From K189A clade bacterium (GTDB lineage Bacteria > Pseudomonadota > Gammaproteobacteria > Pseudomonadales > Azotimanducaceae): a stretch of DNA of 64,000 nt. The notes beneath the pieces were generated by a model. The model had not been told where the DNA came from. It saw nothing but the letters and a program-made list of their open reading frames with translations, and searched no databases. Where the stretch lies: contig CABZTD010000001.1 of NCBI GenBank assembly GCA_902528515.1, positions 1-64,000 of the forward strand, written 5' to 3'. Below, piece by piece: positions 1-64,000 of this stretch. The position numbers and the translations under genes are program-made. Numbering within the stretch: position 1 is the first letter of the stretch; the number at the start of each line of letters is the position of its first letter.

Positions 1-857
1 ACCGAAGCTACCTGATTGTCCGCAGGCTTCCTTGTACGCGGGTCAATCACGTGATCTACGCGAATGCCGTCTATCTCGCGAAAATTTCGGTAGTCACCAG
101 AGGTCGCAACACCTTGACCGGTTACACTGAGCACGCGCTGTATGGAGCCAAGGCTGCCAGCGACGGGTTTTTCGATACCAATGCGCCAAGGCCGACCTCC
201 AGGACTGGAGCCCACGGTCCGCATCTCACCGCCAATATCCACCATAAAGTCTGTGCAGGATTTAGCGGTCATATACTCCGCTAACTCATCAACACCCAGA
301 CCCTTCGCCAGCGCCGACAAATCAACATAGACACCCCTCGCCTTTTTCCGCGCTGCGCTATTTGCCGCATCGAGCTGCAGTCGTTCCATGCCAACCCAGC
401 GGGCGGCCGAGCGCTGGGCATCTAAGGAGGGTATTTCGACAACCTCGACGGGCCCGAACCCCCACAAATTTACCAAGGGGCCAATAGTCACATCAAACGC
501 ACCCTCGCTCTCTCGCCACACTTGCAAGGCTGCCTGCAGCACAGAAGAAAGGCGCGGCGACAGCGTTTGCCACCTTCCCTCGTCCGCGCGGTTAAACGCA
601 CTGATCTCAGAATCGACAACGTAGGTCGACAGGCTTTGATTAAAACCCTGCAGTAATTCATCCAGCTCTTGTTGGGTTGTTGCACAGTTTTCACTCTCGC
701 GATACTGCACCCGGTAGTAGGTGCCCATGGTGGCGCCCTCAATGCTGCGATAACTCGGTGCCTGATTTTTGTCGGCGTCGCCTCCGCAGGCCGTTAGGAG
801 CAACACTCCAGCCAACAGCATGAGCCATCGTTTTGCACCAAAAATAAGTGTATTCAT
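1..857 (-). CDS. apbE: FAD:protein FMN transferase (ApbE), truncated by window edge
   Basis: ApbE enzymes transfer FMN from FAD onto a threonine of target proteins such as Nqr/Rnf subunits, on the periplasmic side of the inner membrane. Reading the minus strand from an ATG at 857 gives MNTLIFGAK, then a hydrophobic stretch ending in the lipobox LLLTACGG, so it is a predicted lipoprotein. Family motifs follow in order: GATMGTYYRV, FDVTIGPLVNLWGFGP, VDLSALAKGLGVDELA and VATSGDYRNF. The frame is open to the first base of the window, so the C-terminus lies outside; this is why the ORF track omits it. The target flavoprotein operon is probably just off the left edge, but that cannot be seen. Confidence 0.93.
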   Translation of the reverse strand, partial: MNTLIFGAKRWLMLLAGVLLLTACGGDADKNQAPSYRSIEGATMGTYYRVQYRESENCATTQQELDELLQGFNQSLSTYVVDSEISAFNRADEGRWQTLSPRLSSVLQAALQVWRESEGAFDVTIGPLVNLWGFGPVEVVEIPSLDAQRSAARWVGMERLQLDAANSAARKKARGVYVDLSALAKGLGVDELAEYMTAKSCTDFMVDIGGEMRTVGSSPGGRPWRIGIEKPVAGSLGSIQRVLSVTGQGVATSGDYRNFREIDGIRVDHVIDPRTRKPADNQVAS

Positions 858-1090
858 GCGCGCTCGCCGAGTTGGGTCGCCCAGTTTAACGCGCTTGGCA
901 GGCAAATCAGATGGCTAACGAAAATATGACCATGCAGTACCCACAACATTCGCTGTACTTTTGCTAATTCGTACCGCAAAAGGCACCATTTCGTGCTTCG
1001 CAAATATGACGCGGGTTTGAAGCTATTAGCGCAGCCGCCTGCTCGCCAGGACCTACGACTCGCACTGCTTCACAGCATAATAGGAAAGAC
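858..1090. other. Divergent intergenic region apbE / symporter
   Basis: This stretch separates two divergent genes and should hold both promoters. I see no convincing open frame; the 63-aa minus-strand ORF overlapping its right part is a shadow of the symporter start. No clear sigma70 pair or operator was recognised. Confidence 0.5.
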
Positions 1091-2323
1091 ATGAATTCAC
1101 ATTGGTTTGCCCCGCTTATTTTTGCGGCCGCCATTTTCGGCTGGCTTACGGCCACGGCGCTACCCGACGTGGTTTGGCTGGATCAAATCACCCAGCTATT
1201 GCGCACAGCCTTTTTCTCCGCGCTGAAAATGGTGATTGCCCCACTGATCTTTTTTTCACTCATCGCCGGTGTCATGCAGCTTCGCGCCTCCAGCCACATG
1301 GGCCGACTAGGCGGCGTTACCATCGCCTACTACCTCACCACAACCGGCATCGCAGTGCTCATTGGTCTAATCGTCGTGCTGTTCTACCACCCCTGGACAG
1401 CATTTCCGCCTCTGGTCGAAGACCCCAGCGTCCTCGGTGACTTGACGACGCAATCGGCAAGACTGATTGATCCCGGTGACGGTTCAACCTTCAGTCTACT
1501 GAGCACCTTGTTACAGCGCATGCTGATCAATCCCTTCAACGCATTGGCGCAAATGAACGTACTAGGTATTTTGGTAGTGGCAATCTTGTTCGGTCTTGCA
1601 GCCGCTATCACCCTACCCACCGATTCAGCGCTTCCAAAAATCTTTGATGAGCTAGCCCAGATCACCTACAAACTTGCGGGCTGGGTACTTACCACCCTTC
1701 CCATTGGTTTATTCGCCATTACCTTTCAGCTTGCGCAAAGAATCGATTTCTCCACCCTCGCCGCCCTCGGTCAGCTTGTTGGCGTCGTTTTTGGCGCCAC
1801 GCTATTTCACGGCCTTATCGTGCTGCCCGCCATCGCTTGGAGGGTCTCTGGCAAAAACCCGCTGCAGTTTCTGCGCGCAGTGAGCCAGCCCATGGTGACA
1901 GCGTTATTAACCTCCTCTAGCGCCGCCACACTGCCGTTATCGATGCGGACCGCCCAGGAAAAACTGGGTCTAGACCAAGCGCGCAGCGCCTTTGTGCTCC
2001 CCCTTGGCGCTACCGCCAATATGGACGGAACAGCGCTCTTTGAGGGCATCGCCGCAGTGTTCCTGGCCTATATGTTCGGCATCGATCTGGGCACCACCGG
2101 CGTCATCGCCATTTTCCTCGTTGCCATGCTGTCTTCGGTCGGCGCACCAGGCATACCTTCCGGCTCCATGGCGGGGATGCAAATGGTGCTACTAGCGGTG
2201 GGGATACCCCTAGAAGCCATTGGACTGCTGCTGTTAATCGAGCGACCACTGGATACCTTCAGAACCGCAATTAATGTTGAAGGCGATTTAGTGGGCTGCT
2301 TAGTCGCGAAGCGCTTCGCCTAG
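1091..2323 (+). CDS. Dicarboxylate/amino acid:cation symporter (DAACS family)
   Basis: Predicted inner-membrane secondary transporter coupling uptake of dicarboxylates or acidic amino acids to Na+ or H+. The 410-aa product has many hydrophobic segments and the family hallmarks: the serine-rich hairpin TSSSAATLPLSM (about residue 275), the GATANMDGTALFEG motif (about 310) and LSSVGAPGIPSGSM near the second hairpin. Length is normal for GltP/DctA relatives. The ATG at 1091 comes just after TAGGAAAGAC, a usable ribosome site. It is followed after 49 bp by a phosphatase gene on the same strand. The exact substrate cannot be assigned from sequence alone. Confidence 0.92.
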   Translation: MNSHWFAPLIFAAAIFGWLTATALPDVVWLDQITQLLRTAFFSALKMVIAPLIFFSLIAGVMQLRASSHMGRLGGVTIAYYLTTTGIAVLIGLIVVLFYHPWTAFPPLVEDPSVLGDLTTQSARLIDPGDGSTFSLLSTLLQRMLINPFNALAQMNVLGILVVAILFGLAAAITLPTDSALPKIFDELAQITYKLAGWVLTTLPIGLFAITFQLAQRIDFSTLAALGQLVGVVFGATLFHGLIVLPAIAWRVSGKNPLQFLRAVSQPMVTALLTSSSAATLPLSMRTAQEKLGLDQARSAFVLPLGATANMDGTALFEGIAAVFLAYMFGIDLGTTGVIAIFLVAMLSSVGAPGIPSGSMAGMQMVLLAVGIPLEAIGLLLLIERPLDTFRTAINVEGDLVGCLVAKRFA

Positions 2324-2372
2324 TAACCAGAACCGAAATCACAAAAACGACGACAAAAAGAGAGGCAACGCT

Positions 2373-2996
2373 ATGGCCCCAAGGCTGTTATTGCTCAGAC
2401 ACGGACAAATTACCGCCAATCGAGTTGGTCGCTGGCACGGCTCCACGGATAGTCCGCTGACACTGCGCGGACGCTGGCAGGCTTGGCGCACAGGGCGATA
2501 CCTGAGCAAAAACGAGAATTTGGCCGCGGTTTATACGAGCCCACTGCAGCGCTGCCGACATACCGGCGCATTAGCAGCACCGGCATCCATAGCGAACCAC
2601 AAAGTCGAAAACGGTCTTGCCGAGATGTCTATTGGTGATTGGGAGAACGAGCGCTTTGAGCATCTGAATCGTAAGCGAAATTTAATCGAACGGTTAAACA
2701 AAGACATAAACTGGGCCCCACCCAAAGGCGAGGGTCTGGCCACGGTCGCCGCCCGCATGCGAGAAAGCCTTGAATGTATCAGCGCGGCTCATGGGGATGA
2801 AGAAACCGTGCTGGTAGTCAGCCACGGAGCCGCCATGGCCGTTGCACTTGGCGAGTTGGTACACGGCCACCCCACGGAATGGGCGCGATATCATTTTGCC
2901 AACTGCAGCCTGACACAGTTGCGATTGAGTGATGACGGTGAGCCTGCACAGCTGATTGATTTCAACAGTTATGCACACCGGCTGCCCTTCAGTTAA
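2373..2996 (+). CDS. Histidine phosphatase family protein (phosphoglycerate mutase-like)
   Basis: The N-terminus LLLRHGQITANRVGRWHG carries the catalytic RHG histidine, and VVSHGAAMAVALGEL near residue 150 supplies the second histidine, as in phosphoglycerate-mutase-like phosphatases. At 207 aa it is the usual length for small cytosolic members (CobC, GpmB, SixA relatives). AGAGAGGCAACGCT precedes the ATG and is a good ribosome site. The neighbours (transporter upstream, crotonase downstream) do not point to cobalamin or glycolysis, so the substrate stays open. The stop lies 46 bp before the crotonase start, suggesting one transcript with genes on both sides. Confidence 0.88.
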   Translation: MAPRLLLLRHGQITANRVGRWHGSTDSPLTLRGRWQAWRTGRYLSKNENLAAVYTSPLQRCRHTGALAAPASIANHKVENGLAEMSIGDWENERFEHLNRKRNLIERLNKDINWAPPKGEGLATVAARMRESLECISAAHGDEETVLVVSHGAAMAVALGELVHGHPTEWARYHFANCSLTQLRLSDDGEPAQLIDFNSYAHRLPFS

Positions 2997-3042
2997 AGTC
3001 GGGTGGAAGCTGAGACAAACTGCGCAAGGGAGGAGAACGCAA

Positions 3043-3813
3043 ATGGGTGAATATTCTATTGTTGAAAAAGCCGATCACATACTGACAGTGCGCATCAATC
3101 GACCAGATCGATTGAATGCCCTACACCCGCCGGCTAATGCCGAACTCGGCGAAGTATTTGATGATTTTGCTGCGGACGACGACATGTGGGTCGCCATCAT
3201 TACCGGCGAGGGTCGGGGCTTCAGCGCCGGCAATGACCTACGTTACCAAGCAGAGGGCGGCGAGCGTGTACCCACACCCCGCGGCTTCGGTGGACTTACC
3301 TCGCGCTTTGATATGACCAAGCCCGTGATCGCAGCAGTAAACGGTGTCGCTATGGGTGGCGGCTTTGAAATAGCGCTAGCCTGCGATTTGATCATCGCAT
3401 CTGAAAACGCCAAGTTCGCACTACCAGAGCCCAAGGTTGGCCTCGCCGCCCGGGCGGGCGGGTTGAACCGACTGCCGCGTCAAATTGGCCCGAAGCGAGC
3501 GTTGGGCATGATTTTGACCGGTCGCCACGTCAGCCCGGAAGAAGGCAAAGAACTTGGTTTTGTGAACGATGTGGTATCCCACGATGCGCTGATGAATGCC
3601 GCCATGGACTGGGCCAAGCAGATCTGCGTCTGTGCTCCACTCTCCATTCGTGCCAGCAAAGACGTCGTGTACAAGAGCCTCGACAGCGCGTCGCTGCAGG
3701 ACGCCATGGAAGGCAAGTACGATTCAGTGAAGGCCATGGTCAAAAGTGAAGACTTCATCGAAGGTCCAAAGGCCTTTGCCGAAAAGCGTGCACCCAATTG
3801 GCAGGGTAAGTAG
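3043..3813 (+). CDS. Enoyl-CoA hydratase/isomerase (crotonase) family protein
   Basis: A 256-aa crotonase-fold enzyme, probably acting on an acyl-CoA in fatty or branched acid breakdown. The two oxyanion-hole segments are visible as GEGRGFSAGNDLRYQ and NGVAMGGGFEIALACDLI, followed by ALPEPKVGLAARAGGLNRLP. The ORF track begins at 2956 inside the phosphatase; I chose the ATG at 3043 because GGGAGGAGAACGCAA stands directly before it and because MGEYSIVEKADHILTVRIN is a normal family N-terminus. The acidic residue common in hydratases at the second active-site position is not obvious, so hydratase against isomerase activity is undecided. Confidence 0.9.
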   Translation: MGEYSIVEKADHILTVRINRPDRLNALHPPANAELGEVFDDFAADDDMWVAIITGEGRGFSAGNDLRYQAEGGERVPTPRGFGGLTSRFDMTKPVIAAVNGVAMGGGFEIALACDLIIASENAKFALPEPKVGLAARAGGLNRLPRQIGPKRALGMILTGRHVSPEEGKELGFVNDVVSHDALMNAAMDWAKQICVCAPLSIRASKDVVYKSLDSASLQDAMEGKYDSVKAMVKSEDFIEGPKAFAEKRAPNWQGK

Positions 3814-3857
3814 CCGGCGGCCTGATTTAGCTGCGTGCAAGAAAAGAGGGATAAACC

Positions 3858-4259
3858 ATGTTGAAAGTAACCCACCGAGACCTAATCGACCGCGCACTTG
3901 CAGAGGTTGACACTCTGGATTTAGACGACGCGATCGCGCTACTCGAAGACGATGACACAGTCTTTGTTGACCTGCGCGACCCGCGGGAATTGGAACGCGA
4001 AGGCAAGGTGCCCAATGCTTTTCACGCACCACGGGGCATGCTGGAATTCTGGGTAGACCCATCGTCGCCCTACCACAAAGAGGTATTCGCCTCGGGCAAA
4101 CGACTGGTTTTTTACTGCCAAAGCGGATGGCGCTCGGCGCTGGCTACCAAGGCGGTACAAGACATGGGGCTCGAGCGTGTTTGTCACATAGGCGATGGCT
4201 ACCGGGGCTGGAAAGACAGCGGGGCTGATATCGAAAACGTCGAACCAAGACGTCGATAG
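3858..4259 (+). CDS. Rhodanese-like domain protein
   Basis: Single-domain sulfurtransferase of 133 aa. The active-site loop CQSGWRSALA with its cysteine lies near residue 92, and the N-terminal half has DDTVFVDLRDPRELEREGKV, the CH2-type rhodanese motif. The end motif VCHIGDGYRGWKDSG is also typical. No signal peptide is present, so it is cytosolic. It starts 45 bp after the crotonase stop, with AAGAGAGGGATAAACC before the ATG, so co-transcription is likely. Small rhodaneses of this kind carry persulfide sulfur; the acceptor here is unknown. Confidence 0.9.
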   Translation: MLKVTHRDLIDRALAEVDTLDLDDAIALLEDDDTVFVDLRDPRELEREGKVPNAFHAPRGMLEFWVDPSSPYHKEVFASGKRLVFYCQSGWRSALATKAVQDMGLERVCHIGDGYRGWKDSGADIENVEPRRR

Positions 4260-4296
4260 CCCCTAGCTCAAGGGGCTGGCACATATTGGGGTAGTC

Positions 4297-4896
4297 ATGG
4301 TGCTGCTGATTCACATACTCGCCTTCTGCGGCGGCTTCGTCATTATGTCCATGGAGCTGTTGGGTGGGCGCATCCTTGCCCCCTACTTCGGCAGCGGCGT
4401 ATACGTGTGGGGCAGCATTATTACAGTTTTTATGCTCTCACTGTCACTCGGCTACCTGCTGGGCGGCAGGCTATCGGTCAACAACCCGTCGCTACAGCGC
4501 TTCGCCGCGATATTCGCGCTGGGTGCGGTACTACTCTACCCGCTGATACTGTTCGCAGAACCGGTCATGGAATTTATCTTCCTGCGCATAGAAGACCCAC
4601 GCTACGGATCGCTAATGGCATCCGCGTTCTTGTTCATTTTGCCGACGGTGATACTGGGCATGATTTCGCCTTACTCGGTTAGGCTGCTGGTGACGAAGGT
4701 GGAGGAAAGCGGGCAAGTCGCGGGAACACTGTATTTCGTTTCAACCCTGGGCAGCGCCATCGGCACGCTGATGACCTCGTTCTACTTCATCTTGTGGTTT
4801 GAGGTGAATACAGTGCTGACATTGTTGACGGTGGTTTTATTAATGGTAGCAGGCGTGGCGATGTTGGCGGCCAGGCGGCCCTCAGAAAGTCGATAA
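4297..4896 (+). CDS. Membrane half of a spermidine-synthase-like system
   Basis: The 199-aa protein is almost wholly hydrophobic, with about six predicted membrane segments. Its start, CGGFVIMSMELLGGRILAPY followed by FGSGVYVWGS, is the signature of the membrane domain normally fused in front of a spermidine-synthase-like methyltransferase fold. PTVILGMISPYSVRLL and GTLYFVSTLGSAIGTL are further family motifs. Here the protein ends after the membrane part, and the matching soluble half lies at 6080-7024 on the same strand. The function of these fused proteins is not established; true spermidine synthesis is doubtful. It follows the rhodanese gene by 37 bp. Confidence 0.85.
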   Translation: MVLLIHILAFCGGFVIMSMELLGGRILAPYFGSGVYVWGSIITVFMLSLSLGYLLGGRLSVNNPSLQRFAAIFALGAVLLYPLILFAEPVMEFIFLRIEDPRYGSLMASAFLFILPTVILGMISPYSVRLLVTKVEESGQVAGTLYFVSTLGSAIGTLMTSFYFILWFEVNTVLTLLTVVLLMVAGVAMLAARRPSESR

Positions 4897-5437
4897 CCTC
4901 TCTCGACTTTTATCTATTTGGTCAGGCCTCTCCAATGTTCTTTCAAACTCGCTTATCAACCGCGCCGTCACCTCAATCTCTAGCCCCATTGCACCCTACA
5001 GCAGAACAGCAAGATTCAAATCGAGTTTGTTGGGAAAAATGTAGTGCACTCTGATGATGTCATCCACACTGCCGCTTGCAGGGCCGTTTTAATGTTTTGA
5101 AAGCAAAGCTCCTTCTTAACTTAGGGATAAGGTGAAATAGCCATGGTGTAGTAGTCGAAGCCCGTGGTGTCTGAAACGAAAACATTATCGCCGTCTACAG
5201 CAGCGCGGAAATGACCGATGTTGTTTTCAAATGCCGAACCGGTGGATATCCATTGCCTGACAAAGTTGTCTTACTCGCTGGAGTATGAAGTGATTGCGGG
5301 GAAGACTAAGCCGATCGCCGCATGATGTGATCGAACATGCGGGTCTGTGGCCAGTAAGTGAAGGCTGTATTCGCTTTCTGCGAGTGATTCCACAGTCGTG
5401 AGCCAGTAAATGTAAGCTATGCTGCAGCACTCCGGCG
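4897..5437. other. Gene-poor spacer with decayed coding remnant
   Basis: About 540 bp between the membrane protein and the 109-aa gene. No intact gene is supported. The 67-aa minus-strand ORF at 5227-5430 has a composition unlike a protein. A minus-strand fragment at 5121-5270 reads like the end of a real protein and is listed separately. Confidence 0.5.
5121..5270 (-). pseudogene. C-terminal remnant of a lost secreted-type protein
   Basis: The minus strand reads DNFVRQWISTGSAFENNIGH, then FRAAVDGDNVFVSDTTGFDY, and ends YYTMAISPYP before a TAA. The composition (many G, D, T, aromatic residues) resembles the end of a folded exported protein rather than chance. It has no start codon and an in-frame stop immediately upstream, so it is read as a decayed fragment. 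Family unknown. Confidence 0.35.
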
Positions 5438-5767
5438 CTACTCTTTTTTCAACCGCCCCGATAGCCTCAACAACTGCACATTCACCTCTTTCAACAGCGC
5501 CACATAGCCTTCGCTGGCCTTGAAGAATTCGTTGAGCTGCATTTCGGCGAGGTTTTCGTTGCCAAAGATCGGATGGTCGCTGGGAATGTCATCGAAGAAA
5601 GCCTGATCCTCGTGCCTAACCGAGGCGACTCTTGAGGACAACTGAAACACCCGGCGACCCAGCTTTACCAACTGTTGCTTGGTATCTGCCAGATCGTCCG
5701 CGAGGGTTTGCGCGGTCTCCTCCTCGAGTGGAGGAGGGGTGTTGCCGCTATTAGATAGATTAGTCAT
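5438..5767 (-). CDS. Hypothetical protein, predicted helical/coiled-coil, 109 aa
   Basis: I do not recognise a family. The protein is acidic at the start (PPPLEEETAQTLADDLADTK) and then looks helical with heptad-like spacing in LVKLGRRVFQLSSRVASVR and in the C-terminal LKEVNVQLLRLSGRLKKE, so a small coiled-coil protein is likely. It has no signal peptide or membrane segment. Codon use looks coding and the minus-strand alternatives are poor. The ribosome site before the ATG is weak (AAGATC). It stands alone, opposite in direction to the two spermidine-synthase-like genes that flank it, as if inserted between them. Confidence 0.6.
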   Translation of the reverse strand: MTNLSNSGNTPPPLEEETAQTLADDLADTKQQLVKLGRRVFQLSSRVASVRHEDQAFFDDIPSDHPIFGNENLAEMQLNEFFKASEGYVALLKEVNVQLLRLSGRLKKE

Positions 5768-6079
5768 GTATTTGATCTTGTTGCGTATGCACTTTTTCTA
5801 ACGCGGTGATCCATGCTTTATCCTGAAGTGAAGTGGCAGAGGTGCTAGCGGCTATTCGTCAACTAGTTTGCAGTCACCTTTAGAGCTTTTCCCCAAACTT
5901 AAGATTGGTAGCCAACGTCAGTATTTACTCCTGCAATGCATTAGTCATCTCAAAATCAACAACGATATCCGTAACGACTGCCTTTGCGCCAAATCCTCCG
6001 TCCCAGAGAGCAACTGTGTTGGTAATCGAAGATGAGTCGCATAGAGTAGCCACATCACTCGGCCAACCAAGAGATTTCG
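5768..6079. other. Spacer upstream of the soluble spermidine-synthase-like gene
   Basis: About 310 bp without an accepted gene. The minus-strand 66-aa ORF (5925-6125) contains ILELGVFDASKSLGWPSDV and ends IVVDFEMTNALQE; it could be a fragment of a former gene but overlaps the start of the next gene, so it is not called. No promoter was recognised with confidence. Confidence 0.4.
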
Positions 6080-7024
6080 ATGCATCGAACACGCCCAGCT
6101 CCAAGATGTTGGATCGGAACAACATTCGCCTTACTCGCGTTTACGTTGTCAATTCCCGGCTACGCCAAAGTCCTGCATGAAGAACGCTCGGTCTACACCC
6201 GCATCATCGTGGAAGACGAGCGTAATCTGCGCTGTCTGAAGTTCACGCTGGTCCGTGAAAACAGCCGACAAACCTGTATGGACCGCAACAATCCGCAGCG
6301 ACTCGTGTTCGACTACGCCAAGATGACCCTGTCTGCTCTGCTGCTGAAACCTGACCCAAAGCGCATTTTGATCATTGGCCTCGGCGGAGGCACCCTTCCC
6401 ATGGCCCTGCGGGATATTCTGCCCAGCACGGTTATTGACACGGTGGAGATTGACGAGGCCGTCGTGCGGGTGGCGAAGCGATTCTTTGACTTTGCTGAAG
6501 ATGACCAAAATCGAGTCTATGTTCAGGATGCCCGGGTGTTCGGTAAGCGCGCGGCGCTGCGCGGCGAGCAGTACGACCTTATTATTCTCGACGCCTTCGA
6601 CGGTGAATACATTCCCGAGCACCTGATGACCATCGAGTTTCTTGGCGAGATGCGAGACTTGCTCAGCGACGATGGGGTGCTGGTCGCCAATACCTTTGCC
6701 AGCAGCAAGCTCTACGACTATGAATCGGCGACCTATGCCGAAGCATTTGGTGGTTTCTTGAATTTTCGTCTGCCAACTTCGGGCAATCGCGTGATCTTGG
6801 TGCCTCAGGCAAAGCTCCACATTGATGCACGAACCCCCCTGGATCGCAAAAACCTCCGGGCCAACGCCGACGCCTTAGAGGTGCCCATGGCACCTTACGA
6901 CATACCGCTAAAGCGATACGTAGGCACCCTGCTGTCGCTGAGCGGGCAAAAGCCGGATTGGAATAGCCGCATTCGCCCGCTGACTGATCAATTTTCGCCA
7001 GCGAACGTGCTTCAAAGTCAGTGA
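6080..7024 (+). CDS. Spermidine-synthase-like methyltransferase-fold protein, exported
   Basis: Soluble half of the spermidine-synthase-like pair. The N-terminus holds a signal-like stretch (FALLAFTLSIPGYA), then a small beta domain, then the Rossmann motif ILIIGLGGGTLPMALRDILP with an acidic strand end VDTVEIDEAVV and the gate-loop region YDLIILDAFDGEYIPEHL. That last motif resembles the catalytic DAF/DSF of aminopropyltransferases. At 314 aa it has the normal length for the C-terminal part of fused membrane/spermidine-synthase proteins. The start at 6080 follows AAGAGATTTCG; the exact start is uncertain. The putrescine-binding residues cannot be checked by eye. Confidence 0.82.
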   Translation: MHRTRPAPRCWIGTTFALLAFTLSIPGYAKVLHEERSVYTRIIVEDERNLRCLKFTLVRENSRQTCMDRNNPQRLVFDYAKMTLSALLLKPDPKRILIIGLGGGTLPMALRDILPSTVIDTVEIDEAVVRVAKRFFDFAEDDQNRVYVQDARVFGKRAALRGEQYDLIILDAFDGEYIPEHLMTIEFLGEMRDLLSDDGVLVANTFASSKLYDYESATYAEAFGGFLNFRLPTSGNRVILVPQAKLHIDARTPLDRKNLRANADALEVPMAPYDIPLKRYVGTLLSLSGQKPDWNSRIRPLTDQFSPANVLQSQ

Positions 7025-7033
7025 GATTGCGCG

Positions 7034-8557
7034 TTACTGGTTGGCCCAATATTCGTCTTTCAGCAGCCGCTTGTACAGCTTGCCAGTTGGGTGGCGCGGC
7101 AGCTCATCCCTGAAGTCGATACTGCGCGGGCACTTGATGCTCGACAGTTGGGAGCGGCAATAATCTAGCAGCTCTACTTCCATCTCCGGCGTACCAAGGG
7201 CCGGAGCTTTAAGCTGCACAACCCCTTTCACTTCCTCGCCAAAGTCGGGGTTAGGTACCCCAAATACCGCCACATCAACCACGGCGTCGTGGGTGATGAG
7301 CGCGTTCTCCGCTTCTTGAGGGTAAATGTTAACACCGCCGGAAATAATCATGAAATGCTTGCGGTCGGTCAGGTATAGGTAGCCGTCTTCGTCGAGATAA
7401 CCGACGTCGCCCAAGGTTGACCAACCCTGAGGGTGCCGCGAATCGTTGGTTTTACCTTCGTCTTTATAGTATTCGAAGGTTCCGCCTCCGCCCATGAATA
7501 TGGTGCCGGACTCACCAACGGGGACTTCTTCGCCGTGCTCATCGCAGATATGCAGTTCACAGGTCAGCGGCTTGCCCACCGAGCCTTTGTGCGCCAGCCA
7601 TTCTTCGGAGTTGAGCTGCACGAAACCGTTTCCCTCGGTGCCCGCGTAGTACTCGTAAATCACCGGACCCCACCAGTCGATCATCTGTTCCTTAATCGGA
7701 ATGGGGCATGGCGCTGCAGCATGAATAGCACACTGCAGCGAGCTTACATCGTATTTGAGGCGCACGACTTCTGGCAGTTTGAGCATGCGTACGAACATGG
7801 TGGGTACCCACTGGCTGTGGGTGATTTTGTAGCGTTCGATGCATTCCAGCGCGAATTCGGCTTCAAAGTGCCCCATGACTACCACAGGCACACCGGTGCG
7901 AATGCAGTTCATAGTGAAGGCGAGTGGTGCTGCATGGTAGAGGGGGGCCGGAGACAAATAGATAGAGTCCGCTCTCGCGCCGTAAAGCACCTTGAGTAAG
8001 TCAACGCCCTCGTCCTCCCCGTAAGCTTGTTCCGGCAGCGGTCGCTTAACGCCCTTGGGGTAGCCCGTAGTGCCAGACGAGTAAAGCATGGCCGCGCCCT
8101 CGCATTGATCCGCAATAGGCTGGTCTGACATGGCGGCAATGGCATCTTCCCAGCTCGAGAAACCGTCGATGGTGCCGTCGAGCATATAGCACTGCTCGAC
8201 GATCGGCATTTTGCCCACTAAAGGCTCCACTACTTCTTTGCGGGCATGAGAGGTAATAAATACCCGCGCCTCGCAGTTGTTCACAATGTAGTCCACCTCG
8301 GCTTGCTGGAGCCGCCAGCTGATGGCGGTGTAGTAAATGCCGGCGCGCTGTGCTGCCCAGCAAATCTGGAAAAAGCGCGGGTGATTCTCGAGCAAGATAG
8401 CGATATGGTCACCGCGTTGAAGCCCAAGCGCGCGAAACAGCTGGGCACCTTGGTTAGCAGTGGCTTCCAGCTGAGCAAAGGTGACCCTGTCACCTGTCTC
8501 GGCCATGATATAAGCCGGCTTATTCGGATGGGTGGCAGCTATATCTGCTGGACTCAT
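7034..8557 (-). CDS. Acyl-CoA synthetase (AMP-binding, fatty-acyl type)
   Basis: Class I adenylate-forming enzyme of 507 aa that activates a carboxylic acid to its acyl-CoA through an acyl-AMP. The P-loop-like motif LYSSGTTGYPKGVKRP is near residue 170, YEYYAGTEGNGF near 305, STLGDVGYLDEDGYLYLTDR near 395, and the end has the usual PRHPTGKLYKRLLKDE with the catalytic lysine. The ATG at 8557 has GGGGAGAAATAA before it. It converges with the spermidine-synthase-like gene (10 bp gap). Chain length of the acid cannot be read; general fatty or branched acids fit the many related genes in the window. Confidence 0.92.
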   Translation of the reverse strand: MSPADIAATHPNKPAYIMAETGDRVTFAQLEATANQGAQLFRALGLQRGDHIAILLENHPRFFQICWAAQRAGIYYTAISWRLQQAEVDYIVNNCEARVFITSHARKEVVEPLVGKMPIVEQCYMLDGTIDGFSSWEDAIAAMSDQPIADQCEGAAMLYSSGTTGYPKGVKRPLPEQAYGEDEGVDLLKVLYGARADSIYLSPAPLYHAAPLAFTMNCIRTGVPVVVMGHFEAEFALECIERYKITHSQWVPTMFVRMLKLPEVVRLKYDVSSLQCAIHAAAPCPIPIKEQMIDWWGPVIYEYYAGTEGNGFVQLNSEEWLAHKGSVGKPLTCELHICDEHGEEVPVGESGTIFMGGGGTFEYYKDEGKTNDSRHPQGWSTLGDVGYLDEDGYLYLTDRKHFMIISGGVNIYPQEAENALITHDAVVDVAVFGVPNPDFGEEVKGVVQLKAPALGTPEMEVELLDYCRSQLSSIKCPRSIDFRDELPRHPTGKLYKRLLKDEYWANQ

Positions 8558-8605
8558 TTATTTCTCCCCAAAATAGTTCGTCTTTTCGTGCTTCGTCAGC
8601 CTTTG

Positions 8606-9016
8606 TTAGCTTTTGTCGGCATCCAAGGTCAAACACACCGAGTTCATGCAGTAGCGCAAACCCGTAGGCGCCGGACCGTCTGGAAATACGTGGCCCAGAT
8701 GGGCATCACAACGGGCGCAAAGCACCTCGATGCGGCGCATACCTAACGAATTATCCTCGCGGTTAATCAGTGCTTCGGATTCCAGTGGTGCATAGAAGCT
8801 TGGCCAGCCGCAGCCCGCATCAAATTTAGTTTCCGCGTCGAATAGCGCCGCGTCGCAACATTTGCACAGATAGGTGCCGGGGCGATTCTCATCCCAATAG
8901 ATACCGGTAAAGGGCCGCTCAGTGCCCGCTTGGCGCGCGACCGCGTATTCCTCTGGTGACAATTGAGAGCGCCACTCTTCGTCGGTTTTTACAATCTTGT
9001 CTATTTCCACGCTCAC
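8606..9016 (-). CDS. msrB: Peptide-methionine (R)-S-oxide reductase MsrB
   Basis: Repairs methionine-R-sulfoxide in oxidised proteins, using thioredoxin. All family marks are present in 136 aa: the zinc-binding pairs CKCCDAALF and [12 protein letters not shown], the substrate pocket [11 protein letters not shown], and the catalytic cysteine in [11 protein letters not shown]. The last segment normally reads RYCINS-A-S-L; here a second cysteine follows as SVC, a small variation. The start is a GTG at 9016 ([16 protein letters not shown]). It lies 48 bp upstream of the acyl-CoA synthetase on the same strand and is divergent from alaA. Confidence 0.96.
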
Positions 9017-9141
9017 TTGAGCCTCTTTTTCTTGACTTAGTTGATGCTAAGCCAAAGGCAGCGCCTTAGACTAGTGGCCTTGTGCATTCTTCTGCGCCTT
9101 ACAACGGCGCGACAAGTTGCGACGCTAATCTAGGAAGGCTC

Positions 9142-10389
9142 ATGACACAGGCAGCACCTCTTCAACCGCCCACAAGGACCATACGCAAGTCCGACAAGCT
9201 GGCGGATGTTTGTTACGACATTCGCGGGCCTGTGTTGACCGCAGCCAACCAGCTGGAGGCCGAGGGCCATCAGATTCTGAAGCTGAATATTGGCAACCCC
9301 GCACCCTGGGGCTTTAGCGCACCAGAGGAAATTTTGCTTGATGTGGTGCGGAACATTCCCAACTCTCAGGGCTACAGCGATTCCAAGGGCCTTTTCGCCG
9401 CTCGCAAAGCTGTGATGCAGTACTGCCAGCAAATCAACATTCGCGATGTCGATGTTGAGGATATATACATCGGTAATGGCGTATCGGAACTTGTGGTGCT
9501 GTCAATGCAGGCCCTGGTAAACGATGGTGACGAGGTTCTGGTCCCCTGCCCTGACTTTCCTTTGTGGAGTGCCGCAGTAAATCTCTGCGGCGGCACACCG
9601 GTGCATTATCTTTGTGATGAAGAAGACGAATGGCAGCCAGACCTTGAAGACATTCGCAGCAAGATTACTCCGAATACCCGAGGCATCGTGGTGATCAATC
9701 CAAACAACCCCACCGGCGCCGTTTATACCCCGAAGATGCAGCAAGCGCTGATCAATATTGCGCGTGAGCACGACCTAGTCGTTTTTGCCGACGAGATTTA
9801 CGACAAAATTTTGTTTGATAACGAACGGTATATTCCACTTGCCTCCTACGCCGATGACCTCCTCTGTATGACCTTTAGCGGCCTGTCGAAGTCTTATCGG
9901 GTCGCGGGTTTTCGCGCTGGATGGATGGTGGTAAGCGGTGCCCGAGAACGTGCCTCGGATTTTATTGAAGGCCTGAATATTCTCGCTTCCATGCGACTGT
10001 GTTCAAACGTGCCAAGCCAGCACGCCATACAAACCGCCCTCGGCGGACACCAGAGCATTTTTGAACTCACCGCACCGGGTGGGCGACTGCATGAACAGCG
10101 GAACCTGGCCTGGGAGCTGCTGAACAAAATTGACGGCGTTTCCTGCACAAAGCCTAAGGGCGCGCTCTATCTGTTCCCTAAGTTGGATACCAAGCGCTTT
10201 AATGTTCGAGATGACATGCAGTTCGTGCTCGATTTTCTATTAGCAGAAAAAGTACTAACGGTTCAGGGCACTGGCTTTCACTGGCCGAAGCCAGATCATT
10301 TTCGCGTGGTATTTCTGCCCCACGTTGAGCAGATACGCGAGTCCATTGGCCGCCTAGAACGCTTTCTCGCGAACTACCGGCAGCAGTAA
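9142..10389 (+). CDS. alaA: Alanine-type aminotransferase (AlaA-like)
   Basis: Fold-type I PLP enzyme, 415 aa, closely resembling E. coli AlaA, the glutamate-pyruvate aminotransferase: VCYDIRGPVLTAANQLE, LKLNIGNPAPWGFSAPEE, EDIYIGNGVSELVV, INPNNPTGAVYTP and the PLP-lysine segment FSGLSKSYRVAGFRAGW are nearly the same as in that protein. The ORF track begins at 9082; I chose the ATG at 9142 because AGGAAGGCTC precedes it and the shorter N-terminus matches the family. It converges with the ATP-NAD-kinase-like gene, whose stop is 7 bp away. Confidence 0.93.
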   Translation: MTQAAPLQPPTRTIRKSDKLADVCYDIRGPVLTAANQLEAEGHQILKLNIGNPAPWGFSAPEEILLDVVRNIPNSQGYSDSKGLFAARKAVMQYCQQINIRDVDVEDIYIGNGVSELVVLSMQALVNDGDEVLVPCPDFPLWSAAVNLCGGTPVHYLCDEEDEWQPDLEDIRSKITPNTRGIVVINPNNPTGAVYTPKMQQALINIAREHDLVVFADEIYDKILFDNERYIPLASYADDLLCMTFSGLSKSYRVAGFRAGWMVVSGARERASDFIEGLNILASMRLCSNVPSQHAIQTALGGHQSIFELTAPGGRLHEQRNLAWELLNKIDGVSCTKPKGALYLFPKLDTKRFNVRDDMQFVLDFLLAEKVLTVQGTGFHWPKPDHFRVVFLPHVEQIRESIGRLERFLANYRQQ

Positions 10390-10396
10390 TCGTCTA

Positions 10397-11578
10397 CTAA
10401 GGCGAGTAAGTGTTGGCGACCCGATACAGCAAGAAGTCGTCATAGCCTGTCAGCACGCTCACCAAACCTGACAACTGCTGATCTAGTGTTGCATCTCCAG
10501 TATCGACCAACAGCGGGCGCCGTTCCAAGGTAGCCATCTTGGTGCGGGATCCCACGACCGTAACGTCTCGCTCCCAGCTTAGCGCGCGTAGCAAACCCGG
10601 GCCAAGTTGCTGATTGCCGCGCCCTAACAGAAAACCTTGGTGGCGTGTGAAGCTGACCAATACATGGGTTGGCTGCTGTTCTGCCATACGCTGGAGCTGG
10701 GCACTGGTGGCATTCTCAATAGCCTCACCGCCCGGCAGCATTACATCGCATCCAAGCAGCGTGCCGTTTAAGCCCAGCGCCTGCTTGATGGCTAGGCAGG
10801 TGCTGCCAGGGCCAATGACTAAGGCTTTATCCGCATAAACTTCCGAGTTGTCCAAGAAGTAGCTGACGATCTCTTGCACCACTAGGCCCTCGTCCTCTTT
10901 GCCGCCTACCTTCATATGTTGGAGATAGCCCCCCGCTTCCGGCACCCAAAGCTCGCCATAGCGCTTAGTAGCGACGACCTGATGTCTTGCGATCGGGTTG
11001 TCACTGGACATAGGCACGTAATCACGGACCTCCCGTTCGATGCGGCCCACCAAACTCCCCTGGACCAGGCCTGCCACCACATCGGCAGCTGCGTTGGCGC
11101 TTATCGCGAATACGCCACTGTGCATTTTTACACCAGCGGGCAAGCCAAGCGCACAAGTGCGTTCGTCAATAGATGTCAGCACGTCTCGCGCTGTGCCGTC
11201 GCCACCGACAAAAATCAATAGGTCGATCTTCCTCCCGCACAGGGTTTCAACGGCGCAGCGTGTGTCCTGTGCTGAAGTTTGAGTCGCAGGTTCGCCGAGC
11301 ACTTGGGCCAGCACGTCCAAGGAAGCCAAGAGCTCCGCGCCCATTGCACCACCCCACGTGTACCAGGCGAGTTGCGCAAACTTGTCGCCCAATAGCCTCT
11401 GTAGCCGCGCTAAAAATATCGTTAGTCGCTCCTGCCCTGTCGGCTTGCCGTCGAGCTTCCGAGCGGCGCGCTGCAAGGCCTCGCCGTCGCTCCCCTGCAG
11501 ACCCACTGCGCCACCAATGCCAGCGAGCGGATTTACCACCAAGCCTAGGCGCAGCGAGGGCACGAATGTTTCAGACAT
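10397..11578 (-). CDS. ATP-NAD kinase family protein (AcoX-like)
   Basis: Predicted kinase of the diacylglycerol/NAD-kinase superfamily, about 393 aa. It has LGLVVNPLAGIGGAVGLQGS at the start, the nucleotide-binding motif IFVGGDGTARDVL near residue 140, and LGLPAGVKMHSGVFAISA, which matches the long AcoX-type group rather than housekeeping NAD kinase NadK. The substrate of this group is not firmly known. An ATG at 11578 follows the upstream gene's TGA by 5 bp; a TTG at 11587 that would overlap that stop is the alternative. It is the last gene of the tusA-like/epmC operon. Confidence 0.82.
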   Translation of the reverse strand: MSETFVPSLRLGLVVNPLAGIGGAVGLQGSDGEALQRAARKLDGKPTGQERLTIFLARLQRLLGDKFAQLAWYTWGGAMGAELLASLDVLAQVLGEPATQTSAQDTRCAVETLCGRKIDLLIFVGGDGTARDVLTSIDERTCALGLPAGVKMHSGVFAISANAAADVVAGLVQGSLVGRIEREVRDYVPMSSDNPIARHQVVATKRYGELWVPEAGGYLQHMKVGGKEDEGLVVQEIVSYFLDNSEVYADKALVIGPGSTCLAIKQALGLNGTLLGCDVMLPGGEAIENATSAQLQRMAEQQPTHVLVSFTRHQGFLLGRGNQQLGPGLLRALSWERDVTVVGSRTKMATLERRPLLVDTGDATLDQQLSGLVSVLTGYDDFLLYRVANTYSP

Positions 11579-11583
11579 AGCGC

Positions 11584-12666
11584 TCAATAGTCGAGCGCCA
11601 TCAGCTCGCCAACCTGCTCAGCGATGGCCAGGGATGATGTAAGACCGGGCGACTCAATACCAAGCAGGTCGATGCGACCAAGGACCGCGTGATTCTTCGG
11701 ACCTCGTATCAGAAAATCTGCCACCTCACCTGGCCCTGCGATTTTTGGGCGTATGCCGGTATACCCCGGCTGTAATCTGGACTCATCCAGTTTCGGATAG
11801 TAGCCACGAATGGCAGCGACGAATTCATCTCTCAAGCTGTCATCGAATGTGTAATCAATGCCGTCTACCCAACGCACATCTGGACCAAATTTTACCTGAC
11901 CTCCCAGATCTAGGGTGACATGCACACCCAGGCCGCCCTGTTCAGCAGTCGGATAAACTAGCCGCTGAAAAGGCTGGGCACCAGAGTAGGTGTAGTAGTG
12001 ACCGATGGCATAGTGGGCCTTGGGCGAGCCAGGCACATTTTGAGACAAATCGGGTGCCTGCAAACCACCGGCGTTGATTACCCAGTCTGCTGCCAGGGAC
12101 ATTTGCTGAGAGTGCACAGTGAGTTGGTCGCCACTTTCTATCGAAAACACTGGATTTTGAAAGGCGATAAATCCGCCGTTGGCTTCGAGAATACCCTGCA
12201 AACTGAGCATGAAAGCGTGGGAGTCAACAATCCCCGTTGAGGGTGACAAGGCCGCACCGATTCCACACACCTCCGGCTCGAGCGCGCGCAACTCGGCCTG
12301 ATCGATCCAGCGTAAATCAGTAACTCCGTTGGCGGCCGCTTGTTTTACGTAGCCGTCAACGACGACGCGCTGGGATTCGCTGGTAGCTACTATCACCTTG
12401 CCACAACGATCGTAGGGCACGGCATACTCATCACAATGGGCATAAAGCAGTGTCTTGCCCCGCACACATAGCTCGGCTTTACGACTACCGGTAGGGTAAT
12501 AAATGCCAGCGTGAATCACTTCAGAGTTTCGGGAGCTAGTCTCTGTGCCGATGGCGTCATGCTGCTCCAGTACCACGACCTCACGACCTGCTGCGGCCAA
12601 TCGTGCGGCCACAGCCAACCCGATGACCCCCGCACCAATAACCACGCATTCAACTTTATCCGTCAT
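11584..12666 (-). CDS. FAD-dependent oxidoreductase (L-2-hydroxyglutarate dehydrogenase-like)
   Basis: A 360-aa DAO-family flavoprotein. The dinucleotide motif VIGAGVIGLAVAARLAAAG opens the protein, followed by SSRNSEVIHAGIYYPTGSRK, the characteristic segment of LhgO/L2HGDH relatives, and later GGLGVHVTLDLGGQVKFGPD. These enzymes oxidise a 2-hydroxy acid and pass electrons to quinone; L-2-hydroxyglutarate is the family's best-known substrate, but that is inference here. It overlaps epmC by 11 bp upstream and almost touches the ATP-NAD-kinase-like gene downstream, so translation is probably coupled across the operon. Confidence 0.85.
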   Translation of the reverse strand: MTDKVECVVIGAGVIGLAVAARLAAAGREVVVLEQHDAIGTETSSRNSEVIHAGIYYPTGSRKAELCVRGKTLLYAHCDEYAVPYDRCGKVIVATSESQRVVVDGYVKQAAANGVTDLRWIDQAELRALEPEVCGIGAALSPSTGIVDSHAFMLSLQGILEANGGFIAFQNPVFSIESGDQLTVHSQQMSLAADWVINAGGLQAPDLSQNVPGSPKAHYAIGHYYTYSGAQPFQRLVYPTAEQGGLGVHVTLDLGGQVKFGPDVRWVDGIDYTFDDSLRDEFVAAIRGYYPKLDESRLQPGYTGIRPKIAGPGEVADFLIRGPKNHAVLGRIDLLGIESPGLTSSLAIAEQVGELMALDY

Positions 12667-13225
12667 CAGCGCGCCGCCCCAGAGCCAATGGCGGAGGCGG
12701 ATCCTGAGCTATGCGCTCTCGTACGCGCTCTAACGCCAGAATAAAAATCCGGGCACGCGCACCAGCAGAACTCGCCAACCAGTCTTGAAGTGTCGGGGTA
12801 TGAGCCTCTATTGCTTGGGCAAATGTATTGATATCTGCCTCCAGGTTGTCCGCACTGGGTTGAAACTCCAGGCCAAGGGCTTGTGCGAACACACGCTCTA
12901 AACTTTGCGTATGCAGCTCCGATTCGAAAAAAGCATCCTGATTCTCGGCATTTCTGGGACCTGGGATGTAGCCATATCCAAAGTCCTCCTGCCTGCGACG
13001 CTGGGTACCCGCGATGCACCAGTGAGCGATTTCGTGGAGTGCAGATGCGGGATAGTCTTCGCGAAAATACAGAGTAGCTGGGGCGGTACCCGTCGCAGGC
13101 CGGTAGAGCGGCTCAAGCGCGCCGCCAGTCAACTGAGCATTATGCTCCCGTCCGAGTGTCTGGGCGAAGGTCTGGGCAATGCAGTCGGCCAATTCAGCGT
13201 CGGTTATGTCCGCCATACTTTTCAT
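12656..13225 (-). CDS. epmC: Elongation factor P hydroxylase
   Basis: EpmC hydroxylates the beta-lysyl-lysine modification of elongation factor P, the factor that rescues ribosomes at polyproline. The diagnostic metal-binding stretch ALHEIAHWCIAGTQRR followed by QEDFGYGYIPG is clear, as is DAFFESELHTQSLERVFAQA. The ORF track runs from 13294, but that overlaps the preceding gene heavily; the ATG at 13225 (MKSMADITDAELADCI) sits 5 bp after the tusA-like stop, and a second ATG at 13216 is possible. Length of 189 aa matches E. coli EpmC. No EF-P or epmA/epmB gene is in the window. Confidence 0.9.
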   Translation of the reverse strand: MKSMADITDAELADCIAQTFAQTLGREHNAQLTGGALEPLYRPATGTAPATLYFREDYPASALHEIAHWCIAGTQRRRQEDFGYGYIPGPRNAENQDAFFESELHTQSLERVFAQALGLEFQPSADNLEADINTFAQAIEAHTPTLQDWLASSAGARARIFILALERVRERIAQDPPPPLALGRRADDG

Positions 13226-13229
13226 TTGC

Positions 13230-13478
13230 TCAGCCGTGCTTCCGTATCCAGAACTGCAGCACCTTGTCGTCGCCCTTCCAACCGGCCCGGTCAACCTTCA
13301 AATAGTCGTGCTTCATAAACTGACAGAAATGTTCAAAGTCGCGCTCGGTGGTCGGGTCTGTGGCAAGAATGTGCAGAACGTCGCCGCCTGCTAGCTCCCG
13401 CACCTTGTTTTTTACCAGCATAAGTGGTTCCGGGCAGAACAGTCCTCTAGCGTCGATTTGAATGTCGTGGTCCAACAT
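13230..13478 (-). CDS. tusA: TusA-family sulfurtransferase
   Basis: Small cytosolic sulfur carrier of 82 aa. The conserved cysteine lies in IDARGLFCPEPLMLVKNKVR, the CPxP motif of the TusA/SirA family, which relays persulfide sulfur, for example to tRNA thiolation. The start is the ATG at 13478; the longer ORF in the track runs into a divergent gene and is rejected. It leads the operon with epmC, the FAD oxidoreductase and the ATP-NAD-kinase-like gene. The family also includes carriers for other sulfur routes, so the tusA name is by best fit. Confidence 0.88.
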   Translation of the reverse strand: MLDHDIQIDARGLFCPEPLMLVKNKVRELAGGDVLHILATDPTTERDFEHFCQFMKHDYLKVDRAGWKGDDKVLQFWIRKHG

Positions 13479-13605
13479 TGACTCCTTCTTTGACGGCGAA
13501 GATGTTAGGCCAGATGACTCCCGATTTACACCAAGCGCAACGCGTCTTGCCTTCGCAAGTCTACAAATGGGTGCAAAGCGACGGCAAATTTTGCAGCATG
13601 TCGTC

Positions 13606-13917
13606 ATGCAGAAACGGATATCTAGATTGCGATTATGGTCCTGCCTCGCCCTGCTAGCGCCTTGCTGCGCAGTGGCCGAGGCACTCTCGAATGAGCCCGT
13701 AGGCAATACGCAACCGCCTGAGACAGCATCGGAGCAGGATCCCTCGCTTTGCGATTTAAAATCCCAGCGCTTGCCTATTCCACCCACGCCCGACATTGTT
13801 GCCGAGCAGCTACGGCTCACAATAGAGCACACGGAAGATGCAGCGCTGCAAAGAAAATTGCGCAGCGCCTATCTGCACTATCTGGGATGTCTGTCAAACT
13901 CCTTACAGATAAACTAG
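13606..13917 (+). CDS. Small exported protein of unknown function
   Basis: I do not recognise the family. From the ATG at 13606 the product is 103 aa with a clean signal peptide (RLWSCLALLAPCCAVAEA, cut after about residue 26). The mature part is short and polar, with two cysteines (SLCDLKS and YLGCLSN) that could form a disulfide, and a helical C-terminus (EQLRLTIEHTEDAALQRKL). The track start at 13462 would overlap tusA, so the internal ATG is preferred. It is divergent from tusA and converges with the methyltransferase downstream, 2 bp between stops. Confidence 0.65.
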   Translation: MQKRISRLRLWSCLALLAPCCAVAEALSNEPVGNTQPPETASEQDPSLCDLKSQRLPIPPTPDIVAEQLRLTIEHTEDAALQRKLRSAYLHYLGCLSNSLQIN

Positions 13918-13919
13918 CG

Positions 13920-14546
13920 TCAGGGACGTATTTCCGCCACCTCACCGACAAATCGGTCTGGCTCTATGGCATACCACTCTTGCAGCGTAACCTGATGAGT
14001 TTTCGACAGCTGATCACATAACTCGTAAAAAGGCGGTCTTCCGGGGTCGGTTAGCACCACGCGCTTTGTACCATTTTTGATGGCTCGATTGATCAGCAGC
14101 TTTAAAGGTTTAACCAGGTTATCCCAAAAGCAAATATCACCGCCGATGATCAATGGGTGCTGTCCCAAAAACGGTCCCGCAAGGCGGCTGAAGTCGGCGC
14201 ACTTGTTGGCTAGCGACACCGAGTTAATCTCGGCAAATACATCGACGAAAGGGAATACCGCGGGATCCAGGTCTACTGCCGTCACCTTCGAACCAAAATG
14301 ATGGGCGCAAAATACGGAGGTTGCGCCCCATCCGCATCCAAGTTCCATGACCTTGCGGTTCTTGGCTGGCGGATGCTCCTGGAGATAATCCATCAATAAA
14401 TATGCAGAACCCCAGGTGCGGGTGCCATGCACCGAGGGTTGATGGCGGCGCTTCAGGGCCTTGACCAGCCTGTGGCCGTCCTGAAGTAAGAAGATGCCGT
14501 AGGCAAATTCAATGTGATCTTCTGGGAGCCGTTGCAGCTTGGGCAT
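13920..14546 (-). CDS. Class I SAM-dependent methyltransferase (METTL/lysine-methyltransferase-like)
   Basis: A 208-aa Rossmann methyltransferase. The SAM motif VMELGCGWGATSVFCAHHFG is near residue 75, followed by an acidic strand end (VTAVDLDPAVF) and IIGGDICFWDN, which resembles the GSD/GADI segment of the METTL21-FAM86 type protein methyltransferases. TRTWGSAYLLMDYLQEHP before motif I also fits that group. The ATG at 14546 (MPKLQRLPEDHIEF) is chosen over 14624 because the longer start adds an unrelated-looking extension. Its target, protein or small molecule, is unknown. Confidence 0.75.
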   Translation of the reverse strand: MPKLQRLPEDHIEFAYGIFLLQDGHRLVKALKRRHQPSVHGTRTWGSAYLLMDYLQEHPPAKNRKVMELGCGWGATSVFCAHHFGSKVTAVDLDPAVFPFVDVFAEINSVSLANKCADFSRLAGPFLGQHPLIIGGDICFWDNLVKPLKLLINRAIKNGTKRVVLTDPGRPPFYELCDQLSKTHQVTLQEWYAIEPDRFVGEVAEIRP

Positions 14547-14788
14547 AAGGCGGCCTTTTGTCTGTATCGGATGGATGATGCTAGCGACGCAGTATGAATC
14601 AGCGGCGACGAAATTTGTGGGCAATTTGCGCCCTGATGAACCCAGAACAAACGCGCCAGGCGAAAGGATCTTGACGAGCGACCTATTGTCCAGCTTTCGC
14701 GCAAAATAGCCTGAAATCCGCGACGCCCGCGCGCTTGCAGGGCCTCATTTCACCCCCATTGTTCAAAGCATAATTTACGACGCGGTTT

Positions 14789-14817
14789 TTGCTTGCGCGA
14801 CGAGGCGCCTGTAGAAT
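14789..14817 (+). promoter_or_regulatory. Putative sigma70 promoter of the suf operon
   Basis: TTGCTT and TAGAAT are separated by 17 bp, about 70 bp upstream of the sufB start. No IscR or other regulator gene adjoins the operon. An IscR site was looked for by eye but not recognised. Confidence 0.45.
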
Positions 14818-14886
14818 CCCCGGCCCCAAACGCATCGGCCAACCACCCTCGACACGTGGCGGTATGCACCAAGAACAGGAGACCTA

Positions 14887-16380
14887 GTGGGCAAATCCAG
14901 TGTTGATGACCTAGTCGAAGCGGGCAGCGAGTATCACGCAGGCTTCGTCACTGACGTTGAGTCGGAGACGCTGCCGCCGGGATTAGACGAAAGCGTCGTG
15001 CACTTTATTTCTGCGCGCAAAGACGAGCCCCAATGGCTTACCGATTGGCGTTTAGAAGCGTTCGCTAAATGGCGAAAGATGCGCGAACCGAACTGGGCGC
15101 ACGTTCACTATCCGCCCATCGACTTTCAGGCCATTTCCTACTATTCCGCACCCAAGAGTCAGACCGATGGTCCTCGATCATTGGACGAAGTTGACCCGGA
15201 GCTACTGCGAACTTATGAAAAACTGGGGATTCCACTGCATGAACAAGCCGCGTTGGCTGGAGTGGTGCCGGACCCAGCTGCCGTTGGCACACCCGAAGGC
15301 ACCAATATTGCGGTCGACGTAGTCTTCGACAGTGTCTCCATCGCGACAACGTTTAAAGAAACGCTAGCACAGGCCGGCGTGATCTTTTGCCCAATCTCCG
15401 AGGCCGTGCATAGCCATCCAGACCTGGTGCAAAAGTACCTTGGCTCTGTGATACCGCAGCAGGACAACTACTACGCAGCACTAAACTCCGCGGTCTTCAG
15501 CGACGGTTCGTTCGTCTACATTCCCAAGGGCGTGCGCTGTCCGATGGAACTTTCTACCTACTTTCGGATCAACGAGCGCAATACAGGACAGTTTGAGCGC
15601 ACCCTGATTATTGCGGACGAGGGATCTCATGTGAGCTACCTCGAAGGGTGCACGGCCCCGATGCGCGACGAGAACCAATTGCATGCAGCCGTGGTAGAGC
15701 TGGTGGCCTTGGGCGACGCGGAAATCAAATACAGCACGGTGCAGAACTGGTATCCCGGTGATGAGAACGGTAAGGGCGGCATTTACAACTTCGTCACCAA
15801 GCGCGGCTTGTGTGCAGGGCCGCGGGCAAAGATCTCCTGGACCCAAGTTGAGACTGGATCGGCGATTACTTGGAAATACCCCAGCGTGGTGTTGCGTGGT
15901 GACGAGTCCGTTGGCGAGTTCTATTCAGTAGCACTGACCAACAACCGTCAGCAAGCTGATACCGGCACAAAGATGATCCATATGGGTAAGAACACTAAGA
16001 GTACGATTGTGTCTAAGGGCATCAGCGCTGGGGGTAGCGAAAACTGCTATCGCGGCCTGGTGCGCATCTCACCGACGGCGCAAAACGCTCGTAATTTTAC
16101 CCAATGCGATTCTTTGTTGATTGGTGATCAATGCGGTGCGCACACGTTCCCCTACATTGAGAACAAAAATAATTCGGCCACGGTCGAGCACGAAGCCAGC
16201 ACCTCCAAGGTCAGCGATGATCAGCTATTCGTCTGCCAGCAACGCGGTATTGAAACCGAACAGGCGGTGAGCATGATCGTTAACGGTTTCTGCAAGGACG
16301 TTTTCCGCGAACTGCCCATGGAATTTGCCGTAGAAGCCGGGAAATTATTGGAAGTCAGCCTAGAGGGTGCGGTTGGATGA
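14887..16380 (+). CDS. sufB: Fe-S cluster assembly scaffold subunit SufB
   Basis: Core subunit of the SufBC2D scaffold on which Fe-S clusters are built in the cytosol. The 497-aa product has the typical family segments [59 protein letters not shown] and [16 protein letters not shown], and ends with [19 protein letters not shown]. The start is a GTG at 14887 with AGGAGACCTA directly before it. Its stop overlaps the sufC start by 4 bp. It is the first gene of a seven-gene suf operon that appears complete except for a regulator. Confidence 0.97.
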
Positions 16381-17132
16381 AATTGCTTGATGTATCAAAT
16401 CTGCACGCCAGCGTTGAGACCGACGATGGCCCCCAACCCATCCTCAAAGGCCTCAACCTCACAGTCAAAGCAGGGGAAGTACACGCCATTATGGGGCCGA
16501 ATGGTTCGGGCAAGTCGACCCTGGCCAATATACTGTCCGGTCGACCCGGCTACACCGTTGATGGGGGTGAGGTGATGTTGGGCAATAACAACCTGCTCAA
16601 TCTTGAGCCTTTCGAACGAGCCCAGATGGGTATATTCCTCGCCTTTCAATATCCCGTGGAAATTCCAGGTGTGAGCAACATGGAATTCCTTAAGGCCAGC
16701 ATCGATTCCCTCGCCCGAGCAAGAGGGGAAGAACAGCCAAATACTGCTAACTTCATGCGCACGGTGAGAGAATTAGCGGGATCCCTAGATCTCGATCCGG
16801 CTTTTTTAAAACGCGGCGTCAACGAAGGCTTTAGCGGCGGCGAGAAGAAGCGCAACGAAATCATGCAGCTTCTGCTGTTAAACCCCAAACTAGCACTGCT
16901 GGACGAGACCGATTCAGGCCTCGACATCGATGCCCTCAAAGTCGTCGCCGACGGGGTAAACAGGTATCGTAACCAGAGCAATGGAGTTGTGCTCATTACC
17001 CACTATCAGCGTTTGCTCGACTACATCGTGCCTGATTATGTTCATGTCTTATCAAACGGCCTAATCATCGAGTCCGGCGACAAAAGTTTGGCGCTGGAGT
17101 TAGAAGCCAAGGGCTATGCGTGGCTGACCTAG
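16377..17132 (+). CDS. sufC: Fe-S cluster assembly ATPase SufC
   Basis: ABC-type ATPase of the SufBC2D complex, 251 aa. Walker A is GPNGSGKST (about residue 40), the signature is [11 protein letters not shown] (about 150), and Walker B is [14 protein letters not shown] (about 170). The histidine of the H-loop is in [11 protein letters not shown]. Length and order are standard. It overlaps sufB by 4 bp and sufD by 13 bp, so translation is likely coupled, giving the fixed subunit ratio the complex needs. Confidence 0.97.
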
Positions 17133-18232
17133 CGCTGCCAAAGACTCTGCTAGTGCCTGCTGGGCTCGCCGAGGGCTTAACCGAATCGGGCGGTACGATT
17201 AATGATATCGTCCAGGACGCCCTCAACAGCCCGATTCACCGGGAGCGCTGGAAGTACACCAAGGCCGACGGTTTTCTGACACAACTCGTTGCGCTTTCTA
17301 AAGCGCCGACAATTTATGGTGAGCAGCAAACTGGCGTTCGCTGGTTGCGAGAAACCATTAGCAATCCAATTCCTGGGCTCGATCTTCAGCAGGGCCCTGA
17401 AGCCTTTGCGCGATTGTGTTTTTCCGGTGAGGCCATGCGTCTGGAAATCACAGGGTCGGTGACGGATCCCGTAACGCTCATACATAGGAGCAACACGTTA
17501 CCCGTCATCGTTAACCTATCCGCCAGCGCCTCCCTTACTTTGATCGAGATGATAGAGGGCGACGAAGGGCAGCAGACCGTTTGGATCGACATTGGCCCGA
17601 ATGCCAAGCTTAACCATTCTCGCAATGCCTTGAACGCTGCGTCCTCGAGCTGGCAGTACGCAAGCGTGCGCCTACAGTCGTCGGCTCGCTATCATTTGAA
17701 CAACCATGTCCTGGGCTGCGGCGTGCGAAGACAAGACCTGCATGTCATCATGGACGGTCAGGGCGCCGACGCGAAACTGGTGTCAGCGGGCATGGTCGAC
17801 AACAAGGCCGCGCTAGATCAGCAGATCACTCTGGAACACCGACAACCCAGAGGCCACAGCGAACAGACCATTCATAACATCGTCGCCAATGGCGGCAAGT
17901 GCTCGTTTAACGGCCGCATTCATATCCACGATGGGGCGAGCGGAACCGAGGCTCAGTTATCGAATAAAAACTTAGGGCTCGGAGACAACGCCACCATTAA
18001 TACCAAGCCTGAACTCGAGATCTACAATGACGACGTCAGTTGTTCCCATGGCGCAACGGTTGGCACCCTGTCACAGGAAGCCCTCTTTTACCTGACCAGC
18101 AGAGGCATCGACAAGGCCGAGGCCGAAGCACTGCTTAGCCAGGGTTTCTTGCAGCAATGCATTGACGGTCCGTTGGCAGAGACCGCGCTGAAGGCCATGA
18201 TCGGAATCCGAGAGTTAGGTGCAAGCCTATGA
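17120..18232 (+). CDS. sufD: Fe-S cluster assembly subunit SufD
   Basis: Paralogue of SufB and third subunit of the scaffold, 370 aa. The C-terminal beta-helix segments are recognisable: HIHDGASGTEAQLSNKNLGL, KPELEIYNDDVSCSHGATVG and LFYLTSRGIDKAEAEALL, the last containing the conserved cysteine/histidine region for SufB contact. The N-terminal region is divergent, as is usual for SufD. The start is a GTG at 17120 inside the sufC end; the stop overlaps the sufS start by 4 bp. Confidence 0.95.
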   Translation: MADLALPKTLLVPAGLAEGLTESGGTINDIVQDALNSPIHRERWKYTKADGFLTQLVALSKAPTIYGEQQTGVRWLRETISNPIPGLDLQQGPEAFARLCFSGEAMRLEITGSVTDPVTLIHRSNTLPVIVNLSASASLTLIEMIEGDEGQQTVWIDIGPNAKLNHSRNALNAASSSWQYASVRLQSSARYHLNNHVLGCGVRRQDLHVIMDGQGADAKLVSAGMVDNKAALDQQITLEHRQPRGHSEQTIHNIVANGGKCSFNGRIHIHDGASGTEAQLSNKNLGLGDNATINTKPELEIYNDDVSCSHGATVGTLSQEALFYLTSRGIDKAEAEALLSQGFLQQCIDGPLAETALKAMIGIRELGASL

Positions 18233-19428
18233 ACATTCGCGACGATTTCCCGATATTACAGCGCACAAGTCGCAGCAAACCCCTGGTATATCTCGACAAC
18301 GGTGCAACCACGCAAAAGCCACAAAAGGTTATCGACACCATTGATCGCTACTACCGCCGGCATAACGCCAATGTGCATCGGGCCGCCCATGAGCTTGCCG
18401 AAGAGGCAACAGCGTTACTAGAGGAATGTCGCACCAAGGCACAGGCTTTCATGAATGCCGCACATCGTGAGTCAGTGATTTTTACCCGCGGTACCACCGA
18501 GGGTATCAACCTGGTTGCCCAGGTTATCGAGGGCAACATTAAAGCAGGTCAAGAAATTGTCATCAGCCAACTAGAGCACCACTCGAATATCGTGCCTTGG
18601 CAGCTTCTGGCCCAACGCACAGGTGCTAAAATCAAGGCCATTGATATTGATGAGAATGGCGATCTTGACCTTGAAAGCGCCTCGAGCCTAATCAACGAAA
18701 ACACTGCCCTGCTCGCCATTACCCACATCAGCAACGGTCTCGGCGCGGTGAATCCTGTTGCCAACCTTGTAGAACAAGCCAAGCAAGTAGGTGCGCTAAC
18801 CCTCGTTGACGGCGCCCAGGCGGTACTACATGCCCGCATCGATGTGCAGGCGATGGACTGCGATTTCTACGTATTTTCAGGCCACAAAATGTTCGCTCCT
18901 ACAGGCATTGGCATCCTATATGGCCGCCTTGAACTACTGAACGCGCTACCCCCATGGCAGGGTGGCGGCGAAATGATCGACCAAGTGAGCATCCAAGCGA
19001 GTACCTATCAACCAGCCCCCTTTCGCTTTGAGGCCGGAACGCCAAATATCGCCGGATGCGCGGGTCTTGGCGCCGCTATCGACTACATCAATGGCCTGCC
19101 TATGGATGAGCTGATTCAAAAAGAGGAGCAGCTAGTCAACAGAGCGCTTTTTGGTCTTAAACAGATACCTGGACTTCGTTTGATCGGAGAACCAAATAAG
19201 CGCGCTTCCGTGATTTCCTTTTTGCTCGACAACGGGCACCCCAACGATGTCGGTACCCTACTCGATCAACAGGGTATCGCCGTGCGCTCCGGCCACCACT
19301 GCAACATGCCGCTGATGACGCGGCTCGGCATTCCTGGCACAGTGCGCGCGTCGTTTAGCCTGTACAACAACGAAGACGATGTTGATGCTCTTCTAACGGG
19401 AGTAGAAAAGGCAGCCACTTTTCTTTAA
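18229..19428 (+). CDS. sufS: Cysteine desulfurase SufS
   Basis: PLP enzyme that takes sulfur from cysteine as a persulfide for cluster assembly. At 399 aa it is a group II desulfurase: PLVYLDNGATTQKPQKVID at the start, the PLP-binding lysine in YVFSGHKMFAPTGIGILYG (about residue 224), and the catalytic cysteine in VRSGHHCNMPLMTRLG (about residue 363). The short loop around that cysteine is typical of SufS, which needs a SufE or SufU partner; sufE is present at the end of this operon. Confidence 0.97.
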   Translation: MNIRDDFPILQRTSRSKPLVYLDNGATTQKPQKVIDTIDRYYRRHNANVHRAAHELAEEATALLEECRTKAQAFMNAAHRESVIFTRGTTEGINLVAQVIEGNIKAGQEIVISQLEHHSNIVPWQLLAQRTGAKIKAIDIDENGDLDLESASSLINENTALLAITHISNGLGAVNPVANLVEQAKQVGALTLVDGAQAVLHARIDVQAMDCDFYVFSGHKMFAPTGIGILYGRLELLNALPPWQGGGEMIDQVSIQASTYQPAPFRFEAGTPNIAGCAGLGAAIDYINGLPMDELIQKEEQLVNRALFGLKQIPGLRLIGEPNKRASVISFLLDNGHPNDVGTLLDQQGIAVRSGHHCNMPLMTRLGIPGTVRASFSLYNNEDDVDALLTGVEKAATFL

Positions 19429-19481
19429 AAAAGACCTGTTCCCCAGGGGCGTACAGTGGGCGAAAGCCACGAGATAAAAAT

Positions 19482-19880
19482 ATGAGTACACCACAGATCT
19501 CTGTTTCCCAGAGCGCTCAAGCGCATATCAAAAGTCAGGTTGAACAGACCCAAAGCCGTTACCTGCGCCTTGGCGTTAAGGAAAGCGGCTGCAATGGCTT
19601 CATGTACATCCTGGACTTTTTAGAAGAGATTGAACCCGGCGACCACCTCGTGCCGGTTAGCGACCACGTCACCGTCTGTATCAACGAAAATGATTTGGCT
19701 CTGGTTGATGGCACTGAAATCGATATGGTCACCCAGGGATTGAACTCGGCCCTGATATTCAAAAACTCTAACGCCACCAGCTATTGTGGATGCGGTGAAA
19801 GCTTTGCTCTGATTGACGATGCTGATGCCCCCGAAGGGACTGCTTCCGATCTCGCAACTGACGCGACTCAGCCGAACTAG
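19482..19880 (+). CDS. sufA: A-type Fe-S carrier (SufA/IscA/HesB family)
   Basis: Carries nascent clusters from the Suf scaffold to apo-proteins. The three conserved cysteines are visible in VKESGCNGFMYILDFLE and in SYCGCGESF. The body is about 105 aa; a C-terminal acidic, alanine/threonine-rich tail of about 20 residues (DDADAPEGTASDLATDA) is longer than in E. coli SufA. It starts 53 bp after sufS, the only sizeable gap between the suf genes. Confidence 0.92.
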   Translation: MSTPQISVSQSAQAHIKSQVEQTQSRYLRLGVKESGCNGFMYILDFLEEIEPGDHLVPVSDHVTVCINENDLALVDGTEIDMVTQGLNSALIFKNSNATSYCGCGESFALIDDADAPEGTASDLATDATQPN

Positions 19881-19883
19881 CTT

Positions 19884-20411
19884 GTGGAGAGGCGCATCGT
19901 TACAACAAGCCGGGATTGTCCCGGAAGACTGGTGCCTACCGGCGACCCTATTACCATTCCCCGCGGGGCCTTCATTACGCTGACCCAAACCCTTGGCGGC
20001 AGCTTTACAGTGGTGGTAAACGGCAACATGGCGCGCATCGCCGGTGCCGATGCCGATGCCATCGGTTTGCGCGTGGAACCCCTGACGTTCGCTGATAGTG
20101 ATACGCCAAATGTCGTAGACACGGCGCACGTGTGGCATGCGCTTCGGTCGGTATATGACCCGGAAATTCCAGTCAACATCGCCGATCTAGGTTTGATTTA
20201 CGCAGTTCGCGTTGAAGATGACAAAGTCGATATTGATATGACCCTAACCGCACCTGGCTGTGGCATGGGCCCGGTACTGATCGAGGAAGTCAAAGATCGT
20301 GTTCGTCAGGTACCTAACTTAATAGATGTCGAGGTCGCTTTAGTTTTTGAACCGCCGTGGTCTCGCGACATGATGACCGAGGAAGCGCAGCTCGAACTGG
20401 GTGTATTCTAA
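19884..20411 (+). CDS. sufT: Fe-S assembly protein SufT (MIP18/DUF59 family)
   Basis: SufT-type accessory protein of 175 aa. Residues from about 75 form the DUF59 domain: WHALRSVYDPEIPVNIADLG, MTLTAPGCGMGPVLIEEV and the ending EPPWSRDMMTEEAQLELGVF are the classic motifs. The N-terminal part (GDPITIPRGAFITLTQTLGG) is the short beta region found in proteobacterial SufT. It is thought to help deliver clusters to targets under high demand. The start is a GTG at 19884, 3 bp after the carrier's stop, so the two are tightly linked. Confidence 0.93.
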   Translation: MERRIVTTSRDCPGRLVPTGDPITIPRGAFITLTQTLGGSFTVVVNGNMARIAGADADAIGLRVEPLTFADSDTPNVVDTAHVWHALRSVYDPEIPVNIADLGLIYAVRVEDDKVDIDMTLTAPGCGMGPVLIEEVKDRVRQVPNLIDVEVALVFEPPWSRDMMTEEAQLELGVF

Positions 20412-20413
20412 AC

Positions 20414-20830
20414 ATGGCCCAAAGCATGACGGTTGATGAACTTCTAGAGACCTTCAGTTTTTTCGATGATTGGGAGGACAAGTATCGGTTCATAATCGAC
20501 CTGGGCAAGGATCTGGGTGGTCTGCCTGAATCTGACAAGATCGATGATAACCTGATTCGCGGCTGTCAGAGTCAGGTCTGGCTGACGCATACTTCTGATG
20601 CGGATGGGCTCACGTTTTCGATGGATAGCGATGCGCATATCGTGCGAGGACTTATTGCCGTGGTGTTGGTCATTGTCGACGGCCGTCAGGCCAGTGAGAT
20701 AAAGAGGCTGGATATTGAGAACGTCTTTGAGCAACTCGATCTACTGGCACATCTGTCAGTAACCCGCGGCAATGGCCTGCGCGCGATGGTTGCTAGAATC
20801 AAGGAAGTCGCCGCACAGGCCCCGCCTTAA
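20414..20830 (+). CDS. sufE: Cysteine desulfuration protein SufE
   Basis: Accepts the persulfide from SufS and passes it to SufB. The 138-aa protein has FFDDWEDKYRFIIDLGKDL, the active cysteine in LIRGCQSQVWL (about residue 52) and the ending LDLLAHLSVTRGNGLRAMV. The track start at 20357 overlaps sufT; the ATG at 20414 directly after the sufT stop is right for the family. The stop shares bases with the stop of the converging glycosyltransferase gene, so the operon ends here with no room for a separate terminator. Confidence 0.95.
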   Translation: MAQSMTVDELLETFSFFDDWEDKYRFIIDLGKDLGGLPESDKIDDNLIRGCQSQVWLTHTSDADGLTFSMDSDAHIVRGLIAVVLVIVDGRQASEIKRLDIENVFEQLDLLAHLSVTRGNGLRAMVARIKEVAAQAPP

Positions 20831-21456
20831 ACTCCGTCCGTCGTTTTTTCCTTTTCAACCGCCTGCAGTGCTAAATACCGCAGCCAGTCCTCGGGTCGAT
20901 CGACGTCCCAAAGTGTATCAAGCTGAGACACCCTGAGCCGAGCCTGGGAAGCCGACTTCAGGGTTTGCTCTAGCACCCGATGCGTACCCCATTCGATTTC
21001 ACGAAAAATCTCTGGCACTGCTCGCGAGCAGCCAATCAGCACATATCCACCGTCTTCAGCAGGACCTAGCACAACATCGGCTGATGCCAGAGCGGCCTCT
21101 GCTTGTGCAACATAATTGGCACTCATCAAGGGACAATCCGTGCCAATCAATATCGCCCGCTCGGCACCGGCGGCTAACTCATCTGCTAGCGCGTGTGCCA
21201 TACGCTCGCCTAGATCATCGCCCTGCTGCTGTCGCAGCGGCCAACCGCTTTGGGCTGCCCAAGCAACTAGGGTTGGGTGCTGTGATGCGCCCCATAAAAC
21301 AATGCTTAGTTGGCTCGTCGCTATGGCTTGAAAAACGCGCCTAGACAGTTGTTCATGGACTGCCGCCGCTTCCTCGGCGTCAAGCAGGGGCATTAGCCGA
21401 GTTTTGCTCAGTCCCGGTTCAGGTGCCTTAGCAAAAATGAGCAAGGATGTCGTCAC
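20827..21456 (-). CDS. TIGR04282-type glycosyltransferase (DUF2064)
   Basis: A 209-aa nucleotidyl/glycosyl-transferase-like protein. LLIFAKAPEPGLSKTRLMPL at the start and the central ILIGTDCPLMSANYV and VLGPAEDGGYVLIGC are the hallmarks of the family first linked to arsenosugar biosynthesis in cyanobacteria. The start is a GTG at 21456 overlapping the upstream gene's TGA. It is always worth pairing with the next gene, which belongs to the sister family. No arsenic methyltransferase or radical-SAM ArsL gene is nearby, so the arsenosugar label is by family name only. Confidence 0.88.
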   Translation of the reverse strand: MTTSLLIFAKAPEPGLSKTRLMPLLDAEEAAAVHEQLSRRVFQAIATSQLSIVLWGASQHPTLVAWAAQSGWPLRQQQGDDLGERMAHALADELAAGAERAILIGTDCPLMSANYVAQAEAALASADVVLGPAEDGGYVLIGCSRAVPEIFREIEWGTHRVLEQTLKSASQARLRVSQLDTLWDVDRPEDWLRYLALQAVEKEKTTDGV

Positions 21457-22181
21457 TGATCACCCTGCCTTGGAAGGCCGTAGTATTCGCGGTAAAGCGA
21501 ATCCGCCGAGGCACCGAAAAAGTAACGAATACGCCAGCGCCACATAGAAAAAACTGTTCGCCAAAAGCCTTTTCTTAACCAGCGCTCGCCGCTGGCTGCA
21601 ATTGTCACCTGCGGAGCCCGGAACTCACCGATCTGTCGCAGACGCTTGCTGACTTCAATATCTTCCATCAGCGGCTGATCCGGAAAGCCCCCAATTTGAT
21701 CGAGTAACTTGCGATGGAAAAACATGCCCTGATCCCCGGTGCAAATTCGCCGGAGCCTAGAACGCCAATTCATCGCTCGCGACACCCAGACAAGGCCCGG
21801 GTGATCGCCCCGTAACTCCACATCAAAACGCCCCCAAGATGGGGCCCTGGCCGTTGTCAGATCTTGAAGATAGGCAAGGCCTGGCGCGAGATTGCTACTA
21901 TCTATATGCAGCACCCAAATTAGGTTAGCGCGAGTAGAGGCAATACCTGATGCGATTTGCCCACCCCGGGAGGCAGGTGCTTGTATCCATCGAACGCCGA
22001 CGTCTTGGCACCGACGCCTGATGTCGTCTCCCTCGGAAAAGGGACTGTCCGGCGACGCCTCCACCACTACGACCTCGTGGCCCATGACCAGTAGCGGGCT
22101 AACAAATGCCTCCACAGATTCGTCCGCAAATTTGATCGGAATCACAATGGCTAAGGCTGGCTGGACTTGCTCTGACAACAT
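21453..22181 (-). CDS. TIGR04283-type family 2 glycosyltransferase
   Basis: GT-A glycosyltransferase of 242 aa. It shows an early GT2-like strand (ALAIVIPIKFADESVE), then VVVEASPDSPFSEGDDIRRR, WIQAPASRGGQIASGIA, a metal-binding-like segment LIWVLHIDSSNLAPGL, and a C-terminal GDQGMFFHRKLLDQIGGFPD, which is diagnostic of the family. It overlaps the TIGR04282-type gene by 4 bp, so the two are co-translated. They are often paired in proteobacteria; the sugar and acceptor are unknown. Confidence 0.88.
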   Translation of the reverse strand: MLSEQVQPALAIVIPIKFADESVEAFVSPLLVMGHEVVVVEASPDSPFSEGDDIRRRCQDVGVRWIQAPASRGGQIASGIASTRANLIWVLHIDSSNLAPGLAYLQDLTTARAPSWGRFDVELRGDHPGLVWVSRAMNWRSRLRRICTGDQGMFFHRKLLDQIGGFPDQPLMEDIEVSKRLRQIGEFRAPQVTIAASGERWLRKGFWRTVFSMWRWRIRYFFGASADSLYREYYGLPRQGDQ

Positions 22182-22424
22182 GTTAAGAATGATCGTTACT
22201 CAATAGGCCGGGACGCAGTTTGACCCCAGCAAAACATAAGGACAATCACAAGCAGGTCTCCCGGCATTTTCTTCGCTCCAAGCGCAAACCCAATCCTTTA
22301 GCCCATCCTTAGATCCTGTCCTGGATTGGCCCTTATTCCCACCATCGACGATTCAAAGAGCTTCACGACGTCTTCGCAAACTCACCGTGAGCCTGTACTC
22401 TTTTATGCTTTAGGGGGGAGAACT

Positions 22425-24119
22425 ATGTATCAAGATTACCGCGCAGCTTGGACGCAGCTGACCGCATCGGGTGCGGATTTCGAAGTAGTGACGACCAACG
22501 TTCGCGGTGTCGATATACGCACCTATGCCAACGCTCCCGGCAGCTTGAGCGACCTGTGGCTGAGCACCGCACAGTTCGCAGATCGTGACTATCTCGTATA
22601 CAACGACGAGCGCCTTACCTACGGCGAAGCACACCAGCGCGTCGCATCCTTAGCCAACTGGCTAATTGATCAAGGTGTTGAGCCCGGCGACAGAGTCGCA
22701 ATCGCCATGCGTAACTATCCCGAGTGGATGCAGGCGTATTGGGCCGTTACCTCCGTTGGCGCGGCGGTTGTGGGCATGAATGCTTGGTGGATCGGACCAG
22801 AGATGCTCTACGCCCTAGAAGACTCCACTCCCAAGGTGCTCATAGTCGATAAGGAGAGATTGAATCAGCTCGGTGAACACCGTGCCAATGTGTCGAACAT
22901 CAAGCTTGTCGGTGTTCGATTTCCGGAGGCAGAAATTGGCGTAACACCCTGGAATGACATCGTTTCTGGTAACACCCAACAACCCATGATCGATATCGAT
23001 ACCGACAGCGATGCCTGTATTTTTTATACCTCAGGTACCACAGGACGTCCGAAGGGCGCACAGCTGACCCATCGCGGCTGCGTCAGTAATGTGTGGAGCA
23101 TGCTCTTTTCAGCGGGACTGCAGAGACTACTGGGCATTCAGAAAGGTTTGATTAATGCCGACGACGAGCCGCCCATCGGCTGCGCCCTACTCACGACACC
23201 CCTGTTTCACGTGACCGCTAATAACTGCGCGGCCCAGGGCACGACTTTGGGCGGCGGCAGACTCGTGCACATGTACAAATGGGACGCAGGAGAGGCGCTG
23301 AAACTCATCGAGCGCGAACGCATTACTGCTGTGAGTGGCGTGCCCGTGATGGCGAGAGAAATCATCTCACACCCTGATTTTGCGAAAACCGATACGTCGA
23401 GTTTAATGACATTGGGCGGTGGCGGCGCACAGCTGCAGCCGGATCTGGTCGGTAAGATCGATCAGCAGGTGGCCACTGCGCGTCCGAATACGGGTTATGG
23501 CATGACCGAAACCTGCGGCATCATCACCTCCATCAGCGGCGATCACTTCGTGGATAAACCTGCGAGCTGCGGCCCTGCGATGCCCGCCTATGAATCTAAA
23601 ATCGTGAACCCTGATACGGGCGAGGAAATGCCAGAAGGCGAGCCTGGCGAACTATGGGTGCGCGGCGCCCACGTGATTCGGGGTTATCTCAATCGCGAAG
23701 AAGCTACCGCAGAAACTATCATCGATGGTTGGCTGCGCACCGGCGATATGGCGCGAAAAGACGAAGACGATTTCCTATACATTGTGGATCGAATTAAAGA
23801 CATGGTGCTCCGGGGCGGTGAAAACATCTACTGCGCGGAAGTGGAGAGCGCAATCTTTGATCATGAGGATGTAGCTGAATGCACAGTTTTCGGTGTGCCC
23901 GATCACCGACTGGGCGAAGAAGTCGGAATCGCGGTCTTCTTGAAGCCCGGTGCTGCTACCACTGCCGACGCGCTGCGCGAACACTGCGCCACTCAACTCG
24001 CGAAGTTCAAAGTGCCGCGCTATTTTTGGTTTGTTGAAGAAGCACTGCCTCGTAATGCCTCGGGTAAATTTCTTAAGCGCGAGCTACGCGAATCGTTGGA
24101 TATCAGTGACGCGCACTAG
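22425..24119 (+). CDS. Acyl-CoA synthetase (class I adenylate-forming)
   Basis: A 564-aa acyl-CoA ligase. CIFYTSGTTGRPKGAQLTHR is the phosphate loop near residue 205, GYGMTETCGIITSISGDHF the A5 motif, GWLRTGDMARKDEDDFLYIV the A7 motif, and LPRNASGKFLKRELRE the catalytic-lysine end. An insert of about 35 residues after the phosphate loop (SMLFSAGLQRLLGIQKGLIN) is longer than in ordinary fatty acid ligases. The ATG at 22425 has GGGGGGAGAACT before it and is preferred over the 22326 start. It converges with the malonyl-CoA synthetase gene with overlapping stops. Confidence 0.9.
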   Translation: MYQDYRAAWTQLTASGADFEVVTTNVRGVDIRTYANAPGSLSDLWLSTAQFADRDYLVYNDERLTYGEAHQRVASLANWLIDQGVEPGDRVAIAMRNYPEWMQAYWAVTSVGAAVVGMNAWWIGPEMLYALEDSTPKVLIVDKERLNQLGEHRANVSNIKLVGVRFPEAEIGVTPWNDIVSGNTQQPMIDIDTDSDACIFYTSGTTGRPKGAQLTHRGCVSNVWSMLFSAGLQRLLGIQKGLINADDEPPIGCALLTTPLFHVTANNCAAQGTTLGGGRLVHMYKWDAGEALKLIERERITAVSGVPVMAREIISHPDFAKTDTSSLMTLGGGGAQLQPDLVGKIDQQVATARPNTGYGMTETCGIITSISGDHFVDKPASCGPAMPAYESKIVNPDTGEEMPEGEPGELWVRGAHVIRGYLNREEATAETIIDGWLRTGDMARKDEDDFLYIVDRIKDMVLRGGENIYCAEVESAIFDHEDVAECTVFGVPDHRLGEEVGIAVFLKPGAATTADALREHCATQLAKFKVPRYFWFVEEALPRNASGKFLKRELRESLDISDAH

Positions 24120-25609
24120 GAAGCAAATAAATCACCATACTGATCACGCAGCAAATTCTTCTGCACCTTACCCATGGTATTGCGCGGAAGCTCAGCAACA
24201 TTCAACACTTGCTTTGGCTGCTTAAATCGCGCGAGCTGACCGCCAAGGGCTGCGTCTACGTCTGCTCGCGTCACCTCGGCACCCACAGGCACGACCACCG
24301 CGACTACCGCTTCCCCGAAGTCAGGATGAGACACGCCGATCACCGCAGATTCTGCCACCTCAGGCATCTCATCTAGCGCCACTTCAACTTCCTTGGGATA
24401 CACGTTATAGCCACCAGATATTACCAGATCTTTTGATCGCCCAACGATGCTTAGTCGCCCATCCGCGGCCTGCATGCCCAGGTCTCCGGTAATAAAGAAA
24501 CCGTCAGGGCGAATTTCTTCAGCAGTTTTTTCAGGCATACGCCAGTAACCCTGAAACACGTTCGGACCCGCCACTTCGATCATGCCAACCTCACCCGTCG
24601 GCAGGACGACGCCATCCTCGCTGGCAACTCGCACCTTTTGGCCGGGCAGCGCGAATCCAACGGTGCCGGCAACGCGCTCACCTTGCAATGGATTACTCGT
24701 GTTAATGATGGTTTCGCTCATGCCATATCGTTCCAAAATACGATGACCCGTCCGCCGCTCCCATTCACTGAAGGTCTGCTCGGTCAGCGGCGCAGAACCA
24801 CAAATAAACACGCGCATGTGGGCAACACTTGCCGGTGTCAGCTCGGACTGGTCTAGTAGACGGGTATAAAACGTCGGCACACCCATCATCACCGTAGCGT
24901 CAGGTAATCGCGCCATCACTTCATCGGCGTCGAACTTTTCGAGAAAGATCATAGGCGTGGCATTAAGCAGAGCGCAGTGGCTGGCGATGAATAAGCCGTG
25001 CACGTGAAAGATCGGTAAAGCATTGAGCAAAACATCAGATGACTGCCAACCCCACTCCTTGCTTAAGGCATGGGCATTGGATGCGAGATTGCCGTGGCTG
25101 AGCATGGCGCCCTTAGAGCGGCCCGTAGTACCAGAGGTATAGAGAATGGCCGCCAAATCATCTGTGCTTCGAGTCACAGTCGGCGGCAAAACGAAGTCAA
25201 TTTCCGAACCTTCACCATCGCTAAAAACCAGTAAGCGCCGGGCATCCCTCGGCTGCAGCGTCGCGCTTGCTACGTCGCTGCGGTGTCGCTCACCCACGTA
25301 CAGAACCGGTTCGGCATCGCTGACAAAGTAATCGAGCTCTGCAGCGGTATACCCAGTATTTAAAGGCACGTACACCAGCGCAAGTTTCAAACATGCAAGG
25401 TAGAGGGCTAAGTTCTCTGGGGACTTAGGCACCTGCACAAGCACTCGATCACCGGGGTTTGCACCGAAAGCCATCAGCTGCCCGGCGGCTCTATTGATCT
25501 GCTGCAGTAACGCCGCGTAGGTCCAGTCGTCTTGACCTGAAAGGATCAGCGCTAGCTGATCAGCGCTTGCCTCAAAGCCAGACTCTAGTTCCGCAAAAAA
25601 ATTGCTCAT
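24116..25609 (-). CDS. matB: Malonyl-CoA synthetase-like acid-CoA ligase
   Basis: Adenylate-forming ligase of 497 aa with the features of malonate-CoA ligase (MatB): DRVLVQVPKSPENLALYLAC, VYVPLNTGYTAAELDYFVSD, AAILYTSGTTGRSKGAMLSH, ERYGMSETIINTSNPLQGER and LPRNTMGKVQKNLLRDQY. It would activate malonate, or a close dicarboxylate such as methylmalonate, to its CoA ester. The ATG at 25609 (MSNFFAELESG) is preferred over the upstream in-frame start since CAGGGGAGCAGGG precedes it. It is divergent from the EPSP-synthase-like gene. No malonyl-CoA decarboxylase is visible, so the substrate is an inference. Confidence 0.78.
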   Translation of the reverse strand: MSNFFAELESGFEASADQLALILSGQDDWTYAALLQQINRAAGQLMAFGANPGDRVLVQVPKSPENLALYLACLKLALVYVPLNTGYTAAELDYFVSDAEPVLYVGERHRSDVASATLQPRDARRLLVFSDGEGSEIDFVLPPTVTRSTDDLAAILYTSGTTGRSKGAMLSHGNLASNAHALSKEWGWQSSDVLLNALPIFHVHGLFIASHCALLNATPMIFLEKFDADEVMARLPDATVMMGVPTFYTRLLDQSELTPASVAHMRVFICGSAPLTEQTFSEWERRTGHRILERYGMSETIINTSNPLQGERVAGTVGFALPGQKVRVASEDGVVLPTGEVGMIEVAGPNVFQGYWRMPEKTAEEIRPDGFFITGDLGMQAADGRLSIVGRSKDLVISGGYNVYPKEVEVALDEMPEVAESAVIGVSHPDFGEAVVAVVVPVGAEVTRADVDAALGGQLARFKQPKQVLNVAELPRNTMGKVQKNLLRDQYGDLFAS

Positions 25610-25700
25610 ACCCTGCTCCCCTGCTCTTGCCTGCTTCAAGGTCTACAAACCTGCGAGCCCTAGGTTAAAGTGGTGACTCTCACAAATTTGCAGATGACCT

Positions 25701-26993
25701 ATGATACCCGACAACACTTTTTTGATCCCCAAGTTGTCCCCTGGGTTCGAGGCCACGGTCACGCTACCGGGCAGTAAATCAATAGCGCTGCGCCAACTCG
25801 CCATCGCCGCCCTGGTGGAAGGCACGAGCCATATCACTGGCATCCCGAAATGTGATGATACCGACGCCATGATCGACTGCTTGCGAGCCCTCGGTGTAGC
25901 CATAGATGAAGACACATCAGGAACCTGTATTAAAGGCCCTATGGACTTTGGCTCAGGCCACGTCGAGCTCAACTCTCGCATGAGCGGCGCTTCGACGCGT
26001 CTGCTGATTGCGCTGGCCGCTTTGCGCAATGGCAGCACGCGCATCGACGGTCACGAATCCCTACGAGTGCGAACTAATGCACCCTTGTTTGAGGTGCTTC
26101 GCGACAAAGGTTGCGACGTAACCAGTGACGCAGGTACTTTGCCAGCTGTGATTCATGGCGGATTAACCAGCAACGGCCCGTTGCATATCGATGGATCTCT
26201 ATCAAGCCAGTACATCACCGCGCTAACTGTGATAGCCCCGATACTGGCGCGCCGCCAGGCACTACCTACCCAAAGAATTCATATCGAAGGAGACCTTGTC
26301 TCTCGACCATACATCGACATCACGCTGAATGAGATGGGTAAGCGGTCAGTTGTCGGTAAATGGGTTGATAACACGGTCTTAAGTCTGCCAGCGGCAGACT
26401 ACCTGCCGGGCGAATTTGTGATCGAAGGAGACGCCTCGGCGGCGAGCTATTTCTTGGCGCTTGCGACCCTTCACGCTGGCAGGGTGACCCTAACGAACCT
26501 AGGCGAGACCACAGTGCAAGGTGACTATCTTTTTTGCGACGTAATGGAATCGTTAGGATCAAGCATCGAAAGACACTCTCAAACCCGCATCACTGGTCCC
26601 CAGAAGCTTCTCCCTCTTCGCCGAATTGATATGCAAGAAATGCCAGATGTTGCGCTGACGTTAATCGCCATGTCTCCCTTGTTGGCAGAACCGATTGAGA
26701 TCACCGGGCTGCAGTCGCTACATTATAAGGAGTGCGATCGATTGGAGTGTCCTGCAAAGGAGATGAGGGCCATGGGTATCGAGCTGAATACTACTTATGA
26801 CAGCATCATAGTATCTCCGCTGGGCAAGTACGTACCCGAGATCCATACACTCAATACCTACCACGATCATCGAATGGCAATGGCTTTTGCTACTTTGGCG
26901 AGCGCCTACGGTACCTTGACCATCGATGACAAGGCGGTCGTCAATAAGACCTATCCTGCATTTTGGGACGACTACCAGCGTCTACAATATTAG
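25701..26993 (+). CDS. EPSP-synthase family protein, divergent (AroA-like)
   Basis: Enolpyruvyl-transferase fold of 430 aa. Family anchors are present: LPGSKSIALRQLAIAALVEG near the start, DGSLSSQYITALTVIAPIL, GDASAASYFLALATLHAG, YKECDRLECPAKEMRAMG and TYHDHRMAMAFATLAS. The segment that normally reads LGNSGTxMR is NSRMSGASTRLLIALAAL, and the first motif lacks the usual asparagine before arginine, so it is an unusual member. It could make 5-enolpyruvylshikimate-3-phosphate as the housekeeping AroA, or act as a specialised paralogue. It stands alone, with a nitroreductase gene next on the same strand, 34 bp on. Confidence 0.85.
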   Translation: MIPDNTFLIPKLSPGFEATVTLPGSKSIALRQLAIAALVEGTSHITGIPKCDDTDAMIDCLRALGVAIDEDTSGTCIKGPMDFGSGHVELNSRMSGASTRLLIALAALRNGSTRIDGHESLRVRTNAPLFEVLRDKGCDVTSDAGTLPAVIHGGLTSNGPLHIDGSLSSQYITALTVIAPILARRQALPTQRIHIEGDLVSRPYIDITLNEMGKRSVVGKWVDNTVLSLPAADYLPGEFVIEGDASAASYFLALATLHAGRVTLTNLGETTVQGDYLFCDVMESLGSSIERHSQTRITGPQKLLPLRRIDMQEMPDVALTLIAMSPLLAEPIEITGLQSLHYKECDRLECPAKEMRAMGIELNTTYDSIIVSPLGKYVPEIHTLNTYHDHRMAMAFATLASAYGTLTIDDKAVVNKTYPAFWDDYQRLQY

Positions 26994-27027
26994 GTCACAT
27001 AACAATTGCACCTAGGGAAGAATCTTC

Positions 27028-27678
27028 ATGTCTCGAAGCAGCAAAGAAAACCAAATGGGTGTTTTCGACACTATGTATAACTGCCGCGCCATGAGGCGAT
27101 TGGATAGCAGAGCGGTTCCCGGAGAATTGCTGTGCGAGTTGGTGAGCGCGGCTAATCAGGCACCTTCAGGTTCTAACACCCAGGGTGCGCGCTGGATTGT
27201 CGTTACCGACGCTGAGGTGAGACGACGTTTGGCCGATTTGAACCGTCAAGGGGTTGAAACCTATTTGGCACCGCTGATAGAAAACCCAGGTAGCCTATCG
27301 CACCAGACCAGCGATAAGCGTCAGCGCATGGTCGACGCTGTGGTATGGCAAAAAGAACACATGCACGAAATTCCAGCGCTTATAGTCGCCTGCATGGAAT
27401 TCGGCGCTCCAGCCACCAACGATATGATTGCCCGGGGTAACGGGTCCATATGGCCAGGTATTCAGAATTTACTGCTTGCCGCAAGGGCCCTAGAACTTGG
27501 AGCAGCACCAACAACTTTGGCGCTGAATGATCGCAAAGCCGTCGCCGAAGTACTGCATTTGCCGGAAACCATGGCCGCCTATGCACTGATTCCCGTCGGC
27601 TACCCTCTGGGTAAATTTGGCCCGGTCACGCGCAAACCGTTAAAGGAGATCATGCGCTTTGATCGTTGGTCGGATTAA
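27028..27678 (+). CDS. Nitroreductase family protein
   Basis: FMN-dependent NAD(P)H oxidoreductase of 216 aa. NCRAMRRLDSRAVPGELLCE followed by AANQAPSGSNTQGARWIVV gives the FMN phosphate-binding pattern, and GSIWPGIQNLLLAARALELG with LPETMAAYALIPVGYPLGKF completes the family pattern. The start could be 27028 or the internal ATG at 27055 (MGVFDTMYNCRAMRR); GGGAAGAATCTTC before 27028 favours the first. Substrate unknown: the family reduces nitroaromatics, quinones and enones. It is followed by the intron-bearing tRNA gene. Confidence 0.9.
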   Translation: MSRSSKENQMGVFDTMYNCRAMRRLDSRAVPGELLCELVSAANQAPSGSNTQGARWIVVTDAEVRRRLADLNRQGVETYLAPLIENPGSLSHQTSDKRQRMVDAVVWQKEHMHEIPALIVACMEFGAPATNDMIARGNGSIWPGIQNLLLAARALELGAAPTTLALNDRKAVAEVLHLPETMAAYALIPVGYPLGKFGPVTRKPLKEIMRFDRWSD

Positions 27679-27742
27679 GTGCAGGCCAGGCTATTTGTCA
27701 ATCAGGCATCTTGTTACAATTAAAGAGCTGTAATAGGCCTTA

Positions 27743-28068
27743 GGCTCCGTAGTTCAATGGATAGAACGATCGCCTCCTGATTAATGTTGGGTCATCGGTT
27801 TGGAAACGATCGATGAGATGCATTCAAATTCGGGGAAACCTGTACTCGTAATAAAGCTACTGGTTAACGAGCATGGCAATCCCGAGCCAAGCCAACGCTT
27901 TGTTTTAGTGTTGGAAGGTGTAGAGACTTAACGGATGCAGCCTACCGCTTGGCACCAACTAAGCCATGGCTAAGAGAAAGTCCAGACCACAAACGCCCTC
28001 GGGCGGCTGCGAAAGCAGTAGCGGGTATGAAGCGATAGATACAGGTTCGACTCCTGTCGGGGCTACCA
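27743..28068 (+). tRNA. tRNA-Arg(CCU) split by a group I intron
   Basis: Exon 1 is 27743-27778 and exon 2 is 28030-28068; joined they give a 75-nt tRNA with encoded CCA. Visible parts are the acceptor arm GGCTCCG/CGGGGCT (with a G-U first pair and one T-G pair), the D arm GTTC/GAAC, the anticodon stem ATCGC/GCGAT, the loop CTCCTAA with anticodon CCT, a 4-nt variable region and the T arm ACAGG/CCTGT with loop TTCGACT. The intron enters after the third anticodon base (position 36). The ORF track shows nothing here. Without the intron removed, the anticodon arm cannot form, so splicing is needed for AGG decoding. Confidence 0.93.
27779..28029 (+). ncRNA. Group I intron (IC3-like), no homing endonuclease ORF
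   Basis: The 251-nt intron shows the conserved core in order: P2 hairpin TCATCG/CGATGA, the P3-P4 region AAATTCGGGGAAACC, then GGCAATCCCGAGCCAAGCC, the P7 strand GGTGTAGAGACTTAACGG and its partner AAGTCCAG, and a GCGAAAGC tetraloop near the end. The upstream exon end CCT, with following GAT, can pair with GTTGGG to form P1 with the required U-G at the splice site. The last intron base is G. The core closely resembles the small Azoarcus tRNA-Ile intron and the Agrobacterium tRNA-Arg intron as I recall them. No reading frame of any length is inside. Confidence 0.92.
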
Positions 28069-28275
28069 CAGCATTTTTATGAAACTAGCCGCATATAATT
28101 TGCTTCGCTGCTCATATATTTAGACCTTCGATACCTTGAACAGATAGAAATAACACTCTATGCCCGTTCGTCCAGTCACCAACGATATTAGGTCACGGTC
28201 TCCTCTACTTGCGGATATGCAACAAAGTGATTTGGGTTGCGCTAAAACGATTTTTACGGAACAACAGGGGAAAGC

Positions 28276-29793
28276 ATGCTCAGTAAAGTGGGATACGGAT
28301 CGTGGGCAATTGCACTACACATCTACTTTTGTTCAATTTCTGCAGGAGTGCACGCGGATGGATTAAGAGTGGGTTTTGCGGAGGCCCCCATAACCCCTGA
28401 GGTAGTTGATGAATGGGTCGATGTCAACGATGACGCTCAGTTCGATCCTGAAAAAGATACCTGGAGCGACGGTAACGGCAACGGCAGATTCGATCCGGTC
28501 TGGATCGCGGGTTTCCAAAAAAAACGAGCAGCCCAGGGAGTTAAAGATGATTTGATGGCCGTTTCGGTCGTTATCGACGACGGCAATACCCGTATAGGCA
28601 TCGTAGCTGTAGATACCATCGGCTTAATGCGTAAGTTCGTCCTCGACGTTCGCCGATCACTACCCGCTGAATGGGGCATAGATTATTTGTTAGTTCATGC
28701 TACCCACAACCATGAAGGCCCCGACACTCAAGGTCTTTGGGGTCCAGGGTTATTTAGCAGCGGCGTAAATGCCGACTACATGATGAAATTAAAGCTCTCG
28801 ATCTTGGAAGTAATAGAATCTGCGGTCAAAAATTTAGAGTCCGCTAAGCTGTCTGTAGCGCGAATCAGCACCGACCCCCGAACTCCTATAAAAGATAAGC
28901 GCAAACCCATTGTCATCGACGAAGATATGCGCGCGCTTATGTTTCGCCGCCAGGACAATTCGGTTATCGGTACATTAGTCAATTTCGGTATTCATGTGGA
29001 GCTCGCTTGGGATAAGAATCTATTTCTGACCTCTGATATCGCTGGATATCTTAGGCGCGGAATCAGCGAGGGCATCTACTACGATGACGAATTGCGCATG
29101 CCTGGCATTGGTGGTGTCACCATGTGGCTGACAGGCAACATTGGAGGATTAATGACCTCCGGCCCCACCGACCCAGTCTACGACGTATTTTTACAACAGA
29201 ACATTAATGCTGCGGGTCACCAGAAGGCGCGAGCATTTGGCCATAGTTTAGCTCGCAGTTTGATAAGCGCTGCAAACCAGGGCAATTTCAAGCCCTCCCC
29301 AGCGCCTTCGTTGAAAGTTAAAACGAGCGAAATCGAACTAGGAATCGATAATTTCATGTTATCTCTTGCCACCTTGGTGGGCATAGTAGACAGCGATCCT
29401 AGATTACACTTCATCCCACCTTTCGTTCGCTACTCAAGTGAAGTTGCATATATAAAATTAGGCAACGCGACGATTACTGCTATTCCGGGGGAACTGTACC
29501 CAGAAATAGCTGTCGGTGGCATTGAAAACCCATCTGGCGCGGACTTCGAAACTGCTCCTCAAGAGGTTCCAAACCTACGCAGTCAATTGCCAGGCGAGGT
29601 CAATTTAATGGTAAACCTGGCAAACGACGCCATCGGCTACATCATTCCGAGAAGCGAGTGGGACGATGCCACCCCGTGGATATATGGCGAGGAAGAAGAA
29701 ACCTACGGCGAAATCGTTTCGTTGGGCCCTGACACTGGACCTGATATCCATCGAGCCGTTTTAGATTTAGTGAAAAGTGCGCCGCAAAAATAA
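28276..29793 (+). CDS. Exported neutral/alkaline ceramidase-like protein
   Basis: A 505-aa protein with an N-terminal hydrophobic segment (AIALHIYFCSISAGVHADG), probably a signal peptide. The fold is read as the ceramidase N-terminal domain family from LRVGFAEAPITPEVVDEW at the start of the mature part, the metal-site-like LLVHATHNHEGPDTQGLWGP, and the late ITAIPGELYPEIAVGG. An aspartate-rich insert, DVNDDAQFDPEKDTWSDGNG, looks like a calcium loop. Ceramide or another amide may be the substrate; the family contains many proteins of unknown activity. The start has AACAGGGGAAAGC before it. It is flanked by the tRNA gene and by a convergent molybdoenzyme gene. Confidence 0.75.
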   Translation: MLSKVGYGSWAIALHIYFCSISAGVHADGLRVGFAEAPITPEVVDEWVDVNDDAQFDPEKDTWSDGNGNGRFDPVWIAGFQKKRAAQGVKDDLMAVSVVIDDGNTRIGIVAVDTIGLMRKFVLDVRRSLPAEWGIDYLLVHATHNHEGPDTQGLWGPGLFSSGVNADYMMKLKLSILEVIESAVKNLESAKLSVARISTDPRTPIKDKRKPIVIDEDMRALMFRRQDNSVIGTLVNFGIHVELAWDKNLFLTSDIAGYLRRGISEGIYYDDELRMPGIGGVTMWLTGNIGGLMTSGPTDPVYDVFLQQNINAAGHQKARAFGHSLARSLISAANQGNFKPSPAPSLKVKTSEIELGIDNFMLSLATLVGIVDSDPRLHFIPPFVRYSSEVAYIKLGNATITAIPGELYPEIAVGGIENPSGADFETAPQEVPNLRSQLPGEVNLMVNLANDAIGYIIPRSEWDDATPWIYGEEEETYGEIVSLGPDTGPDIHRAVLDLVKSAPQK

Positions 29794-29963
29794 GCGCGAA
29801 ATCTTCAGGCACCGGAAAACATTCAAAAAAATCAAGATAACCTCTTGCCCTGCTTATTTACTTTTTGATTTTTTACCGGGGTTTTCTTTAGGCCGCCTCA
29901 GGGGCCTTGAAATAGGAGTCTAGGTGTAATACAACAGCGGCCCTGACCACAGGTTATTTCATA

Positions 29964-32207
29964 TCACGAACGATACTTCTCTACTTGAACCAAGCATGTT
30001 TGCGCACTGGGCCCTTGGGCCAGATGAGATGTGCCCTTGTCTCTAGTGAGAACATTTGGATTCCCATTAAGTTCGATACCAGTAACCGGACAGGGTTTGA
30101 ACCAAGCACCAGTTGGCAGCGACACCGTGTCTCGTCGCATTCGAGCATTCAGAGCAAGTCCTGCCAAGCACGCCCCCCTAGGGTTGAACACACGAACCAC
30201 ATCCCCGGCTTTGAGATTCCGCTCTTTCGCCGCTTCAGGGTGCATCGTAATCACTTCATGGCCTTCGATTTTGCTCGCTTGGCTATGAGCGCTATGGTCG
30301 AACTGGCTGTGTAAGCGATTTTTGGGTTGGGGTGAAAGCAGATGCAAAGGAAAAGCGTCTCGATCTAGCTCTAGCCACTCTAAGGGCGTCATCCAAACCG
30401 CTTGTCCTGGACAATCTAGGTAATCGAAGCTTGCCACGGTCTCCGAGAAAAGCTCTAACTTGCCGGACGGCGTTGCCAACGGGAAATGCGCCGGATTTTC
30501 CCGAAAATTCGCGAGCCAGTCGCGCACGCGTGGCTCGTGAGGCAATTGATATACCCCCTGAGACTCCCAATCCTCAAAAGAAGGCAGCTCGAAGCCTTGG
30601 CCCTGGGCCATTACCTGAGAACGCTGCCAGATGTCTTCTATCCACTCACGCTCGCTTTTATTTTCTGTGAAGGCGTCCTCGAATCCGAGCACCGCTGCGA
30701 GGCCAGCGAATATCTCATGATCCGAGCGCGCTTCGTGCTGCGGCTGTATCGCTTGCTGCATAAAGTGAGCGTAGGGATCGTGGCTAGATGCACAAATATC
30801 GTTACGCTCTAGAGAAGTGGTCGCCGGAAAGACGATATCGGCCCATTGGGCGATAGGTGTCCACCAAGGCTCATTGACGATCACGGTATCAGGTTTGCGC
30901 CATGCTGAGACTAGTCTGTTGAGATCCTGGTGATGATGAAATGGGTTACCGCCAGCCCAGTAAATTGCCTTGATCACGGGATAGGTGATCGCTCGACCAT
31001 CGTATTGGACATCATCACCTGGGTGAAGAAGCATGTCAGAGATACGCGCGACAGGAATAGCGAAGCCTGTAGGGTTTCGGCCCTTTGGAAATGTTGCCCA
31101 GTTAAATCTTTTGTATTCTGAGCCAACAAATGCCTCAGCACTGTAGCCAAAGCCAAAACCACCGCCGGGCAATCCGACTTGACCTAGCATTGAGGCTAAA
31201 GTGGCAAGCATCCAGTAAGGTTGTTCTCCATGATCGCCACGTTGCAACGACCATGCCGCAGCTACAAACGTTCGTTTACTTGCCATTCTGCAGGCCAACG
31301 CAACTATGTCTTCAGCGGCCAAACCACAAATTGAAGATGCCCACCGAGGGGTCTTAGCAATTCCATCGGATCTGCCGAGCAAATAATCTTTTACCTTTGA
31401 ATAACCTACACAGTGGCTATCCAGAAATCTGGTGTCTGCCAAATTCTGAGTTTCTAGAACATGAGCAATGCCGAGCATAAGAGCAACATCAGTGCCAGGC
31501 AGCGGCGCTAGCCAAGTGGCACCGAGACTCGCCTCAGTGTCGTCAGCGATGGGCGAGATACTGACAAATTCAGTACCGGCCTTATGCGCTCGATCGAGAT
31601 CAAGAGCAGTGCGGTGCTCGGTAACGCCGCCATATGCCACTTGAGCATTTCTCTTGGGCAATCCGCCAAAGGCGACGAAGAGCTGGGTATGGTCAATGAT
31701 GTTTTGCAGTGTCGTCTGTTGCAACTCCATCTGTGGCCAGGGCGCTACAACGTGGGGAAGAATTACCTGAGCGGCCGCCGTGCTGTAGGAATTCATAGCG
31801 CGCGTGCATCCGCCCATTAGATTTAAAAATCGATGAAGTTGCGATTGTGCATGGTGGAACCGACCCGCGCTTGCCCACCCGTAAGAACCACCAAATATCG
31901 ACGTGTTACCGTGTTCGTCCGCTACTCGACGAAGCTCGTTAGCCGCCATTTCTAACGCCTCATCCCAAGGCACGTCGAAAAATTCGTCGCTACCTCGGCG
32001 GCAGCGCTGTCGATCGCCGCCCTCAAGCCACCCTTTGCGAACAGATGGTCGTTTTATGCGTTCCCCATGCTGAATGCCATCAAGGAGAACGTTGCCAATT
32101 TCTGAGGGCTCTGGATCTTCATCAACCCCGCTGACGCCAACGATACGCCCATCCTCTACCTCGATGTTGTAAACCCCCCATTGAGTCGCGTTGCGATAGC
32201 GTTTCAT
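29964..32207 (-). CDS. Molybdopterin-dependent S/N-oxide reductase, BisC/TorZ-like
   Basis: DMSO-reductase family enzyme of 747 aa. FGGSYGWASAGRFHHAQSQL and NSYSTAAAQVILPHVV are very near those of biotin sulfoxide and TMAO reductases, and the serine in STAAAQ would ligate molybdenum. No N-terminal Fe-S cysteine cluster is present, as in BisC. There is no Tat or Sec signal (MKRYRNATQWGVYNIEVEDG), so it is cytosolic, like BisC. Its start overlaps the stop of the upstream outer-membrane protein gene by 4 bp. A repair role for oxidised biotin or methionine is the family's typical job and is inference here. Confidence 0.87.
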   Translation of the reverse strand: MKRYRNATQWGVYNIEVEDGRIVGVSGVDEDPEPSEIGNVLLDGIQHGERIKRPSVRKGWLEGGDRQRCRRGSDEFFDVPWDEALEMAANELRRVADEHGNTSIFGGSYGWASAGRFHHAQSQLHRFLNLMGGCTRAMNSYSTAAAQVILPHVVAPWPQMELQQTTLQNIIDHTQLFVAFGGLPKRNAQVAYGGVTEHRTALDLDRAHKAGTEFVSISPIADDTEASLGATWLAPLPGTDVALMLGIAHVLETQNLADTRFLDSHCVGYSKVKDYLLGRSDGIAKTPRWASSICGLAAEDIVALACRMASKRTFVAAAWSLQRGDHGEQPYWMLATLASMLGQVGLPGGGFGFGYSAEAFVGSEYKRFNWATFPKGRNPTGFAIPVARISDMLLHPGDDVQYDGRAITYPVIKAIYWAGGNPFHHHQDLNRLVSAWRKPDTVIVNEPWWTPIAQWADIVFPATTSLERNDICASSHDPYAHFMQQAIQPQHEARSDHEIFAGLAAVLGFEDAFTENKSEREWIEDIWQRSQVMAQGQGFELPSFEDWESQGVYQLPHEPRVRDWLANFRENPAHFPLATPSGKLELFSETVASFDYLDCPGQAVWMTPLEWLELDRDAFPLHLLSPQPKNRLHSQFDHSAHSQASKIEGHEVITMHPEAAKERNLKAGDVVRVFNPRGACLAGLALNARMRRDTVSLPTGAWFKPCPVTGIELNGNPNVLTRDKGTSHLAQGPSAQTCLVQVEKYRS

Positions 32208-35200
32208 GATCCGAAGCGATACCTGAGCTTTATCGTAAGCTGCTCAGCCAAAGGATCTCTTAGCGCGTCGGTAAAAAGACTATCGAAAGAATCGCTTACG
32301 CTCTCCTGCCGACCATTCAGCGTGTACACTACGTACAGATCTGAAAGCGGCGCAATCTGCCATCGATATCGAAGCTGCAGAGATAAGTTGGAAAGAGCAA
32401 AATCCTCACTTCTGGCGATACTGTCATTCACCGCCGTCAAGGGGTCACCATTGACCTGCAGCTGGTAATTCGCTCGGCGCTTTGCGCGTATCGCAACCCA
32501 TTGTGTGGACAGTTTGATCTGATGATTTACAGCAGGAAAGTATTCAAGCTGGAACCGAGGCCGCCACTCGTTTGTTTGATAAGTCGCAAAATTAATACCA
32601 TCCCGCCACAATAACCAACCGGCCCGATCGACAAATCCAATGCCAATTCCCAAGTTTAAATTGTCTCGAGGACGCCAGTTCGCACCGACCGCCGCCGCAA
32701 CCTGCGCACCGGACAGCTGCTCATCTTCTCGGTAAAAATTTATTTCATAGCTAAAGGGTTTAGCTCGGTCCGTTTGATATTTGCCTTTTAATCGGCTGCG
32801 ATCTCCCAAGCGATAAGTGCCGTTACCTCTACTTTCAAAGTCTTCATCACGCGCTGGGAAAAAAGCTGCACTAAGCTCGACCTTAGATTGATCAAAAAGG
32901 TCTACCTTAGAGTCGACACCAATCGCTTTTCGAACATACTCCCCTACCGAATTTCGCTCTAAACGAAACCAGTAGCCCACGTAGCTTTTTCGGTAGCGGT
33001 TTGAAGTTGATCGATTAATCTCGTATCGACCGTTGGCGCCACGCAAATTATTGCGTCGAAGATACCCTAGGTCATTAATATTAAGGTCTTGATCATAGTG
33101 AGAGTAACCAATGCGTAATCTCCTCCCTTTACCAAAATCTCGCCCAATATCCACAAATCCACCAAATCCATCGCGACGCTCATCCGCTGATGAGAATAAA
33201 AACTGACCATCTACCTTCCATTCTCCCCTCGCAGTTAGGTAGTGGTAATCAACACCATGTGCTTGCGTCTCTTGGTCAGGGTGACTGGTTAGAGTAGAGA
33301 GCAAGCCTATAGCTCGATAATCGCCTGCCTTCGTCTTATCCTCATAGAGAGCTCTGGCAACACCATATTCTGTCCCTTCTTGCTCGAATCTCTGACCATC
33401 AGCCTCATACGAGACCTGGTCCTCAAAAGCGCCAAGAATTCCATACCGCAGAGCTCCAATCGAGCCAACTGTTTTCAATGCTCCCTCGAGTTCCACAGGC
33501 TTTTGACGCTCCAGGTCGCTAAGCCGGATTCCATCGGGTAATTCCGGATCTCGCCCTATCCCGCCAATACGACGAGTATTGAGGAGTGTTGTGGGTTTAC
33601 CTCCCTCAGCTCGCGGGGTTGCAGTAAATACCTCAATGCCTTCTTGAAAAAACAAACGTTTTTCTGGGAAAAAAGTCTCGAAAGCTCCCAAATTAACAAC
33701 GACGTCGTCGCTTTCTACAGAGCCAAAGTCTGGCTTAAATGCTGCTGTTGCCTGGAAATTCGTGGATGGTCGCCAAAACAAATCGGCCCCAATCTTGTTA
33801 CTGACATCGCCTCGAACAAAATCATTCGTTGACGAGAGGTATGGAAAGACACTCCAGTTCTGAACTGGAGCCACGCCATCGAGCATCAGAGGCTGCATTC
33901 GCGACATAAACAGGGGTTGCGTTCTCGGCAAGGCCGGAAGACTCCAATCCTCATCAAGGTGAGCAACTTTGCGAGATAGATATACCTTAATCGTACGCTG
34001 ACCAGCGTTTTGTGGCATGGCAACTTGAGACCAAGGTAGGAAAAACTCGGCACTCCAACCCGTTTTAGTAAGCTGGGTGCCCGAATACCAAGCCCCGTCC
34101 CAATCCCTGCTGAACTGGCGCTCCGGAAGCAACGTCCCATCAGATTGACTTCCGCCGAGCGCGACAGTCATCCAATAACCGTAGCGACCTTCACCTGAAG
34201 TATCGAGATACACCCCGACGCTGTCCCTTCGAACATAGGAATCACGGCTTGATAAGCGACGAACCAGCGTTTCGGCTGGTTGCTCCATATCGATGCCAAC
34301 ATAAAGCCCTTTTTGGGTGTAGAAAGCTTTTACCAACGTGCGATAGGCGGGCTTGGCAAAGGTATCGGGATCGTCCACCAAAAAATTGTCAGCGCCCGGC
34401 AGCGATGCCCAAATTGTTTCTTGGAGCCTGCCATCAACAGCAAATCCTTCTGGAACAGTCTCACGCCGGGGCAATGTCACGGGCATATCCAGTGAGAATT
34501 CTAGGATTTTTTCTGGTGAATATGCTGGTACTGCGTCTTTGCTTGTGTTCTTTTTTTGGGGTTCTGAATTGGGCGGAAGCTTGGGGCGGGTTTGGTTGAG
34601 AGACACGGCTAGATTTAGATGCTCGAAGGGCGGCGCTCTGGCCTCGCGCCGAAGCTTATTAAGCTGATAGCCCTCAGGCGCAGTTTCGGGAATTAGCGGT
34701 ATGGAATTTTGAATTGGCGCGTTGTTTTCTGGGGCGAAAGTGTCTTCCGTGCCGAGATCTATATTCTCATCAAACTCAAGCTCATCATCCCACTCGTCAT
34801 ACCAGTCGCGGTCCCAATCGCTCCCTGAAGAACTGGCCTCATAGCCCGATAAATCTCCAGATAACAGCGATTCCCTCGAGCTCGATGCTTCATCCAGATT
34901 AGATGCGCGTTGCTTCAATGCTTGGGGGCCGTCGCTCCAAATCCAGCCTGCGTTCAGGCCATTAGCGGACAATGTCTTTTGCGCCCTTTTAGCCTCTCTT
35001 TGGGTCAGATATGGACCTGCCATGACGCGAAAAAAATAACCCTTATCTGTTCGCGCGCCGTATATGGCGAAAGCTTGTTCACTCCTTGCCTGTGTTTTGA
35101 TCAGAGCAGACTCAGCACTGTCCCGATTCTTGAAGCTGGCAACGGAGATCCAATATTCGGCTGCCGCAATGACCGGCGCAAAGACGCCAAGTAGGAACAC

Positions 35201-35221
35201 TAAGAAGCTTTGGAATTTCAT
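32204..35221 (-). CDS. SPOR-domain / CBM9-like / DUF5916 outer-membrane protein
   Basis: A 1005-aa exported protein with three parts. A signal peptide (FQSFLVFLLGVFAPVIAAAE) leads into a SPOR-type domain at about 23-95 (YWISVASFKNRDSAESALIK, FFRVMAGPYLTQREAKRAQK). An acidic linker (DEWDDELEFDENIDLG) follows to about 240. A sugar-binding-like CBM9 domain then appears (VDGRLQETIWASLPGADNF, WSAEFFLPWSQVAMP), and from about 450 a DUF5916 beta-barrel region (FFPEKRLFFQEGIEVFTATP and many alternating aromatic strands). SPOR domains bind peptidoglycan stripped of stem peptides; joining one to DUF5916 is unusual. It is co-translated with the molybdoenzyme gene downstream. Confidence 0.83.
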   Translation of the reverse strand: MKFQSFLVFLLGVFAPVIAAAEYWISVASFKNRDSAESALIKTQARSEQAFAIYGARTDKGYFFRVMAGPYLTQREAKRAQKTLSANGLNAGWIWSDGPQALKQRASNLDEASSSRESLLSGDLSGYEASSSGSDWDRDWYDEWDDELEFDENIDLGTEDTFAPENNAPIQNSIPLIPETAPEGYQLNKLRREARAPPFEHLNLAVSLNQTRPKLPPNSEPQKKNTSKDAVPAYSPEKILEFSLDMPVTLPRRETVPEGFAVDGRLQETIWASLPGADNFLVDDPDTFAKPAYRTLVKAFYTQKGLYVGIDMEQPAETLVRRLSSRDSYVRRDSVGVYLDTSGEGRYGYWMTVALGGSQSDGTLLPERQFSRDWDGAWYSGTQLTKTGWSAEFFLPWSQVAMPQNAGQRTIKVYLSRKVAHLDEDWSLPALPRTQPLFMSRMQPLMLDGVAPVQNWSVFPYLSSTNDFVRGDVSNKIGADLFWRPSTNFQATAAFKPDFGSVESDDVVVNLGAFETFFPEKRLFFQEGIEVFTATPRAEGGKPTTLLNTRRIGGIGRDPELPDGIRLSDLERQKPVELEGALKTVGSIGALRYGILGAFEDQVSYEADGQRFEQEGTEYGVARALYEDKTKAGDYRAIGLLSTLTSHPDQETQAHGVDYHYLTARGEWKVDGQFLFSSADERRDGFGGFVDIGRDFGKGRRLRIGYSHYDQDLNINDLGYLRRNNLRGANGRYEINRSTSNRYRKSYVGYWFRLERNSVGEYVRKAIGVDSKVDLFDQSKVELSAAFFPARDEDFESRGNGTYRLGDRSRLKGKYQTDRAKPFSYEINFYREDEQLSGAQVAAAVGANWRPRDNLNLGIGIGFVDRAGWLLWRDGINFATYQTNEWRPRFQLEYFPAVNHQIKLSTQWVAIRAKRRANYQLQVNGDPLTAVNDSIARSEDFALSNLSLQLRYRWQIAPLSDLYVVYTLNGRQESVSDSFDSLFTDALRDPLAEQLTIKLRYRFGS

Positions 35222-35280
35222 ATTGGACCGATTTATTCAGCCGGGGAATGTTAACAGTGCCCCGCGCAAAGAGCTAACTC

Positions 35281-36414
35281 TTAGCTTCCTACCAGCATGA
35301 TCATCAAGCCCGCAGCGACAGCGGATCCAATCACTCCCGCAACATTTGGACCCATGGCATGCATCAGCAAGTAATTTTGCGAGTTCGCTTCGAGACCAAC
35401 TTTGTTTACGACTCGAGCCGCCATAGGAACCGCACTTACCCCAGCCGCACCGATGAGTGGGTTAATTGGGCTAGAGGACAAATGGTTCATTAGCTTTGCC
35501 ATAAGCACACCACTAGCAGTGCCAATGGCGAAAGCGAACATGCCTAGCACAAGAATCCCAAGGGTTTGCATGGTCAAAAAAATCTCTGCCTGTAGCTTTG
35601 AGCCAACCCCCAATCCGAGCATTATGGTAACGATATTAATCAGCGCATTTCGCGTGGTATCTGCCAATCTATCCACCACCCCACATTCACGCATGAGATT
35701 GCCGAAACAAAACATTCCCAACAAAGGAGCAGCTGAGGGCAACAAAAACGCGACCAGCAGTAGCAGCAAAAGCGGAAAAATGATCTTTTCTAGTTGACTG
35801 ACTTCACGGAGCTGCACCATTTCGATTGCCCGCTCTCGCTCACTTGTCAAAGCTCGCATAATCGGCGGCTGAATAATCGGTACAAGCGCCATATACGAGT
35901 ATGCTGCAATCGCAATGGCTCCCAGCAGCTCAGGAGCTAGCTTGCCAGCAACAAAGATCGCCGTAGGACCGTCCGCACCGCCAATGATGCCTATGGCGGC
36001 AGCTTGGTTCATAGAAAAATCCATCCAACCTAGACTGCTTATCGCGACGGCTCCAAGCAGCGTCGCAAAAATACCAAACTGAGCGGCGGCCCCTAACATA
36101 AATGTTTTGGGATTCGCCAGTACAGGACCAAAATCGGTCATGGCGCCTACCCCCATAAAAATCAGAAGCGGAAAGGCCCCAGTTTCAATTCCGATCATAT
36201 AAATCAGGTGTAACAATCCATCACCAGTAGCAATTTCGACGCCTGGAATATTGCTTAGCAACCCCCCAAACCCAATCGTCACCAGCAGCAAAGGCTCGAA
36301 CTTCTTTGCAACGGCCAGGTAGAATAACAAAAGGCTGATTGCAATCATGGCAGCCTGACCGTAGCTTATTTGGGCTAGTCCAGACCCTGCCCAAAGTTGT
36401 TCAAACAATTCCAA
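35281..36414 (-). CDS. oadB: Sodium-translocating decarboxylase beta subunit (OadB)
   Basis: Membrane subunit that couples decarboxylation of a carboxybiotin to Na+ export. The 377-aa product has about ten hydrophobic segments and the family motifs [40 protein letters not shown] (the sodium-site region), [17 protein letters not shown] and the ending [19 protein letters not shown]. Order on the minus strand is oadG-oadA-oadB, with 40 bp between oadA and oadB. The length is nearer to the shorter beta subunits of the family. Confidence 0.93.
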
Positions 36415-36454
36415 GTCGCTGCTCCGTTATTAGGATTTCTACTGGCGCATCACC

Positions 36455-38254
36455 TTACGATAGCGTAATCAAGGTCTGACCAACGGTCACGCTATCGCCC
36501 ACGGCGACATCGATACTCGCAACCGTGCCCGCAGCTCCAGCCCGCACCTCGGTTTCCATTTTCATCGCTTCGAGTAAGCAAACGACTTGCCCCTCGCTCA
36601 CTTCATCGCCAACGCCGACCATCACCTGGTAAATGGAGCCTGCAAGGCCTGCTGTTATTGTCGACGCAATACCGCCAACATTTGCGGGGGAGGCGGGAGC
36701 CGGTTGAGCGAGGACTGCGGGCGTGAGATTGACCGCGCCTTCTGACACAACAACCTGATAGGCATGGCCATCTACCGAAACCGTATATTGGGCAGGTTCC
36801 ACAGATGATGCGCTGATGGCTGGAGAAGCTACATTTGCCGTCGAAGTATTAAAATCTGGTGCGGGTTCAAAAGCTTCGGGATTACCGCGATTCGCCAAGA
36901 ATTTGGTCGCAACTTGCGGGAACAACGCGTAAGTGAGTACATCGTCCACCTCGTAGCCGTCTTCAGTCTGCCCAATCATGAAGCCTTCTTCTCTGGCGAG
37001 CGCGCGTAACGCTTCGGTCTGAGTGGCAAGTTCTGGCTCCAGATGATCCGCGGGCCTTGAAGTAATCAGGTCATCACCATCCAAGGCACGTACCCGTAAA
37101 TCCTCATTCACCGACGCAGGTGTGGCGCCGTATTCTCCACGTAGCACACCAGCCGATTCCCGGGTGATCGATGCGTAACGGCTGCCACTTAAAACATTGA
37201 TTACCGCTTGAGTGCCTACAATTTGTGATGTTGGAGTGACTAAGGGAATCATACCGAGGTCTTCGCGCACCTTAGGGATCTCTTCCAGTACTTCGTCGAG
37301 TCGATCAACCGCATTTTGCTCTTTTAGCTGACCCTCAAGGTTGGTTAGCATCCCTCCGGGAACCTGGGCCACCAAGATGCGAGAATCAACACCACGCAAA
37401 CTGCCTTCAAATCGCGAATATTTTTTTCGCACGGCTCGAAAGTAGGCTGAAATCTCTTCCAATAACTCGATATTTAGGCCGGTGTCACGAGGCTGATCTT
37501 GCAATATGGCCACCACGGATTCGGTCGCCGAGTGCCCGTAGGTCATACTCATCGACGATATCGCGGTATCCACATTATCGATCCCTGCCTCGATGGCCTT
37601 GAGGTAGGTAGTCGTCGACATGCCCGTGGTGGCATGGCACTGCATATGAATGGGTATGTCCAGACTCTCTTTCAGGCCGCTTACCAACTCATAGGCGGTA
37701 TAGGGCTTAAGGAGGCCGGCCATATCCTTAATGCATAAACTGTTTGCGCCCATATCTTCTATCTGCCTGCCTAAATCGAGCCAAAGCTGCAGGGTGTGGA
37801 CGGGGCTGACTGTGTAGGAGATCGTGCCCTGAGCGTGCTTCCCCGTAGCTAGAGTAGCCTTGACCGCCGTCCGCAGGTTTCGCATATCGTTCATGGCATC
37901 AAAGATCCGAAATACGTCGACGCCATTAGTGGCAGCGCGCTCGACAAATTTCTCGACCAGATCGTCCGCATAATGGCGATAGCCCAGAATGTTCTGTCCA
38001 CGTAGCAACATTTGCTGGGGTGTATTTGGCATGGCCTCTTTGAGCAGGCGAATACGTTGCCAAGGATCCTCACCTAGGTATCGAATACAGGAATCGAAGG
38101 TTGCTCCACCCCAAGACTCGAGTGACCAAAATCCGACCTGGTCCAGCTTTTCGGCTATGGGCAACATGTCATCAATGCGCATACGCGTTGCCAATAAACT
38201 CTGATGTGCGTCGCGAAGCACGACATCTGTTATCCCAAGTGCAGATTGTTTCAT
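36455..38254 (-). CDS. oadA: Oxaloacetate decarboxylase alpha subunit with biotin domain (OadA)
   Basis: Carboxyltransferase subunit of 599 aa. The N-terminal domain ([60 protein letters not shown]) belongs to the HMGL/PYC carboxyltransferase type with its metal-binding residues. After a middle conserved domain and a proline/alanine linker, the last 80 residues are a biotinyl domain whose lysine is in [14 protein letters not shown]. It removes CO2 from oxaloacetate and hands it to the biotin; OadB then drives Na+ out. The usual role is anaerobic citrate or pyruvate metabolism, though marine aerobes carry it too. Confidence 0.95.
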
Positions 38255-38313
38255 GTTTTCTCCGTGTAAAAACCGATACGAGTGGCAAAAGCGATTTTGG
38301 CGACGCTATTTAT

Positions 38314-38565
38314 TTAGGGTGCTTGGGACCCTCGATGCTTTTCAATGGCAGCAGCGACAGCCGCCACATGCGCCCGGGGGACACCTTCTGCAGTCACAAC
38401 AGCTTTATTGGTTTGAATAGGTACTGGTGGGAAGTACATGAGAATAAGTGCGCTCATCGTCCTGACTGCAACCACTAGAAGAGTAAGAAAAACGAAGACC
38501 GTGCCCATGCCTATCAGCATAAGCTGAACTCCCTCCATCACCATTGGATGCGCTACCGACGTCAT
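38314..38565 (-). CDS. oadG: Oxaloacetate decarboxylase gamma subunit (OadG)
   Basis: Small subunit of 83 aa that anchors and assembles the decarboxylase. One N-terminal membrane helix (QLMLIGMGTVFVFLTLLVVAV) is followed by a short polar tail (VPRAHVAAVAAAIEKHRGSQ), which is the standard OadG pattern. The ORF track starts at 38793, inside the tRNA gene; I chose the ATG at 38565 (MTSVAHPMVMEG) since AAAGAGGTGTGGC stands before it. It is the first gene of the oadGAB operon, divergent from tRNA-Arg(ACG). Confidence 0.9.
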   Translation of the reverse strand: MTSVAHPMVMEGVQLMLIGMGTVFVFLTLLVVAVRTMSALILMYFPPVPIQTNKAVVTAEGVPRAHVAAVAAAIEKHRGSQAP

Positions 38566-38715
38566 GCCACACCTCTTTTTGTTATGATCAAAAGAATAGC
38601 TCGAAAACCTCCACGATGGCGATAAGTTGACAAAGTCACCGTGGCATAATGCTTTAACACCTTGAGAAGTGATTGGTTCTTCCAGATAATTCTTTTCCGG
38701 TCGAGAACCAACCGA

Positions 38716-38792
38716 GCACCCGTGGCCAAACTGGATAAGGCACCGGTCTACGAAACCGGGGATTACAGGTTCGAATCCTGTCGGGTGCGCCA
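38716..38792 (+). tRNA. tRNA-Arg(ACG)
   Basis: 77 nt with encoded CCA. The acceptor arm is GCACCCG/CGGGTGC, the anticodon stem CCGGT/ACCGG closes the loop CTACGAA with anticodon ACG, and the T arm is ACAGG/CCTGT with loop TTCGAAT. Its last 14 bases are repeated at 47356-47369, making it the attachment gene of the island that follows. The tRNA itself is intact. Confidence 0.96.
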
Positions 38793-38793
38793 T
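38779..38793 (+). repeat. attL core (tRNA 3' end)
   Basis: TGTCGGGTGCGCCAT, the tRNA-Arg(ACG) 3' end plus one base. The identical 15 bp at 47356-47370 form the other boundary. A shorter echo, TGCGCCAT, occurs at 38827-38834 just inside the island. Confidence 0.88.
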
Positions 38794-38848
38794 TTCCTTT
38801 TTCTATAACTAATGAATTCAATGGCTTGCGCCATCTATCGATTCATTT

Positions 38849-38867
38849 CGTATACATAAATGTATAC
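38849..38867. promoter_or_regulatory. Inverted repeat before the integrase gene
   Basis: GTATACA-TAAA-TGTATAC (with a leading C) is a 7-bp inverted repeat 17 bp before the integrase ATG. A related CGTATACATAAA element occurs near the other end of the island. It may be an operator or an integrase/excisionase arm site. Confidence 0.5.
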
Positions 38868-38884
38868 ACCGTCGGTCATGCGCT

Positions 38885-40294
38885 ATGCTAAAGCTAGCGA
38901 TCAATGGCGTGACCCTATCAGTGAAATACCTGCATAAAGCTAAGGGTAGGCAAACCTACAACTACAGGAGACTTGTCCCTTCAGACCTTCGCCAGCACTA
39001 CGCAGGGCGAGAAATCATCAGATCACTCAAGACATCTGATCCAACAATCGCTGCACGAGAGTGTCTTAGAATGACACGGGAAGTAGAAGCTGAATTTCTG
39101 CGATTGCGCAGTGGTCTGCCAAAAGTGTCCAGCGAGGGTAAGCACGGCCTAGGGCTGAAGCTGCTGAGGCAATTTGGCATACAGCCCCAGGATTACGACA
39201 AAGCTGACAATGAGGCGCAGGGAGACGTACTGGGCTTCGCAGCCCACATTGAAAAGGCTTTTGAATCGGCGCTGTCGGTCGAGGAAATGGATGCACTTAG
39301 ATGGGATGCCGCCAAGGCTGATGCATCAAGGCTGCCTTTAGCAGAGAGGGCAGCACTTGAGACACTGAGAGGCGAGTTCAGGCTCAAAGCTTCAGAGTAC
39401 CCAGCTGAATACCTGCGATTGAAAGACAAAGCGTCAGACCAAAAGTTTAAAAATGACGCTGAGTTAGCGGTGAAGTTTCTGCTTGCGGCGCTGCCTGATA
39501 AAGCACCGGGCGAATACAGACGCTCCGATCTCAATGATTTGATCGCTCTTCAGCGTGACCTAGGACTCAAAAGTGCCAGCATCAGACGAAGGCTCGCGAT
39601 GCTGAGGGCCATGTTCAACTTAGTTTCGATGGAGCTAGAGCTTGATGAGGACAGACAACATCCTTTTCACGATTGGCACATCCCTGGCGAAGGAGAAGAC
39701 AAAAGAGACAAACAGGACTTCTCCTTTGATCAGCTTATGCAACTGCGAGAATTTGAGGTCGGCAGAGTCAAGGAGATCAAGTGGATGATGCATCTCATGC
39801 TCGACACGGGCTTGAGGATGAAAGAATGCTGCGGACTCATGCGACAAGACGTATACCTAAATGATCAGTACCCCCATTTGCGGGTCGCCCAGAACCCCTT
39901 CCGACGATTAAAGACAAAAAACAGCAAGCGATTTGTACCTCTTGTTGGTGTGGCGCTAGAAGCCGCTATGGAGGCCGTGGAGAGCGGTGACAGCGATTGG
40001 TTGTTCGCGCGTTATATCGATCTGAAGAAGCAGCAGACAAAAAACACGTCTGCCGCCAATACGATGAATAAAGCCATCGCTGGATACCTAGGCCCTGGCG
40101 CCCCTACTTCCCATAGCTTCCGTCATACAATGCAGACAAGACTGCGGGAGGTTGGCTGTCCAGAGCACCTGCGCAACGAGTTGGGAGGATGGAGCAAAAC
40201 CGTGTCTCAGAGCTATGGCTCAACGGCCGACCTGAAAAATAAAAGCGAATACCTGCAAAAGGCGGTTATGACACCTTTCAGGAACATCACTTAG
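38885..40294 (+). CDS. Tyrosine recombinase (integrase)
   Basis: Phage-type integrase of 469 aa. The N-terminal part YLHKAKGRQTYNYRRLVPSD resembles the DUF6538 module found in many tRNA-targeting integrases. A SAM-like core-binding region (about 190-270) precedes the catalytic domain, where the residues are in MLDTGLRMKECCGLM (R), PTSHSFRHTMQTRLRE (HxxR) and GGWSKTVSQSYGSTADL (tyrosine). It should integrate and excise the island at tRNA-Arg(ACG). The lysine- and arginine-rich body fits DNA binding. It appears intact. Confidence 0.95.
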   Translation: MLKLAINGVTLSVKYLHKAKGRQTYNYRRLVPSDLRQHYAGREIIRSLKTSDPTIAARECLRMTREVEAEFLRLRSGLPKVSSEGKHGLGLKLLRQFGIQPQDYDKADNEAQGDVLGFAAHIEKAFESALSVEEMDALRWDAAKADASRLPLAERAALETLRGEFRLKASEYPAEYLRLKDKASDQKFKNDAELAVKFLLAALPDKAPGEYRRSDLNDLIALQRDLGLKSASIRRRLAMLRAMFNLVSMELELDEDRQHPFHDWHIPGEGEDKRDKQDFSFDQLMQLREFEVGRVKEIKWMMHLMLDTGLRMKECCGLMRQDVYLNDQYPHLRVAQNPFRRLKTKNSKRFVPLVGVALEAAMEAVESGDSDWLFARYIDLKKQQTKNTSAANTMNKAIAGYLGPGAPTSHSFRHTMQTRLREVGCPEHLRNELGGWSKTVSQSYGSTADLKNKSEYLQKAVMTPFRNIT

Positions 40295-40503
40295 GATAGA
40301 GAGCCTGTGGTTCTTGGAGCCAAACACATGATTAGGCCGGCTAGCTTTGTTAACACACGTGGTTTTTTGGGTTAACCATACAAGGTAAGTGAATTAAAAT
40401 TCTAACCATCTGTTTTTACTAACTATTTTAAATATTTACCATAAGAACAAGATCTTATTTTAATTACTATTTAATCTAAATAAAAATTTTTTATAACTTT
40501 TAC

Positions 40504-40531
40504 TTGACAAATCAGCTACAGCGTGTATAAT
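40504..40531 (+). promoter_or_regulatory. Near-consensus sigma70 promoter without a gene
   Basis: TTGACA and TATAAT, both perfect, are spaced by 16 bp in an AT-rich setting. No plus-strand reading frame starts within 1.3 kb downstream (the next is at 41860). Confidence 0.7.
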
Positions 40532-40537
40532 CTTGCC

Positions 40538-40590
40538 AATACGTCCCATAAAGAAACTCTATTCAACGTTAAGTTTCTTTATTTATAAAA
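40538..40590 (+). ncRNA. Candidate small RNA or leader hairpin
   Basis: A transcript from the promoter at 40504 would begin near 40538 and within 12 nt enter the stem AAAGAAACT (40550-40558), pairing with AGTTTCTTT (40572-40580), followed by ATTTATAAAA. The stem is AU-rich and only moderately stable, and the T-tract is broken, so termination here is uncertain and the RNA could run on. Confidence 0.3.
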
Positions 40591-40805
40591 TAATGTTTTA
40601 TAACTATATGAAATATAGATAACTAGAAGTTACTTAATTGGCCTTATTGGTAATATTGACAATATTGAGTCAGTGAGGGCCGGTGTCTCTGCTACTGCCA
40701 GATAGGTTAGGTACTGTTCTCTACCTGCGTTCCCATTGCCGGAACTTTTATCCCACTCTGTGATTGAGCCTTCAGTACAGGTGTTGCATTACTGGATTAA
40801 AGGGA

Positions 40806-40854
40806 AAAGATCCGCCCCGTAAAAGCAGCAGTGGGCTTCTACAAGGCGGTCTTT
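40806..40854 (-). terminator. Rho-independent terminator of the exported-protein gene
   Basis: On the minus strand, AAAGACCGCC pairs with GGCGGATCTTT around an inner stem GTAGAAGCC/GCTTTTAC, followed by TTTTCCCTTT. It begins 14 bp after the stop of the gene at 40868. Confidence 0.7.
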
Positions 40855-40867
40855 GAAAAGACTCAGA

Positions 40868-41560
40868 CTACTGGATTCTGACTGAGGTAGCCTGTTGTAC
40901 AAATTCCCCGGCTGGGTCGCGACCGGCTGCCGACCAATACTCAACCCACTCTTGGCTTTCATTTCTCTTCGCTACATTAGATTGCCACTCACTCCAACTA
41001 GCGGCACCAGTAATGAAGTACATGACTCCAAGTCCCGAGGAGTAAACCATCGGATTTAAATCGAACTTGTCCTGAATACTTGCGCTGGTTTGCATACTCG
41101 TTAGAAGGTCAGCAGCAGTTTTACCGTCGGCGGCATCCCAAGCAGAGAAGTAGACAATATTGATGTCTTCCCAAACACTGGAAGTTGCATTTGGATCAAG
41201 TACGTTGCCCAAGTTAAAGCTTTCTACCAAGTGAGAGCTAAAAGTCGCGTAGTTGGCATTGATCCAACTTTGCCACGCATCATCCTCGCTGAGCTTGTCT
41301 TTGAACGAAGCCCAGTCCTCTCCGGTATCGAATCTAATAATATAACTAACTACGTTGTTTCCCATGACGTCGTGCTGCCAGTATTCAACCGAGCCACCCA
41401 ACCTTTCGTGCACGGCCTTAGCTTCGTCGAACCAAGCGATAGTGTCTTGTAAGCTGCCATTGATCGGTTTGAAGTCCCATGCTTCAAACCCGTCCGAATA
41501 TACTTTCGTACTGAGCAAAAGCATCAGCAAGCCGCACATCGTGATCTTCACTTTGAGCAT
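40868..41560 (-). CDS. Exported protein of unknown function, 230 aa
   Basis: Family not recognised. A signal peptide (KITMCGLLMLLLSTKVYSDG) is clear. The mature part looks like two copies of an alpha/beta module, each with an aromatic run: NVVSYIIRFDTGEDWASFKD and LGVMYFITGAASWSEWQSN; both are followed by a tryptophan-rich helix (DDAWQSWINANY, NESQEWVEYWSAAGRD). That suggests a ferredoxin-like barrel repeat, as in NIPSNAP or antibiotic-monooxygenase-like proteins, but this is only a shape guess. It has its own terminator and is the first cargo gene after the integrase, transcribed toward it. Confidence 0.7.
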   Translation of the reverse strand: MLKVKITMCGLLMLLLSTKVYSDGFEAWDFKPINGSLQDTIAWFDEAKAVHERLGGSVEYWQHDVMGNNVVSYIIRFDTGEDWASFKDKLSEDDAWQSWINANYATFSSHLVESFNLGNVLDPNATSSVWEDINIVYFSAWDAADGKTAADLLTSMQTSASIQDKFDLNPMVYSSGLGVMYFITGAASWSEWQSNVAKRNESQEWVEYWSAAGRDPAGEFVQQATSVRIQ

Positions 41561-41859
41561 TGCGTATCTCCTCTCTTGTTATTTGTTGTTTGTCACGACA
41601 TCAGCGGACTGTGTCGCGCCAGTTAACGGTAGGCTAAGTGATGTTGATATGAAACCTACTATTCGAGGCTACACAACTAGGTGGAGTGAACATAAATATT
41701 GGTTACAGATGCTGGAGAACCCTATCTAAGTAATCTACTAGTACATTTCCATTACCGGGGGATTTATTCCTTCCGTCAAATTCACCGCTTGATTCCTCCG
41801 ATTGATGACTTTCTCTCAGGCTTAAGGCAGCATCAAAAAAAAGACTTAGGAGCAAATGT

Positions 41860-42210
41860 ATGGCCAGTAACCCAGAAAAATTGACCGTGAGCGAATGGAA
41901 GAAAGTCATACGCACTGTGCAGAGTCAGCCCACTGCGGATCTATCCTTGTTCATACTCAGATGTCTGGCTAACTCGCAGCAAGTCAGCTACCACGCCATC
42001 GCCGCCTTCAAAGGAGAAATTACAGAGGATTTAGGCCATGTAGGCCAGAAGCTAAATACATATATTGGAACAATTACGAGTTCCGTAAATAAAGTTTGCG
42101 ATCTGCGTGGAGAGGCGAGTTGGTATATCTGGCACACCACAGATAAGGCTTGGGTAATATCTTGGAGCAACCTTATTAACCTAAGAAAAGCATTCGGAGC
42201 AAAGGATTAG
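41860..42210 (+). CDS. Hypothetical protein, possibly winged-helix, 116 aa
   Basis: Not recognised. The protein is soluble and helical: SEWKKVIRTVQSQPTADLSL, then SQQVSYHAIAAFKGEITEDL and LNTYIGTITSSVNKVCDLRG, ending in an aromatic strand pair SWYIWHTTDKAWVISWSNL. Two to three helices followed by a short beta hairpin would suit a winged-helix DNA-binding fold, but no sequence signature proves it. A good ribosome site (TTAGGAGCAAAT) precedes the ATG. It stands alone on its strand, 300 bp from the exported-protein gene with which it is divergent. Confidence 0.6.
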   Translation: MASNPEKLTVSEWKKVIRTVQSQPTADLSLFILRCLANSQQVSYHAIAAFKGEITEDLGHVGQKLNTYIGTITSSVNKVCDLRGEASWYIWHTTDKAWVISWSNLINLRKAFGAKD

Positions 42211-42360
42211 GCCAGCTTGGAGGGTCATTTTCTTCGAGCTTTAAGTAGATCCACTGATGGGCGTTTATTCTGACTCCCCAAAAGTCACTCTTTACCGTAG
42301 CAAGTTAGAAATCAGATACGGAACGCAGGAGGCGGAACAATCTCAGCGGAATCCTTCTTA

Positions 42361-43245
42361 GTGCGGAGCTACCGTTTTATACGGATAGCTGTTTTCACGC
42401 TTCTAGTGCTGTGGCTTTTAACGAAGGCAGTGACTGCAATAACCAGCCAGCAGCTTGAAAAGAGCCGTACGCGCCTAATCACCCAAGAAGTAACTCTGAA
42501 AGAGGCATCTTTTGACGCTCTGCTTGGTCTAGAAAACAGCGCTTACCGCTATGTGCAAGCTCCTCACAAGGGATCATATATTGGAGTTGTTAAACAGGCT
42601 GAAAGAGTAAGCCAACCAGCAACTCAAGAGATTACTTACAACCGAGTCGAAGGCACCGAAAATAGGGAAGTCAACCTCCGATATTTCGCAAACGACAAAA
42701 GAGGCCTTTACGTTGTTGAGTTAAATAGTTCGGCCAGAGAAATGTCCTTTGGCGAGAGTTGGGAGCAAACTACCAGAGGACGCCTTCTAACAGCTAGGGA
42801 CTACAACACCCCACCAAACGAATCTAGCCGTTGGACTGAAAAGACGACCGCCCGAAGAACAGAGAGCGGCATTGTTATTGAACGTGACCAACCTCAAAAA
42901 AACGGTGTTGCCGAAAATGAAGCTTTGTTTGAAAGCGAGATGCATTCAGAGGTACTCAAAAACATAGAGTCAGGCAACCTAGACTTTCAAATCACTGTTC
43001 TGCGAGACGAATCCCAAACCTTTTCAGATTTGGTTAAAGTTACGATAGAACCTGACCTAAGATTCGGCGAACAACTTCCACTTCACAAATTGGTCAGAAA
43101 CGGTACCTTTACCAGCCATGATGGTACTGTCGCAGACTGGAGTTCTACCGAAGTAATCACATCGTCTGGGATCATTGTAGAAAGCCGCCTGGAAACAGGA
43201 GGTAGTGAGTTGTCATTCAAGCTCGAAGCTTTAGAGCTCCTCTAG
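42361..43245 (+). CDS. Membrane-anchored hypothetical protein, 294 aa
   Basis: Not recognised. The start is a GTG at 42361; a single N-terminal membrane helix (IRIAVFTLLVLWLLTKAVTA) is followed by a polar, charged domain of about 260 residues predicted to lie in the periplasm. That domain is rich in E, R, T and S with beta-like alternation (ITVLRDESQTFSDLVKVTIE) and no cysteine. The ribosome site is weak (AGGAGGCGG lies about 20 bp upstream), so expression or start choice is uncertain. A repeat of the AAACCC family follows 27 bp after its stop. Confidence 0.6.
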   Translation: MRSYRFIRIAVFTLLVLWLLTKAVTAITSQQLEKSRTRLITQEVTLKEASFDALLGLENSAYRYVQAPHKGSYIGVVKQAERVSQPATQEITYNRVEGTENREVNLRYFANDKRGLYVVELNSSAREMSFGESWEQTTRGRLLTARDYNTPPNESSRWTEKTTARRTESGIVIERDQPQKNGVAENEALFESEMHSEVLKNIESGNLDFQITVLRDESQTFSDLVKVTIEPDLRFGEQLPLHKLVRNGTFTSHDGTVADWSSTEVITSSGIIVESRLETGGSELSFKLEALELL

Positions 43246-43271
43246 GCCACAATCTGATAAAGCCTTCTCTG

Positions 43272-43290
43272 AAACCCTACAAACACGTCC
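43272..43290 (+). repeat. AAACCC repeat, copy A
   Basis: AAACCCTACAAACACGTCC, 27 bp after the stop of the 294-aa gene. It matches copy B at about 16 of 19 positions. Confidence 0.45.
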
Positions 43291-43299
43291 TTTATCTGA

Positions 43300-43491
43300 G
43301 AGACATTCCCATCAAAAACCTTAGCTAAAGCAAGCTATCGCGCATCAGGACTCACCATCCCGAGACGCTTTCTTGGTCTTAACTATCAGTGGCGGCAGAA
43401 CAAGAAGAAGTGGAAGGAAGAAGAAGCCTGCTTTGCTACTGATTTTGAAAATCATGTAGCAGCAGTACAGCACCAAAACGGTGATCAATAG
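43300..43491 (+). pseudogene. Start-less coding fragment
   Basis: The frame reads ETFPSKTLAKASYRASGLTI, PRRFLGLNYQWRQNKKKWKE and ends AAVQHQNGDQ at a TAG. Composition is protein-like and basic, but there is no start codon and a TGA lies just upstream, so it seems to be the remains of a gene. Repeat copy A lies upstream and copy B begins 22 bp after its stop. Confidence 0.35.
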
Positions 43492-43513
43492 GTTTCTTAC
43501 TAGGATCATTCGC

Positions 43514-43532
43514 AAACCCTACCAAAACACCC
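43514..43532 (+). repeat. AAACCC repeat, copy B
   Basis: AAACCCTACCAAAACACCC, shortly after the start-less fragment. It is related to copies A, C and D. Confidence 0.45.
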
Positions 43533-43911
43533 TCTCAGACGCACACACAGGCCCGCAGAGGCGTTTTAAAGGCTGGGTAATAGGAAATTAGTGGGTATAA
43601 TTTTAACCCCTCAGAATGCTTCCTCGAAGCTGTGCTGAGTTTAGCCTGTTTTTGAAGGTTTGTCAAGATCTGCCACCTTCGCAACTGTATTTAGCTCCAA
43701 TACCTTCGCAGGGCTAGCTTCTGCTCAGAGCATATCTACAAGGCGATTAATCATGGGAGGTAAGCGAGCTTCAGGCCCTCTGATGCCGCGCGTGTCTGAA
43801 CCACTCGCATATTTTGACGCAAGAAAATAATAGAAGCGCTTAAAAAAGCATTTGCAAAGAGAGGGTGAAATCACTTACAACGAGGAACTCAGCGCTGCCT
43901 AAATAAAAACA

Positions 43912-44379
43912 ATGAAAAATGAATTCTTTAGCTCGAAGCTGCCCATCTTAGCCACGCTCGCAGCATTGACCGCTTGTGCGACTATCCCTGATTACAAACC
44001 AATCGTAGACACGAGTTCCGTAGACGACATACCGAAGTTAAACAAGGATATTGCCGAATGTGAGGATATTACCAACCAAGTCGACTACTCCGACGAGGAG
44101 GCTATTGCAGCGCTTGCTGGGGCAGGCGTTGGCGCAGCAGCGGTTGCTGGGGGAACAGCAGTAGTACTTGGAGCAACAGGTGGCTTTAGTGCCCTCGCCG
44201 CAGGAGCCACCTTATCCCCTGTAGTATGGCCCTTATTGGGAGCAGGTATGTTAATTGGGAGTCAAACGAACAAGCGCAAAACAAACGTAGAAGAACAAAA
44301 ACTGAGAGCGTTAGTTTGGAATAGGTGCTTGATGGATCGCGGATACGCCGTCTTAACAGAAAATTACGACCCATCATAA
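43912..44379 (+). CDS. Glycine-zipper lipoprotein, 155 aa
   Basis: A predicted lipoprotein: SKLPILATLAALTACATIPD gives a lipobox with cysteine at about residue 22. The mature part begins with a short acidic region, then at about 65-120 has a long small-residue stretch (LAGAGVGAAAVAGGTAVVLG, GGFSALAAGATLSPVVWPLL), a glycine-zipper type membrane-inserting segment, ending with a basic tail (TNKRKTNVEEQKLRALVWNR). Glycine-zipper lipoproteins are often linked to the outer membrane or to pore-like assemblies; its role here is unknown. Repeat copy C begins 43 bp after its stop. Confidence 0.72.
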   Translation: MKNEFFSSKLPILATLAALTACATIPDYKPIVDTSSVDDIPKLNKDIAECEDITNQVDYSDEEAIAALAGAGVGAAAVAGGTAVVLGATGGFSALAAGATLSPVVWPLLGAGMLIGSQTNKRKTNVEEQKLRALVWNRCLMDRGYAVLTENYDPS

Positions 44380-44422
44380 GAAATCTGGTTCATATGCGCC
44401 TATTAAGCTAGAACCTAGCGAA

Positions 44423-44459
44423 TAACCCCCAAACCCCTCAAAATGTCCGCCCATGCCTA
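44423..44459 (+). repeat. AAACCC repeat, copy C (left bracket of nuclease block)
   Basis: Contains AAACCCCTCAAAATGTCC followed by GCCCATGCCTAT. About 30 of 37 positions agree with copy D at 47140. It overlaps the last bases of the nuclease gene. Confidence 0.55.
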
Positions 44460-45707
44460 TTTCAAAGAAACGGAAGCTATTGGCCGCTTCTTTGTCTTCT
44501 CATCTGCAGGGTCGGGCAGCTCGCCATAACTTGGAGTGCCATTGATGATGTTCAAAACCTCAATTTTCACTTCCTCATCCTCGAGCCAGTAGGGAATTCT
44601 CGCGACTGTAAACCCTAACTCCTTGGCGCGAAGGAGTTTCTGAGCGTCATTTGCCGCTTGATTAGAGTACGTACGGCCCTTCTTGGTAAACAAATGAGAG
44701 GTCTCCCTGCCCCATACCTCTGGGTAATGCTGTTCACCGTCCCTTTCAATCAATATGCCTTGGTCGATAAGGAGAAAATCAAAGAACCTTACAGCTCCAT
44801 TAACGTTAACTTTGTACTGGCTTCTGAAATTTGTAATGTCCTGAAGAATTTCAGCTAGCCGCCCCTCGCCTTTGTTATAGCAGGATGAGCAGCCGCTACC
44901 TTTCAAGTGATGATCTGCTCGTTGTTCAAAGTAACCATGTACCCTGCATCCGATCTCCACACCTTCTTGATCCCCACAGTATTTTGCTCTGTCATAAAGG
45001 TAAGTCGTCCCATGAGTATTTAAGGCCTCTTGCAGAAATTGCTCTTGTGACTTCCTTGTCTTTGCCGTTATCTTCGCGACTCTACAGGCCTCACATCCCA
45101 CCTTGCGGTAATAATGATCAGCTGCGGTGGGGAAAAACGTTTGACTGTGTTCATTGCAAAATACTTCGATAGGCTGATGCCAAGCCACCTTTGACGGATC
45201 TAACGCTACGTTTTCATAATTGAATTTGTGAGATCCATGAGCCTCTCTAAATCTATTCACAAGGCTGGACACTTCGGCGCGCCGCGACTCTGCGTAGCAA
45301 GCCCTGCACCCATATTTGGTGTCATCAAGTAATAAATAGTTCGCTATAACGCTCTTTTCGCCATGACGACTGCAAATGAATGTTGCTTTCTCATCGCCTC
45401 CTGCATAAACCGTTGCTGAGAAATCGAGATGGTCGCCATACTTTTTTCTCAATGCGGCTCTAAACTCGTCTGTTGTATATTTTGTTCTGGCCTTAGCCCT
45501 CGCTGTAATGCTGCAGTCTCTGCAACCATGTTTGCTTTTCAGATGATTGTCTGGGGTAGTGCGGATTTCCTTGTCGTGGACAAGACAGCGTAGAACCACC
45601 TCGCTCTTTGCATCGAGGTAATTAGTTTTGCTGTAATCGAACCTATCTCCAAACTTAGACCGTGATTGTTCGATGAAGGTTTGTGTGGATTTGCGCTGCC
45701 CTTTCAT
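44457..45707 (-). CDS. Zinc-ribbon repeat (DUF723-like) nuclease with VSR-like C-terminus
   Basis: A 416-aa protein with four similar repeats, each with a C-x2-H pair and a later C-x2-C pair: CLVHDKE with GCRDC, CSRHGEK with GCRAC, CNEHSQ with GCEAC, CRVHGY with GCSSC. Each repeat starts like FIEQSRSKFGDRFDYSKTNY. This is the DUF723-type pattern known from phage and mobile nucleases. From about residue 275 a PD-(D/E)xK/VSR-like domain follows, with FFDFLLIDQGILIERDGEQH and the late helix-strand AKELGFTVARIPYW. It likely binds and cuts DNA; whether for homing, defence or repair is not known. It starts 5 bp after the small RHH-like gene. Confidence 0.78.
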   Translation of the reverse strand: MKGQRKSTQTFIEQSRSKFGDRFDYSKTNYLDAKSEVVLRCLVHDKEIRTTPDNHLKSKHGCRDCSITARAKARTKYTTDEFRAALRKKYGDHLDFSATVYAGGDEKATFICSRHGEKSVIANYLLLDDTKYGCRACYAESRRAEVSSLVNRFREAHGSHKFNYENVALDPSKVAWHQPIEVFCNEHSQTFFPTAADHYYRKVGCEACRVAKITAKTRKSQEQFLQEALNTHGTTYLYDRAKYCGDQEGVEIGCRVHGYFEQRADHHLKGSGCSSCYNKGEGRLAEILQDITNFRSQYKVNVNGAVRFFDFLLIDQGILIERDGEQHYPEVWGRETSHLFTKKGRTYSNQAANDAQKLLRAKELGFTVARIPYWLEDEEVKIEVLNIINGTPSYGELPDPADEKTKKRPIASVSLK

Positions 45708-45712
45708 TAGTC

Positions 45713-45865
45713 TTAGCCCGCTCTGAACATACGCTCGAACTCATCCTCAATAAGCTTAGCCACCTGTAATCCCGGCCCACGCTTTTCAGCCTTACAAATC
45801 TTTTCCAGCTTCTTGAAAGTTTTCAGATCCAACTGAACAGGCTTCCTTATCGGTTTCTTATCCAT
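45713..45865 (-). CDS. Small ribbon-helix-helix-like protein, 50 aa
   Basis: Too short for the ORF track. The product begins MDKKPIRKPVQLDLKTFKKL and ends VAKLIEDEFERMFRAG. A basic start, one short strand (PVQLDL) and two helices would match a ribbon-helix-helix DNA-binding fold, the type used by many antitoxins and plasmid repressors. TGGAGAGTC precedes the ATG. It sits between the 76-aa gene (18 bp upstream) and the nuclease (5 bp downstream), so it is likely an autoregulator of that operon; this is inference. Confidence 0.65.
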   Translation of the reverse strand: MDKKPIRKPVQLDLKTFKKLEKICKAEKRGPGLQVAKLIEDEFERMFRAG

Positions 45866-45883
45866 GACTCTCCACCACGATCT

Positions 45884-46114
45884 TTAATGCAAGTCCTCTC
45901 GCCAGCCGTCAGCAGCAATTTCGCGAGCTTCGGCTATCCGTAAGTCGACATCGATTTTTTTTCCGCTCATGTAAAGCTCATAAGCACAAATGGTGAGGAC
46001 TGTAAGAAATAGAGACTTTTCCTCATCTTCATCCCGCTCGTTCTGACCCACCCATGATCTAAATGATTCGATAATGCCAGCTTCTTGGCGGTGCTCTGAG
46101 CTAGCTTTTTTCAC
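45884..46114 (-). CDS. Small hypothetical protein, 76 aa, first gene of nuclease operon
   Basis: Not recognised. I chose the GTG at 46114 (MKKASSEHRQEAGIIESFRS), which has GGAG six bases upstream; the track's TTG start at 46126 has no ribosome site. The protein is acidic and helical: VGQNERDEDEEKSLFLTVLT, then SGKKIDVDLRIAEAREIAAD. No catalytic motif or membrane helix is clear. It leads a three-gene minus-strand operon with the RHH-like protein and the nuclease, and its promoter region is shared with the divergent 136-aa gene. Confidence 0.58.
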   Translation of the reverse strand: MKKASSEHRQEAGIIESFRSWVGQNERDEDEEKSLFLTVLTICAYELYMSGKKIDVDLRIAEAREIAADGWREDLH

Positions 46115-46201
46115 CGTCGTCTCCAAATAAGTTGTGGTTGACTGAGGGTTATTAGATTAATACGCTGAACTCTGAAATGCAACTGATAAAAACCGTTTGC
46201 A

Positions 46202-46217
46202 CTTCTGTATACAGAAG
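46202..46217. promoter_or_regulatory. Perfect 16-bp palindrome in the divergent promoter region
   Basis: CTTCTGTATACAGAAG lies between the divergent nuclease operon and the 136-aa gene, followed by TATACGTGG. It is a candidate operator, perhaps for the RHH-like protein. The spacing does not fit a LexA box. Confidence 0.5.
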
Positions 46218-46296
46218 TATACGTGGTCAGGATTAAGGTGGGTGGCAATTGCACCAAGAAAATAGGGTGGGCGAACACGAGTATAGGGATGACAGG

Positions 46297-46707
46297 ATGT
46301 TCGTTATGAACCTTCATCCCTGTGGCGGTGGCCGTTGGCAACTGATCACTTATCGGAACACTGGGCTTCTGCCTGGCGTTAGATCAGATGAGTTCGATAG
46401 CTTTAAGGAGGCTGAACGGTACGTCAAGAAATGGGAATTAACGGTGCCTTTGCAAAGCCTTTCGGGAAGGCCGATGAATCTTGATCACCTAGAGACACAG
46501 GATGAGCGTTATAACTTTTATCTAAATTGGCTGGAAGAAAGAGGACTGTTTGGAGCAATGAAGCTATATCGGCATTGTCCCTATTGGCATGACCCTCGTG
46601 GATGGACAGAGAAAAGGGCTGCAGTGCGTGTCAAAAGAGAGAGCCGGACATTCGAGGGTGTGGAAGTGGAGGTAACTGAAACAAGCTTCCCCTTAAGAGA
46701 AGAGTAA
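46297..46707 (+). CDS. Hypothetical protein, 136 aa
   Basis: Not recognised. The ATG at 46297 (MFVMNLHPCGGGRWQLITYR) is preferred; a GTG at 46267 and the track's TTG at 46249 are possible. The first half looks like a small beta-sheet domain (GRWQLITYRNTGLLPGV), the second is helical and aromatic (LDHLETQDERYNFYLNWLEE, MKLYRHCPYWHDPRGWTEKR). Its stop overlaps the start of the next gene by one base (TAATG), so the two are coupled. Together with the divergent nuclease operon it makes a five-gene block between repeat copies C and D. Confidence 0.6.
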   Translation: MFVMNLHPCGGGRWQLITYRNTGLLPGVRSDEFDSFKEAERYVKKWELTVPLQSLSGRPMNLDHLETQDERYNFYLNWLEERGLFGAMKLYRHCPYWHDPRGWTEKRAAVRVKRESRTFEGVEVEVTETSFPLREE

Positions 46708-47129
46708 TGGCTTTCATTCCTCGTAGGAAATATGCGCAAGCGCATTTAGATGAAATACGTTTTATCACTGACGTAAACGATTGGTTTGCTTTCCTAGACC
46801 AAAAAGACCGCCTGCTTTATTTAATGGAAATAGCTGAACCATGGCATGAGTCACTTATCCACAGACACAAAATAAAAAGGGGCGTCATGGAATGGGGAGA
46901 TTTGACGCTGCTCGTTGGCTCTAACTTTTATGGTCTATGGACCGATCGAACTGGTCAGGAGAGGTGGATATGCGAAATTGTCTCTGACATGGCTGTTGAA
47001 TGGCATGCATGCGGAGGCTTCTATTATCCAAATGCGTCCATTTTTCACGATGAACACGGTCTTGAGGCTGAACGAATATGGGAGCGGTACTTAAAATTGA
47101 TTGAGCAGGTGAGGAGCACGTTAGCTTGA
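46707..47129 (+). CDS. Hypothetical protein, 140 aa
   Basis: Not recognised. The start overlaps the preceding stop, with AAGAGAAGAG as ribosome site. The protein is soluble and aromatic, with eight tryptophans in segments such as DVNDWFAFLDQKDRLLYLME and GVMEWGDLTLLVGSNFYGLW, and histidines in HACGGFYYPNASIFHDEHG that could bind a metal. No known enzyme motif was identified. It is the last cargo gene before the right island boundary; repeat copy D begins 11 bp after its stop. Confidence 0.6.
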   Translation: MAFIPRRKYAQAHLDEIRFITDVNDWFAFLDQKDRLLYLMEIAEPWHESLIHRHKIKRGVMEWGDLTLLVGSNFYGLWTDRTGQERWICEIVSDMAVEWHACGGFYYPNASIFHDEHGLEAERIWERYLKLIEQVRSTLA

Positions 47130-47139
47130 ATTACTTTAT

Positions 47140-47176
47140 AACCCTTTAAACCCCAAAAATGCCCTCCCATGCATAT
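47140..47176 (+). repeat. AAACCC repeat, copy D (right bracket of nuclease block)
   Basis: Contains AAACCCCAAAAATGCCC followed by TCCCATGCATAT. It matches copy C at about 30 of 37 positions. It lies between the last cargo gene and the right att site. Confidence 0.55.
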
Positions 47177-47234
47177 ATCTAGGTAGCTAGGGGGTATGGT
47201 CACCTGCCTCCCCCTTTCTTTAAGGACAGAAGAA

Positions 47235-47252
47235 CGTATACATAAACGTACG
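47235..47252. repeat. CGTATACATAAA element at the right island end
   Basis: CGTATACATAAACGTACG shares CGTATACATAAA and the following YGTA with the inverted repeat at 38849 beside the integrase. It lies about 105 bp inside the right att core. Confidence 0.5.
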
Positions 47253-47355
47253 CATTACGACCATTATTGCGGGCGATTTATCCGTGATTGAATGCGTTTT
47301 TAGCCAAAAATTACCGTAAGATAGCAAAAATCGTCGCCATTTGAGGTATGAGTCA

Positions 47356-47370
47356 TGTCGGGTGCGCCAT
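47356..47370 (+). repeat. attR core
   Basis: TGTCGGGTGCGCCAT, identical to 38779-38793. The preceding bases (GAGTCA) only partly match the tRNA (GAATCC), so the shared core is 15 bp. Confidence 0.88.
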
Positions 47371-47549
47371 ACCTCCATCACCGCTGATCACTAAGACGGA
47401 ATCTGATCGCTTGATTAAATACGCTGGCAAGCAAATTACTCGCTCAACCCTTAAACCATGCTTTTAATCTGACATGGAGACCATGAGGCCATTGCGGTGA
47501 AGTCACGTTACCTGTTTCAATCTAGCGAGCAGTTCGTCTCAGGATCGTC

Positions 47550-48629
47550 ATGCTAGTTGAACATCTGTCTCTAACTAAAGTTACTAGTGCCATCTTGGCA
47601 GCAGCCGGCGCCCCCTCAGTCCATGCTGACGCGGTTGCCGAACACCTTGTCGAAGCCAACCTCAAAGGCCATGACTCTCACGGTATTGGCATGGTTCCGT
47701 CTTATGTCAAAGGCATGCTGGATCAGCATGTGGACCCTCATGGTCACGCACAGATAATCAAAGACAACGGTGCGATTGTGAACATCGATGCTGGCACAGG
47801 CCTCGGCCGCATCGTGGGTATTGAGGCAATGGAAATTGGTATCGAGAGGACGAAAAAGCACGGTTTGGCCTGCGTAGCTTTAGGTAATGCTGCGCACCTC
47901 GGACGTATAGGCGCATTTGCTGAGTATTGTGCGGACCGTGGATTAGTCTCCATGCATTACGTCAATGTTGTAGGGCACGACCCTATGGTGGTTGCCTTCG
48001 GTGGCCGAGATCGTCGCTTTATCACCAATCCCTATTGCTGCGCTGTACCAAGACCAGATGGTCAACATGTTGTACTAGATATGGCAACTACCACCGTCGC
48101 CGCAGGCAAGGTACGCGTCGCCTATATGAAGGGAGTGCCTGTGCCACCTCAATCGTTGGTGGATGAAAACGGGGTCGAGACGACGGACCCGAGCGTGATC
48201 TTTGGCAAGAGCGCAAGCGGCGCGATGCAACCCTTCGGTGCGCACAAGGGATATGGTCTGATGGTTATTTGCGAGCTTCTTGGCGGTGCATTGGGAGGGT
48301 TGTTCACGATGCAGCCTGAGCACCCGCGCTTGGGCGCAACTCTTAATAATATGCTGTCGATTTTGATAGACCCTGCCGCCATCGGCGATCTGCAGGCATT
48401 CGACCAAGAAGTCGGCGCCATGATCGACTATATTCACGCTAGCACTCCGGCTGAGGGCATTGACCATGTACGCTTACCGGGCGATCCGGAGAAAGAGAGC
48501 ACCACACGAAGAATGCAGCACGGCATCGAACTCGATCCAAACAGTTGGAACTCGGTTCTAGACTCAGCGGAATACGCTGGGCTGGAACGGTCTCAGGTCG
48601 TGGCCATGGCTACAATCCTCCAGCCTTAA
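47550..48629 (+). CDS. Ldh-family (malate/L-lactate/sulfolactate type) dehydrogenase
   Basis: NAD(P)-dependent dehydrogenase of 359 aa in the malate/L-sulfolactate/ureidoglycolate family, not the classical Rossmann LDH. Diagnostic segments are VEANLKGHDSHGIGMVPSYV at the start, CVALGNAAHLGRIGAFAEYC, and GAHKGYGLMVICELLGGALGG. It reduces or oxidises a 2-hydroxy acid; the precise acid is not readable. It lies just outside the right island border. A 52-aa membrane protein and a sulfonate-monooxygenase-like gene follow, so a sulfonate-related substrate is possible, but this is inference. Confidence 0.88.
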   Translation: MLVEHLSLTKVTSAILAAAGAPSVHADAVAEHLVEANLKGHDSHGIGMVPSYVKGMLDQHVDPHGHAQIIKDNGAIVNIDAGTGLGRIVGIEAMEIGIERTKKHGLACVALGNAAHLGRIGAFAEYCADRGLVSMHYVNVVGHDPMVVAFGGRDRRFITNPYCCAVPRPDGQHVVLDMATTTVAAGKVRVAYMKGVPVPPQSLVDENGVETTDPSVIFGKSASGAMQPFGAHKGYGLMVICELLGGALGGLFTMQPEHPRLGATLNNMLSILIDPAAIGDLQAFDQEVGAMIDYIHASTPAEGIDHVRLPGDPEKESTTRRMQHGIELDPNSWNSVLDSAEYAGLERSQVVAMATILQP

Positions 48630-48665
48630 CGCGATGATTTTTTGTGAAACGTCAAGGGTTTCTTT

Positions 48666-48824
48666 ATGCATCCAGAAGAACAACCACCAGCTCCAGACAA
48701 GGAAGAAAAGTTCCATGTTTGGCGCCTATTAGGAATTATTTTCCTAGTATGCGTAGCCTTGGCAGCCGTTTCAATCATCGTGGACTGGGCCATCATCGGC
48801 CCCCTCGAAGGACGTGCGTATTAG
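48666..48824 (+). CDS. Small single-pass membrane protein, 52 aa
   Basis: Below the ORF-track limit; the 90-aa ORF listed there (48644-48916) is in another frame and rejected. The product begins with a charged, proline-rich part (MHPEEQPPAPDKEEKFHVW) and continues into one hydrophobic helix (LLGIIFLVCVALAAVSIIV) with a short end (GPLEGRAY). That is the usual pattern of small inner-membrane proteins. It starts 36 bp after the dehydrogenase stop on the same strand. Function unknown. Confidence 0.6.
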   Translation: MHPEEQPPAPDKEEKFHVWRLLGIIFLVCVALAAVSIIVDWAIIGPLEGRAY

Positions 48825-48924
48825 ACTTTAATCTGAGGTCTTATTTCTTCCGCCATGTTTTTTCGTCTTATCAGCTTTTGGGATCTTGCGAGTTGATCAC
48901 ACCTAGATCAGCGTGAGTAAACAG

Positions 48925-50007
48925 CTACTGAACAGCCTTTGCTGCATCTCGCTCGGCAATTTTTTCCCGAATTTGCGGAATAAGTTCTCGACCATATTCG
49001 ATGGCATCATTGAAGGGGTCAAAGCCGCGGATCAGCACGCCGGATATACCCAAGTCGTAATACTTCGAAATTGCCTCAGCAACCTGTTCTGCGGTGCCTA
49101 CCAAGGCAGTAGAGTTGCCGCTTCCCTTCGCCGCTGCTGCGATGGGCACCCACAAGCGCTCATCTTGGACATCCCCACCGTCAATCAACCGCATCAGGCG
49201 ACGTGCGGTTTCTGCTTGGGGAATACCGGGGCCTCCTCCCCCACCCGAGGCCTCTACGCCAGCTAATATCGCTTCAGCCTTGCGCCAAGCCTCTTCTTCG
49301 GTCGCACCAATGATTGGCCGAAAAGATAGGTTGTAACTCGGTCGCCGCCCGTGGTCCGCGGCCTCGGCGTTAATACGAGTCATCAATTCCACTACCTGAG
49401 CCCTGGGTTCGCCGAACAGGGCATAGGTATCGCAATGCTTTGCGCCTACCGGAATTGCGGCATCCGACACTCCACCAAACCAGAGCGGTACATGCGGCTT
49501 TTGGTGTGCCTGCACATCAGAAGCTGCACGACTCACTCGATAGAACTTACCCTCAAAGTCGACGGGTTCGGTGGCATTCCACACTAGACGCATGATCTCG
49601 AGATATTCGTCAGTGCGCTCATAACGCTCATCGTGGGGGGTATAATCACCGTCCCTGCGCTGATCCGCGTCGACTCCACCGGTAATAATATGTAGCCATA
49701 GCCGCCCCTCAATCAGATTATCGAGTGTTGCAACACGACGAGCAGCCTGTGTGGGGGAAGCAAACCCTGGTCGATGCGCAAGTAATATCTTGACGCGCTC
49801 TGAATGGGTCGCCACGTACTGGGCGATGCCGAAACCGTCGGCGGAACTGGATGAATGCCCGATAAGAATGGCATCAAAATCTGATTTTTCATGCGCCCGG
49901 GTAAAGGCTTTAATGTAATCACGGTCGATGCCGCCACCAACAATATGGACGGTGGCAGCGTCCGGCGGTGGCGCCACACCGATCATTCCCAGTATATTTA
50001 GCGGCAC
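48925..50007 (-). CDS. LLM-class flavin monooxygenase, SsuD-like
   Basis: Luciferase-like FMNH2-dependent monooxygenase of 360 aa. It follows the alkanesulfonate monooxygenase pattern: LLAHRPGFASPTQAARRVAT, LDNLIEGRLWLHIITGGVDA, ERYERTDEYLEIMRLVWN and VPLWFGGVSDAAIPVGAKH. Such enzymes cleave the C-S bond of sulfonates or sulfones, giving sulfite and an aldehyde. The run SGGGGGPGIPQ in the mobile loop region is a local oddity. No partner flavin reductase or ABC transporter lies nearby. It converges with the dehydrogenase unit. Confidence 0.88.
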   Translation of the reverse strand: MPLNILGMIGVAPPPDAATVHIVGGGIDRDYIKAFTRAHEKSDFDAILIGHSSSSADGFGIAQYVATHSERVKILLAHRPGFASPTQAARRVATLDNLIEGRLWLHIITGGVDADQRRDGDYTPHDERYERTDEYLEIMRLVWNATEPVDFEGKFYRVSRAASDVQAHQKPHVPLWFGGVSDAAIPVGAKHCDTYALFGEPRAQVVELMTRINAEAADHGRRPSYNLSFRPIIGATEEEAWRKAEAILAGVEASGGGGGPGIPQAETARRLMRLIDGGDVQDERLWVPIAAAAKGSGNSTALVGTAEQVAEAISKYYDLGISGVLIRGFDPFNDAIEYGRELIPQIREKIAERDAAKAVQ

Positions 50008-50393
50008 GTTGTTTTCCCCTAGACAGCGGCTTTGAAGAGTGAACTACAAGTTCGATTTTAAAACAACGTCGGAGGTTTAAGGGGCGTTCGACTCGAATCA
50101 ACCAGTGGATATGTCAGTTGTGATTCGTTTAAGCCCTTTGTCATCCCCAGAAAGCGTCAGAGTCGAAGCCTTCGAGCAACGCAACGAATGCAGGAAGCGC
50201 GGTATGGGAGAAACTTTCTAGCTGTATTAAAAAATTAGACTGGTTCAAGCGATTAAGCCAAGTACCAATAACTTACCCAAGCGAAGCTGGTCCGACCTTA
50301 AAGAAGCGTGAGAGCCTAAGTTCACACGGATTTTATTGCACGTTCTGTACTCTCACTACCCCACCATCGCGTTTACCAAGGCGGAGGTTTGCA
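50008..50393. other. Divergent intergenic region
   Basis: About 385 bp between the monooxygenase and the 104-aa gene. No credible frame is seen; the minus-strand 60- and 131-aa ORFs are shadows. It should hold both promoters; no site was recognised with confidence. Confidence 0.45.
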
Positions 50394-50708
50394 ATGCTGT
50401 TGAAGGAAATCAAACAATCTTTGGGGAGGGAAAAAACTCTGGCCTTTGAAGTGCACAGCATTGATCCATGCATTTATCTCATTTTTTGCTGTCACGACGG
50501 TGAACGAACTCCATTGAAGGCAGCGAACGGTGATAACTTGATATTTCACAGTCGAAACAGAGCCTTTGATGCACTGCGCGAAATAGGAGTTAAACAGGCG
50601 GATTTTGTCCATAAATCCGCCTTCGACGAGATGGTCGGCGTAGGAGACGGCTCCTCCACAGAGCATAGAGAAACTATCGTACTGCAGGACGTCACGGCCA
50701 GTGCTTGA
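50394..50708 (+). CDS. Hypothetical protein, DUF6482-like, 104 aa
   Basis: Small soluble protein. The segments SIDPCIYLIFCCHDGERTPL and NLIFHSRNRAFDALREIGVK, followed by FVHKSAFDEMVG, look like the DUF6482 group of small gammaproteobacterial proteins, where a similar strand-strand-helix pattern is found; this match is from memory and not secure. GGCGGAGGTTTGCA precedes the ATG. It is followed after 50 bp by a helix-turn-helix-like gene on the same strand. No function is known. Confidence 0.55.
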   Translation: MLLKEIKQSLGREKTLAFEVHSIDPCIYLIFCCHDGERTPLKAANGDNLIFHSRNRAFDALREIGVKQADFVHKSAFDEMVGVGDGSSTEHRETIVLQDVTASA

Positions 50709-50758
50709 TATATCGACAAATAACGATAGCGACCTCCGATTAACTCGGCGCCAGACAA

Positions 50759-51067
50759 ATGCCATCAATTGGTGAGCGTATTCATAGATTCAGGCTACAT
50801 ATTGGTTGGTCCGTAGAGGAGTGCGCCTACCGAGCGACCATCTCCGCCAATGCATACATCGACCCGACAACATGGCTAGAGTGGGAAAGATGCTCCGACC
50901 AGCAGGCATCAACCAATGGCCTCTCAATGCACTTAGATGCGATATCCAACCTTTTTGCTGTTGATAAAGACTGGCTACTGAGAGGTGGGATCGATGAAGC
51001 TGAAGTACAGGCTAACCGCGTCTTAACTTTCCCTTTAACAACGCCTTCAAACGACCAAAATATCTGA
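50759..51067 (+). CDS. Helix-turn-helix (XRE-like) protein, 102 aa
   Basis: The first 70 residues resemble a Cro/C1-type HTH domain: SIGERIHRFRLHIGWSVEEC, a second helix AYRATISANAYIDPTTWLEW with an unusually long turn, and HLDAISNLFAVDKDWLLRGG, a normal closing pattern for this family. A short variable tail follows. It would act as a small transcription regulator; its target is unknown. No strong ribosome site stands before the ATG. The YeiH-like transporter gene follows after 137 bp. Confidence 0.62.
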   Translation: MPSIGERIHRFRLHIGWSVEECAYRATISANAYIDPTTWLEWERCSDQQASTNGLSMHLDAISNLFAVDKDWLLRGGIDEAEVQANRVLTFPLTTPSNDQNI

Positions 51068-51204
51068 AGGATTCAGGACCACCTCAATATTCGAGGCGTG
51101 CTAATTTTTGGAAGAATCCTGGTACTGACCTCGACCCGACGTTATGTTTATGCGCTGAGATTATTATCTTCGACCTAAACGTTATAAGTGTTAGGGGTAT
51201 CTTT

Positions 51205-52155
51205 GTGTTTAGCCTACGGCGCAATCTACCAAACGATCCCATACCGAAGACCTTAGTCGTCCTCGCGTTAACTGCACTCGTTATGGTTGGCAATCCGGCC
51301 ATTGCCCTGATGGTTGGAATGACAATTTCGCTCTTTCTCAATCGTGCGCCAGTTGCCAACGGGTCAACCTACGGTAAACACTTGCTGCAAACCGCTATTG
51401 TGTTGCTTGGGCTAAAGCTTAACGCGACAGAGCTACTCGATATCAGCAGCACCTATGCAATGCCCGTTGCCACGTTCGTTTGCATAACTCTAATAGTTGG
51501 TTTGCTGTCTGGCTGGCTTGCGCATAGCGATCGCACCACAAACGCTTTAATTTCTTCGGGCACGGCAATTTGCGGTGGGACAACGATTGCGACTTTGTCA
51601 CCAATCCTTGCCGCCCGCCCCGAGCAAACCGGCGCAGCATTGTGCGTCGTGTTTCTGCTGAACGCGATTGCGTTGATGACCTTCCCCACCATCGGCGCTT
51701 GGTTAAACCTAAGCCAGCAGCAATTTGGCGTTTGGGCTGCGTTAGCCATACACGACACCAGTTCTGTCGTCGCAGCGGCCCAGATGTACGGAACGGAGGC
51801 TGCAGAAATCGCTACAACAATAAAAATGGGCCGAACCCTATGGCTTATCCCCTTGATGATCGTAGCGAGCCTCGTAGTAGGAACCCAGCAATCAAAGATA
51901 CGAATTCCAAATTTCATTTTCGTCTTCATTACCGCATCAGTAATGGGGTCTTGGATCGGTTTCTCCAGCAGCGCTTTGACTGCTATCGGTCACGTTGTAG
52001 CCTCGCTTTTGGTGGTCGCGCTATTTTTCGTTGGTACGGAAATCACCCGAGAGACCTTAAAAAGTCTGGCGTTTACCTCTGTGGCGCATGGAGTCGTGCT
52101 CTGGCTTTTGGTGATTCTGGCCGTACTTTGGGGCGTCACCCTATGGGTCCCTTAA
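51205..52155 (+). CDS. YeiH-family putative sulfate exporter
   Basis: Inner-membrane protein of 316 aa with about nine to ten hydrophobic segments. The family pattern is clear: LQTAIVLLGLKLNATELLDI, ISSGTAICGGTTIATLSPIL (the conserved GxAICGxxAI-type segment) and LAIHDTSSVVAAAQMYGTEA with its histidine-aspartate pair. The family is annotated as sulfate exporter from limited evidence, notably taurine-degrading bacteria that must release sulfur. The start is GTG at 51205. It is preceded by a regulator-like gene and lies near an SsuD-like monooxygenase. Confidence 0.85.
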   Translation: MFSLRRNLPNDPIPKTLVVLALTALVMVGNPAIALMVGMTISLFLNRAPVANGSTYGKHLLQTAIVLLGLKLNATELLDISSTYAMPVATFVCITLIVGLLSGWLAHSDRTTNALISSGTAICGGTTIATLSPILAARPEQTGAALCVVFLLNAIALMTFPTIGAWLNLSQQQFGVWAALAIHDTSSVVAAAQMYGTEAAEIATTIKMGRTLWLIPLMIVASLVVGTQQSKIRIPNFIFVFITASVMGSWIGFSSSALTAIGHVVASLLVVALFFVGTEITRETLKSLAFTSVAHGVVLWLLVILAVLWGVTLWVP

Positions 52156-52819
52156 CGAGCTTTGGCATGGGTACATGAGGTTTATCCTGCGGTAGGAGTC
52201 CTTAATCCTCGTAGTGGCTCCAACCTCGCCTATCGTTGCATAAGCATAGCTAAAAATGATATTTCCGGGCTCTCTAACGAGTACGTATAGTTTCTACGTG
52301 AACTTTCGAAAGCTTAAAATCGACGCGCTAGGAATAGTGAGCATCGCTCTGTTCTTTGTGTATATTGCGGTAGGCGTTGCTCAGTGAGCGGCAGCGTCCC
52401 TCCATTTTTAGCCGAGCAGCGGCCATAGATTAGCGGTGATTTTTTAAAGAGGGCCCCCGCGTCCAGCTAACTATCAACCCCTAAAATTGTTAGCCTAAGC
52501 AAACAAAGAGGTCTGTTCGCGACGCAAATGCTTTAGCAGATCCGGGGCTAACGTCGCGTGCTTGCTTCTTCCCGCGCTACGGGCCAGGTTCATGCTTCGT
52601 AGCTTAAGCTTGCTTACGCAGCAAGAGATCTCAGTCCTTAAACAACCTTATGAACTTATTTTTCTAAATCTGCCATAAGCCCTATTAGACGATAACGTTA
52701 GAGCTTGGCCGAATTTATGCGATGCAGTAGGAAATTCGTTTAATTTGGATGAAAACCAGGACAATTTTTGGTGTGCTGCTAGCCGTTATTTTAAGGCTTT
52801 AACTCGTCGAGGTTGATCA
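52156..52819. other. Spacer with possible very small membrane protein
   Basis: About 660 bp with no normal gene. A 29-codon plus-strand frame at 52298-52387 is listed separately. The remainder shows no repeat or clear promoter. Confidence 0.45.
52298..52387 (+). CDS. Possible 29-aa single-helix membrane peptide
   Basis: From a GTG the frame reads MNFRKLKIDALGIVSIALFF and ends VYIAVGVAQ. A basic N-terminus and one hydrophobic helix fit a tiny membrane protein. No Shine-Dalgarno sequence is convincing, so it may be chance. Confidence 0.3.
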   Translation: MNFRKLKIDALGIVSIALFFVYIAVGVAQ

Positions 52820-53863
52820 ATGCACATCGCTTTGTTAATCGCGCTACTCGCGCTGCCTACAGGATTCGCAGATGCCGAAGTGAGCAATGTGTTTCAATCC
52901 GGTGAGCCCGCTCGTGCGACAGAAATCAATCAAAACTTCGATGATCTTGAAGCCGCTATAGACAAAATACCGGCGGGGCCTGCGGGAAAAGTCGGGCCTG
53001 TTGGCCCAATGGGCGCGACTGGTCCTCAAGGTCTGCGCGGAGAAATCGGGCCCGCTGGACCTGCCGGTCCGATCGGAGCTATTGGGCCTCAAGGCGTGCA
53101 AGGGGAAATCGGACCGGCTGGACCCACTGGCCCGATTGGGGATACTGGTCCTCAAGGCCCTCGAGGGGACATCGGTCCTGCTGGACCTGCCGGTCCGACT
53201 GGAGCGCAGGGGCCGCAGGGACCTACTGGCACTCAAGGACCGGTAGGGTTGACGGGTCCTGCTGGAGCTGACGGTGTTAATCCTCTTGGGAACCTAAGCT
53301 GCACCCAAGACCAGTTAATTCAATGGAATGCGGCCGCTTCTCCCCCTGCATGGGTGTGCGCCGATATGCCCGGCGGCGATGAATATTCCGGAAGGGTGTG
53401 GGTATATCAAGGCGACGTCGTCGGTCTAGCAGTTGGTACAGACAAATTATTCGTCAAACTTGGATCTAAAGTTTACGACGTCGGCGTCATTTCATCGTAC
53501 GAAAATATCGGCCTATTCCTCAACAGCGCGGTGTATTACGAAACGAATAATTGCACTGGAAGCGCTTTTTTGGCTCCGAATCTCTCATCGCAAAAATATC
53601 CATATGTTAGTACCGCGAGATTAGGGTACAACGGCGGCTCTCCCTCTTGGTTCGTAAGAAATGTTTCGATACAAAACACAACGTCGGTTAATCTCAGGTC
53701 CCAATCAAATTTCAGTACCGTCAGTGGTTTAAGTTGCGGCGCCTACGTTACTACGAGGAATATGTATCGCGCGACCAGCATCGGTGCTCCACCGAGTGGG
53801 TGGTCAAACGGCGCTGCGAGCGGTCAAGGCACCATTTCCGACTGGAGTATGGAATTCCGCTGA
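52820..53863 (+). CDS. Exported collagen-like repeat protein, 347 aa
   Basis: A signal peptide ([20 protein letters not shown]) is followed by a short helical segment ([19 protein letters not shown]), then about 34 uninterrupted Gly-X-Y triplets ([20 protein letters not shown] and similar) at about 54-155, then a C-terminal domain of about 190 residues with four cysteines and many aromatic and serine residues. The triplets form a collagen-like triple helix, probably with the preceding helix as trimer starter. Such bacterial proteins often lie at the cell surface or on exosporia; here its place and role are unknown. Proline is abundant at X, so translation would draw on EF-P only weakly as PP pairs are rare. 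Confidence 0.85.
53012..53200 (+). repeat. 63-bp tandem repeat, three copies, in collagen-like gene
   Basis: Three diverged 63-bp units encode 21-residue blocks beginning [28 protein letters not shown] and [14 protein letters not shown]; a partial fourth begins GAQGPQGPT. The third bases differ often, so the copies are old. Confidence 0.7.
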
Positions 53864-54211
53864 TCTGTCTCGTAGCACCAGACTGTTTTTCATATTTTAT
53901 TTCCCGAGCGCGGTAAATGTTTGGGAACCTCCCAATACTGAATTGGTTTGAAAACAGAGCAACGAACCGTCGAGGCCGCTATATCAAGGAAACCGCGAGC
54001 TATGCTTTCCAATTAGAGGCTAATCTTTTCTGCTGGCCACAACCTTTTGGCCCCTCGATTCGCAAATATTTCTGTCCATGCCCATATCTTGGTTGAAAGG
54101 GAGTACAGCCAGCTGCCCCAGAATAAACAAAAAGACCACTTCGTAGCTCTTGAAAATGAATATAACGTGTTGGAATGTTTGGTTCCGTAGTCATTGGAGT
54201 GAGAGGAATTT
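53864..54211. other. Spacer without recognised features
   Basis: About 350 bp between the collagen-like gene and the NTF2-like gene. The minus-strand 64- and 77-aa ORFs are unlike proteins. Nothing else was seen. Confidence 0.45.
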
Positions 54212-54589
54212 ATGTCAGCGACCGAAGGCATTAACGAAACCAACAAACTTTTTATGGATGCTTTTTCAGCTGGAGATGCGGAAAAAGTTGCTGGGTTCTA
54301 TACCGCTAACTGTCGTTTTTTACCTGACAACAGCGATCCCGTTGATGGCAGAGCTAATGTACAAGGACTTCTTCAATCAATGATGGATAGAGGAGTGTCC
54401 TCAGTCGAGCTCATAACTTGGGAAGTTGAGGACTGCGGAGACACTGCTGTTGAAGTTGGCCGAGTTGTAATGCGCGGCGATGACGATGAGATCGTTGATG
54501 ACGGAAAATTTATCGTCATTTGGAAGAAGGAAAGCGACGGCTGGAGGTTACACAGAGATATTGTTAACTCGAATCTCCCTAGCCCTTAA
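54212..54589 (+). CDS. NTF2/SnoaL-like domain protein
   Basis: A 125-aa protein of the DUF4440/SnoaL-like cone-barrel type: INETNKLFMDAFSAGDAEKV, AGFYTANCRFLPDNSDPVDG, RANVQGLLQSMMDRGV and the closing GKFIVIWKKESDGWRLHRDI are the normal order of this fold. Members are small hydrolases, isomerases or simply binding proteins, so no activity can be assigned. GTGAGAGGAATTT precedes the ATG. It lies 155 bp before the molybdenum hydroxylase genes but need not be linked. Confidence 0.82.
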   Translation: MSATEGINETNKLFMDAFSAGDAEKVAGFYTANCRFLPDNSDPVDGRANVQGLLQSMMDRGVSSVELITWEVEDCGDTAVEVGRVVMRGDDDEIVDDGKFIVIWKKESDGWRLHRDIVNSNLPSP

Positions 54590-54743
54590 AGTTTTTCGGA
54601 TTTCTCGGTTCGATTCACAGGGCGTGGAAGCCATCGGTCGCTACCCCAGGCAGACGAGGCTTTTTCAAGATTTAATGCTAACGTCACCCCTCATGCGTTA
54701 GCGAAGCGGTTTGGCGCGAGAAAAAGACACAAGGAAGATCACT

Positions 54744-55256
54744 ATGATTACCTTCCGTTTAAACGGTACCGAACAGAATTTGGATGTGGATCCCAGCATG
54801 CCGTTGCTGTGGGCCATCCGCGAAAATTTAGGCCTCACGGGTACAAAGTTTGGCTGTGGCCAGGCTCAGTGCGGTGCCTGCACGGTTCACTTAAATGGCG
54901 CAGCGATCCGGTCCTGTGTGACGCCGGTAGCTGCCGCACAGGGATCTGAGGTCACAACCATTGAAGGTCTGGCTTCTCCAGAAGGTGAGCTGCACCCGCT
55001 GCAGCAGGCATGGATCGACGAGCAGGCACCACAGTGTGGCTATTGTCAGTCCGGCCAAATCATGTCGGCGGCAGCCCTGCTGGCAACAAATCCAAATCCA
55101 GACGATGCGGCCATTGATGCAGCGATGTCAGGCAACATCTGTCGTTGTGGCATGTACCAGCGCATTCGCAAGTCGATTAAGCGTGCAGCAGGTTCTAAGG
55201 CTGTGGTCGGCGTTTTCGAACCTCAAGCAGAAACCGAGGAGTTGAATCATGTCTGA
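54744..55256 (+). CDS. iorA: [2Fe-2S] subunit of a molybdenum hydroxylase (IorA type)
   Basis: Small electron-transfer subunit of 170 aa. The plant-type cluster is in [20 protein letters not shown] with a last cysteine in IRSCVTPV; the second cluster is in [20 protein letters not shown] and [19 protein letters not shown]. Two-subunit relatives include isoquinoline 1-oxidoreductase and aldehyde dehydrogenases of the same group. The track start at 54711 is a TTG; the ATG at 54744 ([14 protein letters not shown]) with AAGGAAGATCACT before it is preferred. It overlaps the large subunit by 8 bp. Confidence 0.92.
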
Positions 55257-57531
55257 GAAAGCACAAGAGGATACAGAGGCGAGCACAAAGCAGTTTGCCT
55301 TGGGTAAGTGGACGCGACGAGGATTCATTTCCGCTGGCGCTCTAGCTGGCGGTGGTCTGATCGTCGGTGTTGCGCTGCGTCGTGGTGATCGTCGTGATCA
55401 AGTGGCAGAACTGGTGGCCGATGACAGTGACACGCTGTTGAATATGTGGGTGAAGATCGACGAAGCCGGGAAAATCACCGCCATCGTACCGCACAGTGAA
55501 ATGGGTCAGGGCGCGCAAACGGTGCTGACTCAAATGCTGGCCGATGAAATGGATGCCAACTGGGCAGATGTGTGTTTTGTCGAAGCACCTGCCGAAGACG
55601 AATACGCCAATGGACCCTTAGGCAAGGGATATCTGCTGGCGGGTGCCGAGATACCTGCCGCGTTGATGGCAACAGTAGACGGCGCCATGCACCAGGCCGC
55701 AAAAGCACTGGTACAACAGATTACCGGCGGCAGCTTGAGTATTCGAGCCACCGGTATTGCTGGTATGCGCGTAGCGGGCGCTGCAGCCCGAGACATGATG
55801 GTCAAGGCTGCGGCGGGTACCTGGCAGGTCCCCGAATCGGAATTGACCGCATCAAAAAGTATGGTAATGCATCAGGCATCCAATCGGGTGGCGAGCTACG
55901 CCGAGTTGGCCAGCGCCGCGGCAAAATTTGAACCGTCGAATAAGCCGACTCTGAAGAAACCCGAGCAATTCACGCTGATGGGCACAGACCTGCCGCGACA
56001 CGATATTCCGTCCAAGGTTACCGGCGAAGCAATGTTTGGAGTAGATGCTCAGGTCCCCGGCATGCACTACGCGGCTATTCGACAGGCACCGGTATTTGGT
56101 GCCAAAGTGAAATCCTTTGATGCCGGGGACGCCAAGGCGCAGCCAGGTGTGACCCATGTGGTCGATCTGGGTGACGCCATCGCGGTAGTGGCCACCGGTT
56201 ACTGGGCCGCTGAGCGAGCGGTTCAGGCCGTAGACATTCAATGGACCGCAACCGAAAACGACGCGGTAAGCAGCGAATCGATTACGAAGCAGTTCCGAAC
56301 GGATTTAGCTAAGGCCCACTCAGAAGGAACCAGTAGTGCCGATGTTGATTACGGGGACATTAGCGGAGCCTTTGCTGCAGCGTCGCAGGTCGTCGAAGCG
56401 ACATACGAAGTGCCTTTCTTGGCCCACGCCTGTATGGAGCCGATGAATGCAACAGCACGCTTTGCCAACGGCCAGTGCGAAGTTTGGACAGGCACCCAAA
56501 ACCCGCTGGGTGCGCGCCATGAGGTGGCGGCTGCGCTGGAGCTGGATCTGGCGGACGTTGCCTTACATCAACATTTCATGGGCGGTGGTTTTGGTAGGCG
56601 ATCGAAGCATGATGCGTCGATTCAGGCAGCTCGTATCGCTCGTGACACCGGTGTGCCAGTGAAACTGATTTGGTCTCGTGCAGAAGACACCCAGCACGAC
56701 TTTTACCGACCCAGCGTGGCATCGCAGTTCCGAGCCGCTCTAGACAGCGATGGTCAACTTCTCGCGTGGGATAACATCTATCACGAGAAGCATGAGCCCG
56801 CTGAAGCGCCTTTGATTCCCTACAACGTGGCAGTCCAGCATATCCACTACACCGACAGCTCGACACACGTGCCCTTTGGGGCTTGGCGAAGTGTTGACCA
56901 TTCGCAGCACGGATTCTTCACCGAAGCTTTCTTTGATGAGGTCGCTGAGGCCGCGAACAAGGACCCTTACTTGCTGCGGCGAGAATTGCTTGCGGACAAG
57001 CCTCGACACCGCAAGCTGCTGGATCTTGCGGCTGAAAAAGCAGGCTGGGAGCTGCCTGTTGGAGAAGGTCGAGGTCGTGGTATCTCCTTACAGGAATCCT
57101 TCGGTACCCTGGTCGCTCAAGTAGTTGAAGTCACGGTAGATCAGGGAGATGTGTCTGTGGATCGGGTGGTTCTGGCTGTCGATCCGGGCTTTGCTGTGTC
57201 TCCAGACGGTCTCACCGCTCAGATGGAGTCCGGTGTGATCTACGGTCTTAGTGCCGCCATGTATGGTGAGATCAATATCGAAAAAGGTCGCGTATCTCAA
57301 AGCGCCTTCGCGGATTATCCCGTGGTTCGGATGCATGATGCACCCACGATTGAAACTCACATTGTGAACAGTGGGGAGGCGTGGGGTGGTGCCGGAGAAC
57401 CGGGCACGCCGGGCATCGCACCAGCTCTGGCTAATGCGATATATCAGGCAACAGGCACTCGTGTGCGACAGTTGCCGGTATCGCGCTATGACCTCACCTA
57501 TCGGGTCAGCGAGCCGGAAGAGCTGATTTAG
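55249..57531 (+). CDS. iorB: Molybdopterin-binding subunit of a molybdenum hydroxylase (IorB type)
   Basis: Large catalytic subunit of 760 aa. A twin-arginine signal ([18 protein letters not shown]) near residue 24 indicates export with its cofactor, as in periplasmic relatives. Motifs for the cofactor include [40 protein letters not shown], and the catalytic glutamate region [20 protein letters not shown] near the end. It oxidises a substrate by water-derived hydroxylation (an N-heterocycle or aldehyde); the electrons go via IorA. No FAD subunit is present, consistent with the IorAB pattern. A cytochrome partner is not seen. Confidence 0.92.
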
Positions 57532-57752
57532 GCTGCGGGCCTGATGTGCGAAAAAGCCAGGGGGCTACCGACTCTCGTAAAAGCTTCATATTTTTTGGGT
57601 GTGGGTGGCTAGGGACCCACTCAACGCGGTTATTTCGCTAAGAATTTTAGTTTCAACCAAAAAGATATTGGGTACGAGAGCAGAAACTTTTTCACCAAGG
57701 CATAAGATTGTACACCTATGTAATTGATTTATGTTGATTTATTAGAGATAGG

Positions 57753-57842
57753 TGGCGGAGAGAGAGGGATTCGAACCCTCGAAGGCTTTTACACCTTACA
57801 CGCTTTCCAAGCGTGCGCGATCGACCACTCTGCCACCTCTCC
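57753..57842 (-). tRNA. tRNA-Ser(GGA)
   Basis: 90 nt on the minus strand with encoded CCA. The acceptor is GGAGAGG/TCTCTCC, the anticodon stem CACGC/GCGTG closes the loop TTGGAAA with anticodon GGA, a long variable arm follows as in class II tRNAs, and the T arm is CGAGGGTTCGAATCCCTC. It lies 10 bp downstream of the SRP RNA gene on the same strand. Confidence 0.95.
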
Positions 57843-57852
57843 GCGAGATGGT

Positions 57853-57962
57853 GGCAACCCACCCAGCCTTATCCAAAGCCCGACGCCGCTGTTACCGTTG
57901 CTCCCTTCCGGGCCTGGCGGGGTTCACAACACGTCGCCTTCAGGGGACCAAGATGGGTCGCC
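57853..57962 (-). ncRNA. ffs: Bacterial small SRP RNA (4.5S RNA)
   Basis: On the minus strand, the conserved domain IV loops are visible in GCCAGGCCCGGAAGGGAGCA followed by ACGGTAAC, as in E. coli ffs (CAGGTCCGGAAGGAAGCAG). The ends GGCGACCCA and TGGGTTGCC pair to close the hairpin, giving about 110 nt. It guides signal-sequence proteins to the membrane with Ffh and FtsY. The ORF track covers it only with false frames. The ends are set from pairing and are approximate. Confidence 0.9.
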
Positions 57963-58122
57963 ATTGGGGGGCGAAATGCTAAAGGAAAAGGTCGATAATT
58001 CCTACCGGCGCCTACGGTGTGGGGTGTCTGAGCACCTCTTTCGAGTCCGGCCGCTACCACCACACTTGCAGCAAAGCGATTACGTGCGTAAAAGCGCGGC
58101 ATACGAATGCGTTGGGTTTACT

Positions 58123-58845
58123 ATGCGTGACGATCATCGCCCCTATCGCCTGAAAGTAATTCAGGGAAAGTTAGAGGCAGCTTGGGTACACCACTTTATT
58201 AAGCCTCAGCTGGAGTCGCTTGGGCATCATTCCATGATCATGAAACCGTGGAATCTTAAACTCCATGGTCGGGGAATCGCTTTTGGCACATCTATTCATG
58301 TAATTACCTCTGCAGATCGCACCGTACGACTAACCACCTGGTCTATGAATGAGCATCAAGGTCACATCGAAATTGATGATGCAGTTTTAATCTGCCCTGG
58401 CGTGCGCATCGACTCGGCCTGCCGAGTCAGCATCGGAGAAAGCACCATGCTGGCCGCTGGCGCTTACATCACGGACGCGGACTGGCACGACGTTTATGAC
58501 CGCACTCAGCCCATTGGTCAGACCGCCCCGGTGATACTAGAGCGCAACGTTTGGATCGGTGATGGGGCCATTGTTTGTAAGGGCGTAACGATTGGCGAAA
58601 ACAGTGTGATCGGCGCTGGCTCAGTCGTGACCAAGGATATTCCTGCTAACGTAATCGCGGCTGGCAATCCAGCCAAACCAATCAAGCCACTCGACCCCAA
58701 CCTACTAGTTACAACTCGTCAAGATATGCTGGGTAACGGCATCGCCGTGACAAAGCAAATGGACACATTGGAGCGTTGGCTAAGGCAAAACAATACCTGG
58801 TGGCGTTGGTTTCGCAGCAAAATCGCACCACGGCCGGAAGACTAA
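58123..58845 (+). CDS. Left-handed beta-helix acetyltransferase (maltose/galactoside O-acetyltransferase-like)
   Basis: Hexapeptide-repeat acyltransferase of 240 aa. Repeats are visible as IEIDDAVLICPGVRIDSACR, VSIGESTMLAAGAYITDADW and VWIGDGAIVCKGVTIGENSV; AAGNPAKPIKPLDPN is the usual end. The histidine in TDADWHDVYDRTQPIG would be catalytic with acetyl-CoA. The ORF track starts at 57724 through the tRNA and SRP RNA genes on the other strand, which is not credible; the ATG at 58123 (MRDDHRPYRLKVIQGKLE) is used, and a GTG at 58084 is possible. Acceptor unknown; surface sugar acetylation is the likely role. Confidence 0.87.
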   Translation: MRDDHRPYRLKVIQGKLEAAWVHHFIKPQLESLGHHSMIMKPWNLKLHGRGIAFGTSIHVITSADRTVRLTTWSMNEHQGHIEIDDAVLICPGVRIDSACRVSIGESTMLAAGAYITDADWHDVYDRTQPIGQTAPVILERNVWIGDGAIVCKGVTIGENSVIGAGSVVTKDIPANVIAAGNPAKPIKPLDPNLLVTTRQDMLGNGIAVTKQMDTLERWLRQNNTWWRWFRSKIAPRPED

Positions 58846-58876
58846 TCAGTCCACACTGACTTAGCCATTGGCCTCG

Positions 58877-59668
58877 CTATTGCCTAGCTAGCCTCGACAC
58901 ATCCATGGGCTGGGGTTCGCTAGATCGCGTGGGACTAATATCCAGACCGCCCCGGCGCAAAAATCGGCCGCTAACGGACAGTTTTTCGGGTTGGCATCGC
59001 TCCCAAATGTCTGCGTAGATTCGTTCGACCGTGGTTTCGTGAAAAGCCTGGTGCTGTCGATAGGAAATCAAGTACTTCAACAACCCAGCCTGATCGATCG
59101 CCGCACCGCTGTAGCTGACAATTACTGATGCCCAATCAGGCTGTGCTGTTACCGGGCACAGGCTACGAAACAGGTGGGAAGTCAGCACCTGTGTGACCGG
59201 TGTTTCTTTAGCTCCTTGAGTTGCAGCCGGCACCAACAAGTCTGGATTGCGCTGGTAGTCTGTAATTTCAACGTCCAACTCATCTAAGCACTCGCCAGTC
59301 AGTTCGCTAACGCCAAGGCTTGGCTCAGCCAATGCCAAAAGATCTACAACAACTGCCCCGCTAAAGGCCTGGCTCAAATCCTCTGCCAATCGATCGCGTA
59401 CCTTCGATTTGGATTCAAACCGAGTTTGTGCATAGCCATTGAGGTAGAGCTTCATGGACTTGCTCTCAACAATATGGCTCGACTCCACAGCAACGGTTAG
59501 GCGCAGTACCGCAACCTCGGGCTTACCTCTTTCGTTAAGCCAAGAAAACTCGTATCCAGTCCAGAAATCCTGCCCAGCTGAGTAAATCCGGCCAACACGT
59601 TGGTATTGTTTCGTCACCGTCTCTAGCTCATAAATATCAAGTCGCACTCGAATGGCTGGGCCACTCAA
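58877..59668 (-). CDS. queF: 7-cyano-7-deazaguanine reductase QueF (long type)
   Basis: NADPH-dependent nitrile reductase of queuosine synthesis: it turns preQ0 into preQ1. The NADPH motif is ESKSMKLYLNGYAQTRF, and the catalytic cysteine and aspartate are in SHLFRSLCPVTAQPDWASV; the ending GRFLRRGGLDISPTRSSEPQ is standard. The product is at most 263 aa, about 20 residues shorter at the N-terminus than E. coli QueF. The frame opens just before the track's TTG at 59668 and is preceded by a stop, so the true start (TTG 59668 or GTG 59647) is doubtful. It is divergent from the aldolase gene. Confidence 0.92.
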   Translation of the reverse strand: MSGPAIRVRLDIYELETVTKQYQRVGRIYSAGQDFWTGYEFSWLNERGKPEVAVLRLTVAVESSHIVESKSMKLYLNGYAQTRFESKSKVRDRLAEDLSQAFSGAVVVDLLALAEPSLGVSELTGECLDELDVEITDYQRNPDLLVPAATQGAKETPVTQVLTSHLFRSLCPVTAQPDWASVIVSYSGAAIDQAGLLKYLISYRQHQAFHETTVERIYADIWERCQPEKLSVSGRFLRRGGLDISPTRSSEPQPMDVSRLARQ

Positions 59669-59766
59669 GTGTCATCATCGGATCGCAGGCCGCTACGATC
59701 AGCGGCGCGTTTACGATCAACGCGCATCTGCTCACCGCAGGCAAGGACCCAGGGGCATGAAATAGC

Positions 59767-60405
59767 ATGACGAGCGTACTTAACGAATATCTTAACGACC
59801 TACCCCTAATCGCAATCTTACGCGGCATAACGCCAGAGGATTGCGAGGCTGTGACGGAAGCTTTGTTTGCGGCAGGATTTCGCATGGTTGAGGTGCCGCT
59901 TAATTCGCCGCAAGCACTGCGGAGTATCGAGCGCATCGCGCATCAATTTGGCGATGTCATACTCGTTGGCGCAGGGACCGTGCTTGCGCCGGAACAGGTG
60001 CATCAGGTACGTGAAAAGGGCGGTCGTTTGATTGTCGCTCCCAATACTAATCTCCCCGTAATTCAGGCAGGTGTCGAAGCCGAGATGGTCACAATTCCTG
60101 GGGCAGCGACACCAACGGAGGCCTTCGCCGGCATTCAAGCCGGCGCCAGCGGGGTTAAAGTATTCCCTGCCGAGGCAATCGGTCCGCAGGTTTTAGCCAG
60201 CTGGCGTGCCGTGATTCCCGACACGGCACCTCTGCTTCCAGTTGGCGGTATCGACAGCCATAACATGTCGGATTATTGGCAGGCCGGCGCAGCAGGTTTT
60301 GGTATAGGGGGCGCGCTGTATAAGCTCGGTAAAAGCCTGGGAGACATTAGTGCCAGTGCAACAAAACTGGTTTGGTCAGCCACGTCTCTCACCAAGACCA
60401 TGTAA
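59767..60405 (+). CDS. dgoA: 2-dehydro-3-deoxy-6-phosphogalactonate/gluconate aldolase
   Basis: Class I aldolase of the KDPG/KDPGal family, 212 aa. LIAILRGITPEDCEAVTEAL carries the catalytic glutamate region; VEVPLNSPQALRSIERIA and GAGTVLAPEQVHQVREKGG follow, and the Schiff-base lysine is in GASGVKVFPAEAIGPQ. The PLNSPQ segment and the FPAEAIGPQ loop are much nearer to DgoA (galactonate) than to Eda. It cleaves the sugar acid phosphate to pyruvate and glyceraldehyde-3-phosphate. No dgoK or dgoD gene is in reach, so the pathway is not complete here. Confidence 0.88.
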   Translation: MTSVLNEYLNDLPLIAILRGITPEDCEAVTEALFAAGFRMVEVPLNSPQALRSIERIAHQFGDVILVGAGTVLAPEQVHQVREKGGRLIVAPNTNLPVIQAGVEAEMVTIPGAATPTEAFAGIQAGASGVKVFPAEAIGPQVLASWRAVIPDTAPLLPVGGIDSHNMSDYWQAGAAGFGIGGALYKLGKSLGDISASATKLVWSATSLTKTM

Positions 60406-60781
60406 GAGAAAACAGGGTGCTTTAAGCCTCAGCCAGAGGCAATTAGCCCCGCAGGGGCGAGCAAAAAACGCCATCGATTTGGACTAGAGATTAAAAGTTA
60501 TCGTTGCTGTCAAACGCCCATAGGGTTCGTCAAAATATCGGGAAGTAGTATAGCTATAAGCCATTTCGACAACCTAGTTTGATATTTTTTTGATATTCTT
60601 ACCCGGGCAATTACCTGAAAGCGACCCTGCACCCTCGATGAGGGCCAGCACGCTGCTCGTCTATGACCTACGGTCTCCATTAGGCTAACGTTTTTCCGAA
60701 GCTCAGCAGCTCGTCGTGCTAATCCATCCCAGCTGTGCGATATTTTACGTGCTGGGCTGAGGTTCCTGCCGCGGTTGAAAA
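60406..60781. other. Convergent intergenic region
   Basis: About 375 bp between the aldolase and the phosphorylase ends. A small hairpin GCCCC-GCA-GGGGC lies at about 60444-60456 but lacks a T-tract in either direction. The minus-strand 98-aa ORF (60510-60806) is not protein-like and overlaps the next gene. Confidence 0.45.
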
Positions 60782-61630
60782 CTACGCCTGCAGAACCGAC
60801 AACCACTCACGATCACCATCACTGAGCATCGCGTCAGAAGTGAGCACAGAACCGCTCAACGCGTTGCGAATATCCTCAGGCGTATCGGTGAGCGGGTGTT
60901 GAAGCAACTCCGCAATCACTCGCTTAGCTTTTTCAATTGCTCCTTGGTAAGTAGCCTTAAAGGCATCCACGCTTACATGTTGATCAGGATCATCCATCCA
61001 GCAGTCGTAATCGGTCACCAGGCATATGGTACAGTAAGCCAACTGAGCTTCCCGAGCCAAGAAGGCCTCAGGCACATTGGTCATGCCGACCAAATCACAC
61101 TGAGCGGAGTCACGTAGGAAAAAGCTCTCAGCCCTAGTGCCAAGTCTGGGGCCTTCCACACACCCGTAAGTTTTGCCCTCATGCATCAATTCGCCGCTTC
61201 GTTCAGCCGCTTGAACAATGTCGGCGCTAAGACTGGGACAGGCCGGATTGGCTGTCGAAACATGGGCTACTACGCCGTTACCGAAAAAACTGTATGCACG
61301 CTTACCGCGGGTATGATCGAAATACTGGGCAGCAAGAGCTAACTCGCCCGGTTGGATTTCCATGCGCAGACTACCTGCAGCAGAAATGGCCACCACGCGC
61401 CGAGCACCAAGTTTCTTTAGGGCAAAGATATTGGCGCGATAGTTCACTTCGCTAGGCAAGTGCGAATGCTCGATACCGTGGCGAGCCAAAAATAACACTG
61501 CCTTGCCTGCAAAAATACCTTGCAATATGGGGGCCGAAGGTTCGCCAAATGGTGTCGTTATTTGATGTTCTTGCTCTAGCTGCAATCCCTGCAACGCATA
61601 GAGACCCGAACCGCCAATGATCGCGAGCAT
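60782..61630 (-). CDS. Methylthioadenosine/methylthioinosine phosphorylase
   Basis: Purine nucleoside phosphorylase-fold enzyme of 282 aa. MLAIIGGSGLYALQGLQ at the start, LARHGIEHSHLPSEVNYRAN (phosphate site), VVAISAAGSLRMEIQPGELA, CVEGPRLGTRAESFFLRD and VGMTNVPEAFLAREAQLAYC show the MTAP family. It releases methylthioribose-1-phosphate in the salvage of methylthioadenosine from polyamine or acyl-homoserine-lactone synthesis. In Pseudomonas the close relative prefers methylthioinosine; which base is used here is not readable. AGGAGGCTAAAAAAT is a very good ribosome site. Confidence 0.9.
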   Translation of the reverse strand: MLAIIGGSGLYALQGLQLEQEHQITTPFGEPSAPILQGIFAGKAVLFLARHGIEHSHLPSEVNYRANIFALKKLGARRVVAISAAGSLRMEIQPGELALAAQYFDHTRGKRAYSFFGNGVVAHVSTANPACPSLSADIVQAAERSGELMHEGKTYGCVEGPRLGTRAESFFLRDSAQCDLVGMTNVPEAFLAREAQLAYCTICLVTDYDCWMDDPDQHVSVDAFKATYQGAIEKAKRVIAELLQHPLTDTPEDIRNALSGSVLTSDAMLSDGDREWLSVLQA

Positions 61631-61763
61631 AATTTTTTAGCCTCCTGATAAATATCACGAGCATACCCAGCTATGCCAACCAGCCACAATTCATCTATCT
61701 TTCCTACGAAGAATTGTTATTCGATCTGAGGTTATGACGGGTGCTGTGGTAGAGAGAAAGCCT

Positions 61764-61939
61764 ATGGCAAAACACGTAGCCACTACTAATCTCGGATTTA
61801 ACCCTAAGAGCTACGAGCAAAACACCGCGAAGAGCGTGAAAAACGCCTATGCGCAGACGGCGGGGGGCCCACGCGGTTCTTTAAAGTCATCGACGCCTGG
61901 CGAGAGGAAGGTTTAATGCAAGTGCTCGGGCTGCGTTAA
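61764..61939 (+). pseudogene. Small gene with apparent one-base frameshift
   Basis: From ATG 61764 the frame gives MAKHVATTNLGFNPK and then loses sense; one frame over, directly after that point, comes ELRAKHREEREKRLCADGGG and then RFFKVIDAWREEGLMQVLGL before a TAA at 61937. The second part has clear helix-like, coding character and the two join if one base (a G near 61813) is missing. The full product would be about 57 aa. Family unknown. Either a true frameshift mutation, a programmed shift or a sequencing error explains it; the 60-aa track ORF keeps only the first part. Confidence 0.5.
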
Positions 61940-61953
61940 TTTTCTTCCGAGAG

Positions 61954-62769
61954 CTAAGCCTCGGCACTGACGAGCCAGACTGCCGAATCCAGATGCAGGC
62001 CGCTTCCCCTATCAAAGGGTCGCAACGCGTCTTCGACAGCGGCCAGTGCCTGAGCGCGTTTGTCACCTTCGAGTTCTGCTATCACCCGCGCTGCTGGCCC
62101 CACGCGAGTTTGAAATTGGACAGCTTCAGCCAACGTATCCGCCACCTTTAGACTCTCCTCATGCGATTTAATCCGGATCCTGCTGAACCCTGCGTCCTGA
62201 AGAATCTGCTCTACATAGCGCGCATCAGCAAAGGCGAATGGTCCTGGAGCACGAGAGTTTGGCGCCTCATCAGAGGATGGTAAGTAGGGTGCAATGGCCC
62301 GGCCAGCAGTAGCCATCCACGGATTCCTCGCCGGTGGCTGCCAACAAACGAAAAGCAATCGTCCGTCAGACGTCAACGCGTTGTGCAGGTTCTGGAATGC
62401 CGCAGCGGCATCGTCGAAAAACATTACACCAAAGCGTGAAAACACCAAATCGAATGCACGAGCAAAGTCCATGGTCGCCGCATCTGCCTGCTGATATTCA
62501 ATCGATGCATCTCGGCTTCGAGCACGCGCAAGCATGGGGGCTGACACATCAACACCAAGAACTTTTGCGCCCATGGCGCTCATGGCAATAGAGGTATCAC
62601 CGCAGCCGCAACCGACGTCTAACACTTGGTCACCGGGCCTCACTTCAGCAGCGGCCAAAGCTGCCGCGGACAGAGGCGCCAGAAGTGCATCTAGGCGATC
62701 CTGCAGTTCAGCCCAAGTTTCTCCAGCGCGGTCATTCCAGTACTCAATTTGCTCCTGGTTCGACGACAT
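61954..62769 (-). CDS. Class I SAM-dependent methyltransferase (UbiE-like)
   Basis: A 271-aa methyltransferase. Motif I is VLDVGCGCGDTSIAMSAMGA with motif II VLGVDVSAPMLARARSRDAS, then ADAATMDFARAFDLVFSRFG and LHNALTSDGRLLFVCWQPPA, typical of small-molecule methyltransferases of the UbiE/Coq5 type. The N-terminal helix QEQIEYWNDRAGETWAELQD is common to a marine/proteobacterial group. Substrate unknown. It starts 14 bp after roxA on the same strand, with CAGGAGAAGAGGCC before the ATG, so the two are one unit. Confidence 0.87.
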   Translation of the reverse strand: MSSNQEQIEYWNDRAGETWAELQDRLDALLAPLSAAALAAAEVRPGDQVLDVGCGCGDTSIAMSAMGAKVLGVDVSAPMLARARSRDASIEYQQADAATMDFARAFDLVFSRFGVMFFDDAAAAFQNLHNALTSDGRLLFVCWQPPARNPWMATAGRAIAPYLPSSDEAPNSRAPGPFAFADARYVEQILQDAGFSRIRIKSHEESLKVADTLAEAVQFQTRVGPAARVIAELEGDKRAQALAAVEDALRPFDRGSGLHLDSAVWLVSAEA

Positions 62770-62783
62770 GGCCTCTTCTCCTG

Positions 62784-63731
62784 TTAATCCATCTGCTGTT
62801 CAGTATCGTCCTCAGCATCACCGTTGCAATAGCGCCGATTTCGCCAATTTGCTCGCCGCTCTTCCCGGGTCATTTCGGCAAGCTCAGGGTATTTGGGTGC
62901 GGTCATGAACCGCGCAAACCAATCACCGATCAGATCGTCGTTATCAATAGCGCGCCAGAGCTGCTGTTTCGCCTGTGTCACAAATTCTTGAGCGATGTCT
63001 GGCCCAGCGAGGGCATGGGACATGGGCGGATCTCGATAGTGCGCGTCATAGCCCTGAGCGATCAGCTCGACTGACAAGTCACCCAGCAAATCTGCAATAC
63101 TCGGCGAACGAAAGCCAATGGAGTACGTAAGGCATTCGCTCTCGGCTACGCCCCAATGGGCGATACCCGGTGGCAGATACAGCATATCTCCCGGCTCAAG
63201 CAGCCATTCCTGTTGGAATGTAAAGGATTCCAGCATACGCATTGGGCAGTCGAGCTTTAGCGGTGTATTACCATCACAGTGTCCGCCAATCTGCCAACGT
63301 CGGGTACCTTCAACCTGCAGTAGGAACACATCGTATTGATCGAAATGCGGCCCGACACTTCCACCAGGGCAAGCGAAGCTGACCATCACGTCGTCCATTC
63401 GCCAGCGCGGAAGAAACTCAAATCGGTCCTGTAGCTGTTGCACCTGTGGCACCCACAAATCGACCGCTTGGACCAACAGCGTCCAGTCCTGTTCGGGTAG
63501 GTTTAAAAAGTCCTGCTCAGTAAAGGGGCCATGGCGCAGTGACCAGTTGTTGCCCCGCCCTGCCACCAAACGCGACTCCACCTCTTCCTCCAGCGCCAAA
63601 CCCGCCAGCTCTTTCGAGCTGATTGGAGAAATATATCCAGGTAGCGCCTGCCGAATCAGCAGGGGCTTTTGCTGCCAATACTCCTGAAGAAATTCGTGAG
63701 CGTCTGTATGACCGAAATTTAAATTGCCCAT
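62784..63731 (-). CDS. roxA: Ribosomal protein L16 arginine hydroxylase (RoxA/YcfD)
   Basis: JmjC/cupin-type Fe(II)- and 2-oxoglutarate-dependent oxygenase of 315 aa, which hydroxylates an arginine of ribosomal protein L16. The start FLQEYWQQKPLLIRQALPGY is the family signature, the metal site is HFDQYDVFLLQVEGTRRW with the distal histidine in YLPPGIAHWGVAES, and the C-terminal helical part (MTAPKYPELAEMTREERRAN) is like the dimerisation and winged region of YcfD. Length is rather shorter than the 373 aa of E. coli YcfD. It leads the unit with the methyltransferase gene. Confidence 0.88.
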   Translation of the reverse strand: MGNLNFGHTDAHEFLQEYWQQKPLLIRQALPGYISPISSKELAGLALEEEVESRLVAGRGNNWSLRHGPFTEQDFLNLPEQDWTLLVQAVDLWVPQVQQLQDRFEFLPRWRMDDVMVSFACPGGSVGPHFDQYDVFLLQVEGTRRWQIGGHCDGNTPLKLDCPMRMLESFTFQQEWLLEPGDMLYLPPGIAHWGVAESECLTYSIGFRSPSIADLLGDLSVELIAQGYDAHYRDPPMSHALAGPDIAQEFVTQAKQQLWRAIDNDDLIGDWFARFMTAPKYPELAEMTREERRANWRNRRYCNGDAEDDTEQQMD

Positions 63732-63936
63732 TTAGCTACTCTGATTTGCATGTTCTGGATTATCCGAAATTTGTCCAAGATCGACATTAACCAAGCCTGG
63801 CTCCGATGAGAGTTAAAAGCTTCGCAGTCCATTACTTGGAACATCTAAAAGCGTGCTTAGCAATTGATCGACGGTGGCCGTAATATCTTCGTGTCATTGG
63901 GAGGGGTACAAAACACAACAAAGGGGAAAACTTTTT

Positions 63937-64000
63937 GTGAATCCAACTACGCTTATGAAGTATGTCGCTGTCATGCTTATCGCTTCCTTACTCAACATCG
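63937..64000 (+). CDS. Start of an exported protein, cut by the window end
   Basis: A GTG at 63937 is preceded at good spacing by AAAGGGGAAAA, and the frame stays open to the last base: VNPTTLMKYVAVMLIASLLN. An ATG at 63955 is in frame and could be the start instead. A basic residue followed by a hydrophobic run looks like a signal peptide. Too little remains to say what the protein is. Confidence 0.5.
   Translation, partial: MNPTTLMKYVAVMLIASLLNI

Follow-up and report, generated by a model that had tools for sequence, protein, structure and literature searches.

The five-gene block at the right end of a small tRNA island in an uncultured marine bacterium is, we believe, probably a homing-type nuclease cassette, housed in a cargo platform that is integron-like but not an integron. 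Within the window (the whole 64-kb stretch of DNA analysed here), the cassette is a discrete 2.7-kb insert of five genes, with no further cargo between it and attR. The repeat family that delimits it is a more novel part of the finding than the nuclease block itself. To our knowledge this family, with a unit of ~72 bp, was previously unnoticed, and literature searches of partial coverage returned no description of it.

The island is 8.6 kb long, bears an integrase, and sits in the 3' end of tRNA-Arg(acg). It has a tRNA target, a tyrosine integrase of its own, 15-bp direct att repeats, and an empty site in relatives, which together are the marks expected of a tRNA island; its GC content is 46%, versus 53% outside. 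In the closest relative (G033), tRNA-Arg lies ~180 bp from the Ldh2 gene, and this interval aligns across the island ends; in three further congeners with empty sites (G001, G029, and G059) the two genes are ~76 bp apart. The original prediction for this DNA had overlooked the tRNA-Arg island, its integrase, and the role of the repeats as a family of cassette boundaries across islands. The features of island and block are, in order:

38716–38792, + strand: tRNA-Arg(acg), the integration target (ARAGORN)
38779–38793, + strand: attL, TGTCGGGTGCGCCAT, at the tRNA gene 3' end (15-bp direct repeat with 47356–47370)
38885–40294, + strand: island integrase, a 469-aa tyrosine recombinase with DUF6538 and Phage_integrase domains (PF00589, 1.1e-17; PF20172, 4.4e-16)
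40868–41560, − strand: cargo, 230-aa protein with a weak relative elsewhere in this genome (contig C7)
41860–42210, + strand: cargo, 116-aa protein, no function assigned
42361–43245, + strand: cargo, 294-aa protein, followed by weak repeat variant A at about 43272
43348–43515, − strand: membrane ORF of 54–56 aa; repeat variant B at 43514
43912–44379, + strand: cargo, 155-aa lipoprotein-like protein, whose 3' end and repeat recur (broken gene) at the tRNA-Phe locus of G018
44422–44462, + strand: repeat copy C, the left 41 of ~72 positions (nhmmer E = 5e-10)
44457–45707, − strand: nuclease, 416 aa, with four zinc-ribbon modules (DUF723-like) and a C-terminal VSR-like domain (PHROG, DUF723, and 1vsr matches)
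45713–45865, − strand: 50-aa small protein, a candidate DNA-binding regulator
45884–46126, − strand: ORF of 76–80 aa; the open frame is 80 aa from a TTG
46201–46218: perfect 18-bp palindrome ACTTCTGTATACAGAAGT, a candidate operator between the divergent gene groups
46297–46707, + strand: 136-aa protein, starting at an ATG
46707–47129, + strand: 140-aa protein, with relatives in G016 and G060
47138–47208, + strand: repeat copy D, complete, starting 8 bp past the stop of the 140-aa gene (nhmmer E = 7e-19)
47356–47370, + strand: attR, TGTCGGGTGCGCCAT, the island end (15-bp direct repeat with 38779–38793)

The block had been described as bracketed by 37-bp direct repeats matching at about 30 of 37 positions. 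The repeats are real, as copies C and D are identical at 28/37 positions without gaps (the next best place in the window reaches 22/37) and both score well against the profile, but the unit is ~72 bp long and C is a partial copy that, unlike most others, has no right part. Thirteen matches are present in the genome itself (75% complete). By profile search, 17 of 40 congeners carry the repeat; among about 340 genomes of the order, so do three that belong to other families. It is absent from the 4–6 Mb congeners, and none was seen in the viral contigs searched. Copies cluster near tRNA genes, in tRNA islands; at several loci, 110–290 bp separate the last copy from an att fragment or the 3' end of a tRNA. 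The DNA unit carrying the 54–56 aa membrane ORF recurs at no fewer than five other loci, and the ORF is conserved at the protein level in islands of several species, with identity of up to 89% (tblastn). In one genome, G239, two repeat copies lie in near-perfect inverted repeats around a collagen-like gene, beside a DUF6538 integrase related to that of the window (28%), which is a hint and nothing firmer.

Placement of the copies relative to genes is strongly one-sided. Eighteen of 35 strong copies start at most 80 bp past the stop of an ORF (110 aa or longer) on the same strand; the mirror control gives 1/35, and for randomly chosen intergenic positions the figure is 12% (P about 1e-8, a value that overstates the evidence, since copies and loci are related by descent; the asymmetry is plain nonetheless). 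For the other 17, the 80 bp upstream contain no ORF stop. The cleanest example is locus L037 in G033. This tRNA-Thr island has a different integrase of its own, and in it a direct array of five copies separates GST, membrane, ABM plus 280-aa, and SnoaL-type genes. Taken with the placement statistics, this locus has an integron-like organization, a same-orientation array of single-gene units with a site after each gene. These observations bear on a simpler account, to which we give perhaps a minor share of belief, in which the repeats are ordinary dispersed repeats of tRNA-island hotspots, general homologous recombination reshuffles the cargo, and the block is a chance insertion. The decay of many copies is in keeping with that account. 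Placement and orientation after gene ends, at 18 versus 1 of 35, are not what it would lead one to expect, nor is a core that stays conserved while its flanks differ.

The same cargo recurs across species and tRNA loci with changed neighbors, and the switch falls in the conserved part of the repeat. Between species, one upstream gene is followed by different downstream DNA in the case of GST (L037, L038, and L101), the 280-aa gene (L037 and L099), flagellin (L005 and L098), the lipoprotein gene (window and L040), the 140-aa gene (window and L106), and others. The converse, shared downstream DNA behind a different upstream gene, is seen in more than ten pairs, some of which have only about 80–135 bp of downstream sequence in common. 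One entire unit (L038 10650–11215 and L043 1869–1328) occupies different neighborhoods in two species. A sharp exchange point in mid-repeat is seen for the block itself; over all pairs the change point does not resolve, and averaging fixed no position within the repeat, which leaves room for ordinary homologous recombination at the repeats.

For the block, the point of entry can be read from the sister species G018. Its tRNA-Phe locus has a broken copy of the lipoprotein gene (85% identical), one intact repeat, and island-end DNA, with the block absent. The left part of this repeat agrees with C at 34/41 positions versus 29/41 for D, and the right part with D at 27/30 versus 12/30 for C. On this sequence comparison, the G018 repeat is the pre-insertion form of the block's site, combining the left of C with the right of D. 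Retention of the upstream gene and repeat without the block marks the block as a discrete inserted unit, and the composite repeat indicates that it entered a single repeat at about position 41–43, bringing its own left part, now in D. The alignments thus place the block (about 44462–47178) as an insertion inside one ~72-bp repeat near the att end of the island. Such precision at the repeat center, with a pre-insertion form in a sister species, would be surprising for a chance insertion among dispersed repeats. The junctions have the layout of a cassette insertion, and would fit intronless homing equally well if the nuclease cut there.

Known site types and enzymes were examined in turn. The RYYYAAC...GTTRRRY pair of integron attC sites occurs in 0/35 repeat copies, and RNAalifold on 21 copies gave no pair and no covariation that would suggest an attC-like fold. 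IntI, by model TIGR02249, exceeds the cut-off in six of 40 congeners; the repeat is in none of those, and no carrier has the enzyme. As a Xer dif or pdif site the repeat reaches at best 14/28 identities (P = 0.21), with 6/11 in the XerD arm. Rfam finds only tRNAs near the repeats, and there is no conserved fold to suggest a structured RNA or terminator. Y1 transposases, expected for HUH (IS200/IS605) mobility, are in 0/11 carriers, and serine recombinases in 2/11. Nor is the island integrase a good candidate for the cassette recombinase: repeat-bearing islands carry unrelated integrases, and three carriers have no tyrosine recombinase beyond XerC and XerD. No recombinase other than XerC/D is common to the carriers. 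Either the exchange uses an enzyme that is unrecognized or has been lost from those genomes, or it proceeds by homologous recombination at the repeats. The lack of a shared recombinase, the unrelated integrases across islands, and an exchange point not placed over all pairs count in favor of the dispersed-repeat account. A bolder version of our own reading is possible, but we would not expect it to hold: the ~72-bp repeat would be where a recombination system for cassettes acts, one related to neither integrons nor Xer modules, swapping single genes between tRNA islands of marine gammaproteobacteria, and the nuclease block a homing cassette spreading by cutting that site.

The reading we prefer, a homing-type nuclease cassette, draws on the nuclease itself. 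The four C-x2-H...C-x2-C modules of the original prediction were recounted as exactly four CxxH...CxxC pairs, at residues 41/62, 112/134, 184/205, and 254/273, and the VSR-like domain was likewise recovered. Residues D, IExDGxQHY, and Q...D of this domain are largely invariant in an alignment of seven relatives. A structural model of low confidence (mean pLDDT 66) matches Escherichia coli Vsr (1vsr) with a Foldseek probability of 0.99, a TM score of 0.61 by target, and E = 0.087; at that level of confidence, it has a VSR-fold catalytic domain with conserved acidic residues. The protein matches PHROGs 559 (3.8e-53), 681 (1.4e-30), and 9084 (2.5e-9), which are annotated as HNH, endonuclease, and homing endonuclease, and Pfam DUF723 (2.6e-5). 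A relative is present in 669 phage records, several of them annotated as homing endonuclease. EDxHD is among the homing endonuclease families and is related to PD-(D/E)-XK (PMC6083498). Because of these family matches, phage relatives, conserved residues, the Vsr model match, and the EDxHD background, we read the protein as an apparently intact homing-type endonuclease of the phage type. Homing had been one of three options offered earlier for the block; the families that the nuclease matches agree with it, and homing itself is suggested by family resemblance only. The stop codon of the gene (44457–44459, read on the − strand) falls inside repeat copy C.

The five ORFs and their divergent arrangement were all found as described earlier, with small corrections only. 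The − strand ORF at 45884–46126 lacks an ATG start, which makes its length uncertain, and the genes for the 136-aa and 140-aa proteins overlap by one base. The perfect palindrome reported between the divergent groups is there too, and is the sole one of at least 16 bp within 64 kb. For the small partners, already called unrecognizable, Pfam, PHROGs, NCBIfam, and PADLOC gave no match better than chance, and the searches run against phages, plasmids, and viral contigs returned no relatives. For the 50-aa protein, identity as an RHH regulator is plausible but unproven: the model has two helices only, and its best PDB match, the PutA DNA-binding domain, is not significant (E = 3.7). Relatives within the genus were found for the 140-aa protein alone. 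One, in G016, is truncated and adjoins a repeat; the other, in G060 (36%), is flanked by a 213-aa ORF and a macro-domain gene. Neither is accompanied by the nuclease, so the 140-aa gene travels separately from it, and the 136/140-aa pair looks like separate cargo.

Two other functions had been proposed for the block. Were it an anti-phage defense module, the nuclease would cut phage DNA, with the small genes in a regulatory or helper role and the island end as a defense site; a nuclease with small regulators inside a mobile island, and divergent operons around a palindrome, could be seen that way. We consider this very unlikely, as PADLOC models of known defense systems give only fragments (E about 0.02), the relatives of the nuclease abound in phages themselves, and nowhere else in the genomes searched do the five genes occur together, the outcome that the original prediction had itself named as telling against its module. 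That module survives as a discrete inserted unit, given the block-free form in G018, and not as a conserved five-gene system. More improbable still is a selfish toxin–antitoxin (addiction) element, which the small paired genes and a candidate autoregulatory palindrome might recall: the database searches above (Pfam, NCBIfam, and PADLOC) turned up no toxin or antitoxin family, and the pair is not conserved, its 140-aa member having other neighbors in G060.

If the block is indeed a homing-type cassette in an integron-like platform, recombination within the conserved repeat core would add and exchange cargo, giving the outcome of an integron-like cassette platform at a non-integron site. The zinc-ribbon modules would bind DNA and the VSR-like domain would cut it, as in a homing-type nuclease, and by cutting rival islands, or copies of its insertion site that lack the block, the nuclease could spread the cassette that carries it. 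The small upstream proteins and the palindrome may regulate the nuclease. What is known of gene cassette exchange in bacteria comes essentially from integrons (and Xer modules). If true, the present scheme would add a second path for exchanging single genes, with a different site, in the small tRNA islands of streamlined marine bacteria, and one that integron finders miss. A homing-type nuclease lying exactly in such a site would make nuclease-driven cassette spread testable.

Several known systems resemble parts of this arrangement. XerCD-dependent pdif modules of Acinetobacter plasmids are gene modules bounded by recombination sites, and they use host recombinases; here too only XerC/D is common to the carriers, although the repeat resembles neither dif nor pdif and greatly exceeds 28 bp in length. 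With the free-standing VSR/EDxHD homing endonucleases of phages, the nuclease shares tandem zinc-ribbon modules and a VSR-like catalytic domain, but it resides in a bacterial island, with its stop codon inside the insertion-junction repeat. Among tRNA-targeted islands, the tycheposons of marine bacteria are tRNA-bordered cargo elements of 4–200 kb with a tyrosine recombinase (PMC10872708). Compared by general outline in the case of tycheposons, such islands have in common with ours the tRNA 3' end target, the tyrosine recombinase, and variable cargo; ours differs in that a separate repeat marks off its cargo, one that has no relation to the tRNA att sequence and is common to islands with unrelated integrases. 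Integron cassettes and CALIN arrays differ in their attC motif pair and conserved fold, neither of which the repeat has, and in IntI, which the carriers lack. What they share with the present family is the direct array of units of one or two genes with a site of ~70 bp in fixed orientation after each, the typical cargo (GST, ABM monooxygenase, SnoaL, and secreted proteins of unknown function), and insertion in mid-site that leaves one complete and one partial copy.

One small protein recurs among the repeat-bearing islands, and a second, shorter type of repeat occurs in the window, as does a tRNA-Ser gene:

43348–43515 (−), membrane ORF of 54–56 aa, conserved at the protein level in other islands
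~43272 and ~43514, copies of the type-2 repeat
57753–57842, tRNA-Ser(gga)

The membrane ORF recurs beyond its own contig and species, with protein identity of up to 89%, in the islands L037 (the tRNA-Thr island of G033, the closest relative), L005, L039, L040, L044, L100, and L101. It is a small hydrophobic cargo protein that recurs among islands. The type-2 repeat (AAACCCTACCAAAACACCCTCTCAGACGCACACACAGGCCCGTAGAGGCG), present also at L005 ~7163 and L037 ~7530, is shorter than the main repeat and has the same left start, but its right part differs.

Within the cassette array of L037, two adjacent cassettes have in common a 122-bp leader with a signal peptide (9150–9275 and 10667–10790; 97.5% identical), while the mature proteins behind it are unrelated to each other, as if signal peptides had been shuffled between cassettes. 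Flagellin genes are directly followed by the main repeat in two species (L005 10436–11404; L098 near 5448), and flagellin may be exchanged as cargo. For the 140-aa protein of the nuclease block, a relative in the congener G060 (L178 1–1569) is flanked by a 213-aa ORF and a macro-domain gene.

The tRNA-Arg/Ldh2 locus that carries the island in the window has no integrase in G011 (L108 6339–7682); its only content there is a coding segment in reverse orientation, with a decayed copy of the repeat on either side. A degenerate main-repeat copy lies at 54041–54117 (+) of the window, on the way to tRNA-Ser(gga), which in G033 is adjoined by an integrase. In G239, from another family, the main repeat sits within ~262-bp near-perfect inverted repeats (L170 5148–5409 and 9973–10233); a DUF6538 integrase adjoins this segment, and the enclosed 4.6-kb stretch, which carries a collagen-like gene, is possibly invertible.
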